A DNA stretch of 53,631 nucleotides from Pseudomonadota bacterium (GCA_021798115.1 JAJZYM010000011.1:1-53631), one strand, 5' to 3'; positions 1 to 53,631 are shown, counted from the first letter of the stretch. Notes: generated from the sequence alone by a model not told the origin. A program made the numbers and translations.

Positions 1-467
1 ACGTTGAAGGCGAGACCGTGGTAACTGGCCCCGCGCCGAACACGGAGCCCGAGGGAGGCGATTTTGGCCTCCCCGACATAGACGCCGGGGGCCCCCCGAC
101 GGCGGTGGCCGGCGACACCGTAGGAAGAGAGAGTTTTCAGCACCGCCTCCTCGAGAAGCGCCACGAGCCCCTGGGGCCCGAGGCCCCGTCGGCGGAGATC
201 GAGGAGGGTGTAGGCGACGATCTGACCGGGCCCGTGGTAGGTGACCTGGCCCCCGCGGTCGACCGCCACGACCTCGATCGTGCCCGGATCGAGAACGTGT
301 TCCCGCCGGCCGTTCAAGCCGAGGGTGTAGACGGGATCGTGCTCCACGTACCAGATCTCGTCGGGGGTTTCCGCCGTCCGCTCCTCGGTGAAGCGGCGCA
401 TGGCCTCCCAGACGGGGCGGTAACTCCGCCGTCCGAGATCACGTTCGACGAGCGCCGGGGGGCTCAT
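1..467 (-). CDS. lipB: Octanoyltransferase LipB, partial (C-terminus outside window)
   Basis: Transfers octanoyl from acyl carrier protein to lipoyl domains of 2-oxoacid dehydrogenases, the first step of lipoate assembly in the cytoplasm. I read it by reverse complement: ATG at 467-465, then 155 codons to the window edge. The LipB signature [12 protein letters not shown] (residues 71-82) and the [16 protein letters not shown] block, with the catalytic Lys at residue 135, are visible. The catalytic Cys of the family lies beyond the edge. The start codon shares an ATGA overlap with the stop of the transaminase gene upstream, so it is the last visible member of the cell-wall operon. The small ybeD gene that often sits just before lipB is absent. 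Confidence 0.95.
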
Positions 468-1333
468 GGCGAGCGGGCGATCTCCGCCCGTCGCCCCGCT
501 TCGAAGAGGTCCCAGGCGCGGGCGAAGAGCCCACCGCCGGGGGGCTCGGGGAAAGCCCGTCCGTCGAGATCCGCCACGCGCACAAGTCCCCGGCCCGAGC
601 TCGTGATCCAGAGTTCCTCGCTGGTGGCGATCCCACTCAAGGGAAGCGTCCGCCGCTCCACCGTGATCCCCGCGTCCTCGAGACGGGCCACGACGAAGTC
701 GCGGGTGACCCCCGGGAGCACGTGCGGCCCGTCGGCCGGTGTGAAGACCCGTCCCCCCCGGACCAGAAAGAGGTTGCTCGAGCTGCCCTCGGTGAGGACG
801 CCGTCGCGGACGAGGAGAGCCTCCGCCGCTCCGCGGCGACGGGCCTCTTCGCGCGCGAGGACGTTCGCAAGAAGAGCCGTCGTCTTGATGTCGCAGCGGC
901 CCCAGCGTTCGTCCGGGACGAGGGTGGCCGTGATGCCGCGCGCGGCCTCCCCGCGTTCGGGTGGAGGATGGGGAGAGGTGGCCGCAAACACGGTGGGAGA
1001 CGGTGCGGGGTCGGGCAGGCGGTGATCGCGCGGGCGGGCCTCGCCGCGCGTGATCTGAAGGTAGAGAAGTCCGTCGCGGAGGCCGTTCGCGCGGACGAGG
1101 GCGCGCAGGAGTTCGCCGCCCCGTTCGCGGCTCCAGGGTCGGGCGATCGCAACGCCGGCGAGACTCCGCTCGAGACGCGCGAGATGCGCGTCGAGGAGAA
1201 ACGCCGTCCCGTCGTAGACGGGGATGACTTCGTAGACGCTGTCTGCGAAGAGAAACCCGCGGTCCCAGGGCGAGATCCGGACCTCGCCGGCGGCGACGAG
1301 TCTTTCCCCCCAGAGGACGATCTCGTCCGCCAC
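464..1333 (-). CDS. dat: D-amino-acid transaminase-like PLP enzyme (fold type IV)
   Basis: A class IV aminotransferase of 289 residues. The [13 protein letters not shown] block near the N-terminus and the Schiff-base Lys in DIKTT (about residue 150) are characteristic. D-alanine aminotransferase makes D-Glu and D-Ala for peptidoglycan; branched-chain transaminase and aminodeoxychorismate lyase share the fold, so substrate is inferred from the wall-synthesis neighbours. I chose the GTG at 1333, four bases after the dac stop, because it gives the usual N-terminus starting just before the first beta strand. An in-frame TTG at 1354 would overlap dac and add seven residues. The stop overlaps the lipB ATG. 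Confidence 0.85.
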
Positions 1334-1337
1334 GCCC

Positions 1338-2501
1338 CTAGATCCAGCGTCCAATCCGGTCGATGAGGCGGCTCCACCAGCCGGCGCGGGCGACGGGACG
1401 CGCGAGGTAGAGACGGCGGCTCACCAGCTCACGTTTGTCGAGCCAGACCCCGATCCGTCCGACCGGGTTGCCTGTGCCCCACGGCGCCCGAAGGTGCGGG
1501 GCGAGGTCGAGGCGGAGCTTGATCCGGCGGTACTGCCCGCGAGGAACGGTGGCCCAGAGCGTGCGGTGCACGACAAGCGCGGCGTGACCCGGATCGCCAA
1601 GCCAGACGGGAATCGTGCGGATCGCTTGCCCCGCGCCGTAGAGGCGATGATCGCGGTAGAAGCCGAACCCGTAGTTGAGGAGGGTTTCGGCTTCCCGCGC
1701 CCGTGCCGACTCGCTCGCGGCGCCCATGACGACGGCGATGAGGCGCATGCCCTGGCGGTGCGCCGAGGCGTCCATGCAGTAGCCGGCCTGCGTGGTGTAG
1801 CCGGTCTTGAGGCCGTCGACCGAAGCGTCGCTCCAGAGGAGGGTGACGCGGTTGTCCTGGGTGATGTGATCCCAGGTGAACTGCTTCACCGCAAAGTAGC
1901 GGTGGTAGAGGGCCGGGAAGGTGCGGATGATGTCGCGGGAGATCCGGGCAACGTCGAGAGCGCTGCTGTAATGGTCGGGATCGGGGAGACCGTCGACGTC
2001 CATGTAGTGGGTGTTCACGAGACCGAGCCGCCGGGCGTAGCGGTTCATCAGGCTCACGAAGCCCGCGCGGCTCCCTGCAATCCCCTGGGCGAGGGCGACC
2101 GCGGCGTCGTTCCCCGAATCGACGATGAGACCGAGGAGAAGATCGTTCACGCTCACTTGCGTGCCGGGGTTGAGGAACATGCGCGAGCCGCCCGTGCGCC
2201 ACGCGGCGGTCGAGATCGTAAAGCGCGTGTGGAGCGTGATGCTGTGCGCCTGGAGCGCCGTGAAGGTGATGTAGGCGACCATGAGTTTGGTGAGGCTCGC
2301 CTGCGGAAGGTGCTCGTTGGGTTTGTGGCTCGCGAGCACCTGGCCGCTTCGGGCGTCGAGGAGCACCCAGCTCTTGGCCGCGATCGGAGGGGCCGGGGGG
2401 AGAAACCCCTGGGCTCGTGCGGCAGGGAGGACGAGCGCGAGGACGGGAAGGAGGAGGCTCCACGCGGAGCGCAGGGCGGGGCGGGGGGGAGAGACACGCA
2501 C
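1338..2501 (-). CDS. dacC: D-alanyl-D-alanine carboxypeptidase (PBP5/6 family)
   Basis: Trims the terminal D-Ala from peptidoglycan stem pentapeptides at the outer face of the inner membrane. The protein has 387 residues, with a signal peptide ending near Ala30. The three penicillin-binding motifs are complete: SLTK at 69-72, SGN at 129-131 and KTG at 232-234. The last 14 residues (GWWSRLIDRIGRWI) form an amphipathic helix like the C-terminal membrane anchor of PBP5/6. The start is GTG with GAGG eight bases upstream. It lies between rlpA (109-base gap) and the transaminase gene. The gap may hold its own promoter. dacA would be an equally acceptable name. Confidence 0.94.
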   Translation of the reverse strand: MRVSPPRPALRSAWSLLLPVLALVLPAARAQGFLPPAPPIAAKSWVLLDARSGQVLASHKPNEHLPQASLTKLMVAYITFTALQAHSITLHTRFTISTAAWRTGGSRMFLNPGTQVSVNDLLLGLIVDSGNDAAVALAQGIAGSRAGFVSLMNRYARRLGLVNTHYMDVDGLPDPDHYSSALDVARISRDIIRTFPALYHRYFAVKQFTWDHITQDNRVTLLWSDASVDGLKTGYTTQAGYCMDASAHRQGMRLIAVVMGAASESARAREAETLLNYGFGFYRDHRLYGAGQAIRTIPVWLGDPGHAALVVHRTLWATVPRGQYRRIKLRLDLAPHLRAPWGTGNPVGRIGVWLDKRELVSRRLYLARPVARAGWWSRLIDRIGRWI

Positions 2502-2584
2502 GGGAAGAACCTCGGGAGGGGAGAGTGGGAACGGGGTTTCTGCAACGTAGACCGTCCGCGCAGGACGGCGTTCCCTTCGCCGGA

Positions 2585-2590
2585 ATTCTA
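2585..2590 (-). promoter_or_regulatory. Possible -10 element for dacC in the rlpA-dacC gap
   Basis: Read on the minus strand, TAGAAT lies in the 109-base gap between rlpA and dacC. No convincing -35 is seen 17 bases upstream. The same gap holds a perfect 6-bp hairpin at 2552-2568 (CCGTCC, loop GCGCA, GGACGG) with no U-run on either side. That hairpin would fall in the 5' leader of a dacC transcript. Confidence 0.3.
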
Positions 2591-2610
2591 CAGGGGGAAG
2601 AGTTCGGGGC

Positions 2611-3435
2611 TCACTGCTTCCCGCCCCGGATCACGATCATGGGGTGGGCGAAGCCGAAGCGCCGGGCGCGGTTGTCGAGCCGGTCGAGAGCGCCGATGGT
2701 CGGAATCGGGCCGATCCTCAAGAGATAGAAGAGGCGGTGACGGACGAGGGCGCGCCGCACGCCGAGCCACGGGAAGCCCAGCCGCGCGAGCTTCTGCCGT
2801 TCCGCCCGGGCCGCGGTGGGTCCGCCGTAGGCGGCGAGCTGAATGTAGACGCGGGGGGGGCTGGCCGCGGGCCGTGGGCGGGCGGGCGTGTAGGGCCGGC
2901 CGGTCCGCGGGTTGACCACACGGATCTCGACGGGGGCGGTGCCGGTGCGCACGATGCCGATCTTGGCTGCGGCGGCGTACGAGAGATCGATGATGCGGTG
3001 TGGGACAAACGGGCCGCGGTCGTCGACCTCGACGAGCACGTGGCGGCCGTTGTCGAGATTGGTGACCTCGACCCAGGAAGGAATCGGGAGCACCTTGCTC
3101 GCGGCGGTGAAGGCGAAAGGATCGTAGGCCACACCGGAGGCGGTGGGGTCGCCGATGCTGCGGAGCCCGTACCAGGACGCGATCCCGCGGGCGGTGTAGC
3201 CCGGGCCCGTCCGGAGAACACGGTAGGTCCGGCCGCGCACCACGTAGCTCGTCTGTCCGTTCAGGGTCGGAACCGTGGGATAGAGGGCGTGGCGGGGCGG
3301 GGGTCCCTCGGGAGCGGCCGGAGGAGGAGGTCCGGGCGTCCCCCGTTCTGACGGAAAGGGCGCGCAGCCGGCCAGGAGGAGGAGCGTCAGAACCGCACCG
3401 AGACCCGCCGTCCTCCGAGCGCCCGGTCGTGCCAC
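2611..3435 (-). CDS. rlpA: Septal ring lytic transglycosylase RlpA-like lipoprotein
   Basis: An outer-membrane lipoprotein of 274 residues with lipobox LLAGC (Cys24), then a proline-rich linker. A double-psi beta-barrel RlpA domain follows at roughly residues 75-175 (ASWYG near its start, VEVDDRGPFV in the core). The C-terminal SPOR domain at about 195-270 (YIQLAAYGG start) binds denuded glycan at the septum. In Pseudomonas this family cleaves naked glycan strands. The start is GTG, three bases after the mltB stop. The order rodA-mltB-rlpA-dac is the standard gammaproteobacterial one. It is Arg-rich and likely basic. Confidence 0.93.
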   Translation of the reverse strand: MARPGARRTAGLGAVLTLLLLAGCAPFPSERGTPGPPPPAAPEGPPPRHALYPTVPTLNGQTSYVVRGRTYRVLRTGPGYTARGIASWYGLRSIGDPTASGVAYDPFAFTAASKVLPIPSWVEVTNLDNGRHVLVEVDDRGPFVPHRIIDLSYAAAAKIGIVRTGTAPVEIRVVNPRTGRPYTPARPRPAASPPRVYIQLAAYGGPTAARAERQKLARLGFPWLGVRRALVRHRLFYLLRIGPIPTIGALDRLDNRARRFGFAHPMIVIRGGKQ

Positions 3436-3438
3436 GGG

Positions 3439-4386
3439 TCAGGAACCGTGCTCGGCCATCCGTCGGGCAAGAGCGTCGACGGCGAGGACATAGAGCCAGC
3501 TGGCGTTGTACGTCATGAGCACCCGGAAGTTGTGGTACGTGAGCCAGCAGTCGTGATGATCCCGAACGGGAAGGCAGATTCTTTCCCCGTGGAGTGTGGG
3601 GTCCAGGGCCTGAAGACGGGCCGCCGGCCAGGAGAGGGCTCCCGGGGGGAGCGCGCGGACGACGGGTTCACCGCGACGCCAGCCGTGGAGGACGAGGTAG
3701 TGGGCGATGCTCGCGATGGCATCGTCGCTGCTGTTGAAAAGGTCGGGCGCGTGACCCGGGCGGGTCGACACGGCGTAGCGGAGATACGTCCCGGGCAGGA
3801 ACTGGGGGATGCCGAGGGCGCCGGCGTAGGAGCCCACGATCCGCCTGGCGTCAAGACCGTAACGACGGCAGAGCACGAGGTAGCGCGCGAGTTGGTGGGC
3901 GAAGAAGTGTCCGCGGCCCGGATCGTCGAACGCCAGGGTGGCCAACGAATCCAGGGCGGGGATCGACCCGATGTTGTGGCCGTAATCGCTCTCGACCCCG
4001 ACGATGGCGGCGAGGACCGAGGCGGGAACACCGGTGGTGGCCCGGACGCGAGCCAGGACCTGGGCGTGGGCGTGCATCCACCGGCGGCCGTCGGCGATAC
4101 GCGCCCGGGTGATGAGGATACGGCGGTAGGTGGACCAGGGGAGCGACTCCGCCGGGGCGTGGATGAGCGCCAGCACCCGGGCGAGAGGGCGGGCGCCGCG
4201 GAAGAGCCGTGCGAGGACCCCGCGCGCAAAGTGATGCCGCTCCACCATGCGGTGGATGAACCGCCGGAGTGTCGCCTGCGGAAAGGGTGGGGCGCGGACG
4301 GGAGAGGGGGCGGCGTGGAGCGGGACGAGGGCGAGGGACCCGAGGAGAAGGAGCGCGCCGAGCGGGGGGCGAAACGTGCGGGACAC
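3439..4386 (-). CDS. mltB: Membrane-associated lytic murein transglycosylase B
   Basis: Cleaves the MurNAc-GlcNAc bond of peptidoglycan with formation of 1,6-anhydroMurNAc. The 315-residue protein has an N-terminal signal peptide ending near HAA, without an evident lipobox Cys, so it may be periplasmic and soluble (SltB-like). The catalytic Glu132 lies in VGVESDYGHNIG, and the substrate-binding block YAGALGIPQFLPGTY follows. The start is GTG, nine bases after the rodA stop. The charge is strongly basic with many His and Arg residues. Confidence 0.93.
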   Translation of the reverse strand: MSRTFRPPLGALLLLGSLALVPLHAAPSPVRAPPFPQATLRRFIHRMVERHHFARGVLARLFRGARPLARVLALIHAPAESLPWSTYRRILITRARIADGRRWMHAHAQVLARVRATTGVPASVLAAIVGVESDYGHNIGSIPALDSLATLAFDDPGRGHFFAHQLARYLVLCRRYGLDARRIVGSYAGALGIPQFLPGTYLRYAVSTRPGHAPDLFNSSDDAIASIAHYLVLHGWRRGEPVVRALPPGALSWPAARLQALDPTLHGERICLPVRDHHDCWLTYHNFRVLMTYNASWLYVLAVDALARRMAEHGS

Positions 4387-4395
4387 GAAGGAACC

Positions 4396-5535
4396 TCAGA
4401 GGTGGTGATCGAGATGGCTGCGGCGGGCGTCGAGACCCATCACCGCCCCGCAGCCGGCCAGGAGGGTGACGATCGAGGATCCGCCGAAGCTCACGAAGGG
4501 CAGGGGCTCCCCGACCACGGGCAGAAGGCCGCTCACCATCGCCATGTTGACGAACGCGTAGAGGAAGATGAGAGCGGCGATGCTCGCGCCGAGAAGGCGC
4601 GAGAAGCGGTCGGACGCCCGCTGGGCAAGCCAGAGGATGCGAAAGACGATGGCGAGGTAGAGGAGGATCATCACGAGCGTTCCGAGAAGCCCGAATTCCT
4701 CGGCGAGGACGGCAAAAATGAAATCGGTGGTCTGTTCGGGCAGAAAGTTGAGGTACGCCTGGCTCCCGTGCATCCAACCGCCCCCGAGGAGTCCACCCGA
4801 GCCGATCGCGATCTGGGACTGGATGATGTGGTAGCCGGCGCCCAGGGGATCGCGCGAGGGGTGGAGGAAGACCAGGATGCGCTCGCGCTGGTAGTGGTGC
4901 ATGAAGCGCCAGGCGACGGGGGCCGACGCCAGGAGTCCGAGGACCCCCGCCGCGATCCACCGCCAGGAGAGTCCGGCGAGGAAGAGGACGACGAGTCCGA
5001 TCGCGACGACGAGCACCGCGGTCCCGAGGTCGGGCTCGAGCGCGATGAGTCCGGCCGGGAGCGCGATGAGACCCGCGGCCGCGAGCAGACGTCCTCCCCG
5101 GGGTGGGTCCGGGGTCGAGGAAAGGAGCCAGACGAGAAGGAGCGGCAAGGCGAGCTGCGCGATCTCTCCGGGTTGGACCCGCACGACCCCGAAGTTGATC
5201 CAGCGGACGGCCCCGAGAGTGCGTTCGCCGACGAAAAAGACGAGCACGAGAAGGACGATCGTGAGCGCGTAGAACCAGGGTGCCACGAAACGGTAGTAGC
5301 CGACCGGCACCTGGGCCACGGCGACGAGGACGCCGAAGCCGAGGAAGAGACGGACGGCCTGACGCAGGACGAGACTTCCCGCGCCGTCGCCCGCCGTGTA
5401 GAGGACGACGAGGCCGGCCGCCGAGACGAGGACGAGAAGAGCGAGAAGAAGCGGATCAAGGCCCAGCGACCGCAAAAGACGGTGGAAGGAGGGGCGGCCC
5501 TCGAGCGCCCGGGAGGCGGAGGGCGACACGTTCAC
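4396..5535 (-). CDS. rodA: Rod-shape peptidoglycan glycosyltransferase RodA (SEDS)
   Basis: A SEDS-family polymerase that extends glycan strands in the elongasome with PBP2. It is 379 residues with about ten membrane helices. Conserved landmarks include the VRWINFG-V-VQPGEIAQLALPL block, the ALEPDLGTAV segment with the catalytic-region Asp, and the C-terminal VGEPLPFVSFGGSSIV. I place the start at GTG 5535, which overlaps the mrdA stop as GTGA. A longer open frame runs upstream but is antisense noise inside mrdA. The mltB gene follows after nine bases. Confidence 0.95.
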   Translation of the reverse strand: MNVSPSASRALEGRPSFHRLLRSLGLDPLLLALLVLVSAAGLVVLYTAGDGAGSLVLRQAVRLFLGFGVLVAVAQVPVGYYRFVAPWFYALTIVLLVLVFFVGERTLGAVRWINFGVVRVQPGEIAQLALPLLLVWLLSSTPDPPRGGRLLAAAGLIALPAGLIALEPDLGTAVLVVAIGLVVLFLAGLSWRWIAAGVLGLLASAPVAWRFMHHYQRERILVFLHPSRDPLGAGYHIIQSQIAIGSGGLLGGGWMHGSQAYLNFLPEQTTDFIFAVLAEEFGLLGTLVMILLYLAIVFRILWLAQRASDRFSRLLGASIAALIFLYAFVNMAMVSGLLPVVGEPLPFVSFGGSSIVTLLAGCGAVMGLDARRSHLDHHL

Positions 5536-7388
5536 GGGAGACGGTACCCCGAGAGGTAGGCGTCGATCACCTTCTGCGCGATCGGTCCGGCCGCGAGCCC
5601 GCCGTCGCCGCCGTGCTCGATGATCACGGCGACCGCGATCTTCGGGTCGAGTACGGGCGCAAAGGCGATGAAGACCGCGTTGTCCCGCTCCCGGTACGGC
5701 AGCTTGACGTGAATGAAGTCGCTGCGGTACTTTCCGACCTGGGAGGTTCCGGTTTTGCCGGCGATCGGATAGGGTTCGTCGGCGGAGAGGTTGTGCGCGG
5801 TGCCGTTCGGGCTCTGGACGACGTTGTGCATGTCGCGGGCGATCATGGTCCAGCGGTCCGGGTGGGCGAGGCGGATCGGCGCAAGCGCCCGGGCCCGCGC
5901 AGGGATGCGCTGCCCGCTCAAGGGGTCGTAGATGGCGTGGAGGATCCGCGGGACCTCGCGCCGCCCGTGGGCCGCCAGGATCGCCGTGGCGTGCGCGAGC
6001 TGAAGCGGGGTCACGAGCCAATAGCCCTGGCCGATGCCCGACATCACTGTGTCCCCTCCGTACCACGGACGGTGAAGGGTCGCCTCTTTCCAGGCGGGCG
6101 ACGGGAGGACCCCGGAACGCTCTCCGCGGAGATCGATGCCGGTGGGCCGGCCGAACCCGAAGAGGGGGAGATAGTGGTCCAAGCGCCGGATTCCCAGCCG
6201 GAACGTCATGCGGTAGAAGAATACATCCACCGACTGGGTGATGGCTTTCTTGAGATCCGTCCAGCCGTGCCCCCACGGGAGCCAGTCGCGGAAGATGTGA
6301 TGGGTGCCGGGGATGACGAAGGTTCCGGGGCAGTAGATCGTTGTCCGCGGGGTGAGGATCCCGTAGTGGAGGAGCGCGAACGAGATGAAGGGTTTGATCG
6401 TCGAGGCCGGGGCGTATTCCCCGGCGATCGCGCGGTCAAAGAGCGGCTTGAACGGGTCGTGGGCGAGGGCCTCGTACGTCCGCCGACGCACCCCGTCGAC
6501 GAAGTCGTTGGGGTCGTAGCCGGGATGGCTCACCATCGCGAGGACGGCCCCCGTGTCGGGATTGAGCGCGACGACCGCTCCGGCCTGCTGACCGAGGGCA
6601 CGGGACGCCACCGCCTGGAGTCGGGCGTCGATCGTGAGATAGAGGGAGGCCCCCGGGGTCGGCGGGCGAACCCCGAGGGTGCGGATCGGCCGACCCTGGG
6701 CGTCGATCTCGATCGTCCGGTAGCCGGGAATGCCGTAGAGGAGGGTCTCGAACGTCTGCTCGACGCCGGCGTCACCGACTTCGGAATCGGCCTGGTAGAG
6801 TCCCCCCGGGTCGTGGGACAGCTGGCGCGCGCTGATCGGGCCGACGTAGCCCACGAGGTGCGCGCTGATGCGCCACAGGGGGTAGTAGCGGCGTGGGCGC
6901 GCGACGATGCGGGCGCCCGGGAAGCGCTCGAGGTGGGGGGCCAGGCGGGCGACGTCGGCGGTGGAGAGATCTTCGCGCAGGGGAACGGGCAGGTAAGGGG
7001 GGCTCACGCGAACGAGACGCCAGAAACGGCGGCGGTCGCGTTTGGGAATGCGCACCACATGGGCGAGGCCCGTGATCTCGCCGGCGAGATCACGCGCGCG
7101 GTCGCGGCGGATTTCGAGCGCGTAGCTCGGGATGTTTTCGGCCAGGACGACGCCCCGACGATCGTAGATGATCCCGCGCGGCGGGAGAATGGGGACGAGG
7201 CGGGTGCGGTTGCCGACGGCGAGACGGTGGTAGTGCGTGTGGTCGAGGATCTGCAGACGCACGAGCTGGAGAAGAAGGATGAGGACGGCGACGAGCATGC
7301 CGCCCGTGAGGACCGCGAGCCGCCTGAGGTAGCGGACTTTTTCCGGCAGCGTCCTCGGGCGGTGGGCGGCGAAACGGCGCAGGCTCAC
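5532..7388 (-). CDS. mrdA: Peptidoglycan D,D-transpeptidase PBP2
   Basis: The class B penicillin-binding protein that cross-links side-wall peptidoglycan together with RodA. It is 618 residues, with a single N-terminal membrane helix (about residues 25-48), a pedestal domain, and a transpeptidase domain. The active Ser329 is in STIK, SVD lies in ITQSVDVFFY, and KTGT in AGKTGTSQVGKY. The start is GTG at 7388, 13 bases after the mreD stop, with AAGG upstream. The open frame extends 14 residues further but would overlap mreD with a poor Cys/Ala-rich start. Its stop overlaps the rodA start. Confidence 0.96.
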   Translation of the reverse strand: MSLRRFAAHRPRTLPEKVRYLRRLAVLTGGMLVAVLILLLQLVRLQILDHTHYHRLAVGNRTRLVPILPPRGIIYDRRGVVLAENIPSYALEIRRDRARDLAGEITGLAHVVRIPKRDRRRFWRLVRVSPPYLPVPLREDLSTADVARLAPHLERFPGARIVARPRRYYPLWRISAHLVGYVGPISARQLSHDPGGLYQADSEVGDAGVEQTFETLLYGIPGYRTIEIDAQGRPIRTLGVRPPTPGASLYLTIDARLQAVASRALGQQAGAVVALNPDTGAVLAMVSHPGYDPNDFVDGVRRRTYEALAHDPFKPLFDRAIAGEYAPASTIKPFISFALLHYGILTPRTTIYCPGTFVIPGTHHIFRDWLPWGHGWTDLKKAITQSVDVFFYRMTFRLGIRRLDHYLPLFGFGRPTGIDLRGERSGVLPSPAWKEATLHRPWYGGDTVMSGIGQGYWLVTPLQLAHATAILAAHGRREVPRILHAIYDPLSGQRIPARARALAPIRLAHPDRWTMIARDMHNVVQSPNGTAHNLSADEPYPIAGKTGTSQVGKYRSDFIHVKLPYRERDNAVFIAFAPVLDPKIAVAVIIEHGGDGGLAAGPIAQKVIDAYLSGYRLP

Positions 7389-7401
7389 GGCCCCGGACCT
7401 T

Positions 7402-7872
7402 TCACAGCAGCAGGCGGCCGCGGGGGGCAAGCCGCAGGAGGAGGTTCTGCGCGAGCGGCCAGAGGAGTGCGGTCACGAGCGGTGGAAGGAAGACGCCCGG
7501 AGACCAAAGCGGCACCGCCGTCAGCCAGACTTCGAGGAGGCGCTCGGCGGTGAAGAGCAAGAAAAAAACGGCCATCTGCTGGCCCAAGGGCGCAAGGCGG
7601 ATTTCGAGACGCCAACGTTCGACCACGTAGGCTAGGACCGCCAGGATCGCCGCGTGTTCACCGAGAGGGGTGAGATGCACGACGTCGTCGAGGAGTCCGG
7701 TCGCCCAGGCGGTCACGATGCCCACCCGTTCGGGCAGGACGAGGATCCAGAAGAAGAGGACGAGCGGGACCCAGAGCGGCGCCCAGGGCGCGAGCGAGCG
7801 CGGCCAGGGCAGCGAGGCCAGAACGAGCGCGGCCGCCAGGCTGAGATAGGGGGCGAGGCGTTCGCGTCTCAT
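7402..7872 (-). CDS. mreD: Rod shape-determining protein MreD
   Basis: An inner-membrane component of the elongasome, 156 residues, almost wholly hydrophobic with about five membrane segments. It is identified by size, topology and position between mreC and mrdA. Sequence conservation in this family is low, but the WVPLVLFFWILVLPERVG and DDVVHLTPLGEHA blocks fit. Its ATG overlaps the mreC stop (ATGA). Confidence 0.92.
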   Translation of the reverse strand: MRRERLAPYLSLAAALVLASLPWPRSLAPWAPLWVPLVLFFWILVLPERVGIVTAWATGLLDDVVHLTPLGEHAAILAVLAYVVERWRLEIRLAPLGQQMAVFFLLFTAERLLEVWLTAVPLWSPGVFLPPLVTALLWPLAQNLLLRLAPRGRLLL

Positions 7873-8774
7873 CGGGGTCCGGAGCCCGGTGTGCGCGGAC
7901 GGGGAGCCGCCGGATGCGCACGGTGCTGGGCGGCCCGCGGGAGAAGGACCAGGGCGTCGCGATCGCGCAGGGGTTGGGCCAGGGGGCGCGCCCGGATGCG
8001 TGCGAACGTGTAGGCCGGCGCGGGGATCACCCGGGTCACCACCGCTACGGGGTAGCCCGAGGGGTAGGTCCCGCCCACGCCCGAGGTGACGAGAAGATCA
8101 CCCCGGCGGATGTCGGTTCCGTTCGGGACGAAGGGCAGCTCGAGCCGGTCGAGGCGTCCCGTGCCCTCGGCGAAGGTGAGGACGTGGCTGCGCAGGTCCT
8201 CGACCGGAGTGAGCGAGCGGCGCGTCACGAGAAGCCGGACGAGGGCGCTGTGGGGACGGACGACGCTCAGCACTCCGAGGAGACCGTGGGGATCGACCAC
8301 CGGGAAACCGTGGCGGAGTCCCGCCGTACGGCCGCGGGCGAGGAGCATGCGCGGCGGGTAGGGATCGTGGGGGAGCGTGAGGATGGGGACGACGAGGGTG
8401 CGGCGGCCGAGCCGTTGGCGAAGACCGAGGAGACGGCGAAGACGGATGTTGCGAGCGATCAAGGCACGATCCGCGGCCAGGCGCACGCGGAGGGAAAGGA
8501 GATGTCGCTCGAGCCTCCGCACGCGGGTGGCGAGGCGCGTGTGCGGCTCGAGGGCCAGGGTCCAGTCCCGCCCTTCGTGCGCGAGGCCGCTCCAGGTTCG
8601 CAAGAGCGGGGCGGCGAGAGCGGTCTCGGCAGAAACGAACGCACCGCGCCAGTGCGTCCAGCGGGCCACCCCGAGAAGCACAAACGAGGCCGCGAGACAC
8701 AGGGCGAGGCGTGCGGCCCGGTACGGCTGGTGGTGGGAGGAAAACCCGGCGCCCCGGGACGCACGAGGGGCCAC
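7869..8774 (-). CDS. mreC: Rod shape-determining protein MreC
   Basis: A bitopic inner-membrane protein of 301 residues whose periplasmic part activates PBP2-RodA. A membrane helix lies at about residues 20-40, a coiled coil at about 80-115, and a beta-rich domain with VVDPHGLLGVLSVVRPHSALVRLL and VTSGVGGTYPSGYPVAVV follows. The start is GTG, 12 bases after the mreB stop. A Pro/Arg-rich tail ends the protein. The periplasmic part is notably Arg-rich. Confidence 0.95.
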   Translation of the reverse strand: MAPRASRGAGFSSHHQPYRAARLALCLAASFVLLGVARWTHWRGAFVSAETALAAPLLRTWSGLAHEGRDWTLALEPHTRLATRVRRLERHLLSLRVRLAADRALIARNIRLRRLLGLRQRLGRRTLVVPILTLPHDPYPPRMLLARGRTAGLRHGFPVVDPHGLLGVLSVVRPHSALVRLLVTRRSLTPVEDLRSHVLTFAEGTGRLDRLELPFVPNGTDIRRGDLLVTSGVGGTYPSGYPVAVVTRVIPAPAYTFARIRARPLAQPLRDRDALVLLPRAAQHRAHPAAPRPRTPGSGPR

Positions 8775-8786
8775 GCCGGGGCGTCC

Positions 8787-9863
<1,077 letters not shown>

Positions 9864-9913
9864 TTACTTTAACAAAAAGCCCCGTTGCATCTCCGGAGGA
9901 GCGGGACCCCGGG

Positions 9914-9919
9914 TATAAA
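9914..9919 (+). promoter_or_regulatory. Likely -10 element of the gatCAB promoter
   Basis: TATAAA in a short AT-rich island of an otherwise GC-rich divergent spacer, 40 bases before the gatC ATG. The best upstream hexamer, TTGCAT at 9885-9890, is 23 bases away, which is too far for a standard sigma-70 promoter. The -35 is therefore unassigned. Confidence 0.45.
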
Positions 9920-9959
9920 ATGGGCGGATCCCGCACGATTGTGTGTTCCAGGAATCCCG

Positions 9960-10253
9960 ATGAGCCTGAGCGACGAGGACGTCCGCCGGATGGCGCGCTT
10001 GGCGCGCCTCGCGCTGGACGACGGAGAAGTGACCCGCTTCGGGGACGAGCTCGGACGCATCCTGGCTTTCGTCGACGCCTTGCGTGTCGCCGTGCTCGAA
10101 GAGGCGCCGGCCGCTCTCTCCGGACCCTGGGCGCGTACGCCGTTTCTCCGGGACGACCGGGTGGAGGAGGCGGGGCATCCCGAGCTCTATCAAGCGCAGG
10201 CGCCGGAAAGCCGCGACGGCTACTACCTCGTGCCCCGGGTGATCGAACCGTGA
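9960..10253 (+). CDS. gatC: Asp/Glu-tRNA amidotransferase subunit C
   Basis: A small 97-residue subunit that wraps around GatA and tethers it to GatB in the heterotrimer converting mischarged Glu-tRNA(Gln) or Asp-tRNA(Asn) to the amides. The N-terminal [13 protein letters not shown] and the C-terminal [13 protein letters not shown]...Y.VPRVIE are typical. The ATG at 9960 follows AGGAA. A longer reading from 9885 would start upstream of the -10 element and is rejected. Its stop overlaps the gatA GTG. Confidence 0.95.
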
Positions 10254-11695
10254 GGGGCGAGTGGCACGCGCGGGACGTGCGTGGTCTTCTCGACGCTCTC
10301 GCGCGGGGTGAGGTGACGCCGGCCGTGCTCGTCGAGCATTTTCTCGAGCGCATCGCGGAGCACGACCCCGCGCTCAACTGCTTCGTGACGCGCACCGCCG
10401 AGGAGGCCCGCCGCCGCGCCGCCCGACCCCTGGCCGGGGCTCTCGCCGGGATCCCTCTCGCCCACAAGGACATCTTTTGTACGGCCGGGGTGCGGACGAC
10501 CTGCGCCTCGCGCATGCTGTCCGATTTCGTGCCTCCCTACGATGCGACGGTCGTCCGCCGCCTCGATGAAGCCGGCGCGATCGTCCTCGGCAAGACCAAC
10601 ATGGACGAGTTTGCCATGGGCTCCTCGAACGAGACGAGCGTGTTCGGACCGGTGCGTAACCCCTGGGATCCCGAGCGCGTCCCCGGCGGCTCTTCGGGGG
10701 GATCGGCCGCCGCGGTGGCCGCCGGGCTCGTTCCCGCCGCGAGCGGCACCGACACCGGGGGGTCGGTGCGCCAGCCCGCCGCCTTCTGCGGGCTCTCGGG
10801 TCTCAAGCCGACCTATGGGCGTCTCTCGCGCTACGGGATGATCGCCTTTGCGTCCAGCCTGGACCAGGCGGGGTTCCTGGCGCGCACGGCGGAGGATCTG
10901 GCACGGCTGCTCGTCGTGACGGCGGGCGCCGACGCCCGGGATGCGACCTCTTCGCCCGAAGCCGTCGTGGACTATCCGGCCGCGCTCGAAGCGCCGATCC
11001 GCGGACGCACGATCGGGGTGGTGAAGGAATTCCGTGACGCGGGACTCGATCCCCGTGTGGCCCGCCTCGCCGATGAGGCGCTCGCCGTCCTCGAACGGTG
11101 CGGCGCGCGTCTCGTCGACGTCTCGCTGCCCCGTCTCGGGCTCGCCGTTCCCATCTACTACATTCTTGCGCCCGCCGAGTGTTCCGCCAATCTCGCCCGC
11201 TACGACGGAGTCCGATACGGGCACCGGGCCCACGACGTCGCGAGCCTCGAGGAGCTCTACGCGCGCAGCCGCGGGGAAGGCTTCGGCCCCGAGGTGAAGC
11301 GCCGCATCATGATCGGTACCTACGTGCTGTCCCACGGCTATTACGACGCCTATTACCTCAAGGCCGAACGTGCCCGTGCTCTCCTGCAGAAAGATTTCCT
11401 CCGTGTGCTCGCGGAGGTTGATGTTCTGGCCGGGCCGACGACGCCGACGGTGGCGTTCCGGATCGGCGAGAAGAACGACGACCCGCTCACGATGTACCTC
11501 AACGACATCTACACGAACGCCGTGAACCTGGCGGGATTGCCCGCGCTCTCGATCCCCATGGGCTTCGTCGACGGGCTTCCGGCGGGTCTCCAGCTCATCG
11601 GGGCGCCCTTTGCCGAGGCCCCGCTGCTCTCCGTCGCCCACCGCTACCAGCAGGCCACCGAGTGGCACCGGGCGCGGCCGCCCCGTTTCGCATGA
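10250..11695 (+). CDS. gatA: Asp/Glu-tRNA amidotransferase subunit A (amidase)
   Basis: The glutaminase subunit of GatCAB, an amidase-signature enzyme of 481 residues. The catalytic triad is visible as Lys73 (AHKDIF), Ser148 ([14 protein letters not shown]) and Ser172 ([12 protein letters not shown]). The start is GTG at 10250, overlapping the gatC TGA as GTGA. The frame is open about 400 bases upstream, but that part is antisense or in gatC. Ammonia released here is channelled to GatB. Its stop overlaps the gatB ATG. Confidence 0.96.
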
Positions 11696-13149
11696 GGTCC
11701 CTCGCTGTGTGGGATACGGTCATCGGTCTTGAAGTCCACGTCCAGCTGCTCACCGAGAGCAAGCTCTTTTCACCGACGTCGACCCGTTTTGGAGCGCCTC
11801 CCAACACGCAGGCGGGGCTGGTCGATCTCGGCTTTCCGGGGACGCTCCCCGTGCCCAACCGCGCCGCCGTGCGCATGGCCGTGGCCTTCGGTCTCGCCGT
11901 CGGCGGACGCATCGCCGTCCGCTCGCGCTTTGCCCGCAAAAGCTATTTCTATCCCGACCTTCCCAAGGGGTACCAGATCAGTCAGTACGACGAGCCGATC
12001 GTGGTCGGGGGGGCGATCGCGATCGGTGTGGGCGAAGGCGTCAAGACCGTCCCTCTCGTGCGCGCCCACCTCGAAGAGGACGCGGGCAAATCGCTGCACG
12101 ATCTCTATCCGGGACGCACCGCTCTCGATCTCAACCGCGCCGGGATCCCGCTTCTCGAGATCGTCTCGAGTCCGAGCCTCGCCTCGCCCGAGGAGGCCGT
12201 GGCCTATCTCAAGGAGCTTCACACGCTCGTCTGTTATCTCGGCATCTGCGACGGCAACATGCAGGAAGGCTCGCTGCGCTGCGACGCCAACGTCTCCCTT
12301 CGCCCTTCGCCCGAGGCCCCGCTCGGCACACGCACCGAGATCAAGAACCTCAACTCCTTCCGGTTCCTCGAGCAAGCTCTCACCTATGAGATCCGCCGTC
12401 AGGCCGAGGTTCTCGAGGCGGGCGGAACGGTCGCCCAGGAAACCCGCCTCTACGATCCGGATCGGCGCGAGACCCGCCCGATGAGGAGCAAGGAAGAGGC
12501 CGAGGACTACCGCTATTTCCCCGACCCCGATCTTCTGCCCCTCGTCGTCGACGAGACGCTTCGCGCCGAAGCCCAGGCGATGCTTCCCGAGCTGCCGCGG
12601 GCGCGGGCCGAGCGTTTCGTGCGTGCGTACGGACTCGAACCCTATGCCGCGGGGGTGCTCACCTCCTCACGGCCTCTCGCCGATTACTACGAGGCGGTGG
12701 CCTCGGCCGTCTCCGGGAAGGGGAAGGACTCCGCCCGCACGGCCGCGCACTGGGTCATGGGCGATCTTCTGGGCGCGCTCAACCGCCAGGGGATCGGTAT
12801 CGAAGCCTGCCCGCTCGCGCCTACGCGGCTTGCGGCCCTCGTCCTGCGGGTCGAAGACGGCACCCTCTCGGGGCCGAAGGCGAAGGAAGTCTTCGAGGCC
12901 CTCTGGGCGGGCACCGAGGAGGTCGATGCCCTCATCGAGCGCCTGGGCGCGCGGCAGATCAACGACCGCGAGGCCCTCCTCGAGCTCGTCGACCGCATCC
13001 TCGACGCTCACCCCCGCCAGCGGCAGGATTATCTTGCGGGCAAGGACAAGCTCCTTGGCTTTTTCGTTGGTCAGGCGGTCAAGGCGAGCGGCGGACGTGC
13101 CAACCCCCAGGAACTCGGCGCGCTCTTCCGGGAACGTCTCGGGCGCTAG
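11692..13149 (+). CDS. gatB: Asp/Glu-tRNA amidotransferase subunit B
   Basis: The kinase/transamidase subunit that phosphorylates the mischarged aminoacyl group and adds ammonia. It is 485 residues, with the cradle domain (IGLEVHVQL near the start, [28 protein letters not shown]) and a C-terminal YqeY-like helical tail that binds tRNA. ATG 11692 overlaps the gatA stop; ten codons of further upstream frame lie inside gatA. The stop TAG is part of a CTAG shared with the convergent MoeB-type gene. Confidence 0.96.
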
Positions 13150-13907
13150 CCGCGCGTCCCGACCGCGGCGCAGACGGGACAGGCGGGATCGGCGCGATAG
13201 CGGGTCGTGCCGAAGCGACCGGTCCGCACGTCGCCGTGGAGAAGCCGGCCCCGCCAGGCCGCGTCCTGACCGGCGAGGAGGCGCACCGCCTCGGACGCCG
13301 CCAATCCGCCCGCCACGGCCACGAGGGGCGCGAGCACCCCGGTGCGGCGGCAACCGTCGCCGAAGGCGTCCTCCGGCGATTCCTCGGCGAAGAGGCAGCG
13401 GTAGCAGCCCGCGCCCGAGCGGGGGTCGACCGTCGTGATCTGCATCTCGTAAGCCTGGGCGGCCGCCACGACGAGCGGGCGGCCCGCGCCGACGCAGGCG
13501 GCGTTGACGGCGAAGCGGGTCGGAAAGTTGTCGCTCGCGTCGAGGACGAGATCCACGGCCCGCACCGCTCGAGCGACGGCGCAGGGATCCAGGCGGAGGG
13601 GGAGAGCCTCCACCGTGAGGCGCGGGTAGCGGGCGGCCAAACGGCGGGCCGCGGCCTCCGCCTTGCGTCTGCCGAGATCCTCCTCGTCGTAAAGCGGCTG
13701 ACGCGGAAGATTGGTCACATCCACCGTGTCGAAGTCGTTGAGCACAAGGGTGCCCACGCCGGAGGAGGCGAGGTAAAGGGCGGCCGCACCGCCGACGCCG
13801 CCCACCCCCACGACGAGCACGCGGGCCGCGCCGAGACGGGCCTGACCCTCCTCGCCGAAACTTTCGAGGACGTGGTGACGCGCGTAGCGAAGCGGGGCAG
13901 TGTTCAC
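13146..13907 (-). CDS. moeB: HesA/MoeB/ThiF-family adenylyltransferase
   Basis: An E1-like enzyme that adenylates the C-terminal Gly-Gly of a small sulfur carrier (MoaD or ThiS). It is 253 residues with nucleotide loop GVGGVGG at 34-40 and DNFPTRFAVN. The putative catalytic Cys is at about 186 (GDGCRRTGVLAP). A complete zinc site is formed by Cys168/Cys171 and Cys243/Cys246. There is no rhodanese domain. MoeB or ThiF cannot be separated from sequence alone. The start is GTG 13907; the much longer open frame upstream is antisense to marC. In many relatives it follows prmC, but here it stands alone, convergent with gatB. Confidence 0.88.
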   Translation of the reverse strand: MNTAPLRYARHHVLESFGEEGQARLGAARVLVVGVGGVGGAAALYLASSGVGTLVLNDFDTVDVTNLPRQPLYDEEDLGRRKAEAAARRLAARYPRLTVEALPLRLDPCAVARAVRAVDLVLDASDNFPTRFAVNAACVGAGRPLVVAAAQAYEMQITTVDPRSGAGCYRCLFAEESPEDAFGDGCRRTGVLAPLVAVAGGLAASEAVRLLAGQDAAWRGRLLHGDVRTGRFGTTRYRADPACPVCAAVGTRG

Positions 13908-13955
13908 GGGACCGGGGGATGGTAGCCTAGACGGGCGTTCCTCACGCGATCCATC

Positions 13956-14591
13956 ATGCCGTCGGCCGCCGAATACTTCAAATTCCTGACTGCGCTCATC
14001 GCGCTGCTCAATCCCATCGGGGCGGTGCCGATCTTCATCAACCTCACGGAGCAGCAGACCGACGGGCAGCGGCGCCGGACCGCGCGCATCGCCGCGATCA
14101 CGGTTGCCGCCGTCCTCGTCGTCTCCGCCTTCACCGGCAATCTCCTGCTCGAGTTTTTCGGCATCAGCATCGGCGCGTTTCGTGTCGCCGGAGGTCTGCT
14201 CATCCTCCTCATGGCCCTGGCCATGCTCCAGGCGAAGCCGTCGCCCGTTCGGCACACGGCGGAAGAGCTTCAGGACTCCGCCCAGCGCGAGAACATCGCG
14301 GTCGTCCCCCTCGGCATCCCTCTTCTCGCGGGGCCGGGAGCGATCAGCACCGTGATTCTTTACGCGAGCCACGGGCGCGGTCTCCTCGAAGGGGTGCTGC
14401 TGACGGCCGCCATTCTCTTTACCGCCGTCCTCGTTTGGCTCTGCCTCCGACTCGCCCCCTATCTCGCCCGATTTCTCGGGCGCACGGGGATCAACGTGTT
14501 TACCCGCATCATGGGTCTCATCATGGCCTCGATCGGCGTGGAGTTCATGGCGACGGGACTCGCGACGCTCTTTCCGCATCTTCTCGGATAG
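13956..14591 (+). CDS. marC: MarC-family integral membrane protein
   Basis: A 211-residue inner-membrane protein with six predicted helices. Family landmarks are the N-terminal FLTALIALLNPIGAVPIF, the central PLGIPLLAGPGAIST and the C-terminal RIMGLIMASIGVEFMATGL. The family (MarC/YchE/YhgN) has no established function, and the old multidrug-resistance link was withdrawn. It is divergent from the MoeB-type gene with a 48-base spacer. The naming is family-level only. Confidence 0.85.
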   Translation: MPSAAEYFKFLTALIALLNPIGAVPIFINLTEQQTDGQRRRTARIAAITVAAVLVVSAFTGNLLLEFFGISIGAFRVAGGLLILLMALAMLQAKPSPVRHTAEELQDSAQRENIAVVPLGIPLLAGPGAISTVILYASHGRGLLEGVLLTAAILFTAVLVWLCLRLAPYLARFLGRTGINVFTRIMGLIMASIGVEFMATGLATLFPHLLG

Positions 14592-14647
14592 AGTTCCGCC
14601 CGGCCCTCGCTTTCGGGCGGCGGATGCTTGTTCCCCCGATCCGTCCG

Positions 14648-14653
14648 TATAAT
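14648..14653 (+). promoter_or_regulatory. Consensus -10 (TATAAT) upstream of the small membrane-protein gene
   Basis: A perfect TATAAT lies 58 bases before the ATG at 14712. The -35 is unclear: TTGTTC at 14628-14633 is only 14 bases away, and the hexamer at 17 bases (TGCTTG) matches poorly. Confidence 0.5.
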
Positions 14654-14711
14654 CGCCTGAGAAGCGCGCGCGGTGCGCGCCGTTTTCGTGACGCCCTCGG
14701 AGGAGCTTCCG

Positions 14712-15137
14712 ATGCCACTCGACCCGACTCCTGCTCCCGTGTCCGCGGAGACCGCGTCCCTCAGCGTCCCGCGCGAGGCCGTCCGACGTTTCGCCGCCGC
14801 TCTCCACGCCGGGCGGTTCTGGATGCTTCTCATCGGCTGGCTCCTGATCGTCGGTGGCATCATGGATGCCCTGAGCATCGTCGGGATCCTCTTTGCCTGG
14901 CTTCCCATCTGGATCGGGGTCGTGCTCCTCCAGGCGGCGGGCCGGGTTGCCGAGGCCGAGCGCAGCGGGGAGGCCGCGACGCTTCTCGAGGCGTTGGGTC
15001 GGATCCGTCTCTACTTTGTCATTCTGGGCGTCTTCGTCCTGGTCATGATTGCCCTCTTTGTCCTGGGCTTCCTCTTCTTCGGCTCCTATCTCGGCGCGAT
15101 GATGTCGACCGCCATGCTTCACGGTTCGAGGATGTAG
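14712..15137 (+). CDS. Small membrane protein of unknown function (DUF5362-like)
   Basis: A 141-residue protein with a soluble N-terminal stretch of about 30 residues. Two hydrophobic hairpins follow: about 40-75 (FWMLLIGWLLIVGGIMDAL... then WLPIWIGVVLLQAAG) and about 100-130 (a long Val/Phe/Leu run). The arrangement resembles the DUF5362 family of small membrane proteins, but that is impression only. The ATG at 14712 is supported by GGAGGAG six bases upstream and a TATAAT further up; an ATG-like start at 14673 lacks these. It is convergent with prmC, 15 bases apart. Confidence 0.75.
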   Translation: MPLDPTPAPVSAETASLSVPREAVRRFAAALHAGRFWMLLIGWLLIVGGIMDALSIVGILFAWLPIWIGVVLLQAAGRVAEAERSGEAATLLEALGRIRLYFVILGVFVLVMIALFVLGFLFFGSYLGAMMSTAMLHGSRM

Positions 15138-15152
15138 GGCCGGACCGTCCCC

Positions 15153-16055
15153 TCAGAAGTCCGGGTTCGGGGAGAGACGGGCGGCGGTTCCCACGAGGAC
15201 GCCGCCGGGGTCACGGATCGCCTCCGTGGAGACGAACCCGCCGGCGCGGAAGAGCTCGGCCAGAGACGTTTCCTGCCCCGGCGCGTGCTCGAGGAGGAGC
15301 CAGCCTCCGGGCGCGAGATGTCGGGGGCTCTCCCGGACGATCGTCCGAAGATCCGCAAGACCTCCTTCGCCGGCCAGGAGCGCGCTCCTGGGTTCACGCC
15401 GAAGTCCGTCTCCGCGCAGGGCCGGGTCGCCCTCCGCAATGTAGGGAGGATTGGCGACGATGAGCGCAAAGCGGGACCCCGGAGGAAGAGCGGTGAACCA
15501 GTCTCCTCGCCTGAGGATGAGACGGCGGGTGCTCCGGCGGGCGTTCTCCGCGGCCAGGGCGAGGGCCTCCTCCGTGCGGTCCGTCGCCCAGACATCGGCC
15601 GCGGGATAGAGCGACGCGAGGGCGAGGGCGAGAGCGCCGCCGCCGGTTCCGAGATCGAGGATGCGCGCTCGGGTCCCGGGATCGAAGAGCCGCTCCGCAA
15701 AGGTGACGAGCGCTTCGGTTTCCGGGCGGGGGACGAGCGTTCCGGGGCGTACGGCCAGACGCAGGGTCCAGAAATCCTTGCGCCCGACGAGATAGGCGAG
15801 GGGTTCGCCCGAAAGACGCCGGTGGAGGAGTTTCCTCGAGCGACGCCACACCGTCCCGGAAAGGGGGGTCGTCGGGGCGAGCCGCCAAAGCGCATCCCGT
15901 TCCACACCGAGGGCGTGCGCCACGAGTCGTTCGCTCTCGAGACGCGGGGAGGGAAGACCGGCGCGGGCGAGACGCCGCTCTCCCCACGTGAGAAGCGCAC
16001 CGAGGCTGCGCTCGGGCGTGGGCGGAGGCGGACGGGACGGCTCTGTTAGAATCAC
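15153..16055 (-). CDS. prmC: Peptide chain release factor N5-glutamine methyltransferase
   Basis: Methylates the Gln of the GGQ motif in release factors RF1 and RF2. It is 300 residues: an N-terminal helical domain, then a class I methyltransferase domain with LDLGTGGG (134-140), PRPETE (109-114) and catalytic NPPY (202-205). The start is GTG 16055. prmC normally follows prfA; here it is about 7 kb away, in its own unit. It is divergent from the beta-synthase gene with only 29 bases between starts. A GATAAT lies six bases before the GTG on the minus strand. Confidence 0.93.
   Translation of the reverse strand: MILTEPSRPPPPTPERSLGALLTWGERRLARAGLPSPRLESERLVAHALGVERDALWRLAPTTPLSGTVWRRSRKLLHRRLSGEPLAYLVGRKDFWTLRLAVRPGTLVPRPETEALVTFAERLFDPGTRARILDLGTGGGALALALASLYPAADVWATDRTEEALALAAENARRSTRRLILRRGDWFTALPPGSRFALIVANPPYIAEGDPALRGDGLRREPRSALLAGEGGLADLRTIVRESPRHLAPGGWLLLEHAPGQETSLAELFRAGGFVSTEAIRDPGGVLVGTAARLSPNPDF
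16047..16052 (+). promoter_or_regulatory. Possible -10 (TAGAAT) for the transsulfuration operon
   Basis: TAGAAT lies inside the first codons of prmC on the opposite strand, 32 bases before the beta-synthase GTG. No clear -35 is seen. The two divergent genes are only 29 bases apart, so their promoters must overlap coding sequence. Confidence 0.3.
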
Positions 16056-16084
16056 CCAGCGATTATCGCGTGGAGTGACGCCGG

Positions 16085-17482
16085 GTGGCGAGGTACACGA
16101 GCCTTCTCGAGCTCATCGGCCGTACCCCGGTGCTCGCGCTCGACGGTTTTGAGACCGGCGCAAGCCGCGTGTTCCTCAAACTCGAGTCGTCCAACCCCGG
16201 CGGATCGATCAAGGATCGGATCGCCCTGCAGATGATCGAGGGTGCCGAACGCCGCGGGCGCCTGCGTCCGGGCGCCTGGATCGTCGAGGGAACGGCGGGC
16301 AATACCGGCATCGCCCTGGCTCTCGTGGCCCTTCTCCGCGGGTATCGTCTGCTCCTCGTCGTCCCGGACAAGATGAGCGCCGAGAAGATCGCCCAGCTCC
16401 GGGCGATGGGCGCCGAGGTCGTCCTGACCCGCTCGGACGTCACCCGCGGCCATCCCGACTATTACCTCGATCTGGCGAAGCGTCTCGCCGAGGAACGCGG
16501 GGGCTATTTCATCGACCAGTTCGGCAACCCCGACAACCCGGCCGCGCACGAGGCCACGACGGGTCCGGAGATCTGGGAGGAATTCGGCACCGAACTCGAC
16601 GTGCTCGTGGTGGGGGCCGGCACGAGTGGAACGCTCACGGGCCTGGGCCGCTACCTCAAGTCCCGCCACCGCGGCCTGCGCATCGTCCTGGCCGATCCGG
16701 AGGGATCGGTCCTCGCCGGCTACCACCGAAGCGGGCGTGTGGGCCCCTCCGGCCGCTGGTTGGTGGAAGGCATCGGCGAGGATTACTTGCCGTCGATCAG
16801 TGATTTTTCTCTTGTCGACGAGGTGATCACGGTCGGTGATGCCGAGGCTTTCCGCACCGCCCGCGAGCTTCTTCTGCGGACCGGGGTGGCGGCCGGTTCC
16901 TCGACGGGGGTGCTGCTTGCCGCCGCGCTGCGCGCGGCCCGTGCCTCGCCCCGTCCCGCGACGGTCCTGACCTTCGTCTGCGATCAAGGGACCCGCTACC
17001 TCACCAAGGTTTACGACCCGCGCTGGCTCGCCCGTCACGGGCTTGACGATCGTGACGATCGTGGCGATCTCCGCGATTGCCTGCCCGCCGACGATCTCGT
17101 GGTTTCCGCGGGCCGCATCGGCGCGGAGACGACGGGGGAAGCCGCGCTGAAACGTTTGCGCGATCTCAGGCTCGAGGCCCTTCTCGTGCGGGCGGAAGAG
17201 GGGGCCGCGGACGGTCTTCTCCTCGAAGAGGATCTTCTCCGTCTCGCGACCGAGGCCCCGCAGGGACTCGAGGCCCCCGTGGCTTCGGTCGTCCGTCGTG
17301 ATCCCCCGAAGCTTGCGGTCTCCGAGCCCGAGGCTTCCCTTCTGGCGCTTCTCCGTGCCGTCCCCGCGGTCGTCCTGGTCGATCCCGTCTCGGGGCAGTC
17401 GCTCGGAGTGGCCACGCGGACGAGCGCCCTCGATCGGCTGGAACGCCGACGCCGGCTCGCGGCCCGGAGCATGCGGCCGTGA
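16085..17482 (+). CDS. Cystathionine beta-synthase with C-terminal CBS-domain pair
   Basis: Condenses homocysteine with serine to cystathionine (forward step of reverse transsulfuration). It is 465 residues. The PLP enzyme core covers about 1-310, with Schiff-base Lys43 (GGSIKDR), the EGTAGNTGIALAL phosphate/substrate loop, and GAGTSGTLTG. A tail of about 130 residues (roughly 330-460) looks like a degenerate pair of CBS regulatory domains. Cysteine synthase CysM is the main alternative, but the tail, the EGTAGNTG loop and the partner lyase favour beta-synthase. The start is GTG with GGAG nine bases upstream. Its stop overlaps the lyase GTG. Confidence 0.88.
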   Translation: MARYTSLLELIGRTPVLALDGFETGASRVFLKLESSNPGGSIKDRIALQMIEGAERRGRLRPGAWIVEGTAGNTGIALALVALLRGYRLLLVVPDKMSAEKIAQLRAMGAEVVLTRSDVTRGHPDYYLDLAKRLAEERGGYFIDQFGNPDNPAAHEATTGPEIWEEFGTELDVLVVGAGTSGTLTGLGRYLKSRHRGLRIVLADPEGSVLAGYHRSGRVGPSGRWLVEGIGEDYLPSISDFSLVDEVITVGDAEAFRTARELLLRTGVAAGSSTGVLLAAALRAARASPRPATVLTFVCDQGTRYLTKVYDPRWLARHGLDDRDDRGDLRDCLPADDLVVSAGRIGAETTGEAALKRLRDLRLEALLVRAEEGAADGLLLEEDLLRLATEAPQGLEAPVASVVRRDPPKLAVSEPEASLLALLRAVPAVVLVDPVSGQSLGVATRTSALDRLERRRRLAARSMRP

Positions 17483-18663
17483 GCGACGACTCCTCCCGCC
17501 CCCCGGAGCAGGGGTTTTCCACCCGTGCGGTGCACGCCGGCCAGGAGCCGGATCCTGTCACCGGGGCGGTGATGACGCCCATCTACGCCACCTCCACCTA
17601 CGCCCAGCCCCGCCCGGCGGAACACCGCGGCTACGAGTACGCACGCACCGCCAACCCGACGCGCGGCGCCTATGAGCGCTGTGTCGCCGCCCTCGAGGGC
17701 GGCCGCGGGGCGATCGCGTTTGCCTCCGGCATGGCGGCCATCGCGGCCGTGGTCGATCTTCTCGATCGGGGTAGCCGCATCCTGGCCGTCGACGACCTCT
17801 ACGGGGGAACGAGCCGCCTCTTCGAGCAGGTGCGGGGCCGCACCTCCGGGCTCGAGGTGGATTACTCGCCCCTTGCGGGCGAGGACCCCGAGACCCTGCT
17901 CCGGCCGAACACACGGCTTCTCTGGATCGAGACGCCCACGAACCCGCTCCTCAAACTGGTCGATCTTCGCCGCTGGACGGACTGGGCGCACGCCCGCGGG
18001 CTTCTCGTGGTGGTCGACAACACCTTTGCCACGCCGTGGGCGCAAACCCCCCTCGCGCTCGGCGCCGACCTCGTCGTCCATTCCGTCACGAAGTACCTGA
18101 ACGGGCATTCGGACCTCGTGGGGGGCGTGGTGGTGGTCGCTCCCGCACGCGCGGACCTCGAGGAACGGCTCCGCTATCTTCAGAACGCCGTGGGCGCGGT
18201 GCCGAGTCCGTTCGATTCGTTCCTCGTGCTCCGGGGACTGAAAACACTCGCCGTCCGCATGGAGCGTCACACGTCCCAGGCTCTCGCCCTGGCCCGCTGG
18301 CTCGAGAGCCGGCCCGAGGTCACCCGTGTGTTCTATCCGGGTCTTCTGTCCCATCCGGACCACGTCCTGGCGCGCCGGCAGATGCGCGCCTACGGAGGTA
18401 TGATCACGTTTGTCCTGCGCGGCGGCGGCGAGGCGGCCCGGGCGTTCCTCGCTCATCTTCGTCTCGTCACCCTGGCGGAGAGTCTGGGCGGCGTCGAGAG
18501 CCTGGCCGAGCATCCGGCGAGCATGACGCACGCGGCGCTCACGCCCGAGCGCCGTCAGGCCCTCGGCATCGACGACGGGCTCGTCCGGCTCTCCGTCGGC
18601 ATCGAGGATCTCGAGGACCTGCGCGCGGATCTCGAGAACGCCCTGGCCGCCGCCACCCCGTAA
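17479..18663 (+). CDS. Cystathionine gamma-lyase / gamma-synthase family PLP enzyme
   Basis: A Cys/Met-metabolism PLP enzyme of 394 residues. The Schiff-base Lys205 is in SVTKYLNGHSD, the cofactor contact in FASGMAAI, and the SLGGVESLAEHPASMTHA block near the C-terminus. The Glu in that block is common in gamma-lyases. With the beta-synthase upstream (GTGA overlap), gamma-lyase activity, cystathionine to cysteine plus 2-oxobutyrate, is the likely role. Gamma-synthase (MetB) or methionine gamma-lyase cannot be excluded by sequence alone. Confidence 0.9.
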   Translation: MSDDSSRPPEQGFSTRAVHAGQEPDPVTGAVMTPIYATSTYAQPRPAEHRGYEYARTANPTRGAYERCVAALEGGRGAIAFASGMAAIAAVVDLLDRGSRILAVDDLYGGTSRLFEQVRGRTSGLEVDYSPLAGEDPETLLRPNTRLLWIETPTNPLLKLVDLRRWTDWAHARGLLVVVDNTFATPWAQTPLALGADLVVHSVTKYLNGHSDLVGGVVVVAPARADLEERLRYLQNAVGAVPSPFDSFLVLRGLKTLAVRMERHTSQALALARWLESRPEVTRVFYPGLLSHPDHVLARRQMRAYGGMITFVLRGGGEAARAFLAHLRLVTLAESLGGVESLAEHPASMTHAALTPERRQALGIDDGLVRLSVGIEDLEDLRADLENALAAATP

Positions 18664-18692
18664 TTCGCGTGCTCGCCCGTCAGTGAGGTCCC

Positions 18693-19187
18693 ATGACCGC
18701 CGAACCCGCTTCTTCCCCCGAGACCGAATTCGACAGCCGCGCCGAGATCGACTACCTTCTTGCGGGTCTCCCGCAGAATCGGGTATCGATCGTCACGCTT
18801 TACCAGGCGCTCGTCCGCGCCGACGTCGACGTGGTGGTGCGGCGTCGGGAAGGAGACGAGCGATCCCGCGAGGCACTCGTGCTTTCTGATCTTCGCTACG
18901 GACGCCTGGCGGCGGTCTTTACCGAGCCTGGACTGGCCCAGCGCTGGATCGACAAACTCGCGCCTGCGCCGCACGAAATCTTCCCGCGTCTTGGAGGCGA
19001 GGTCATCGCGCTGCTCGACCGCGAGGTGGGCCTCTGGCTCAACCCTGAAGGGCGGCGCGGTTGCCGCATTGCGTCCACCGCACTCGAGCGGCTCCGCACA
19101 GATTTCGGCGTTCAATTGCCGGAGGGCGGTGCCCCCTCCGAGAGGCCTCCGCTGCCCGAGTCCGGTCTTCCGTCCGGTCACGCCTGA
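18693..19187 (+). CDS. SseB N-terminal-domain-like protein, unknown function
   Basis: A 164-residue soluble protein without signal peptide or membrane segment. Residues about 35-130 resemble the SseB N-terminal fold: an LYQALVRADVDVVV strand-helix start, LVLSDLRYGRLAAVFTEPGLAQRWIDK, and a late VGLWLNPEGRRGCRIAS. The C-terminus is Pro/Gly-rich and probably unstructured. ATG 18693 has GAGG five bases upstream. It lies 29 bases after the lyase stop on the same strand, so it is probably co-transcribed with the transsulfuration pair. No function is established for this domain in such a context. Confidence 0.75.
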   Translation: MTAEPASSPETEFDSRAEIDYLLAGLPQNRVSIVTLYQALVRADVDVVVRRREGDERSREALVLSDLRYGRLAAVFTEPGLAQRWIDKLAPAPHEIFPRLGGEVIALLDREVGLWLNPEGRRGCRIASTALERLRTDFGVQLPEGGAPSERPPLPESGLPSGHA

Positions 19188-19307
19188 TTCCTGATCCGGA
19201 GCGTTCCAACGGCGGATGCCGCCCGGGCACCCCGCGTGCTCCGCTTACGGAGCGAAGGTTCCCGTGCACAGGGATCGTCTTCTCCGAGGGGGCGGGGCGA
19301 CGTTGAT

Positions 19308-19340
19308 GCGCAAACAAAAACCCCGTCTTTGCAGACGGGG
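19308..19340 (-). terminator. Strong Rho-independent terminator of the small lipoprotein gene
   Basis: A perfect 8-bp GC-rich stem, CCCCGTCT at 19321-19328 and AGACGGGG at 19333-19340, has a 4-base loop. On the minus strand it is followed directly by TTTTTGTTTG (19320-19311). This is the clearest intrinsic terminator in the window. Confidence 0.87.
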
Positions 19341-19386
19341 CTTCAGCGTGCGCGGTGCTTGGGCTGCCGATCACGAGGAATACATT

Positions 19387-19424
19387 GGGAGGGCGCAAAA
19401 GCGCACTCCCTCCTCTTCCTTTTC
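19387..19424 (+). terminator. Possible plus-strand terminator after the SseB-like gene
   Basis: A stem of GGGAG/CTCCC and GCGC/GCGC with one mismatch and an AAAA loop (19387-19410) is followed on the plus strand by a pyrimidine run TCCTCTTCCTTTTC. It is 200 bases past the operon end. It might instead be structure in the 3' end of the opposite lipoprotein mRNA. Confidence 0.38.
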
Positions 19425-19484
19425 ACCGCCAGTACCCGGTCAGGACCGGATCTGTCGATATTCGTTTTTGAACCTCAGGGCCAA

Positions 19485-19697
19485 TCAGCCCTTGGAGCCG
19501 GACATAGTCTTGGACGAGCCCATCTTGGTCATGGCCTTGGGAGCCTTCATGACGGTGCTGGCCTTGGGGGCAGGCACGGTCATCATGGCCGGAGCCGCGG
19601 GCTTCATGGTCTTGCTCTTCGGAGCCTGGCTTTTGCTGCCACAGGCCGCCAGGGCGAGTACCATGACCCCCGCCGCGAGCAGAGCTGCCTTTTTCAT
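19485..19697 (-). CDS. Small Lys/Met-rich lipoprotein, unknown function
   Basis: A 70-residue protein with a textbook lipoprotein signal peptide: MKK n-region, Ala/Leu/Val core, lipobox LAAC with Cys19. The 52-residue mature part is unstructured-looking low complexity. It has 10 Lys, 7 Met and many Ala/Pro/Ser/Thr, with no Asp, Glu, Arg, His or aromatic residue. In a genome that strongly prefers Arg, the absence of Arg is striking. The gene has its own strong signals: AGGAGG seven bases before the ATG, a near-consensus promoter and an intrinsic terminator, all suggesting high expression. Size and abundance signals recall Lpp-type or other small envelope lipoproteins, but there is no recognisable homology. 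Confidence 0.85.
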   Translation of the reverse strand: MKKAALLAAGVMVLALAACGSKSQAPKSKTMKPAAPAMMTVPAPKASTVMKAPKAMTKMGSSKTMSGSKG

Positions 19698-19739
19698 CGT
19701 GATATCCTCCTAAAGTGAGAGGGGTGATGGATGCCTTTC

Positions 19740-19768
19740 ATGATAGCCGACATTGGGCAGGGACACAA
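19740..19768 (-). promoter_or_regulatory. Sigma-70-like promoter of the small lipoprotein gene
   Basis: Reading the minus strand, the -35 TTGTGT (19768-19763), a 17-base spacer and the -10 TATCAT (19745-19740) lie about 43 bases before the ATG. The ribosome-binding site AGGAGG is close to the start. The predicted leader is about 35 bases. Confidence 0.7.
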
Positions 19769-19844
19769 GGACGGACACGGCCGTCGTCAAGGCGGCCCGT
19801 CTTTCCACCGCCCCCGGCGGGGCGTTATTTGAGGCTGCGTCGGA

Positions 19845-20825
19845 ATGATGACCCCTTCCTTTCCGAACAGCGGCCCGGACCGCGGATGCGTGAAGACCGG
19901 GACGGTCCTCGCCCGTGCCTTCGTCGCCTACGGGGCAGATTTCCCGGCGCTCTTCGCCCTTGCCTTCGCCGGGGCGCTCGTCGCGGTCGTCGCGGGACGC
20001 GTCTCGGGCACGGTTCCCTTGCTGCCATGGATCGTTCTGACCTTCGTCGCGGCGTTGTTCAACGCCTGGATCATTCGCCGCCTCGACCGCGGCGTGATGG
20101 CCAGGGGTGCGAGGGGTTTCGGAGCGCGGGTCGCGGTGTATGGTCTTTCGGTGATCGTGCTGGATGTGGCGGCCGCGGCGGCGCTCCTTCTGGGAGGGAT
20201 TGCGGGCGCGCTTCTTGCGCTGCTCGTTCACGCGCTCGGTTCCCTTCTGGGTCTCCCGGCGCCCGCCCTGACCGGCTTGAGTGTCTTTGCTTTCCTTCTT
20301 GTGCCCGCTCTCCTCCTCGTCGTGATCAGCATGGGAGGGGTCTTCGTCGGGTTCACCTCGGTCCTCGCGGGCGAGGATCTTGCGGGGACGTTGCGCGCGA
20401 GTTTTCGTCTTGTTCGCTGTCACTGGAAGCTCGTCGGCGCCGTGACGACCCTCACCTACGGAGCGCTCTTCCTCGTTGCGATCGTCAAGGGCTCCGTCTC
20501 GTTGTTCTATACGTTCCACCGGATCGTCGTCGCCGGCATCGCCCCCGTTTCGTCCAGCCTGGCCGAGTCGGTCCGCCGTCTTCTCGGATCGTGGTGGCAA
20601 AAATTTCCCCATACGCGCGCCGCCCCGCCCCTCTGGATCTGGCTCGCGGCCCCGCTCCTCGGGGCTCTCCCGCGTCCTTGGGCGCTGGCCGCAAGCCACG
20701 TGATCTACGCCGTGGACGGTGGAGACGAGGCGCCCGTCCCCCCCGCGGCCTGGGCCGGTGCCCGCGGGAGTGCGGCGAAAGCGCCGGACAACGTTCCTGA
20801 ATCCCGAGGTCTCCGCGTACGATGA
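19845..20825 (+). CDS. Multi-pass membrane protein, unknown function
   Basis: A 326-residue protein with about five to six hydrophobic segments, roughly residues 31-52, 57-77, 96-128, 138-172, 196-225 and one near 265. Between them lies an amphipathic RASFRLVRCHWKLVG segment reminiscent of YciC-like or related inner-membrane proteins. I do not recognise a characterised family. ATG 19845 follows GAGG by ten bases; a GTG at 19890 is a possible later start. The gene is divergent from the small lipoprotein. Its stop overlaps the ATG of the fusion enzyme (ATGA), so the two are translationally coupled. Confidence 0.8.
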   Translation: MMTPSFPNSGPDRGCVKTGTVLARAFVAYGADFPALFALAFAGALVAVVAGRVSGTVPLLPWIVLTFVAALFNAWIIRRLDRGVMARGARGFGARVAVYGLSVIVLDVAAAAALLLGGIAGALLALLVHALGSLLGLPAPALTGLSVFAFLLVPALLLVVISMGGVFVGFTSVLAGEDLAGTLRASFRLVRCHWKLVGAVTTLTYGALFLVAIVKGSVSLFYTFHRIVVAGIAPVSSSLAESVRRLLGSWWQKFPHTRAAPPLWIWLAAPLLGALPRPWALAASHVIYAVDGGDEAPVPPAAWAGARGSAAKAPDNVPESRGLRVR

Positions 20826-22384
20826 GTCACTCTCACGATTCCTCACCCTTGGCTCCTCCGGAAACGATCGGTTTCGTGGGTCTCGGGCGCATGGGCGCCG
20901 CCATGGCGCATCGGCTCCACGAAGCCGGTTACCGGCTCGTCGTCTACAACCGTGATCGGGAGAAGGCCGCTCCCCTCGTGGCCGCCGGTGCCCGGCTCGC
21001 ACGTGACTTTGGTGATTTCGCCTCCGTGCCCTGCGTCGTGACCATGCTGGCCGACGATCGTGCGGTCGCCTCGCTCGTCCTGGAACCCGGAGGTCTCGCC
21101 GACCGCATGGCGGAGGGGGCGGTCCACGTCGAGGCGAGCACGATCGGTGTTGCGCTCTCGCGCCGACTGGACGAAGAGCACCGCCGCCGTGGGCAAGGCT
21201 ACGTGGCCGCGCCGGTTCTCGGCCGGCCCGAGGCCGCCCGGGCGGGCGAGCTCGTGGTCCTCGCGGGCGGCGTGCCCGCTCTGTGTGCCCGTCTCGTGCG
21301 GGTCTTCACGGCTTACGGGCGCAAGACCTTCGAAGTCTCCGACGAACCCGCCCGCGCCCACCTGGCCAAGCTGGCCGCCAACTTTCTCATCGCCAGCGTT
21401 CTCGAGTCCCTTGGGGAATCCTTCGCCCTCTCCGCCGCCGGCGGGCTCGAGCCCGCCCGTTTCCTGGATCTTCTCACGGGCAGTCTCTTCGACGTCCCGC
21501 TCTACCGGAACTACGGGCGCCTCATCGCCGAAGGCCGTCACCGTCCGGCGGGCTTCGCCGCGCCCCTGGGCCTCAAGGATCTTCGCCTCGTCCTGGCTGC
21601 CGCCGACGAGTGCGGTGTTCCTCTTCCTCTCGCCAGTCTTCTTCGCGACCGCTTTCTCTCCCTCGTGGCCCGCCACGGCCCGGATGTGGACTGGTCGGCC
21701 CTCGGGGCTCTGGCGCGCGAGGATGCGGGGCTCCCTCCGGCGTCGCCGCAGGCCTCGCCGACGTCCTCTGGGGAGGAGTGGGACCGGCGGTTTTCCGGCG
21801 GGGAGTGGCATTACGGGCGGGATCCGAGCCCGTTCCTGGTGCACGCCGTCCGTCATCTCCCCCCCGGTGGCCGGATCCTTTCCGTCGCCGACGGCGAGGG
21901 TCGCCACGGCGTGTGGCTGGCCGCTCAGGGGTTTCGGGTCGTCACCTTCGATGCTTCGACCGCGGCCGTGGCCAAGGCGCACCGTCTGGCCGAAGAGGCG
22001 GGCGTCCGTCTCGAGATCCACCGGGCGCGGCTCGACGAATGGCCCTTCACCCCCGCCGAGATGGACGGGGTCGTGGCGCTTTACGTGCAGTTTGCCGGAC
22101 CCGAGGAGCGCCGCCGACTCTTTGCCGGCATCTGGCGCACGCTCCGTCCGGGCGGTGTGTTCGTGCTCCGCGGCTTCTCGCACCGTCAGCTCGGGCGGAC
22201 GAGCGGGGGGCCTCAGGATCCCGACCGTCTCTACACGCCCGAACTCGTCCGTGCGCTCTTTCCGCCCGAGACCGAATGGATCCTCCTCGAAGAACATGAG
22301 GAAGAGATCGCCGACGGCGTGGGGCACCGCGGGGCGGCGGTGCTCGTCGACGCCGTGGGGCGAAAACCCGCATCATCCGTCTGA
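20822..22384 (+). CDS. Fusion of beta-hydroxyacid dehydrogenase and class I methyltransferase
   Basis: A 520-residue cytoplasmic protein with two enzymes in one frame. Residues about 14-300 form a 3-hydroxyisobutyrate-dehydrogenase-type NAD(P) enzyme: Rossmann loop GFVGLGRMG (17-25), AAPVLGRPEAARAGELVV in place of the usual APVSGG block, and catalytic-position Lys183 and Asn187 in KLAANF. The usual Gly-rich lead-in to that Lys is replaced by PARAHLAK. After a Pro/Ser linker (about 301-318) comes a TehB-like SAM methyltransferase (319-520) with motif I LSVADGEGRHGVWLAAQG. The frame is continuous with no stop; a GTG preceded by GGGGAGGA at the junction (near 21778) might allow separate translation of the second domain. 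Substrates are unknown. It is coupled to the membrane-protein gene upstream. Confidence 0.88.
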   Translation: MSHSHDSSPLAPPETIGFVGLGRMGAAMAHRLHEAGYRLVVYNRDREKAAPLVAAGARLARDFGDFASVPCVVTMLADDRAVASLVLEPGGLADRMAEGAVHVEASTIGVALSRRLDEEHRRRGQGYVAAPVLGRPEAARAGELVVLAGGVPALCARLVRVFTAYGRKTFEVSDEPARAHLAKLAANFLIASVLESLGESFALSAAGGLEPARFLDLLTGSLFDVPLYRNYGRLIAEGRHRPAGFAAPLGLKDLRLVLAAADECGVPLPLASLLRDRFLSLVARHGPDVDWSALGALAREDAGLPPASPQASPTSSGEEWDRRFSGGEWHYGRDPSPFLVHAVRHLPPGGRILSVADGEGRHGVWLAAQGFRVVTFDASTAAVAKAHRLAEEAGVRLEIHRARLDEWPFTPAEMDGVVALYVQFAGPEERRRLFAGIWRTLRPGGVFVLRGFSHRQLGRTSGGPQDPDRLYTPELVRALFPPETEWILLEEHEEEIADGVGHRGAAVLVDAVGRKPASSV

Positions 22385-22390
22385 GCCCGC

Positions 22391-23365
22391 GTGGACGAGA
22401 CGGGCTCTCTCGACGAAGCGTGGGCCCGTTACTGGCGGTCCAACCGGCTGGCGTCCTGCGGCGGCGAGGGCGGTCGACCGTACCAGCCGGCGATCGTCGC
22501 GCACTGGGACGGTCTTCTCGATACCCTGCCGTCGCCGGTCCGGCTCCTCGACCTCTGCTGCGGCAACGGGGCCCTTGCGCTCCATGCCCTGCGACGTCTG
22601 CGTGCACGCGGGGTGACGGCCGTGGTGACGGCGGTCGACCGCGCCCCGATCGATCCCGCACGTTGGCTGCCCACGGAACGGGACGATCTCGCCGCGATCC
22701 ATTTCCACGGCGGTGTTGCCGCCGAGAATCTGCCGTTTGCGGAGAACGCCTTCACGGCCGTTCTGGGCCAGTATGCCCTCGAGTACACGGACGTCGCACG
22801 GACGCTCGAGGCCTGCCGGAGGGTGCTGGCTCCGGGCGGCACACTCGCTTTCGTCCTGCACGCACGGGAAGGGATCACGGTCCGGGCGGCGGCCGCTCAG
22901 GGCGAGGCCGTTGCGCGGCTTTTCGCTCTCGGCTATTTCCCGGCCGCCGACCGGCTGGCCGCTGACGCCGGGCGCGGGGGGGCGCGGAGGGAGGAGGCCG
23001 CACGCCTCTTCGCCGCCAAGGATCGGGCGCTGGCCGCCCTGGCTTGCGGGCCTGTCGAGCCGGCCATGTACGCCAACGTGAGAGACGTGGTGCGCGATGC
23101 CCTCGCGCACCTGGGCCGCGTTCCCGTTGATGTCGTGCGCGCCAAGATTGCCGAGGTCGCCGAGCACGTGGCCGACCACGCCGCCCGCACCGGGGCCCTC
23201 CTCAGCGCCGCGCGCGGCCGCGACGAGATTCGCTCGCTCTTTGCGCCCCTGCCGTCGTGGGGCTTCCGCTTCCTCGGGGATTGCCCCGAGCCCCTTGCAG
23301 GCCCCCACGGTCTTCTCGGCTGGAGCGTTCGGCTCGTCCGGGAGGGGGCCCACGAGGGAGTGTGA
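22391..23365 (+). CDS. SAM-dependent methyltransferase, unknown substrate
   Basis: A 324-residue class I methyltransferase. The SAM-binding motif LLDLCCGNG is at 52-60, the acidic loop at AVDRAP, and LPFAENAFTAVLGQYALEY then RVLAPGGTLAFVLH complete the core. After about residue 165 comes an unusual helical extension of about 130 residues, rich in Ala/Arg/Glu, before a final WGFRFLGDCPEPL...WSVRLVRE strand pair. The start is GTG, six bases after the fusion-enzyme stop, so it is the third gene of the same operon. It is convergent with prfA. Confidence 0.82.
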   Translation: MDETGSLDEAWARYWRSNRLASCGGEGGRPYQPAIVAHWDGLLDTLPSPVRLLDLCCGNGALALHALRRLRARGVTAVVTAVDRAPIDPARWLPTERDDLAAIHFHGGVAAENLPFAENAFTAVLGQYALEYTDVARTLEACRRVLAPGGTLAFVLHAREGITVRAAAAQGEAVARLFALGYFPAADRLAADAGRGGARREEAARLFAAKDRALAALACGPVEPAMYANVRDVVRDALAHLGRVPVDVVRAKIAEVAEHVADHAARTGALLSAARGRDEIRSLFAPLPSWGFRFLGDCPEPLAGPHGLLGWSVRLVREGAHEGV

Positions 23366-23383
23366 GGGGCGCGAGAGTGCCGG

Positions 23384-24466
23384 TCAGGAGTCGGCCGAGG
23401 CGGCGAGCGCCTGGGCCCGCGCCTCGAGCTCGAGGGGTTCGAGCAGCGGATCGAGATCTCCGTCGAGGATCTCCGGAAGCTTGTGGAGCGTGAGTTCGAG
23501 GCGGTGGTCCGTCACCCGCGACTGGGGAAAATTGTAGGTGCGGATGCGCTCGCTTCTCTCGCCCCGCCCGATCATCGCTCGCCGCTCGTCCCGGATGCGG
23601 ATCGCCCGGCGTTCTTCCTCGCGCGCGAGAAGGCGGGCCCGAAGAAGGGCAAGGGCGCGGGCGCGGTTCTGGTGCTGGGAGCGTTCCTCGCGGCATTCGA
23701 CGACGAGCCCGCTCGGGCGGTGGACGATGCGCACGGCCGATTCGGTCTTGTTGACGTGCTGGCCGCCGGCGCCCGACGCGCGGAAGGTGTCGATCTCGAG
23801 ATCCTGGGTGCGCAGGACGACGGCGTCCTCGTCCTCCGCCTCGGGAAGGACGGCGACCGTGCAGGTCGAGGTATGGATGCGTCCCTGGGCTTCCGTCGCC
23901 GGCACGCGCTGCACACGGTGCGTGCCCGCTTCGTGCCGGAGACGGCCGTAGACCCCCGTCCCTTCGACGCGGCTTGTGATTTCACGGAATCCACCGAGCT
24001 CGCCCCGCTGGGCGTCGAGAACCGCGAGATGCCAGCCGTGACGTTCGGCGTAACGGGCGTACATGCGCTGCAGATCCCCGGCGAAAAGGGCGGCCTCGAG
24101 TCCGCCGGTGCCCGCGCGGATCTCGAGAAACACGTTGCGGTCGGCTTTCGGATCGGTCGGGACGAGGAGTGTGAGGAGAGCCTTCTCCGCCTCTTCGGCG
24201 CGGAGGGCGGCGGTGCGCACTTCCCCGTCGCACGCCTGCCGTTCCTGGGCCGAGGCGGCGAGGGCGAGGAGTTCGCGCGCGGCGCGGAGATCGTCGTCGG
24301 CGGTCCGCCGCCTCTCGTCCGCCGCGGCGAGGTCTTCGAGGAGGGCGTATTCACGGCCCAGGCGGACGCGGTCGTCCGCCGCGATGCGGGGCGCGTTGAG
24401 GCTCCGGGCGAGCTCCTCGCGTTTTTCAAGGAGACGGGCGAGCCGCCGCTCGAGGGCCGGCGTCAC
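23384..24466 (-). CDS. prfA: Peptide chain release factor 1
   Basis: Terminates translation at UAA and UAG. It is 360 residues. The GGQ loop is at 234-236 in SGAGGQHVNK. The PAT tripeptide in RVPATEAQGRIHTS (189-191) marks it as RF1, not RF2. The start is GTG 24466, overlapping the hemA stop. The partner methyltransferase prmC, usually next in line, is located elsewhere in this window. Confidence 0.97.
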   Translation of the reverse strand: MTPALERRLARLLEKREELARSLNAPRIAADDRVRLGREYALLEDLAAADERRRTADDDLRAARELLALAASAQERQACDGEVRTAALRAEEAEKALLTLLVPTDPKADRNVFLEIRAGTGGLEAALFAGDLQRMYARYAERHGWHLAVLDAQRGELGGFREITSRVEGTGVYGRLRHEAGTHRVQRVPATEAQGRIHTSTCTVAVLPEAEDEDAVVLRTQDLEIDTFRASGAGGQHVNKTESAVRIVHRPSGLVVECREERSQHQNRARALALLRARLLAREEERRAIRIRDERRAMIGRGERSERIRTYNFPQSRVTDHRLELTLHKLPEILDGDLDPLLEPLELEARAQALAASADS

Positions 24467-25779
24467 GGTTCCTCCGTCTCCGTCCCGTCTCCGTCGAGAG
24501 CGAAAAGTCTCGCCGCGGCTTCGAGGAGCGCGCGGTCGTGGTGCTCGCCGGCTTCGCGCAGCCGCACCGTCGGGCCGTGCAGAAGCCGCGCGGTCAGGGT
24601 GTCGGCCAGGTAACCGAGGACCTCGTGGGGATCGCGCCCGGCGGCGAGAAGCTGTTCGGCCTTGCGGAGGGTGCGCCTGCGTGTCTCTTCGGCCTCCCGG
24701 CGCAGGTCCTGAATGAGCGGGGCGGCCAGAAGCCTCTTGTGGTTGAGTGTAAAGGCCGCCACGGCCTCCTCCACCGCCATCTCGGCCGCAAGGGCCGCGT
24801 CCTTGCGCCGCGCCTCGTTGTCTTCGGCCATCGCGGCGACGCGCTCGAGACCGTAGAGAAAGATGTCGGGCAGATCGGCCGCCTCGGGCTCGATGGTTCT
24901 CGGGATCGAGAGATCGATGAGCAGGAGCGGACGACGGCGCTGGTGGCTGCGGGCCGCGCGTAGGTCCGCAGCGGTGATGAGGATGCGGCCGGCGTCGGTG
25001 GCACTCACGAGGACGTCCGCCAGGACGAGGTGCGGCCCGAGTTCGCTCAGCGGGAGGGCGTGACCGCCGTGCCGCCGGGCCAGTTCCTGGGCGCGGGGAA
25101 AGGAGCGGCTCGCGAGGAGCAGCCGCCCGACGCCTTCCTCGCGGAGGTAACGGGCGACGAGATGGCCGGTCTCGCCGCCGCCGATCACGATGGCCGTGAG
25201 TTCCCCGTAGCTGGGGAAGATGCGCCGCGGCAGGCGGGCCGCGAGCCCGGCGAGGGAAACGGCGTGTGTTCCGAGTCCGGTCGTGCGGCGGATGGTCCGG
25301 GCGTGGAGGAAGGCGTGCTGGAAAAGACGGTGCAGTTGCGGGCCGACGAGCCCCGCGCGGTCGGCCGTCGCGTACGCCTCCTTGACTTGGGCGAAGATCT
25401 GCCCTTCCCCGAGCAGCATGGAGTCGAGGCCGGAGGTGACGCGCACGAGATGGCGCACCGCCTCGGGGCCCTCGCGCCTGTAGAGGGCCGCGCCGGCGGG
25501 ATCGTCCTCCTCGAGTCCGCTCGCCCGAAGGAGCCAGCGCCGCGGATCGCCGTCCGCGTCTTGGGACCGCCGGTAATAGAGCTCCGTTCGGTTGCAGGTC
25601 GAGACGATCACGGCTTCCTTCGGGCCGCCCGAGCCGCTGAGGGCGACGAGCGTCGGAAGGAACTCCTCGATCGGGCGGGCGAACCGTTCGCGGAGGACGA
25701 GCGGCGTGTCGTGGTGACCGATGCCGACGAGCCCCACCACCGTGGCGTCGGGAGCGGGGGAGAGGGAGGGGTCGGTCAT
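24463..25779 (-). CDS. hemA: Glutamyl-tRNA reductase
   Basis: Reduces Glu-tRNA to glutamate-1-semialdehyde, the committed step of the C5 tetrapyrrole pathway. It is 438 residues. The catalytic Cys62 lies in VSTCNRTELYY. The GEGQIFAQVKEAY block, NADPH loop VIGGGETGHL and the C-terminal dimerisation helix are present. ATG 25779 is the start of the hemA-prfA unit. A TAGAAT -10 lies 41 bases upstream. It diverges from the TPR-lolB genes. Confidence 0.97.
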   Translation of the reverse strand: MTDPSLSPAPDATVVGLVGIGHHDTPLVLRERFARPIEEFLPTLVALSGSGGPKEAVIVSTCNRTELYYRRSQDADGDPRRWLLRASGLEEDDPAGAALYRREGPEAVRHLVRVTSGLDSMLLGEGQIFAQVKEAYATADRAGLVGPQLHRLFQHAFLHARTIRRTTGLGTHAVSLAGLAARLPRRIFPSYGELTAIVIGGGETGHLVARYLREEGVGRLLLASRSFPRAQELARRHGGHALPLSELGPHLVLADVLVSATDAGRILITAADLRAARSHQRRRPLLLIDLSIPRTIEPEAADLPDIFLYGLERVAAMAEDNEARRKDAALAAEMAVEEAVAAFTLNHKRLLAAPLIQDLRREAEETRRRTLRKAEQLLAAGRDPHEVLGYLADTLTARLLHGPTVRLREAGEHHDRALLEAAARLFALDGDGTETEEP

Positions 25780-25819
25780 GGGCCGCTGGGAGGGGCCTCG
25801 GTGAGGAGCGAATCGGGAA

Positions 25820-25825
25820 ATTCTA
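25820..25825 (-). promoter_or_regulatory. Possible -10 (TAGAAT) of the hemA-prfA operon
   Basis: Read on the minus strand, TAGAAT sits in an AT-rich patch of the hemA/TPR divergent spacer. The hexamer 17 bases upstream is not a good -35. A weaker TACACT at 25851-25856 on the plus strand could serve the TPR gene. Confidence 0.4.
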
Positions 25826-25897
25826 CCCCCGGGAGCCCAGGCGTCTCGGATACACTAGAGTTTGTCTCGAGCGTGCCGTGCTCGCGGGAGTCTCGAA

Positions 25898-27604
25898 ATG
25901 CCTGTCTTGACCCGGCCCCGCCTCAGGCGTTTGAGCCGCACGGGGGCGCTTTCGGCCGTGGCGCTCATCTTGTCGTTCCCTCTTGCGGCGACGCTTGCGG
26001 CCGCGCCGACGCTCCCCGACAGTGCGCTCTCCGCGCTTGGACGCGCCGCGCGCGCGGCGGCTGCTCACCACAGCCGGGCCGAGGCCCTGGCGCTCATCGA
26101 CGCGGCCGAAGACAGCGCCAATCCTGTCCTGGCGGCCCGCGCCACGCTGGTGGCCTACGCAGACCGGCGTCTGCACACGGCCCACACCGCCGCTCTTCTC
26201 TGGCGGACGCTCGCGCCCCACGACCCGCAGGCGGTCAGTTTCCTTTTCCTGACGGACGTGGCTCTCGGGCGCGACCCGCAGGGACTGCGGCGTCTGGCGG
26301 AACTCCTGCCGCCGGGCACCTCGTGGGCCGGGGAAGAGACGATGGCGACGCTCCTCATCCGGAGGCTCCCCCACATGCTGGATCTGCGCGTCGCGCAGCT
26401 CTGGGTCCACCGCCATCCCCGGGCGTCGGGTCCCCGCTATCTCCTGGGCCTGGTGGCCTTGAGGATCGGCATGAACGGGACGGCCGGCCTCGAGGCCCAG
26501 GATCTTGCGCGGCGGAAACTTCCTCTCGACCGCCGGCTCCGGGTGGGGGAACTCACGGCGCAGGCTCTCGTCTACGGGGGGCGTCCCCGCCGTGGTCTCG
26601 CGGAGGCCCGGCGACTCCTCCACACGCAACCCAAGAGTCTGCCTCTTGCCGTCAACCTGATCAGTCTTGAGCTCGTCTCGGGCCACGACCGGGCGGCGCA
26701 CGCCCTGGCCGCCCGCTGGCGCCGGACCCACCCCCATAACCTCGCCCTCTTCCTCGCGCTCACGCTCGCGGATCTTCATCGTCACCACCCGCGGCGGGCC
26801 CGACGCTGGCTCACCCGTCTTCTCGAGAGCGGTCGCGAGCAGGCCCTCACCGCCTTCAACATCGGACGTGTTGAGCTCCGGCTCCACCATTCGCAACGGG
26901 CCCGCTTCTGGTTCCGTTGGGCCGCCGCCCGCGCCGAGCGCGATGTCCCGGCGGCGGCCCTCGCGCTCGCGCGCCTGGCCGGCGAGGGCAAGGACACACG
27001 TGCCGCCCGCGCCGTCTTCCGTGACGCCGCCGCGCGCGTTCCTCTTCAGGGCCCGGCGGTGCGGCTTCTCGAGGCCCACTGGCTCGACAGCTTCCATCAC
27101 TTCCACGCCGCCCGCCGTGTGCTTGCGAAGGCGCGTGCCCTCTATCCGGACGACCCGGATCTGATCTACGCTCTCGCTCTCGCCGACATGCAGGTGGGGC
27201 ACGGAGCCCTCGGTTACCGGATGCTTCGCACGCTCGGGCGCCGCTACCCCGACAACGCCTGGATCCTCAACGCGGAGGGCTATTATCTGGCCCGCCGGAC
27301 GGGGCGGCTTGCGCGTGCGGCCCACGACATCGAGCGGGCCCTTGCGCTCGATCCCGGAGATCCGCCTCTCCTCGACAGCCGGGGCTGGGTGTCCTACCGT
27401 CGGGGGCACGACCGCCGGGCGCTTGCGCTGTTCCGCCGGGCTTACCGGCACGACCGCTCGCCGACGATCGCGCTCCATTACGGTCTGGCTCTCTGGCACA
27501 CGGGGCACCAGAACCAGGCCCGCCGACTCTGGTCCCAGGTCTACAAGCGGCACCCGCACGACCGCGCTCTCGCCGAGGCTCTCGCCCATCACGCCGGAAC
27601 CTGA
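25898..27604 (+). CDS. Tetratricopeptide-repeat periplasmic/secreted protein
   Basis: A 568-residue exported protein with a signal peptide (residues about 1-32, ending LAAA) and many TPR units over the rest. The clearest are ALYPDDPDLIYALALADMQVG, RRYPDNAWILNAEGYYLA and ALALDPGDPPLLDSRGWVSY. A TPR protein just before lolB is common in Gammaproteobacteria and is presumed to act in envelope assembly. ATG 25898 has GGGAG upstream; the open frame 12 codons further up lacks a site. It is very rich in Arg and His. The lolB GTG follows after three bases. Confidence 0.87.
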   Translation: MPVLTRPRLRRLSRTGALSAVALILSFPLAATLAAAPTLPDSALSALGRAARAAAAHHSRAEALALIDAAEDSANPVLAARATLVAYADRRLHTAHTAALLWRTLAPHDPQAVSFLFLTDVALGRDPQGLRRLAELLPPGTSWAGEETMATLLIRRLPHMLDLRVAQLWVHRHPRASGPRYLLGLVALRIGMNGTAGLEAQDLARRKLPLDRRLRVGELTAQALVYGGRPRRGLAEARRLLHTQPKSLPLAVNLISLELVSGHDRAAHALAARWRRTHPHNLALFLALTLADLHRHHPRRARRWLTRLLESGREQALTAFNIGRVELRLHHSQRARFWFRWAAARAERDVPAAALALARLAGEGKDTRAARAVFRDAAARVPLQGPAVRLLEAHWLDSFHHFHAARRVLAKARALYPDDPDLIYALALADMQVGHGALGYRMLRTLGRRYPDNAWILNAEGYYLARRTGRLARAAHDIERALALDPGDPPLLDSRGWVSYRRGHDRRALALFRRAYRHDRSPTIALHYGLALWHTGHQNQARRLWSQVYKRHPHDRALAEALAHHAGT

Positions 27605-27607
27605 GCG

Positions 27608-28261
27608 GTGAAACCCCTTGCCGTGGGGTTGCTCGGCCTTCTTCTCCTGGCCGGCTGCGCTCCGCCCCCGCGCGTTCTTCCCCTTCCCCCGCGGCCGGCG
27701 CCCCGGGCCTTCGCCGTGAGCGGCTGGCTGGGGGTGCGGACGCCTTCCGGCCGGGGAGGATTCCTGAGAATGAGCTGGCGGGTCGCGGGCGAGCGGAGCA
27801 TCCTTCTCGCCACCTCCGGCTTCGGAGCCACGGGCTTTCTTCTCACCGGACGCCCAGGCGATTGGTGCCTGCGCACGAGCCGACACCGGCCGCGGCGTCT
27901 CCGGCGGCTCCGCCGTTTCCTCGAGCGTTGGCTCGGATTCGATGTCCCCTTGGAGGACGTGCGTGACTGGCTCTTCGCCCGGCCCGTGCCCGGACGCCCG
28001 TCCTACGTCCGTTACGATCGGCGCGGGCGGGTGAGTGTTCTCAGGCAGGGAGGCTGGAGTGTGCGCTACCGCCGCTACACGTCGCTCGGGGGACGGCCGT
28101 TGCCCGGGCGGCTGCGTCTCGAGCACCGCGGGTTCCGTCTGTGGATCGGGGTGGATCGCTGGACGCTTGGCGGACGGTCTGTGCCGCCCGCCGCCCGCGG
28201 GAAGGAGACGGGGCCGACCGCCTGTCCGCCGCGGAGACCGGGGACGCGTGCGGGCATTTGA
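27608..28261 (+). CDS. lolB: Outer-membrane lipoprotein insertase LolB
   Basis: Receives lipoproteins from LolA and inserts them in the outer membrane; itself a lipoprotein. It is 217 residues with lipobox LLAGC (Cys17). The fold landmarks are [19 protein letters not shown], a hydrophobic [35 protein letters not shown] and the C-terminal [18 protein letters not shown]. It contains about 41 Arg and only about 11 acidic residues. The last 30 residues are a Pro/Arg/Gly tail absent from typical LolB. Start is GTG. ispE, the usual next gene, is missing. Confidence 0.88.
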
Positions 28262-28286
28262 CCCGCAGGCGGCGATTCTCTAAAAT
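28258..28286 (+). promoter_or_regulatory. Strong sigma-70-like promoter of tRNA-Gln and prs
   Basis: The -35 TTGACC (28258-28263), a 17-base spacer and the -10 TAAAAT (28281-28286) form one of the best promoters in the window. The -35 overlaps the lolB stop codon. Transcription would begin near 28293, about 70 bases before the tRNA. Confidence 0.8.
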
Positions 28287-28360
28287 AAGAGACTTGCCGG
28301 GCGTTTCAGGTTTACAAGCCCGGGTGGCCGTTCCCCGACCGACCCCCAGGCGCGGAAGTG

Positions 28361-28435
28361 TGGGGTGTCGCCAAGCGGTAAGGCACGGGGTTTTGATCCC
28401 CGCATTCGCAGGTTCGAATCCTGCCACCCCAGCCA
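28361..28435 (+). tRNA. tRNA-Gln (anticodon TTG)
   Basis: All arms fold: acceptor TGGGGTG/CACCCCA, D arm GCC/GGC with AAGCGGTAA, anticodon stem CGGGG/CCCCG with loop TTTTGAT (anticodon TTG), T arm GCAGG-TTCGAAT-CCTGC. The discriminator is G and CCA is encoded (28433-28435). The first pair is U1-A72 and there is no extra base 20a. Both are known determinants for glutamine tRNA, including for GatCAB. It is co-transcribed with prs in many Gammaproteobacteria. Confidence 0.97.
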
Positions 28436-28479
28436 TGTCGGCCGGTTCCTGGCACCGGGCCGCGACGGAGGAGTCTGCG

Positions 28480-29439
28480 ATGCGCGCGAGCGACCACACG
28501 ATCTTGTGTGCCGGCAACGCCAGCCCGGATCTGGCGCGTCAGGTGGCCTCGCATCTTCAGCTCCCTCTCGCCCCGGTGCAGGTGAGCCGCTTCAGCGACC
28601 TCGAGATTCAGGTGGAGATTCTCGAGAACGTCCGCGGCCGGGACGTTTTCGTCTTTCAGTCGCTCGCCCCCCCCGTGAACGACCATCTGATGGAGCTCCT
28701 CATCATGGTCGATGCGCTTCGCCGTGCCTCGGCGGGGCGTATCACGGCCGTCGTTCCCTACTTCGCCTACGCGCGCCAGGACCGGCGTCTTCGGGCGGCG
28801 CGCGTCCCGATCACGGCCAAGCTCCTGGCCAACATGCTCACCGTCTCCGGCGTCAGTCGGGTTCTCACGGTGGACGTGCACTCCGAGCAGATCCAGGGAT
28901 TTTTCGACATCCCCTTCGACAACGTCTACGCGTCCCCGGTGCTCCTGAGCGACGTCTGGCGCCGGATCCGGGATGTTGTGCCCGTGGTGGTTTCGCCCGA
29001 CGTGGGCGGGGTCGGACGCGCGCGCGCGCTGGCCAAACGCCTGGACGACGCCGATCTGGCCATCATCGACAAGCGTCGCCCGCGGCCCAACGAGGCGGAG
29101 GTCATGAACGTCATCGGCGAGGTGCACGGGCGCGCCTGTGTGATCGTCGACGACATCGTCGACACGGCCGGAACGCTGTGCACCGCCGCCACCGTGCTCA
29201 AGGAGCGCGGGGCCGAACGTGTCGTGGCGTACATCACGCACCCCGTCCTCTCCGGTCCGGCCGTGGGGCGCATCGCGGCCTCCGCCCTCGACGAACTCGT
29301 GGTGACCGACACGCTGCCTCTGCACGCCGAGGCCGCCGCCTGTCCGAAGATCCGCCAGCTCTCGATCGCGCAGTTGCTGGCCGAGACCGTGCGCCGGATC
29401 CACGAAGAAGAATCGGTGAGTTCCCTTTATGTCGATTGA
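28480..29439 (+). CDS. prs: Ribose-phosphate pyrophosphokinase
   Basis: Makes PRPP from ribose-5-phosphate and ATP for nucleotides, His, Trp and NAD. It is 319 residues. The N-terminal [40 protein letters not shown] and PRPP loop [12 protein letters not shown] are all present. ATG 28480 has GGAGGAG upstream. An ATG at 28434 in the same open frame would begin inside the tRNA CCA end and is rejected. Confidence 0.96.
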
Positions 29440-29495
29440 GTCGCCTCTTCGGCCCCCCCCATTCCGCCTCTTGTCCTGATGGAGAATCCCCAACC

Positions 29496-30179
29496 ATGAC
29501 CACGACGTCCTTCGTCCTCAACGCCCGGCCGCGCCGCGACGACCTTGGCAAAGGCCCGAGCCGCCGCCTCCGCCGCGCGGGGTCCGTCCCCGGCATCGTC
29601 TACGGCGGCGGGACGGATCCGGCCCCCGTCTTTTTTGAATCGCTCGGCCTTGAGCACCAGCTCGGGCAAGAGGCCTTCTACTCCCATCTCCTCGAAATCC
29701 GTGAGGAGGGCGGTCCCGTCTACCAGGGGGTCCTCAAGGACGTCCAGCGTCACCCGGTGAGCGGCCGCGTGCTCCACGTGGACATCCTGCGGGTGCACGC
29801 CGACCGGCCCGTGCGCATGCGCGTGCCGCTCCACTTCCAGGGCGAGCAGACGGCCCCCGGGGTCAAGGAGGGGGGAGTGTTCTCGCGCCACATGATCGAG
29901 GTCGAGGTCCAGTGTCTCCCGAAGGATCTTCCCGAGTACCTCACGGTCGACGTGAGCGGTCTTGACATCGGCCAGGCCGTCCATCTCAGCCAGATCCCGC
30001 TCCCCGCGGGGCTCGTGATTCCCGCCCTCGAGCAGGGTCTCGAACACGATCTTCCCGTGGCCTCGGTGCATCACGCGCGCGTCACGAGCGCCCAGGACGA
30101 GGAGGCGGCGTCCACCCCGACGGGCGACGCCGCGGCCCCGGCGGGCGAACCGGCTCCGGGCAAGGGCGAGGGCTCCTGA
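29496..30179 (+). CDS. rplY: Large ribosomal subunit protein bL25, long (CTC) form
   Basis: Binds 5S rRNA. It is 227 residues: an N-terminal L25 domain (about 1-95: LGKGPSRRLRRAGSVPGIVYGGG) and the C-terminal TL5/CTC beta domain (about 100-190: VPLHFQGEQTAPGVKEGGVFS...VDVSGLDIGQAVHLSQI). An acidic/Ala/Pro tail follows. The ATG at 29496 follows GGAG. A run of eight C lies in the short spacer after prs. The order prs-rplY-pth-ychF is standard. Confidence 0.95.
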   Translation: MTTTSFVLNARPRRDDLGKGPSRRLRRAGSVPGIVYGGGTDPAPVFFESLGLEHQLGQEAFYSHLLEIREEGGPVYQGVLKDVQRHPVSGRVLHVDILRVHADRPVRMRVPLHFQGEQTAPGVKEGGVFSRHMIEVEVQCLPKDLPEYLTVDVSGLDIGQAVHLSQIPLPAGLVIPALEQGLEHDLPVASVHHARVTSAQDEEAASTPTGDAAAPAGEPAPGKGEGS

Positions 30180-30191
30180 CGGGATTCCGGC

Positions 30192-30779
30192 GTGCTTCGT
30201 GCCCTCGTCGGCCTCGGCAATCCCGGTCCGGCGTACCTCCTGACGCGCCACAATCTCGGGCACTGGTGGGTCGACGTCCTGGCGGAAGAGGCCCGAGCCC
30301 GCTGGAAACCCCAGCGTCGCTGGGGGGTGGAGGCCGCCGAGCTCGTTCTCGGCGACCGGCCGCTGGTCCTGGTCAAGTCGCTCGGCTACATGAACGAGAG
30401 CGGCACTCCGGTTCGGGCCTTCGCGGCCTACCGCCGCTGGGCGGCGGAGGATCTCCTGGTTGCCCACGACGATCTCGATCTCCCGACGGGAACGGTCCGG
30501 CTCAAGCGCGGCGGAGGAGACGGCGGCCACAACGGGCTCAAGGATCTCATCGCCTGTCTCGGCGCGGGTTTTGCGCGTTTGCGCTTCGGGATCGGGCGCC
30601 CCCGACCGGGGATGCCGGTCATTGACTACGTGCTTGGCGTGCCGTCCGCCGCGGAACGTGAAGTCCTGATCGACGCCGTTCGCCGCGGGGTGGAGATTCT
30701 CCCCCGGCTCCTGACGGACGGCTTCGAGGCGGCGACCGCACGGCTTCACGCCCCCCGGGCTTCCGCGGAGGAGACCTGA
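30192..30779 (+). CDS. pth: Peptidyl-tRNA hydrolase
   Basis: Recycles peptidyl-tRNA released from stalled ribosomes. It is 195 residues. VGLGNPGPAY holds the conserved Asn10; the catalytic His20 is in TRHNLGH. LVKSLGYMNESG, AHDDLDLPTG and GGHNGLKDLI complete the active-site set. The start is GTG, 12 bases after rplY. ychF begins one base after its stop. Confidence 0.96.
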   Translation: MLRALVGLGNPGPAYLLTRHNLGHWWVDVLAEEARARWKPQRRWGVEAAELVLGDRPLVLVKSLGYMNESGTPVRAFAAYRRWAAEDLLVAHDDLDLPTGTVRLKRGGGDGGHNGLKDLIACLGAGFARLRFGIGRPRPGMPVIDYVLGVPSAAEREVLIDAVRRGVEILPRLLTDGFEAATARLHAPRASAEET

Positions 30780-30780
30780 G

Positions 30781-31881
30781 ATGGGTTTGCGTGTCGGTCT
30801 GGTCGGCCTCCCGAACGTGGGCAAGTCCACCCTGTTCAACGCGCTCACCCACGGGCACGCGCCGGCGGCCAACTACCCCTTCTGCACCATTGATCCGAAC
30901 GTCGGTACCGTGGCGGTGCCCGATCCGCGTCTCGAGGCCCTGGCCGGCCTCGTTCATCCGGAGCGGATCGTGCCCGCCACGGTCGAGTTCGTCGACGTCG
31001 CCGGCATGGTCAAGGGGGCGTCGCGGGGGGAGGGACTCGGGAACCAGTTCCTCGCCCACGTGCGTGAGACGGATGCGATCGTCGAGGTCGTCCGCTGTTT
31101 CGACGACGGGGACATCGTCCACGTGGCCGGGCGGATCGACCCTCGGGACGACATCGACGTGATCGAGACCGAGCTCGCCCTGGCCGATCTCGGCACGATC
31201 GAACGGGCCCGCGCCCGACTGGCCCCGCGCGTGCGGGCCGGTGACAAGGACGCCCAGGGGCGTGATGCCCTTCTCGCCCGTCTGGCCGTGGCGCTCGATC
31301 AGGGCGTGTCCCTGCGCACGCTGCCGTTCACCGACGAGGAGCGCACGCTTCTTTCCCGCGAGTACCCTCTCCTGGGCCTCAAACCCCTCCTCTACGTGGC
31401 CAATCTCGGGGAAGAGCCCGGACGTGAACCCGACCGCGGCCACGCGGCGGCGGTGGAGGACTGGGCGCGTGCGCACGGAAGCGAGGCGGTGCTCATTTCC
31501 GCCCGTCTCGAAGCCGAGCTCGACGCGCTCGAGCCCCGGGAGCGGACCGAGTACCTCGCCGCCCTCGGCTACGGCGAGTCGGGCCTCGAGCGGCTGATCC
31601 GCGCGGCCTACCGCCGGCTCGGGCTCGAAACCTTCTTTACCGCCGGCCCCAAGGAGGTCCGCGCCTGGACCGTGCGGCGCGGAACCCGGGCGCCGCAGGC
31701 GGCCGGCGTCATCCACGGGGATTTCGAGCGGGGATTCATCCGCGCCGAGGTCATCGGCTACGAGGATTTCATCGAGACCGGGAGCGAAGCCGCCGCCCGC
31801 GCGACGGGTCGTCTGCGCTCCGAGGGCAAGGAGTATATCGTTCAGGACGGCGACGTCGTTCATTTCCGCTTCAACGTCTAA
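30781..31881 (+). CDS. ychF: Redox-regulated ATPase YchF (Obg-like)
   Basis: A 366-residue Obg-family P-loop protein that binds ribosomes and hydrolyses ATP. The G1 motif GLPNVGKS is at 9-16 and FVDVAGMVKGASRGEGLGNQFL is the G3 region. A coiled-coil insert and the C-terminal TGS domain (about 280-364, ending YIVQDGDVVHFRFNV) are present. ATG 30781 follows the pth stop by one base. This is the usual last gene of the prs-rplY-pth-ychF run. Confidence 0.96.
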   Translation: MGLRVGLVGLPNVGKSTLFNALTHGHAPAANYPFCTIDPNVGTVAVPDPRLEALAGLVHPERIVPATVEFVDVAGMVKGASRGEGLGNQFLAHVRETDAIVEVVRCFDDGDIVHVAGRIDPRDDIDVIETELALADLGTIERARARLAPRVRAGDKDAQGRDALLARLAVALDQGVSLRTLPFTDEERTLLSREYPLLGLKPLLYVANLGEEPGREPDRGHAAAVEDWARAHGSEAVLISARLEAELDALEPRERTEYLAALGYGESGLERLIRAAYRRLGLETFFTAGPKEVRAWTVRRGTRAPQAAGVIHGDFERGFIRAEVIGYEDFIETGSEAAARATGRLRSEGKEYIVQDGDVVHFRFNV

Positions 31882-31928
31882 AAGACGAAGCATGACCTCC
31901 CCTCGAGGCTGGACCGAGCCCGAAGGGG

Positions 31929-31934
31929 TACTAT
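31929..31934 (+). promoter_or_regulatory. Possible -10 (TACTAT) for the DsrE-type gene
   Basis: An AT-rich hexamer between ychF and the GTG at 31964. No good -35 is visible. If used, the transcript would start near 31941, which excludes the upstream ATG at 31892 as the start codon. Confidence 0.3.
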
Positions 31935-31963
31935 TGAGCTTGTCTCGTCTTGGGAGAACGCTC

Positions 31964-32536
31964 GTGTTCCGGATCATCGGCCGTCAGACATCCCTCCTCC
32001 TCGTCGTCCCGGCGGTTTTGGGTTTGGCCCTCACCGCGGGGCGCGCCCGCGCGAAGCCCGCTTTCTGGACGACGCCCGCCGTTCCAGGTTACGGGGCGAT
32101 CCACCTCTGGCCTCACGAGGCTGACCGGCCCGCTCCCCGGTCCGTCTACCGGGCGGTCTTTTATATTCCCCAGCCCGCCCCATCCCCCTCCAAGCCCGAC
32201 GGGGAACTCGAAAGGGTGGCGCGCATGCTCAATATTTTCGCGGCCGAGAAGGTCCCGCTCTCGCATCTTCGATTCGTCGTCGTTTTCGACGGGGGCGCCA
32301 TCCCCGTTGTGCTTCGTTCCGCGACGTACCGCCTGCGTTATCACGGGCCGAACCCGAACGCGAAGCTGCTTTCCGATCTCCACCACGACGGCGTCAAGCT
32401 TCGGGTCTGTGGGGTCGCTCTCGCCGGCTGGGGGTTCCACCCGAGCGAGGTCCGCCCCGACATTCGGGTCGTTCCCACCGGGCCCAGCACGCTCATCCTC
32501 TACGAGAACAAGGGGTACGCCCTCGTTCCGTTTTGA
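31964..32536 (+). CDS. Exported DsrE/DsrF-family protein
   Basis: A protein of 190 residues. It has a DsrE-like fold: VFYIPQ first strand, RMLNIFAAEKVPLSHLRFVVVFDGGAIPVVL, DLHHDGVKLRVCGVAL with the conserved Cys position, and VVPTGPSTLILYENKGYALV. This family includes sulfur-carrier and sulfur-relay proteins; here a signal peptide (RIIGR, hydrophobic core, ARA cleavage site) sends it to the periplasm. I chose GTG 31964 because GGAG lies eight bases upstream and the result is a clean signal peptide. The ATG at 31892 would add 24 residues before it. The partner is unknown. Confidence 0.78.
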   Translation: MFRIIGRQTSLLLVVPAVLGLALTAGRARAKPAFWTTPAVPGYGAIHLWPHEADRPAPRSVYRAVFYIPQPAPSPSKPDGELERVARMLNIFAAEKVPLSHLRFVVVFDGGAIPVVLRSATYRLRYHGPNPNAKLLSDLHHDGVKLRVCGVALAGWGFHPSEVRPDIRVVPTGPSTLILYENKGYALVPF

Positions 32537-32631
32537 GGAGTCGAGGAGTCGTCCGCCCCGGGCCGCGGAGGCCTGAGGCGCCCATGGCCCTTGAAGCCGG
32601 GGAACCCTGCACGGCCGGAGAAAGCTCTTCG

Positions 32632-32646
32632 GGGTCCTGCGGACCC
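32632..32646. terminator. Weak hairpin between convergent transcripts
   Basis: A perfect 6-bp stem, GGGTCC and GGACCC, with a 3-base loop lies between the DsrE-type gene and the peptide-binding protein gene, 14 bases past the stop of the latter. There is no U-run, so termination here is uncertain. Nothing else is seen in 32537-32659. Confidence 0.3.
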
Positions 32647-32659
32647 GTGTCTCGTTCCC

Positions 32660-34333
32660 TCAACGTGACGGGGACGGTGAATCCACCCGTTTCACCCGGC
32701 TGGGCGGGACACAGGCCACGTGGTAGAGGGTGGAATCGACCGCGCGGAGACTGAGTCCGGCGCGGTACTTGACCAGATTGCCCTGGAGCGGCACGAAGAG
32801 CACGGGGAGGTGACGCATCATGAACCGCTCGTAGGCGTAGAGGGGGGCGCGTCCCGGCTCGACGTTGGTGGCCCGGATGAGACGATCGAGGGTCGGGTTG
32901 CTGTAGTGCCCGTAGTTCGTCCCGCCGTGGGTGTTGAAAAGACCCTCGCCCGTCGGGTAGTAATCGGGTTCGTAATCCCAGGCGATCAAGGCGGCACTCC
33001 AGTGGCCGTGCGGCACCTCGAGCTTGGCCAGGAGAAGATTGAAGGGGATCTGACGGAGGCGGACGTCGACGCCGATCTTTTCCCACTCCTGCTTGATGAT
33101 GTCGGCCACGATGATCTGCGTGCGCGAGCCCGACGGGAAGAGCATCGTGAAGCGGAGGGGCACGCCGGCGCGGTTGCGCCGCACCCAGCCCCGACCCGGA
33201 CGGCGCCGCCAGCCGAGCGAGCGCAGCAGGGCACGCGCGTGGTTCGGGCGGTACATGAGGCTCGGGTGATCGGTCAGGCGACGAAGGAGCGGCGAGAGGT
33301 ACGTGGGCGGACTTCCCGGCACCGGGCTGAACCCCGGGGTCCCGAAACCGTTGAAGGCCACACGGATCATGAGTTTCTGGTTGATTGCGTACTCGAGCGC
33401 GCGGCGGAGGGCGAGCTCGTGGAAAAAGGCGACCCGCGGGTTGACGAAGTTGAGGACGATGTAGTTGATCCCGAACCCCCCGTTGGTGATGCAGCTCTTC
33501 ATGTGGCGGAGAAGACCCCGTGCGCGGTAGAGGGCGTGCGGCACATTACCGATGTCGAGATGACCCGAGCGAAGAGCCCAGAAGGCCCCCTCCGAGGAGG
33601 TGTACATGGCGTAGACGAGGCGGTGGAAATGGCCCGGAGGCCCGGAATACGCCGGGTTGCGGACGAGAACCACCTCACGCCCGAGGACGAACTTCGCGAG
33701 CCTGTAGGGGCCGTCGACGACGCGCACGAGAGACGGTTCGGTCTGCTCGTTGTAGAGCTCGTCCACGCTCAAGCCCTTCCAGGCGAAGCGGGGAAGAGCC
33801 TGGAACTGCGTCAATCCGTTGAGTTCGAACCAGTGCGGGTTGACGGGGTGATGGGTGACGACGAGGAGGCGGTGGGGTCCGAGGAGACGCACGCGGCGCA
33901 CGACCATCGGAATCCCGCCGATGCTGTAGTTGAGATACCGGGGGCCGAAGTCGCGCATGAGGGTGAACGAGTAGGCGACTTCCGCGGCGGTGATGGGGCG
34001 CCCGTCGGACCACTTCCAGTGGCGCAGGCGGATCCAGAAATGCGTGTCGTGGTCCGTGACCCGGATGCTTCGGGCGAGCGATTGCCGCCAGCGGATCGTG
34101 ATCTTGTGGCCGATCGAGAGAAGTGGCGGGTAAAGATCGGCGATGACCTGTGCGTTGCTGACCGACTGGTTGTTGACGATGGGCAGGATCGAATTGATGT
34201 TGATGGGGGCGGCGAGACCCACGTCGGTCGCCGTGCGGATCGAGGGGCGGTGGGTCGCCGTCGCCGCCGCCGTGGGGGCGGGCGTCACGAGCAGCACAAG
34301 CACCAGGATGAGCGGAATGCGACGGCGCATCAT
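32660..34333 (-). CDS. Peptide ABC transporter substrate-binding protein (SBP family 5)
   Basis: The periplasmic binding protein of the importer encoded just upstream, 557 residues with a signal peptide (MMRRR, hydrophobic core, TAAA). Family 5 landmarks are ADLYPPLLSIGHK, the FWIRLRHWKWSDGRPITAAEVAYSF block, LRRALEYAINQKLMI and QEWEKIGVDVRL. It has no lipobox. The mature protein is rich in Arg and His. Ligand class (oligopeptide, dipeptide, opine or nickel) is not readable. It is the last gene of the operon, nine bases after dppF. Confidence 0.9.
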   Translation of the reverse strand: MMRRRIPLILVLVLLVTPAPTAAATATHRPSIRTATDVGLAAPININSILPIVNNQSVSNAQVIADLYPPLLSIGHKITIRWRQSLARSIRVTDHDTHFWIRLRHWKWSDGRPITAAEVAYSFTLMRDFGPRYLNYSIGGIPMVVRRVRLLGPHRLLVVTHHPVNPHWFELNGLTQFQALPRFAWKGLSVDELYNEQTEPSLVRVVDGPYRLAKFVLGREVVLVRNPAYSGPPGHFHRLVYAMYTSSEGAFWALRSGHLDIGNVPHALYRARGLLRHMKSCITNGGFGINYIVLNFVNPRVAFFHELALRRALEYAINQKLMIRVAFNGFGTPGFSPVPGSPPTYLSPLLRRLTDHPSLMYRPNHARALLRSLGWRRRPGRGWVRRNRAGVPLRFTMLFPSGSRTQIIVADIIKQEWEKIGVDVRLRQIPFNLLLAKLEVPHGHWSAALIAWDYEPDYYPTGEGLFNTHGGTNYGHYSNPTLDRLIRATNVEPGRAPLYAYERFMMRHLPVLFVPLQGNLVKYRAGLSLRAVDSTLYHVACVPPSRVKRVDSPSPSR

Positions 34334-34342
34334 GGGGCCATT

Positions 34343-35335
34343 CTAGAACGGGTGGTGGCAGGCGAGCAGTCGCTTGTCGCCCTCCGCCGGGACGAGCTCG
34401 GGCGCCGTCACGCGGCAGCGCTCCTGACGGTGGGGGCACCGGGGAGCGTAGGCGCATCCGGGGCCCTCCGTTTCCGGCGGGGGCTCGTCCGTGGTCGCCG
34501 TGGCTTCGGTGATGACGGGACGAGGAAGGCTCTCGCCACGGACGAAGCGCGGGAGCGCGTCGAGGAGGGCCACCGTGTAGGGGTGACGGGGCGTGCGGAT
34601 GAGATCACGGGTCGGGGCGACTTCGACCACCCGCCCGCGGTAGAGAACCGCCACCCGGCGTGCCAGATAAGAGACCGCACCCACGTCGTGGGTGATGAAG
34701 AGGTAGCTCAGCCCGAGCGAGTCCTGAAGATCGCGCAGAAGATTGAGGATGCGGGCCTGCATCGAGACGTCGAGTCCGGACGTGGGCTCATCGAGCACCA
34801 GAAGTTCCGGTTCCGTGACGAGTGCCCGGGCGATGGCGATCCGTTGGCGCTGACCTCCCGAGTACTGGGTGGGGCGGTGGGCGAGGGCGGCGGCGGGAAG
34901 GCCCACGCGCTCGAGCATCCGCGCCGCGCGCGCGCGTTGCTCCTTCCGTGTGCCGATCCTGAGAAGCCGCAGCGGCTCGGTGACGATGTCCCCGATGGTG
35001 AAGCGCGGATTGAGCGACTCCCCGGGGTCCTGGAACACCATCTGCATGCGGGGGCGGTAGGGGCGGAGCCGGCGTGCGTCGAGGGCCGTGAGATCGGTCC
35101 CATCGAAGACGACCCGTCCCCCGCTCGGCGGAACGAGTTGCACGACCACGCGTCCGAGGGTGCTCTTGCCCGATCCCGATTCCCCGATGAGACCGAGGCA
35201 TTCGCCGCGGTCGATGGTGAGCGAGACACCCGCGAGGGCTGTGAACGTCTCCCGGCCACGGCGGAGAAGCCCCCCCTCGCCCAGACGAAAGCGGACGTCG
35301 ATCTCCTCGAGGCGGAGAAAAGCCGCTTCGCTCAC
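34343..35335 (-). CDS. dppF: Peptide ABC transporter ATP-binding protein (DppF/OppF-like)
   Basis: The second ATPase of the importer, 330 residues. Walker A GESGSGKS, signature YSGGQRQR and Walker B LLVLDEPTSGLD are visible, with the oligopeptide/dipeptide C-terminal extension carrying Cys residues (CAYAPRCPHRQERC). The start is GTG 35335, overlapping the dppD-like stop as GTGA. The much longer open frame upstream is antisense-like noise through dppD. Confidence 0.92.
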   Translation of the reverse strand: MSEAAFLRLEEIDVRFRLGEGGLLRRGRETFTALAGVSLTIDRGECLGLIGESGSGKSTLGRVVVQLVPPSGGRVVFDGTDLTALDARRLRPYRPRMQMVFQDPGESLNPRFTIGDIVTEPLRLLRIGTRKEQRARAARMLERVGLPAAALAHRPTQYSGGQRQRIAIARALVTEPELLVLDEPTSGLDVSMQARILNLLRDLQDSLGLSYLFITHDVGAVSYLARRVAVLYRGRVVEVAPTRDLIRTPRHPYTVALLDALPRFVRGESLPRPVITEATATTDEPPPETEGPGCAYAPRCPHRQERCRVTAPELVPAEGDKRLLACHHPF

Positions 35336-36339
35336 GGCCCCTCCGTGTACGGGTGGTGGCAGAACGCCTCGTGGCTCCCGTCGCCGACGCGCGGGGGTGG
35401 GGGTTCGTGCCGGCAGACGGTTCCGGCCCGCGGGCAGCGCGGCGCGAAGCGGCAACCCGGCGGGTATTCGTGCGGGGCGGGGGGGAGCCCCTCGATGTCG
35501 GTCAGGCGCTCTTCGGGGGCGGCCGGATGCGGGACGGCCCCGAGGAGCGCCCGGCTGTAGGGGTGGAGAGGGGCGGAGAAGAACGCGCGCGCCTCGCCCC
35601 GCTCGACGGCCCGCCCGGCGTACATGACGAGAATATCGTCGGCGTATTCGGCCACGAGCGAGAGATCGTGGGTGATGAAGAGCACGGCGAGATCCCGTTC
35701 CCGCTGCAGACGGTTGAGGAGCCGGAGGATCTGCGCCTGGGTGATGAGGTCCAGGGCCGTCGTGGGCTCGTCGGCGACGAGGATCGCGGGGTTGCGGGCG
35801 AGCGCCATCGCGATCGCGACCCGTTGGCGCATCCCGCCCGAGAAATGGTGCGGGTAGTCGTCGAGGCGCCGTGCGGCCTCCGGCACTCCCACGAGCTCGA
35901 GGAGCTCCTGCGCCCGCGCCCGCGCCGGCTCGCGCCCCAGTTGTTCCGCGAGCCGGGCGGCCTCGACCACCTGGCTCCCGATCGGAAGGGTCGGGTTGAG
36001 CGCGGTGAGAGGGTTCTGGAAGACGGCGCCCATGGACTCGGCGCGCCGGCGGCGCCAGGCTCCGGGCGGGAGTTGCAGGACGTCTTCTCCGTCGAGAAGA
36101 ACGTGGCCCCGGGTGATGCGAAACCCCCAGGGGAGGAGCCCGAGGATCGCCGCGGCGGTGAGCGATTTCCCGCATCCCGACTCCCCCACGAGGGCGAGCA
36201 TCCGCCCCGGACGGAGTTCGAAGGAAAGCCCGTCGACCACCGTGATCGCGCGTCCCTGCTGGCGTCCGTCGATGCGCAGCCCCTCGACGGCGAGGCGGGG
36301 TGGCGTCGGGGCGGGGCGTGCGGCCGGGGACGCGGGCAA
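35332..36339 (-). CDS. dppD: Peptide ABC transporter ATP-binding protein (DppD/OppD-like)
   Basis: The first ATPase, about 335 residues. Walker A GESGCGKS, signature FSGGMRQR, Walker B ILVADEPTTALD and the switch His in FITHDLSLV are intact. A C-terminal Cys cluster CRFAPRCPRAGTVC resembles the motif that holds an iron-sulfur cluster in DppD. The start is uncertain: no ATG or GTG is available. TTG at 36339, two bases after the permease stop with GAGGG nine bases upstream, is the best choice; a CTG overlapping that stop is possible. Confidence 0.9.
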   Translation of the reverse strand: MPASPAARPAPTPPRLAVEGLRIDGRQQGRAITVVDGLSFELRPGRMLALVGESGCGKSLTAAAILGLLPWGFRITRGHVLLDGEDVLQLPPGAWRRRRAESMGAVFQNPLTALNPTLPIGSQVVEAARLAEQLGREPARARAQELLELVGVPEAARRLDDYPHHFSGGMRQRVAIAMALARNPAILVADEPTTALDLITQAQILRLLNRLQRERDLAVLFITHDLSLVAEYADDILVMYAGRAVERGEARAFFSAPLHPYSRALLGAVPHPAAPEERLTDIEGLPPAPHEYPPGCRFAPRCPRAGTVCRHEPPPPRVGDGSHEAFCHHPYTEGP

Positions 36340-36341
36340 GG

Positions 36342-37223
36342 TCAGCGTCCCTCGAGCCGGTTGAGAATGCCCTGGCCCATCATGTTCATGGCGAGGATCG
36401 CCAGCACGATCGCGAGGCCCGGGAACAGGATGAGCCACCACGCCCCGATGATCGCCAGATTCGAACCGTTGCCGAGGAGCCCCCCCCACGAGGGGTTGGG
36501 GGGTTGGATGCCGAGGCCCAGGAACGAAAGCCCCGCGAGGGTGAGGACGAGGTCCGCCACCGTGAAGGTGGCGTTGACGAGAACGATCGGGAGCATCGAG
36601 CGCAGGAGGTGCGTCCGCGCGAGATAGCCCGTCCCGGCCCCGAACTGACGGGCGGCGAGCACGTAGTCGCGCTGCTTGTAGGCGAGCACTTCGTTGCGCG
36701 CGATGCGCGCCAGGCCCGGCCAGGACACGAAGCCGAGCAGGAGGATGAGACTGAGCGCGTCGAGCCGCACGAGAGCGGCGAAGAAGATCATGAGGACGAG
36801 CGTCGGAAGGGCGAGGATGGCGTCGAGAGTGCGCATGAGCACCTTGTCGAGCCACGAGGGGCTCAAGCCGGAACTCATGCCGTAGAGGAGCCCGAGGACG
36901 ACGGCGATCACCGTGCCGAGCATGGCGACGCCGAGGCTCGGCTGTCCGCCGTACATCATGCGGGCGAGAAAGCTTCGGCCGAGATCGTCCGTTCCGAGCG
37001 GGTGGCTCCAGGACGGGGGGCGAAACAGGAGCGCCGGGCGGATGGCGTAGGGGCTCGTGTGGATGAGGAGGGGCCCGAGCCAGGAGAAGGCCACGAGGAA
37101 GAGGAAAAGACCGAGGCCCGCGGCGGTGAGCGGAGCGGAGCGGAGGGCGGACGCGAAGCGTCCGGCGTGAAGGGCCGGGAAAAGACCCCAGCGCCGTTCG
37201 GGGGTTGACCGGGGCTCATTCAT
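36342..37223 (-). CDS. dppC: Peptide ABC transporter permease (DppC/OppC-like)
   Basis: An inner-membrane permease of 293 residues with about six helices. The coupling-loop motif (EAA-like) is at LAARQFGAGTGYLARTHLLRSMLPIV. HPLGTDDLGRSFLARMMYGGQPSL is the family N-terminal periplasmic block. The ATG at 37223 overlaps the dppB stop by eight bases. Confidence 0.93.
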   Translation of the reverse strand: MNEPRSTPERRWGLFPALHAGRFASALRSAPLTAAGLGLFLFLVAFSWLGPLLIHTSPYAIRPALLFRPPSWSHPLGTDDLGRSFLARMMYGGQPSLGVAMLGTVIAVVLGLLYGMSSGLSPSWLDKVLMRTLDAILALPTLVLMIFFAALVRLDALSLILLLGFVSWPGLARIARNEVLAYKQRDYVLAARQFGAGTGYLARTHLLRSMLPIVLVNATFTVADLVLTLAGLSFLGLGIQPPNPSWGGLLGNGSNLAIIGAWWLILFPGLAIVLAILAMNMMGQGILNRLEGR

Positions 37224-38154
37224 AACGAACCCGGACGTCGAGGATGCTGTTGATGAGATCGGCGAGGAGATTGCCGAGGATCGTGAGCACCCCGATGAAG
37301 AGGGTGATGGCGCTCACCGTGGGGTAGTCCTGATCGAGGGCGGAGCGCCAGAGAAGCCACCCGAGGCCGGGGTAGTTGAAGACGCTCTCGGTGAGGACGT
37401 CGCCCACGAAGACGGCCGGGATCATCATGCCGACCATCGTGACGAAGGGACGCACGGCGTTACGGAGCACGTGATGGAGGGCGATGCGGAGATCGGACAG
37501 TCCGCGCGCCCGGGCGGTGCGCACGTAATCGAGCCGGTACTCCTGGCGCGCCTGGTGGCCGAAATAGCGCGAGAGTCCGGCCGCGATGGGCAGCGTGAGC
37601 GTGAAGACCGGCAGGGCGAGGTGGCGAAGGCGCGAGTCGAGCCCGTGGTGGCCGATGCCGCCCGGGGGGAAGAGGTTGAGGCGGATCGAAAGAATGTAGA
37701 TGAGGAGGATGCCCACGAAAAAGACGGGAAGGGCGTAGAAGACGATCTGAAAGACGCCGATCACCTTGCCGAGGGGGCGTTCGGCGAGGTAGCCCTGAAC
37801 GAGGCCGACGACGAGGGCGATCAGAGCCGCAAGGCCGAGGGCCGAGAGATCGAGAAGCAGCGTGCGCCCGGTGTAGATGCGCAGAAGACGGGTCACCGGG
37901 GTGTGCTGAATGTAGGAATAGCCGAGTCGTCCCTGAAGGAGATGCCACCACCAGATCACGTACTGCTCGCCGAGCGGCTGGCTCAGGCCCATCTGCTTGT
38001 TGAGAGCGGCGACCGCGGCCGGGCTGGCGTGCATGCCGAGGATGCTGTAGGCGGGCCCGCCCGGAGTGGCGTGGATCATGAAAAAAACGATCGTCACCAG
38101 GAGCACGAGGGAGGTGACGGACACGAGAAGACGGCGGAGGATCATCGCGAACAC
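37216..38154 (-). CDS. dppB: Peptide ABC transporter permease (DppB/OppB-like)
   Basis: The first gene of the importer operon, a 312-residue permease with six helices. The N-terminal FFMIHATPGGPA, EQYVIWWWHLLQGRLGYSY, the coupling loop YVRTARARGLSDLRIALHHVLRNA and the C-terminal VESVFNYPGLGWLL-type block fit the OppBC family. The start is GTG with GGAGGA six bases upstream. About 184 bases of leader separate it from the predicted promoter inside the end of queF. Confidence 0.93.
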   Translation of the reverse strand: MFAMILRRLLVSVTSLVLLVTIVFFMIHATPGGPAYSILGMHASPAAVAALNKQMGLSQPLGEQYVIWWWHLLQGRLGYSYIQHTPVTRLLRIYTGRTLLLDLSALGLAALIALVVGLVQGYLAERPLGKVIGVFQIVFYALPVFFVGILLIYILSIRLNLFPPGGIGHHGLDSRLRHLALPVFTLTLPIAAGLSRYFGHQARQEYRLDYVRTARARGLSDLRIALHHVLRNAVRPFVTMVGMMIPAVFVGDVLTESVFNYPGLGWLLWRSALDQDYPTVSAITLFIGVLTILGNLLADLINSILDVRVRYE

Positions 38155-38273
38155 AGGAGATCCTCCGGTGGGCGTGGTCCGGTGCGGGGAGAGGGGGGGG
38201 CGTCTTCGGGCGGCGCGAGCAAGAATTTCTCCCTGGAGACCAAGCTCCCGATCATGGACGTGTGGCGTGGCGG

Positions 38274-38300
38274 TTCCGGCCCCGGCCCGAGGGGCCGGAA
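38274..38300 (-). promoter_or_regulatory. Stable hairpin in the peptide-transporter mRNA leader
   Basis: A perfect 10-bp stem, TTCCGGCCCC at 38274-38283 with GGGGCCGGAA at 38291-38300, has a 7-base loop. A competing 7-bp stem uses 38282-38288 and 38292-38298. The two are mutually exclusive, and there is no U-run after either. The whole leader (38155-38338) holds no supported gene. Confidence 0.45.
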
Positions 38301-38344
38301 GACGTCGGGGCTTCGCGTAAGGAAGCGACCCGCGCCGAGGCGAA

Positions 38345-38374
38345 CATATATCACTTGCGACGGCTCCTTGTCAA
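38345..38374 (-). promoter_or_regulatory. Predicted promoter of the peptide-transporter operon
   Basis: On the minus strand a perfect -35 TTGACA (38374-38369), an 18-base spacer and -10 TATATG (38350-38345) with an extended TGA just before it form a strong promoter. It lies within 45 bases of the queF stop. Transcription should start near 38338. Confidence 0.65.
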
Positions 38375-38384
38375 GGAGCCGTCG
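38358..38384. repeat. 27-bp perfect inverted repeat spanning the -35 element
   Basis: CGACGGCTCCTTG at 38358-38370 and its exact reverse complement at 38372-38384 flank a single central T. It begins three bases after the queF stop and covers the -35 of the transporter promoter. It could be an operator for a dimeric regulator or, as RNA, a terminator hairpin for queF. No U-run follows on either strand, which favours the operator reading. Confidence 0.6.
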
Positions 38385-38387
38385 GCG

Positions 38388-38837
38388 TCAGGAAGCCGCC
38401 GGTTCGTCGTCGGGACGGGGGGCCGAAGCCTCGCGCACGAGCTCGGGATTGTCCCAGCCGGGCGGGTGATGGACGGTGGTGACCGTGGTCCAGATGCCGC
38501 CGCGGACATGGAAGCGGGCCTTGAGACGCATGTAACGGGGGGCGCAGGCGCGCACGAGATCGTCGAGAAAAGCGTTGGTGACCGCTTCGTGGAAGGCGCG
38601 GGCGTCGCGGTACGACCAGACGTAGAGCTTCAGGGCTTTGAGCTCGAGGCAGAGCCGGTCGGGGACGTAGGCGAGCTCGAGGACGGCGAAATCCGGTTGC
38701 CCCGTGAGAGGGCAGAGGGACGTGAATTCCGGGACGCGCATCGTGATGAGATAGTCGCGTTCCGCCGCGGGATTGGGGAACGTGGCGAGGCACGCGGGAT
38801 CGGGGGCGGGCATCGCGGGTCCGGGATCGGGAGGCAT
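38388..38837 (-). CDS. queF: 7-cyano-7-deazaguanine reductase QueF (short type)
   Basis: Reduces preQ0 to preQ1 with NADPH in queuosine synthesis. It is about 149 residues, the short unimodular form. The active Cys42 lies in EFTSLCPLTGQPDFA and the following ELKALKLYVWSYRD...FHEAVTN holds the NADPH-site residues. Start is ATG 38837; a later ATG at 38813 is possible, and the longer frame to 38924 enters the smc promoter region. It is divergent from smc. Confidence 0.92.
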   Translation of the reverse strand: MPPDPGPAMPAPDPACLATFPNPAAERDYLITMRVPEFTSLCPLTGQPDFAVLELAYVPDRLCLELKALKLYVWSYRDARAFHEAVTNAFLDDLVRACAPRYMRLKARFHVRGGIWTTVTTVHHPPGWDNPELVREASAPRPDDEPAAS

Positions 38838-38903
38838 CAGGACTACTCTAGCGGAACCGCCGTTCGGGCGGGGGACGGACGCCCGGGACGGGCCGCTCCC
38901 CCC

Positions 38904-38909
38904 TACAAT
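38904..38909 (+). promoter_or_regulatory. Likely -10 (TACAAT) of smc-ligA
   Basis: TACAAT lies 35 bases before the smc ATG, in the 107-base divergent spacer with queF. No clear -35 is seen 17 bases upstream. Confidence 0.4.
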
Positions 38910-38944
38910 GGGCGCGTCCGTCACCTCCCGACCGCCGCGACGCC

Positions 38945-44511
<5,567 letters not shown>

Positions 44512-44547
44512 ACGGAGTGAGGGCGGCCCACTCTCACGTCCGAGCTG

Positions 44548-44589
44548 TCCGGAGGGCGGTGCGGATGGGCCCCCGCACCGCCCCCCGGA
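44548..44589. terminator. Long hairpin between convergent ligA and ppiC-like genes
   Basis: An 11-bp perfect stem (44554-44564 with 44573-44583, loop ATGGGCCC) is extended outward by five more pairs (TCCGG/CCGGA) after one mismatch. It lies midway between two convergent stops. It lacks a strong U-run on both strands but is the only candidate for terminating both transcripts. Confidence 0.55.
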
Positions 44590-44610
44590 AATCACTCCCG
44601 CCCTTGCGGG

Positions 44611-45531
44611 TTACTGTCCTCCGCCCTTGACCGGAGCCGGCTTGACGGCGGGCGGGACCGGCGGATGCAGCGGCGCCTGCGGGGGCGGCGGGGCGCGGAA
44701 GGCCGTCTTGGAGATTTTCACCTTGGCCTTGGCGCGAAGACCGTTGATCAGTTTTTCGACCATCTCTTCACGCAGACCGGCGACGATGCGCGGGCTCATA
44801 TCCTTGAGGCTGGGGCGCGGGATCGGGCGCTTCTTCTCGACGAGATAGAGATTCCACCCGCTCGCGGTCTTGAGGGGTGTGCGGGTGAAGGCCCCGGGTT
44901 TGAGCGTCCGCAGCGCCGCGGCGACGGGCGGCGGCACTTCGCTGAGACCGAGCCAGCCGACGAGGCCGCCGCGCGCAGCCGAAGGGGCCTTGGAATACCG
45001 GCGGGCGAGGGCGGCAAAGGATTCTCCGTGCCCAAGATCGTGGGCCAGCGCGAGGGCGAGGGCGTGTTTCGCCACCCGGATCGTGCGCACCTGGTAGAGA
45101 TTGTGGCCGAGGCGGGCCATGAGCTTGTTGTAATGGTTCGCCACCACTGTGGGGCTGATCGGATGGGTCTTGATGTAGTGGCGGACGAAGGCGTTGGCGA
45201 GAAGCACACGCTTCTGGAGGCGGATCTCCATATGCAGCATGTGCTTCTTGTCGAGATCGGCCTTCTTCGCCTGACGGGCGAGGAGATCAATGTCGATCAT
45301 GCGGTTGAGGACGATCTCCTGCAGGCTGGGGGCGGCCGCCGCGGCGGGGGTCCCGCTCAGCTTGAGGAAGAGATCGAACTCCTGGCGCCGGACCGGATGG
45401 CCGTTGATGGTGGCGACCACGTCTTTGGCGCCCGCGGCGGGATGGGTCGGCGTCTTGGAGCAGGCTCCAAGAAGCGCGAAGAGAGCGGCGGCCACGAGAA
45501 GACGCCGGGTGGAGAGGGGGCGGTGGTTCAT
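44611..45531 (-). CDS. Parvulin-type peptidyl-prolyl isomerase lipoprotein (PrsA/SurA-like)
   Basis: A 306-residue envelope chaperone. Its lipobox is LGAC (Cys24). An N-terminal helical chaperone region contains ATINGHPVRRQEFDLFLK. A parvulin domain lies at about 145-240 (YQVRTIRVAKHALALALA, then ARRYSKAPSAARGGLVGWLGLSEVPPPVAAAL). The Lys/Pro-rich tail is probably disordered. The BolA gene just upstream overlaps its ATG, as is common in Beta- and Gammaproteobacteria. Confidence 0.9.
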   Translation of the reverse strand: MNHRPLSTRRLLVAAALFALLGACSKTPTHPAAGAKDVVATINGHPVRRQEFDLFLKLSGTPAAAAAPSLQEIVLNRMIDIDLLARQAKKADLDKKHMLHMEIRLQKRVLLANAFVRHYIKTHPISPTVVANHYNKLMARLGHNLYQVRTIRVAKHALALALAHDLGHGESFAALARRYSKAPSAARGGLVGWLGLSEVPPPVAAALRTLKPGAFTRTPLKTASGWNLYLVEKKRPIPRPSLKDMSPRIVAGLREEMVEKLINGLRAKAKVKISKTAFRAPPPPQAPLHPPVPPAVKPAPVKGGGQ

Positions 45532-45860
45532 GAAAGATCCTCGACTGGAACGGATGGTGGAGGGGAGGGGAGGGGCCCTTCGCCGGGCGCCTGGAGGCGG
45601 AGCGCAAGGGCGTGGACGCCGAGCCCCGCAAGAGAGGGAATCCGGCGGTAGAGAAGGCGGTGGCGGGCCGTGGGGGCGAGACCCTCGAAAGCGCCGCTGA
45701 CGACGGTGGCGTGAAGATGCGCGCCCCGAGCGGCTTCGGGATGACGACGGTGGCGGGCCTCGTCGTTGGCGATCAGCACGCGGGCATCGGGGAACGCCTG
45801 GCGGAGCGCGTTCTCGAGTCGCTCGGCGGGGGAAACGGGAGACGGCGGATGGGAGGACAC
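45528..45860 (-). CDS. bolA: BolA family protein
   Basis: A 110-residue stress or iron-sulfur-related protein that in known cases partners with monothiol glutaredoxins. The N-terminal ERLENALRQAFPDARVLI, then HLHATVVSGAFEGLAPTARHRLLYRRI and GVHALALRLQAPGE are the family landmarks, with the conserved His in GVHAL. The start is GTG 45860, four bases after the YciI-like stop; its stop overlaps the ATG of the isomerase gene. Confidence 0.9.
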   Translation of the reverse strand: MSSHPPSPVSPAERLENALRQAFPDARVLIANDEARHRRHPEAARGAHLHATVVSGAFEGLAPTARHRLLYRRIPSLAGLGVHALALRLQAPGEGPLPSPPPSVPVEDLS

Positions 45861-45864
45861 GGGC

Positions 45865-46167
45865 TCAGGGCGTGAGAAGCTGCAGGGCGAGAACACGCCA
45901 GTGGCGGTAGAGACCCTGGGTGACGTAAGGATCGGCGGCCCACCAGTGACGCGCGTCCTCGAGGTCGGCAAACGCAGCGACGACGAGGCTCCCCCGCGTC
46001 GCGGTCTCGGGGTCGTGGGCCACGCTGTCGTCTTCGCCCCACGGGGCGGCGAGGCGGAGCCGTCCCTCCGAGCGCAGGGTCTCGAGGCGGCTCCGGTGCT
46101 CGGGGCGCAGGCGCAGCCGGAGCTCGCTCCGCGCGGGATCGTCCTCGGCAATCATGGCGTACCACAT
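45865..46167 (-). CDS. yciI: YciI-family protein
   Basis: A 100-residue YCII-related protein with a ferredoxin-like alpha+beta barrel. MWYAMIAEDDP, a mid-protein DP-rich loop and DLEDARHWWAADPYVTQGLYRHWRV are typical. Cellular role is not established in this family. First gene of the yciI-bolA-isomerase unit. A stable hairpin (46213-46229, CGGCGGG/CCCGCCG) lies about 46 bases upstream, probably within its leader. It diverges from the site-2 protease gene. Confidence 0.88.
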   Translation of the reverse strand: MWYAMIAEDDPARSELRLRLRPEHRSRLETLRSEGRLRLAAPWGEDDSVAHDPETATRGSLVVAAFADLEDARHWWAADPYVTQGLYRHWRVLALQLLTP

Positions 46168-46304
46168 CGGTGCTACGGGTCTTGGCCCTGGCGTCGGGGC
46201 CCGGATTTCGGGCGGCGGGCCGCCCGCCGTTCCGGGGCGGGATTATGGGCTTCATCCTAGCACAAGCGTTCCGTGCACTCCGGAATCCCTCTTCCGCGCG
46301 CCCG

Positions 46305-46310
46305 TATAAT
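46305..46310 (+). promoter_or_regulatory. Consensus -10 (TATAAT) six bases before the site-2 protease ATG
   Basis: A perfect TATAAT ends six bases before the ATG at 46317. Transcription would then begin at or next to the start codon. No ribosome-binding site is present before the ATG, as expected for a leaderless message. No good -35 is seen. Confidence 0.5.
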
Positions 46311-46316
46311 GCCGGC

Positions 46317-47015
46317 ATGCTTGAGCTCGATTTCATGCAGCGGCTCGCCATCTGGGTCCTTCCGGTTCTGTTTGCCGTGACGCTCCACGAAGTGGCCCAC
46401 GGTCTCGTGGCCCGCCGCCTGGGGGACCGGACCGCCGAAATGCTCGGTCGCCTCAGTTTGAACCCCTTGCGCCACATCGACCCCGTCGGGACGATCCTGG
46501 TGCCGCTCATCATGCTGCTTCTTCCGTTCGGCATTCTTTTCGGCTGGGCCAAACCCGTGCCGGTCAACCCGCGCAACTTCCAGGATCCGCGCCGCGGCAT
46601 GGCGTACGTGGGGGCGGCGGGACCGTTCGCCAATCTTCTCATGCTTCTCGCGTGGGTCCTCGTCGTCCGTGTGGGCACCCTCGCCGTCTCCGTCGACGCG
46701 TTCTGGGGCGAGGTGTTTGTTCTCATGGGCGTGGCCGGGGTGCTCATCAACGCCGTTCTCATGCTCTTCAATCTCATCCCCATTCCGCCCCTCGACGGGA
46801 GCCGTGTGCTGGCGGGTATCGTCAACCCTCCGGCCGCCCGTGTGCTCGCCCGGATCGAGCCCTACGGACTGTGGATCGTCGTTCTCCTTCTGCTCACCGG
46901 GGTGCTCCAGAGTGTCCTCGGTCCGCTCTTCGTGGGATTTCTCACCCTGATTCGTCCTCTCACCGGTCTTCCCGTCTCCGCCCTTCTCGGAGCGGTCCAG
47001 GCGCTCCACTTTTGA
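46317..47015 (+). CDS. Site-2 protease family zinc metalloprotease
   Basis: An intramembrane protease-like protein of 232 residues with about six helices. The HExxH site is His24-Glu25-His28 (LHEVAHG), and the third ligand Asp160 is in PIPPLDGSR. The block NPLRHIDPVGT is typical of the short bacterial class without PDZ domain. ATG 46317 matches the usual N-terminus of the family; an earlier ATG at 46244 would precede the TATAAT. It is followed by trpS after five bases. Substrate unknown. Confidence 0.9.
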   Translation: MLELDFMQRLAIWVLPVLFAVTLHEVAHGLVARRLGDRTAEMLGRLSLNPLRHIDPVGTILVPLIMLLLPFGILFGWAKPVPVNPRNFQDPRRGMAYVGAAGPFANLLMLLAWVLVVRVGTLAVSVDAFWGEVFVLMGVAGVLINAVLMLFNLIPIPPLDGSRVLAGIVNPPAARVLARIEPYGLWIVVLLLLTGVLQSVLGPLFVGFLTLIRPLTGLPVSALLGAVQALHF

Positions 47016-47020
47016 ATCCG

Positions 47021-48253
47021 GTGGACTCCGCTGCTCCACCGCCGCCCCGCGATCCGGTCGTCTCGGGTATGCGTCCGACCGGGGCTCTCCACCTCGGTCA
47101 TTACCACGGTGTTCTCCGTAACTGGGCGGCGCTCACCCGTGATCACGAGTGCCTCTATTTCGTTGCCGACTGGCACGCGCTCACGACGCGCCTCGACCGG
47201 CCGGAGGAGATCGCTCATCACACCCGTGAGATGGTGATCGACTGGATCGCCTCGGGGCTCGATCCCGAGCGGGCGACACTGTTCGTCCAGTCGCGGGTGC
47301 GGGCCCACGCCGAGCTTCACCTTCTGCTGTCGATGATCGTGCCCGTGGGCTGGCTCGAGAGGGTGCCCAGCTACAAGGATCTTCGTCAGACCACAGCCGC
47401 GGAGGACACTCTTTCCTACGGCTTCCTTGGCTACCCCGTGCTCATGAGCGCCGATGTCCTTCTCTACCGTGCGGCCGGAGTCCCGGTGGGCGAGGACCAG
47501 GTGGCGCATCTTGAACTCACGCGCGAGATTGCCCGTCGCTTCAACGACCTCTACGGTCGCGGTCCGGCGTTTGCGGCCGATCTCGAGCGCGCTCTCGGAC
47601 GTCTCGCGCCGGACGTGCGCCGCGCGTACGACGAGGCCCTTCGCGCCTACCGCGAGCGTGGTGAGGAGAAGGCGCTCGCGGATCTCGAGAAACGCCTGGC
47701 GGGAGTGGCCGGCCTCGGGGCGGACGAGCGGGACCTCCTCCTGGCCGCCGCCCGCGGAACCGGTCGGGCTCTCCTGCGCGAGCCCCGGCCGCTTCTCACG
47801 GCCACCCCCCGTCTTCCCGGTCTCGACGGCCGCAAGATGTCGAAGTCCTACGGCAACACGATCACGCTGCGCGACGAGCCTCCCGTGGTCTGGGAGAAGT
47901 TGCGGACGATGGTCACCGATCCGGCCCGTGTGCGCCGCTCCGACCCTGGGGACCCCGAGAAATGTCCGGTCTGGGCCTGGCACCTCGTCTACAGCGACGA
48001 GGAGACACGGTCGTGGGTCGACCGTGGATGCCGCAGTGCGGGCATCGGCTGTCTCGACTGCAAGAAGAGCCTCCTCGAGCCCATTCTGCGGGACCTCGAG
48101 CCGATTCGTGAGCGTGCGCGCCGTCTCGCCGAGCGTCCCGAGCGCGTCGAGGAGATCCTGGAGGACGGCAGCGCGCGCGCGCGCGCGTGGGCCCGCCCCG
48201 CCCTTGAGATCGTGCGCGAGCGCCTCGGCCTCGCACACGGCGAACGGGGTTAG
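47021..48253 (+). CDS. trpS: Tryptophanyl-tRNA synthetase
   Basis: A class I synthetase of 410 residues. GMRPTGALHLGHY carries the HIGH-like HLGH (24-27) and KMSKS is at 272-276. It is longer than the E. coli enzyme (334 residues) because of an insert of about 70 residues before KMSKS (about 190-265, rich in Arg/Leu/Ala), a form seen in several Gammaproteobacteria. A second Cys pair CLDCKK lies near 343-348. The start is GTG 47021. The gene contains a 17-base alternating GC run near the end. Confidence 0.96.
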   Translation: MDSAAPPPPRDPVVSGMRPTGALHLGHYHGVLRNWAALTRDHECLYFVADWHALTTRLDRPEEIAHHTREMVIDWIASGLDPERATLFVQSRVRAHAELHLLLSMIVPVGWLERVPSYKDLRQTTAAEDTLSYGFLGYPVLMSADVLLYRAAGVPVGEDQVAHLELTREIARRFNDLYGRGPAFAADLERALGRLAPDVRRAYDEALRAYRERGEEKALADLEKRLAGVAGLGADERDLLLAAARGTGRALLREPRPLLTATPRLPGLDGRKMSKSYGNTITLRDEPPVVWEKLRTMVTDPARVRRSDPGDPEKCPVWAWHLVYSDEETRSWVDRGCRSAGIGCLDCKKSLLEPILRDLEPIRERARRLAERPERVEEILEDGSARARAWARPALEIVRERLGLAHGERG

Positions 48254-48259
48254 AACCGC

Positions 48260-49099
48260 GTGTACGGACTCGACGAGACTCCCCCCCCGGCCGTCGTTCG
48301 GGGCGAACCGTGGGCGGCGTTGCCCGACGACCTCTACATTCCCCCGGCGGCTCTCCAGCTCGTCCTCGAGAGTTTCAGCGGCCCCTTCGATCTTCTCTGG
48401 TATCTCATCCGCCGCCACAACATCGACATCCTCGACATCCCGATCGCGCAGGTGACTCGCCAGTACCTGGCGTACATCGATCTCATGCGCGAGTTCAGGG
48501 TCGAGATCGCCGCCGAATATCTCCTCATGGCGGCCATGCTGGCGGACATCAAGTCGCGCATGCTTCTGCCCCGCCCGCCCCCGGTCGAGGGCGGGGCGGA
48601 AACCGAGGAGGATCCGCGCGCCGAACTCGTCCGCCGTCTTCGCGCCTACGAAGTCGTCCGTCGTGCGGCCCTCGCCCTCGACGAGCGGCCTCGTCTCGAG
48701 CGTGACCTCTGGCCGGGGACGGTCGCCGTGCCCGACGACGCCCGTCGGCGTCCGCCTCCTCCGGTCGCCCTGAGCGCTCTCGTCGCGGCGATGGCGGCTC
48801 TCCTCGCCGAAAACCGGCTGCGTGCCCACCACCGGGTGCGCCGTGAGCCTCTGTCCGTGCGCGCCCGCATGAGCCAGCTTCTCGAGCGGTTGGCGCCGGG
48901 AGCGACCCACCGGCTCGAGGATCTCGTGGATCCCGGCGAAGGCCGCCCGGGCCTCATCGTGACACTTCTGGCGATTCTCGAACTGGTGCACGAAGGGGCC
49001 CTCGATGTCGTTCAACGTGAACTCTACGGGCCCGTCTACTTGTGCCTTCCGGGCCCGGGGGCGCATCCCGAAACGTTGCCGGAGAGCCTGCCTGCATGA
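48260..49099 (+). CDS. scpA: Segregation and condensation protein A
   Basis: The kleisin subunit of the SMC-ScpAB complex, 279 residues. The N-terminal SMC-neck-binding helix is FSGPFDLLWYLIRRHNIDILDIPIAQVTRQYLAYI (about 39-73). A long middle linker and the C-terminal winged helix (about 200-270) follow. The start is GTG, six bases after trpS. The stop overlaps the scpB ATG. Confidence 0.94.
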   Translation: MYGLDETPPPAVVRGEPWAALPDDLYIPPAALQLVLESFSGPFDLLWYLIRRHNIDILDIPIAQVTRQYLAYIDLMREFRVEIAAEYLLMAAMLADIKSRMLLPRPPPVEGGAETEEDPRAELVRRLRAYEVVRRAALALDERPRLERDLWPGTVAVPDDARRRPPPPVALSALVAAMAALLAENRLRAHHRVRREPLSVRARMSQLLERLAPGATHRLEDLVDPGEGRPGLIVTLLAILELVHEGALDVVQRELYGPVYLCLPGPGAHPETLPESLPA

Positions 49100-49761
49100 C
49101 CGCCCTCCCGTCTCTCGAGGTGCTTGTCGAGGCGGCGCTTCTCGCCGCCGGTCGTCCGCTGAGTCTCGCCGATCTCCGCCGGATCTTTCCCGAGGAGACG
49201 GCTCCTCAGGACGAGGAGTTCGCCGGCGCCCTGGCCGCCGTGGCCCAGCGGGCGTCCGAACGCGGCCTTCTTCTGCGCGAGGTCGCAAGCGGCTACCGCC
49301 TCGAGATCCGTCCCGAGATCGCCTCGCTTCTCGCGCCGCTGTGGAACGAGCGCCCCCCGCGTTATTCCCGGGCGCTTCTCGAGACCTTGGCGCTCATCGC
49401 TTACCGCCAGCCGATCACGCGCGCCGAGATCGAGGAGGTCCGCGGCGTCTCGCTGGCGACCTCGATTCTGAAGACCCTCGAGGAACGGGAGTGGATCCGT
49501 GTCGTGGGGCACCGCGACGTGCCCGGCCGCCCGGCGCTCTACGCCACGACCCGCCAGTTCCTGGACTACTTCGGGCTCGCGCGGCTGGACGAGTTGCCCG
49601 CGCCGGAGACGTTCGAGCGGGCGATCGAAACCGACGATGGAACCGATGGGAACGGTCTCACCCTGGCGGCGGATCTGTCTTCCTCTGCGGACGAGGCCCT
49701 GGCCCCGGCCTCCGCTCCGACAGAGGCCGGCCCGCTCGCGTCGGGTGAGTCCGGTCCGTGA
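49096..49761 (+). CDS. scpB: Segregation and condensation protein B
   Basis: The kleisin-interacting winged-helix partner of ScpA, 221 residues. EAALLAAGRPLSLADLRRIFP opens the first winged helix. SRALLETLALIAYRQPITRAEIEEVRGV is the family signature of the second. An acidic, Ser/Ala-rich tail of about 45 residues ends it. ATG 49096 overlaps the scpA stop. The stop overlaps the GTG of rluB. Confidence 0.94.
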   Translation: MTALPSLEVLVEAALLAAGRPLSLADLRRIFPEETAPQDEEFAGALAAVAQRASERGLLLREVASGYRLEIRPEIASLLAPLWNERPPRYSRALLETLALIAYRQPITRAEIEEVRGVSLATSILKTLEEREWIRVVGHRDVPGRPALYATTRQFLDYFGLARLDELPAPETFERAIETDDGTDGNGLTLAADLSSSADEALAPASAPTEAGPLASGESGP

Positions 49762-50588
49762 GTCCCGAGGGACGGCCCCTTCCGCCCCGCGTCCAGAAGC
49801 ATCTCGCCGATCTCGGCTTGGGTTCGCGGCGCGAGATCGAAGGCTGGATCCGCGCCGGGCGGGTCGCGATCGACGGGCGCGTCGTCCGGCTCGGGGAACG
49901 AGTCCCGCCCGGGGCGACGATCCATCTCGACGGTCGGCCCGTCGGGCGCGCGGCGGCCGCAAGTCCCCGTGTCCTCCTCTACCACAAACCGCCCGGGGAG
50001 CTGAGCGCGCGGAGCGATCCGCGTGGGCGGCGCCTCGTCTTCGATCGACTTCCCAGGCTGCCCGAGGGACGCTGGGTCATGGTCGGGCGGCTCGATTACG
50101 CGACCGAGGGCCTCCTCGTCTTCACGACCGAGGGGGCGTGGGCGCATGCCCTCATGCATCCACGCAACGCCGTTCCGCGTCGCTACGCGGTCCGCGTGTG
50201 CGACGCCCTGTCCGACGAGGACATTCGTCGCCTGCTCGCCGGGGTGCGTCTCGAGGACGGGCGCGCGTCGTGCACGGGTCTCGTTCCGCTCGGGGGGAGG
50301 GGACGCAACCGCTGGTACGCGTTGGAGGTTCACGAGGGGCGGAACCGCCTTGTGCGCCGGCTGTTCGAAGCCGTGGGCCACCCCGTCGGTCGTCTCGTGC
50401 GCACCGCCTACGGTCCCCTCGTCTTGCCCCCGAGTCTCCGTCGGGGGCAGACACGGGAACTGGAGAGTGAGGAAGTGGCCGTTCTTGCCGAACGGCTCGC
50501 TGCGCTTCCCGTGCCCCCACCGGCTCCGGGGGGGGACTGTTCCAAGGGGAAGCCTCTCAGTAGCGGAAGAGAGCGCCGCCCCAGGTGA
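49758..50588 (+). CDS. rluB: 23S rRNA pseudouridine synthase RluB-type
   Basis: Converts a uridine near position 2605 (E. coli numbering) of 23S rRNA, or a small-subunit relative. It is 276 residues with an S4 domain at about 10-60, catalytic Asp113 in GRLDYATEGLL, and HEGRNRLVRRLFEAVGHPV near the C-terminus. The scpA-scpB-rluB order supports RluB. The start is GTG, overlapping the scpB stop. Its last 32 bases overlap the 3' end of the convergent fabH. Confidence 0.93.
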   Translation: MSPEGRPLPPRVQKHLADLGLGSRREIEGWIRAGRVAIDGRVVRLGERVPPGATIHLDGRPVGRAAAASPRVLLYHKPPGELSARSDPRGRRLVFDRLPRLPEGRWVMVGRLDYATEGLLVFTTEGAWAHALMHPRNAVPRRYAVRVCDALSDEDIRRLLAGVRLEDGRASCTGLVPLGGRGRNRWYALEVHEGRNRLVRRLFEAVGHPVGRLVRTAYGPLVLPPSLRRGQTRELESEEVAVLAERLAALPVPPPAPGGDCSKGKPLSSGRERRPR

Positions 50589-51540
50589 AGCCACCGCCGA
50601 AGGCGGCGCAGAGCACCGTCTGACCGCGACGGATGCGTTTCGCGCGCACCCCGGTATCGAGGGCGAGGGGCACCGACGCCGTCGAGGTGTTGCCGTGTTC
50701 CCCGATGGTGATGATGATTTTGTCTTCGGGGAGCGCGAGTTTTTCGGCGATCGCCTGGATGATGCGAATGTTCGCCTGGTGGGGGACGAGCCAGTCGACA
50801 TCCTCGGGGCGGAGGCCGGCGTCGGCGACGAGCCCGACGGCGAGATCGCTCAGGACCGTGACGGCCTTGCGGAAGACCTCGCTGCCCTGCATCCGGATGT
50901 AGTGCCCTTCGTGCGGGAGGCGGTCGAAGTGACGCCCGAGGCCGGCCGTCGTGTGGAGAAGATGCTGGTAGCGTCCGTCGGCGCCCGTGCGGACGGCGAG
51001 AATCCCGGGCTCGTCCGCGGCCTCGAGGACGACCGCACCGGCCCCGTCGCCGAAGAGGATGCAGGTGCTCCGGTCCTCGTAGTCGGTGATGCGCGAGAGC
51101 ATTTCTCCGCCCACGACGAGCGCCCGTCGGGCGCGTCCTCCGACGATCATCGTTTCGGCCAGGTTGAGAGCGTAGACGAAGCCCGCGCAGGCCGCCTCGA
51201 GGCTGAAGGCCATGCCCGGTCCGGCGCCGATCCGCTCCTGGAGGAGCACCCCCATGTTGGGAAACACGAGATCGGGGGTGGTCGTCCCGACGACGATGAG
51301 GTCGAGACTGTCGGGCTCGAAGCCGGCGGCCTCGAGCGCCCCGCGTGCTGCCCGCTCGCACATATCGAGAGTCGTCTCCCCGGGGGCCACGACGTGGCGA
51401 CGCTGGATGCCCGTGCGTTTGCGGATCCAGGCGTCGTTTGTGTTGACGAGCCGCTCGAAGTGGGCGTTGTCGAGGACACGCTCGGGCACGTAGCTGCCGG
51501 TTCCGGCCACCCGTGCGTAGCGTCGCCGCACGCCGCTCAT
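50557..51540 (-). CDS. fabH: 3-oxoacyl-[ACP] synthase III
   Basis: Starts fatty-acid synthesis by condensing acetyl-CoA with malonyl-ACP. It is 327 residues. The catalytic triad is complete: Cys118 (AACAGFVYAL), His254 (PHQANIRII) and Asn284 (HGNTSTASV). ATG 51540 overlaps the plsX stop. The usual followers fabD-fabG-acpP do not appear; fabH runs into convergent rluB with a 32-base overlap. Confidence 0.96.
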   Translation of the reverse strand: MSGVRRRYARVAGTGSYVPERVLDNAHFERLVNTNDAWIRKRTGIQRRHVVAPGETTLDMCERAARGALEAAGFEPDSLDLIVVGTTTPDLVFPNMGVLLQERIGAGPGMAFSLEAACAGFVYALNLAETMIVGGRARRALVVGGEMLSRITDYEDRSTCILFGDGAGAVVLEAADEPGILAVRTGADGRYQHLLHTTAGLGRHFDRLPHEGHYIRMQGSEVFRKAVTVLSDLAVGLVADAGLRPEDVDWLVPHQANIRIIQAIAEKLALPEDKIIITIGEHGNTSTASVPLALDTGVRAKRIRRGQTVLCAAFGGGFTWGGALFRY

Positions 51541-52574
51541 CCTGCCTGCACCTCGTGCGGGGTGGGGCTCAGACGTTCGGCGAGGCGGGCGGGGATGTCG
51601 TAGGCCACTTCCCGGTAGGTGCGTTCGAGGGCCTGGCGGACGGCCTCGGCATTGGAACGCCCGTGGCTCTTGACCACGATGCCGTTCAGTCCGAGGAGAC
51701 TCGCACCGTTGTAGCGCCCGGGATCGAGTCGCCGACGCATGCGGCGGAGGACGGGGGAGGCGGCGAGCCCCTGGAGCCGCGCGAGCGGGGTGGCGGTGAA
51801 CTCTTCGCGCAGAATCCCGGCGATGAAGATTGCGAGTCCCTCGGCGGTCTTGAGCGCCACGTTGCCGGTGAAGCCGTCGGTGACGATGACGTTCACGACC
51901 CCGGTGTGGATGTCGTGGCCCTCGACGTAGCCGCGGTAGCCGGGGAAGGAGCCGGCGAGGCGGCGGTGGGCGCGGCGAAGGGTTTCATGGCCCTTGATCT
52001 CTTCCGAGCCCACGTTGAGGAGACCGACCGTGGGCTCCTCGGTGCCGTAGACGGCGTGTGCGAGGGTGCTGCCCATCAGAGCGAACTGGACGAGATGGTC
52101 CTCGCCCGCTTCGATGTTGGCTCCGAGATCCAGCATGAGGGTGGGCTGCCCGCGCGCGGGGATCGGGGCGCAGATGGCCGGCCGGTCGATCCCGGGGAGG
52201 GTCTTGAGGATCACGTAGGCGAGAGCCATGAGTGCCCCGGTGTTGCCCGAGCTCAGGCAGGCCTGCGCCCGCCCGTCGGCCACGGCGAGGATCGCCCGAC
52301 GCATGGAGGAGTCTTTTTTCGAGCGCAACGCACGCGACGGAGGATCATCCATGGCGACGATCTCCTGGGCGGCTTCGAGATCGAGCCGCGAGCGCAGGTG
52401 CGGCGCCCGGGGGAGGAGCGGCTCGAGGACCTCGGGCCGCCCGGCGAGGAGGATTCTCAGATCGGGGTGGGCTTCCAGCATGGCGACGACCGCGGGGACC
52501 ACGGGGGCGGGACCCAGATCGCCGCTCATCGCGTCAACGGCCAGGGTCACCGGACGGAGAGGAGCGTCGGTCAC
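51537..52574 (-). CDS. plsX: Phosphate acyltransferase PlsX
   Basis: Makes acyl-phosphate from acyl-ACP for phospholipid synthesis. It is 345 residues, usual length. VTLAVDAMSGDLGPAPVVPA at the start, SKKDSSMRRAILAV-type block (RSKKDSSMRRA), SSGNTGALMALAYVILKTLPG and VVNVIVTDGFTGNVALKTAEG are the family landmarks. ATG start, 21 bases after rpmF. Its stop overlaps the fabH ATG. The order rpmF-plsX-fabH is conserved. Confidence 0.96.
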   Translation of the reverse strand: MTDAPLRPVTLAVDAMSGDLGPAPVVPAVVAMLEAHPDLRILLAGRPEVLEPLLPRAPHLRSRLDLEAAQEIVAMDDPPSRALRSKKDSSMRRAILAVADGRAQACLSSGNTGALMALAYVILKTLPGIDRPAICAPIPARGQPTLMLDLGANIEAGEDHLVQFALMGSTLAHAVYGTEEPTVGLLNVGSEEIKGHETLRRAHRRLAGSFPGYRGYVEGHDIHTGVVNVIVTDGFTGNVALKTAEGLAIFIAGILREEFTATPLARLQGLAASPVLRRMRRRLDPGRYNGASLLGLNGIVVKSHGRSNAEAVRQALERTYREVAYDIPARLAERLSPTPHEVQAG

Positions 52575-52595
52575 GTCGGTGCCCTGCGGGCGGAC

Positions 52596-52793
52596 TCAGG
52601 ATGCGTTGTCGTCGTCGGGCAGGGGGGGGGTGAAGATCCGCTTCCCGCGGTAGAAGCCGTCGGCCGTCACGTGGTGGCGGCGGTGGAGTTCACCCGTCGT
52701 CGTGTCGGTCGAGACCGTGGGGGGAGTCAAGGCGTCGTGCGCGCGGCGCATGTCGCGACGCGAGCGGGTCTTGCGGTGTTTTTGCACGGCCAT
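52596..52793 (-). CDS. rpmF: Large ribosomal subunit protein bL32
   Basis: A 65-residue ribosomal protein recognised by its start [21 protein letters not shown] and the end [17 protein letters not shown]. The Cys4 zinc site of some L32 forms is absent. The last ten codons include a run of nine C on the coding strand (TPPL), then Asp repeats, an unusual acidic tail. GAGGA lies eight bases before the ATG. The gene yceD, usually just upstream, is absent. Confidence 0.96.
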
Positions 52794-53004
52794 GGGGCGG
52801 ATCCTCGTGTGTGTATGGTCAAGCGTTGGTGGAGAACACGTTCCCCACCGGGGGTGGCCGGGGCGTCATTCCGCGGCCGGAGACATGGCGGTCGGGCCGC
52901 GCCCTGACAAGCCGTCCCCGCCGCCCGCGGCGGATGGCCTATTGTAGAACACCCGGAAGATGCCCACGCCCGCCGGCCTTCTGTTCATTGCGCGAGAGAC
53001 GACC
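52794..53004. other. Divergent spacer between rpmF and yceF
   Basis: 211 bases with no supported gene. It has a G/C-rich stem (CCACC/GGTGG) near 52853-52865 and AT-rich patches near 52822-52835 and 52940-52950 that may hold divergent -10 elements (TAGAAC at 52945-52950 for yceF). No full promoter is clear. yceD would be expected here. Confidence 0.5.
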
Positions 53005-53589
53005 GTGAGACAACCCCTTGTGATCCTTGCGTCCACCTCCCCCGCCCGTCGGGATGCCCTTCTCCGCCTCGGACTTCGTTTCGAAGTCGTCGCCCCGGAG
53101 GTGGAGGAAGAGATCCAGGCCGGCGAATCCCCCGCCGCCCGCGCCCTTCGGCTGGCCCGTCTCAAGGCCCGCGCCGTCCACGCGCGGCGTCCGGAGGCGA
53201 TCGTCGTGGCCGGCGATCAGACCGCCGTCTGCGGGGGGGTGTTGCTTCATAAACCGCGGGACGAGGCCGAGGCGCGGGCGAGCCTGCGCGCGACCTCCGG
53301 GCGGTGGATCGACTTCCATACCGCTCTGGCGGTCCATGCGCCGTCGTGGGCGCGGTCGCGAACGGTCTGTGACCGCACGCGGATCCGCCTGCGTCGTCTC
53401 GATGAAGGAGAGATCCGTCGCTACGTGGCGCTCGACCGTCCTCTGGGTTGCGCCGGAGCCTTTCGTGCCGAAGGGGCGGGGGCGGCGCTCTGGGCATCGT
53501 TCCGCGGTGACGATCCGAGTGCGATCGTGGGCCTCCCCCTTCGGGGTCTGGTCCGCTGTCTGCACGCGGCGGGTCTCGTCGTCCCCTGA
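53005..53589 (+). CDS. yceF: Maf-like nucleotide pyrophosphatase YceF
   Basis: A housecleaning pyrophosphatase; the E. coli YceF acts on 7-methyl-GTP. It is 194 residues. VILASTSPARRDALLRLG (SPxRR form of YceF rather than SPRR of Maf/YhdE), VVAGDQTAV with the catalytic Asp, LLHKPRDEAEA and GCAGAFRAEGAGAALW...IVGLPL are visible. I chose GTG 53005, which matches the E. coli N-terminus; an ATG at 52960 adds 15 residues and lies almost on the predicted transcript start. The E. coli arrangement of yceF divergent from rpmF-plsX-fabH is kept. Confidence 0.9.
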   Translation: MRQPLVILASTSPARRDALLRLGLRFEVVAPEVEEEIQAGESPAARALRLARLKARAVHARRPEAIVVAGDQTAVCGGVLLHKPRDEAEARASLRATSGRWIDFHTALAVHAPSWARSRTVCDRTRIRLRRLDEGEIRRYVALDRPLGCAGAFRAEGAGAALWASFRGDDPSAIVGLPLRGLVRCLHAAGLVVP

Positions 53590-53631
53590 CAGGGTGAGGG
53601 TGGCAAGGGCGGATGATCCCGGGTCGTGGCG

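Follow-up and report, generated by a model that had tools for sequence, protein, structure and literature searches.

A beta-hydroxyacid dehydrogenase joined to an Slr1183-type methyltransferase: a fusion protein so far known only in one genus

Does the 520-residue reading frame of this locus encode one genuine two-domain protein and, if so, which reactions would it carry out and with which partners? The window, i.e. the whole stretch of DNA that was analysed (53,631 nucleotides), is one of the 38 contigs of a pseudomonadotal genome of 1.88 Mb (97% complete), the gene content of which (mre/rod genes, gatCAB, prfA-hemA and others; gene names assigned by reading) has a gammaproteobacterial look. 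High isoelectric points of exported proteins combined with low ones of cytoplasmic proteins are a pattern associated with acidophiles; from the predicted values (10-12 for the exported versus 4.6-6.9 for the cytoplasmic proteins) the host is probably an acidophile. The fusion protein itself has a predicted pI of 6.5 and carries no sign of export. All three open reading frames described in the initial annotation (326, 520 and 324 amino acids, the last with a GTG start) were confirmed at their positions, and the following features were assigned:

19845-20825, plus strand: multi-pass membrane protein, 326 aa; older neighbour, probably outside the pathway of the fusion
20822-22384, plus strand: fusion gene, 520 aa, beta-hydroxyacid dehydrogenase and class I SAM methyltransferase
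20822-21733, plus strand: dehydrogenase domain, residues 1-304, GRP(D/E)AA subfamily
21221-21235, plus strand: GRPEA loop, residues 134-138, the subfamily's stand-in for the SGG substrate loop
21368-21382, plus strand: catalytic-type residues Lys183 (21368-21370) and Asn187 (21380-21382), which do not vary within the subfamily
21734-21775, plus strand: linker between the domains, residues 305-318, rapidly changing and modelled with low confidence
21776-22384, plus strand: methyltransferase domain, residues 319-520, Slr1183 type, IQFA clade
21890-21904, plus strand: SAM-binding motif I, D357-G-E-G-R361, invariant
22082-22102, plus strand: YVQFAGP, residues 421-427, variant of the clade signature FIQFAxP
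22391-23365, plus strand: second SAM methyltransferase, 324 aa, following the fusion closely in 3/3 species of the genus
22874-23260, plus strand: predicted helical lid of the second methyltransferase, residues 162-290, an insertion within its core

The join between the two domains and its distribution

Pfam analysis of the 520-residue frame placed NAD_binding_2 and NAD_binding_11 ahead of Methyltransf_25/11 in one frame, and the junction was unbroken in the assemblies of two congeneric species, with alignments spanning it: the fusion is present at full length in G001 (residues 1-519, 95% identity) and over residues 85-519 in G002 (83% identity), where the first ~97 residues are located at the end of another contig. 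Both halves are under purifying selection. According to the Nei-Gojobori dN/dS ratios of this genome versus G001 and G002 (given in this order), the dehydrogenase half (0.22 and 0.11) and the methyltransferase half (0.10 and 0.08) resemble CBS (0.10 and 0.11) and prfA (0.13 and 0.18), with neighbouring housekeeping genes at 0.07-0.23 overall; the 14-residue linker changes rapidly and its dN/dS is not low. In consequence of the conserved junction, the selection on both halves and the fast linker, the loss of a stop codon is excluded and the fusion proposed in the initial annotation is regarded as genuine. An artificial loss of a stop codon near 21770 during sequencing or assembly, which was named there among the events fatal to it, has a practically negligible chance and is already refuted: the assemblies of two further species contain the same unbroken frame, and selection at codon level acts on either side.

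The AlphaFold2 model of the fusion comprised two confident domains (mean pLDDT 90.9) at a pTM of only 0.71, connected by a disordered linker (pLDDT below 50 at residues 311-314). As judged from the pTM and the low-confidence linker, no fixed interdomain interface is predicted; the modeling of this interface, which had been proposed as a check, thus lent a rigid arrangement no support and gave values as would be expected for tethered domains.

Protein searches outside the genus recovered no fusion from 37 genomes of relatives, 369 genomes of the class and 398 genomes of the phylum; it was likewise absent from the sister genera of the same family, from the best 80 of 560 confirmed GTDB candidates and from 72,556 plasmids. 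No locus outside the genus with the two halves side by side was present among the loci searched, and no report of a dehydrogenase-methyltransferase fusion was found in the literature. The earlier statement that no system of this architecture has been described therefore agrees with the genomes, plasmids, PDB entries and papers surveyed. Judged by the sequences compared, the fusion is so far known only in one genus, and it appears to be a new architecture with this restricted occurrence that was built from known kinds of enzyme.

Affiliation of the two halves

The N-terminal half matched NAD_binding_2 with 124.4 bits (cut-off 21) and NAD_binding_11 with 58.7 bits (cut-off 30), and its nucleotide-binding Gly motif is conserved. 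The loop PV(F/L)GRPxxA together with Lys183 and Asn187 assigns it to the GRP(D/E)AA (4gbj-type) subfamily, in which it is also placed by the tree; G134, R135, P136, K183 and N187 are invariant in 14/14 aligned members. The initial annotation had correctly stated that Lys183 and Asn187 are kept and that a Gly-rich substrate loop is missing, but this absence is not peculiar to the protein and does not make it an unusual enzyme, since GRP(D/E)AA replaces SGG across the subfamily (G134-R135-P136 in all of the 14 aligned sequences). Superfamily, fold and Lys183/Asn187 are shared with 3-hydroxyisobutyrate dehydrogenase, tartronate semialdehyde reductase and GLYR1, whereas the latter three have the SGG loop at the position of GRP(D/E)AA and the N-terminal half scores far below the equivalog cut-offs: the 3-hydroxyisobutyrate dehydrogenase model (TIGR01692) was rejected at 117.3 versus 291.6 bits, and a second equivalog score was also too low (123.8 versus 397 bits). 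The best PDB match both by sequence (E 3e-60) and by fold (38% identity, TM 0.94 of target) was 4gbj, an NAD-binding 6-phosphogluconate dehydrogenase-like protein of Dyadobacter fermentans; it contains the same (G/A)RPEA loop but is a stand-alone protein without methyltransferase, and no described function was found for it in the literature. Among the best 80 of 560 GTDB candidates, the subfamily is scattered across many phyla; the nearest tree neighbours (94/97) are a partial gene of the sister-genus genome G004, the gammaproteobacterium G286 and a Methylacidiphilaceae genome. The substrate of the N-terminal half is not readable from context, as the neighborhoods of its relatives vary (in Thermus pTT27 an aromatic meta-cleavage catabolic cluster, in Azotobacter aldo/keto reductase and cupin genes).

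The designation of the C-terminal half as "TehB-like" had to be abandoned: its scores are below both TehB cut-offs (Pfam PF03848, 14.9 versus 20.4 bits; NCBIfam, 26.4 versus 218 bits), and it shares with the TehB tellurite methyltransferase only the class I SAM methyltransferase fold. Instead, the whole-length similarity to PDB 2kw5 (E 1.9e-37) identifies it as Slr1183 type; the motifs W..RF..YG..P..FL, GEGR and GGP are common to it and Slr1183 of Synechocystis (PDB 2kw5, 3mer, 2n47), and the DGEGR SAM motif and the GGP motif are invariant. Slr1183, however, is a stand-alone protein of another subclade, whereas the fusion represents the QFA insertion type: the fusion, its nearest relative outside the genus (G015), and alphaproteobacterial plasmid and chromosomal relatives form a clade recognizable by the IQFA signature and its single inserted residue. 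Correspondingly, the maximum likelihood tree joined the three fusion domains to plasmid genes of Alphaproteobacteria and to G015 (100/99), apart from the native copies of their own family (G003, G004, G007, G008). Tree position and clade signature point to a horizontal acquisition of the C-terminal half before the fusion; as 1.16 changes per site have accumulated on the long stem leading to the fusion, its substrate may have changed. No characterised close relative was found for either half.

Gene order and the company of sulfur genes

Of the features by which three genes had been read as one coupled operon, the ATGA overlap of the membrane gene with the fusion and the six-base gap behind the fusion are both present here, but only the gap is conserved (6, 6 and 9 bp in this genome, G001 and G002); the overlap is restricted to this genome, the respective distance being ~16 bp in G001 and ~75-90 bp in G002. 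The membrane protein has no Pfam or NCBIfam match, and its sister-genus homologues show a weak one to DUF7847. In the sister genera, which lack the fusion, the membrane gene stands alone between CBS-CGS-hypothetical and the convergent prfA-hemA; by this comparison of gene order, the fusion and the second methyltransferase are inserted between membrane gene and prfA in the genus under study. With homologues at the same site in the absence of the fusion, and with the weakest constraint among the genes tested (dN/dS 0.43 and 0.28 versus G001 and G002), the membrane protein is not supported as the pathway partner it was taken for; synteny and the non-conserved ATGA weaken the proposal of a three-gene operon, and it is the second methyltransferase that stays tightly linked to the fusion within the genus.

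The model of the second methyltransferase (pLDDT 90.4) has a class I core. The unusual helical extension noted earlier exists, though according to the model not as an appendage but as a lid of ~130 residues (162-290) inserted before the last core strands; a fold search against the PDB retrieved the common core only (TM of query about 0.3-0.45). In sister genera the gene lies beside, and divergent from, ctlX, and the ctlX locus of the present genome lacks it; on the evidence of these positions, it is an old family gene that moved to this site. An arginine/citrulline role suggested by the ctlX context was set aside because of the divergent orientation there and the lack of the gene at the host's own ctlX locus.

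At the fusion locus itself, the sole sulfur neighbours are the CBS/CGS genes, which also occur in the sister genera without fusion. Among relatives of the C-terminal half, the association with sulfur genes is recurrent but not universal, since such genes adjoin it in 8/13 annotated plasmid loci, while a sulfur marker lies within 6 kb in 3/20 methyltransferase loci of the chromosomal sample (versus 1/18 controls and 0/35 dehydrogenase loci). The plasmid genes in question encode rhodanese/sulfurtransferase, persulfide dioxygenase-like, SulP, TauE, DsrE, TusA or ArsR proteins; one plasmid-locus neighbour overlaps the methyltransferase relative by 4 bp, and ~120 features from other parts of three such plasmids included no rhodanese gene. 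On chromosomes, the marker-bearing loci include L262, at which TauE overlaps the methyltransferase by 4 bp and genes for a dioxygenase of Blh type and an ArsR resembling BigR accompany it; rhodanese, Blh and SulP are present at L276, and an O-succinylhomoserine sulfhydrylase gene directly adjoins the methyltransferase at three loci of one genus (L267, L273, L274). The native homologue of the sister genera closes an RND / YgaP-TM / SQR-type operon under ArsR-rhodanese regulation, and this gene set has been described for sulfane-sulfur-responsive ArsR regulators (PMC12423496); an SQR-type protein is also encoded in the host genome. In Synechocystis, slr1183 and the rhodanese gene slr1184 are expressed together (PMC5295598). 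No sulfur context surrounds the gene of G015.

Putative function of the fusion protein

As a tentative best guess, the fusion protein would be a two-domain cytoplasmic enzyme of single origin, in which an NADP(H) reductase is tied to an S-methyltransferase for sulfide or a small thiol. It would go back to one fusion event in the ancestor of the genus that combined two genes without relationship to each other, both probably of horizontal origin. The N-terminal half would catalyse the NAD(P)H-dependent reduction (or oxidation) of a small aldehyde or oxo acid, possibly with a preference for NADP(H); the C-terminal half would perform a SAM-dependent S-methylation, most likely of sulfide or a small thiol as Mdd enzymes do, as part of sulfide/reactive-sulfur detoxification. 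The flexible linker would join the halves with their active sites kept separate, and the protein would be made together with the second, lid-bearing methyltransferase. The S-methylation was proposed on the basis of the recurrent sulfur neighbours and of the published MddH and MddM1, cytosolic class I SAM methyltransferases of ~200 residues that act on H2S and MeSH and thereby detoxify them (PMC12904073); the C-terminal half is likened to these enzymes by their described activity, not by sequence, and they differ in having no fused dehydrogenase. The small-molecule detoxification suggested in the initial annotation is plausible, but the membrane partner is not supported.

The flexible, fast-evolving linker and the low confidence in the domain arrangement would also suit two independent enzymes of unrelated pathways on one chain, i.e. 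a fusion without functional meaning, as would the different origin of the halves and their not being found as neighbours elsewhere; this is considered rather unlikely, as random fusions would mostly be lost or split and the present one was retained in three species at a protein divergence of up to 17%. The halves might also handle a carboxylic acid in two successive reactions, the (semi)aldehyde being converted to a hydroxy acid and then to an ester or O-methyl derivative for detoxification or export. This agrees with the dehydrogenase relatives in catabolic clusters (those of Thermus pTT27 and beside aldo/keto reductase and cupin) and with the MATE-type exporter genes downstream of the methyltransferase in 4/20 loci; it is unlikely given that the halves were never adjacent outside the genus in the loci searched, that no resemblance to known carboxyl methyltransferases was noticed, and that the membrane gene does not act as a dedicated partner.

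By analogy, only one half may be catalytic, with the dehydrogenase half serving mainly as a scaffold for oligomerisation or sensing, as the beta-hydroxyacid dehydrogenase domain does in human N-PAC/GLYR1. N-PAC is structurally similar to the N-terminal half, and beta-hydroxyacid dehydrogenases are usually dimers or tetramers; however, N-PAC has lost the catalytic Lys, whereas the N-terminal half retains its nucleotide-binding Gly motif as well as Lys183 and Asn187 and is under purifying selection, which renders a pure scaffold distinctly improbable. Finally, any coupling of the two reactions might consist in the halves acting in sequence on one sulfur compound, e.g. a methylthio oxo acid or aldehyde that is reduced and then S-methylated. 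Reductase and S-methyltransferase steps are known from DMSP-type synthesis, of which this would be a one-chain version; it is a long shot which, if true, would imply that an acidophile makes a methylated sulfur metabolite not described before.

The fusion is a handle on two orphan enzyme families and not a new kind of system: neither for the GRP(D/E)AA dehydrogenases nor for the Slr1183-type methyltransferases, both of which are widespread, was a known substrate found, and the natural fusion links one member of each. For the favored tethered dehydrogenase/S-methyltransferase, the recurrent sulfur neighborhood of the methyltransferase family leads to the testable prediction of H2S or thiol methylation. 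If S-methylation proves true, an activity would be named for a common orphan methyltransferase family, and an additional source of methylated sulfur compounds would be recognized.

Genes upstream of and beside the membrane gene

16085-18663, + strand: cystathionine beta-synthase-like and cystathionine gamma-synthase/lyase-like genes, upstream, with a 4 bp overlap
19485-19697, - strand: 70-residue lipoprotein rich in Lys, Met and Ala (MKKAALLAAGVMVLALAACGSK...), divergent from the membrane gene

The order of the two cystathionine genes was kept across the family, and the scores of both proteins lay below the equivalog cut-offs shown. The lipoprotein gene was found at the same location in the congeners and in those sister-genus genomes that were checked.

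Relatives of the fusion halves and of the second methyltransferase in other genomes

L054:14601-15345: dehydrogenase at a contig end of the sister-genus genome G004, 53% identity to the fusion N-half
L206:9215-17918 and L207:995-9708: sister-genus operon

In the G004 dehydrogenase, similarity to the N-half stopped abruptly at residue 143, 283 bp short of the contig end, which is possibly chimeric. The sister-genus operon comprised genes for an ArsR-rhodanese regulator, TolC, an adaptor, an RND pump, a YgaP-TM protein, an SQR-type flavoprotein and an Slr1183-type methyltransferase. Elsewhere, an O-succinylhomoserine sulfhydrylase gene directly adjoined the Slr1183-type methyltransferase in three genomes of one genus (L267, L273, L274), and a same-strand MATE-type exporter was located close to this type of methyltransferase at four loci of the phylum sample (L264, L265, L268, L281). 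Distant homologues of the second methyltransferase belonged to three other gammaproteobacterial families (L067, L068, L204); they were surrounded by TPR and TonB-receptor genes.

Predicted isoelectric points and lifestyle

7869-8774, 25958-27604 and 32660-34333: examples of exported proteins, predicted pI 10-12

Because the predicted pI in the window is 10-12 for exported proteins versus 4.6-6.9 for cytoplasmic ones, the data suggest that the source organism is an acidophile.
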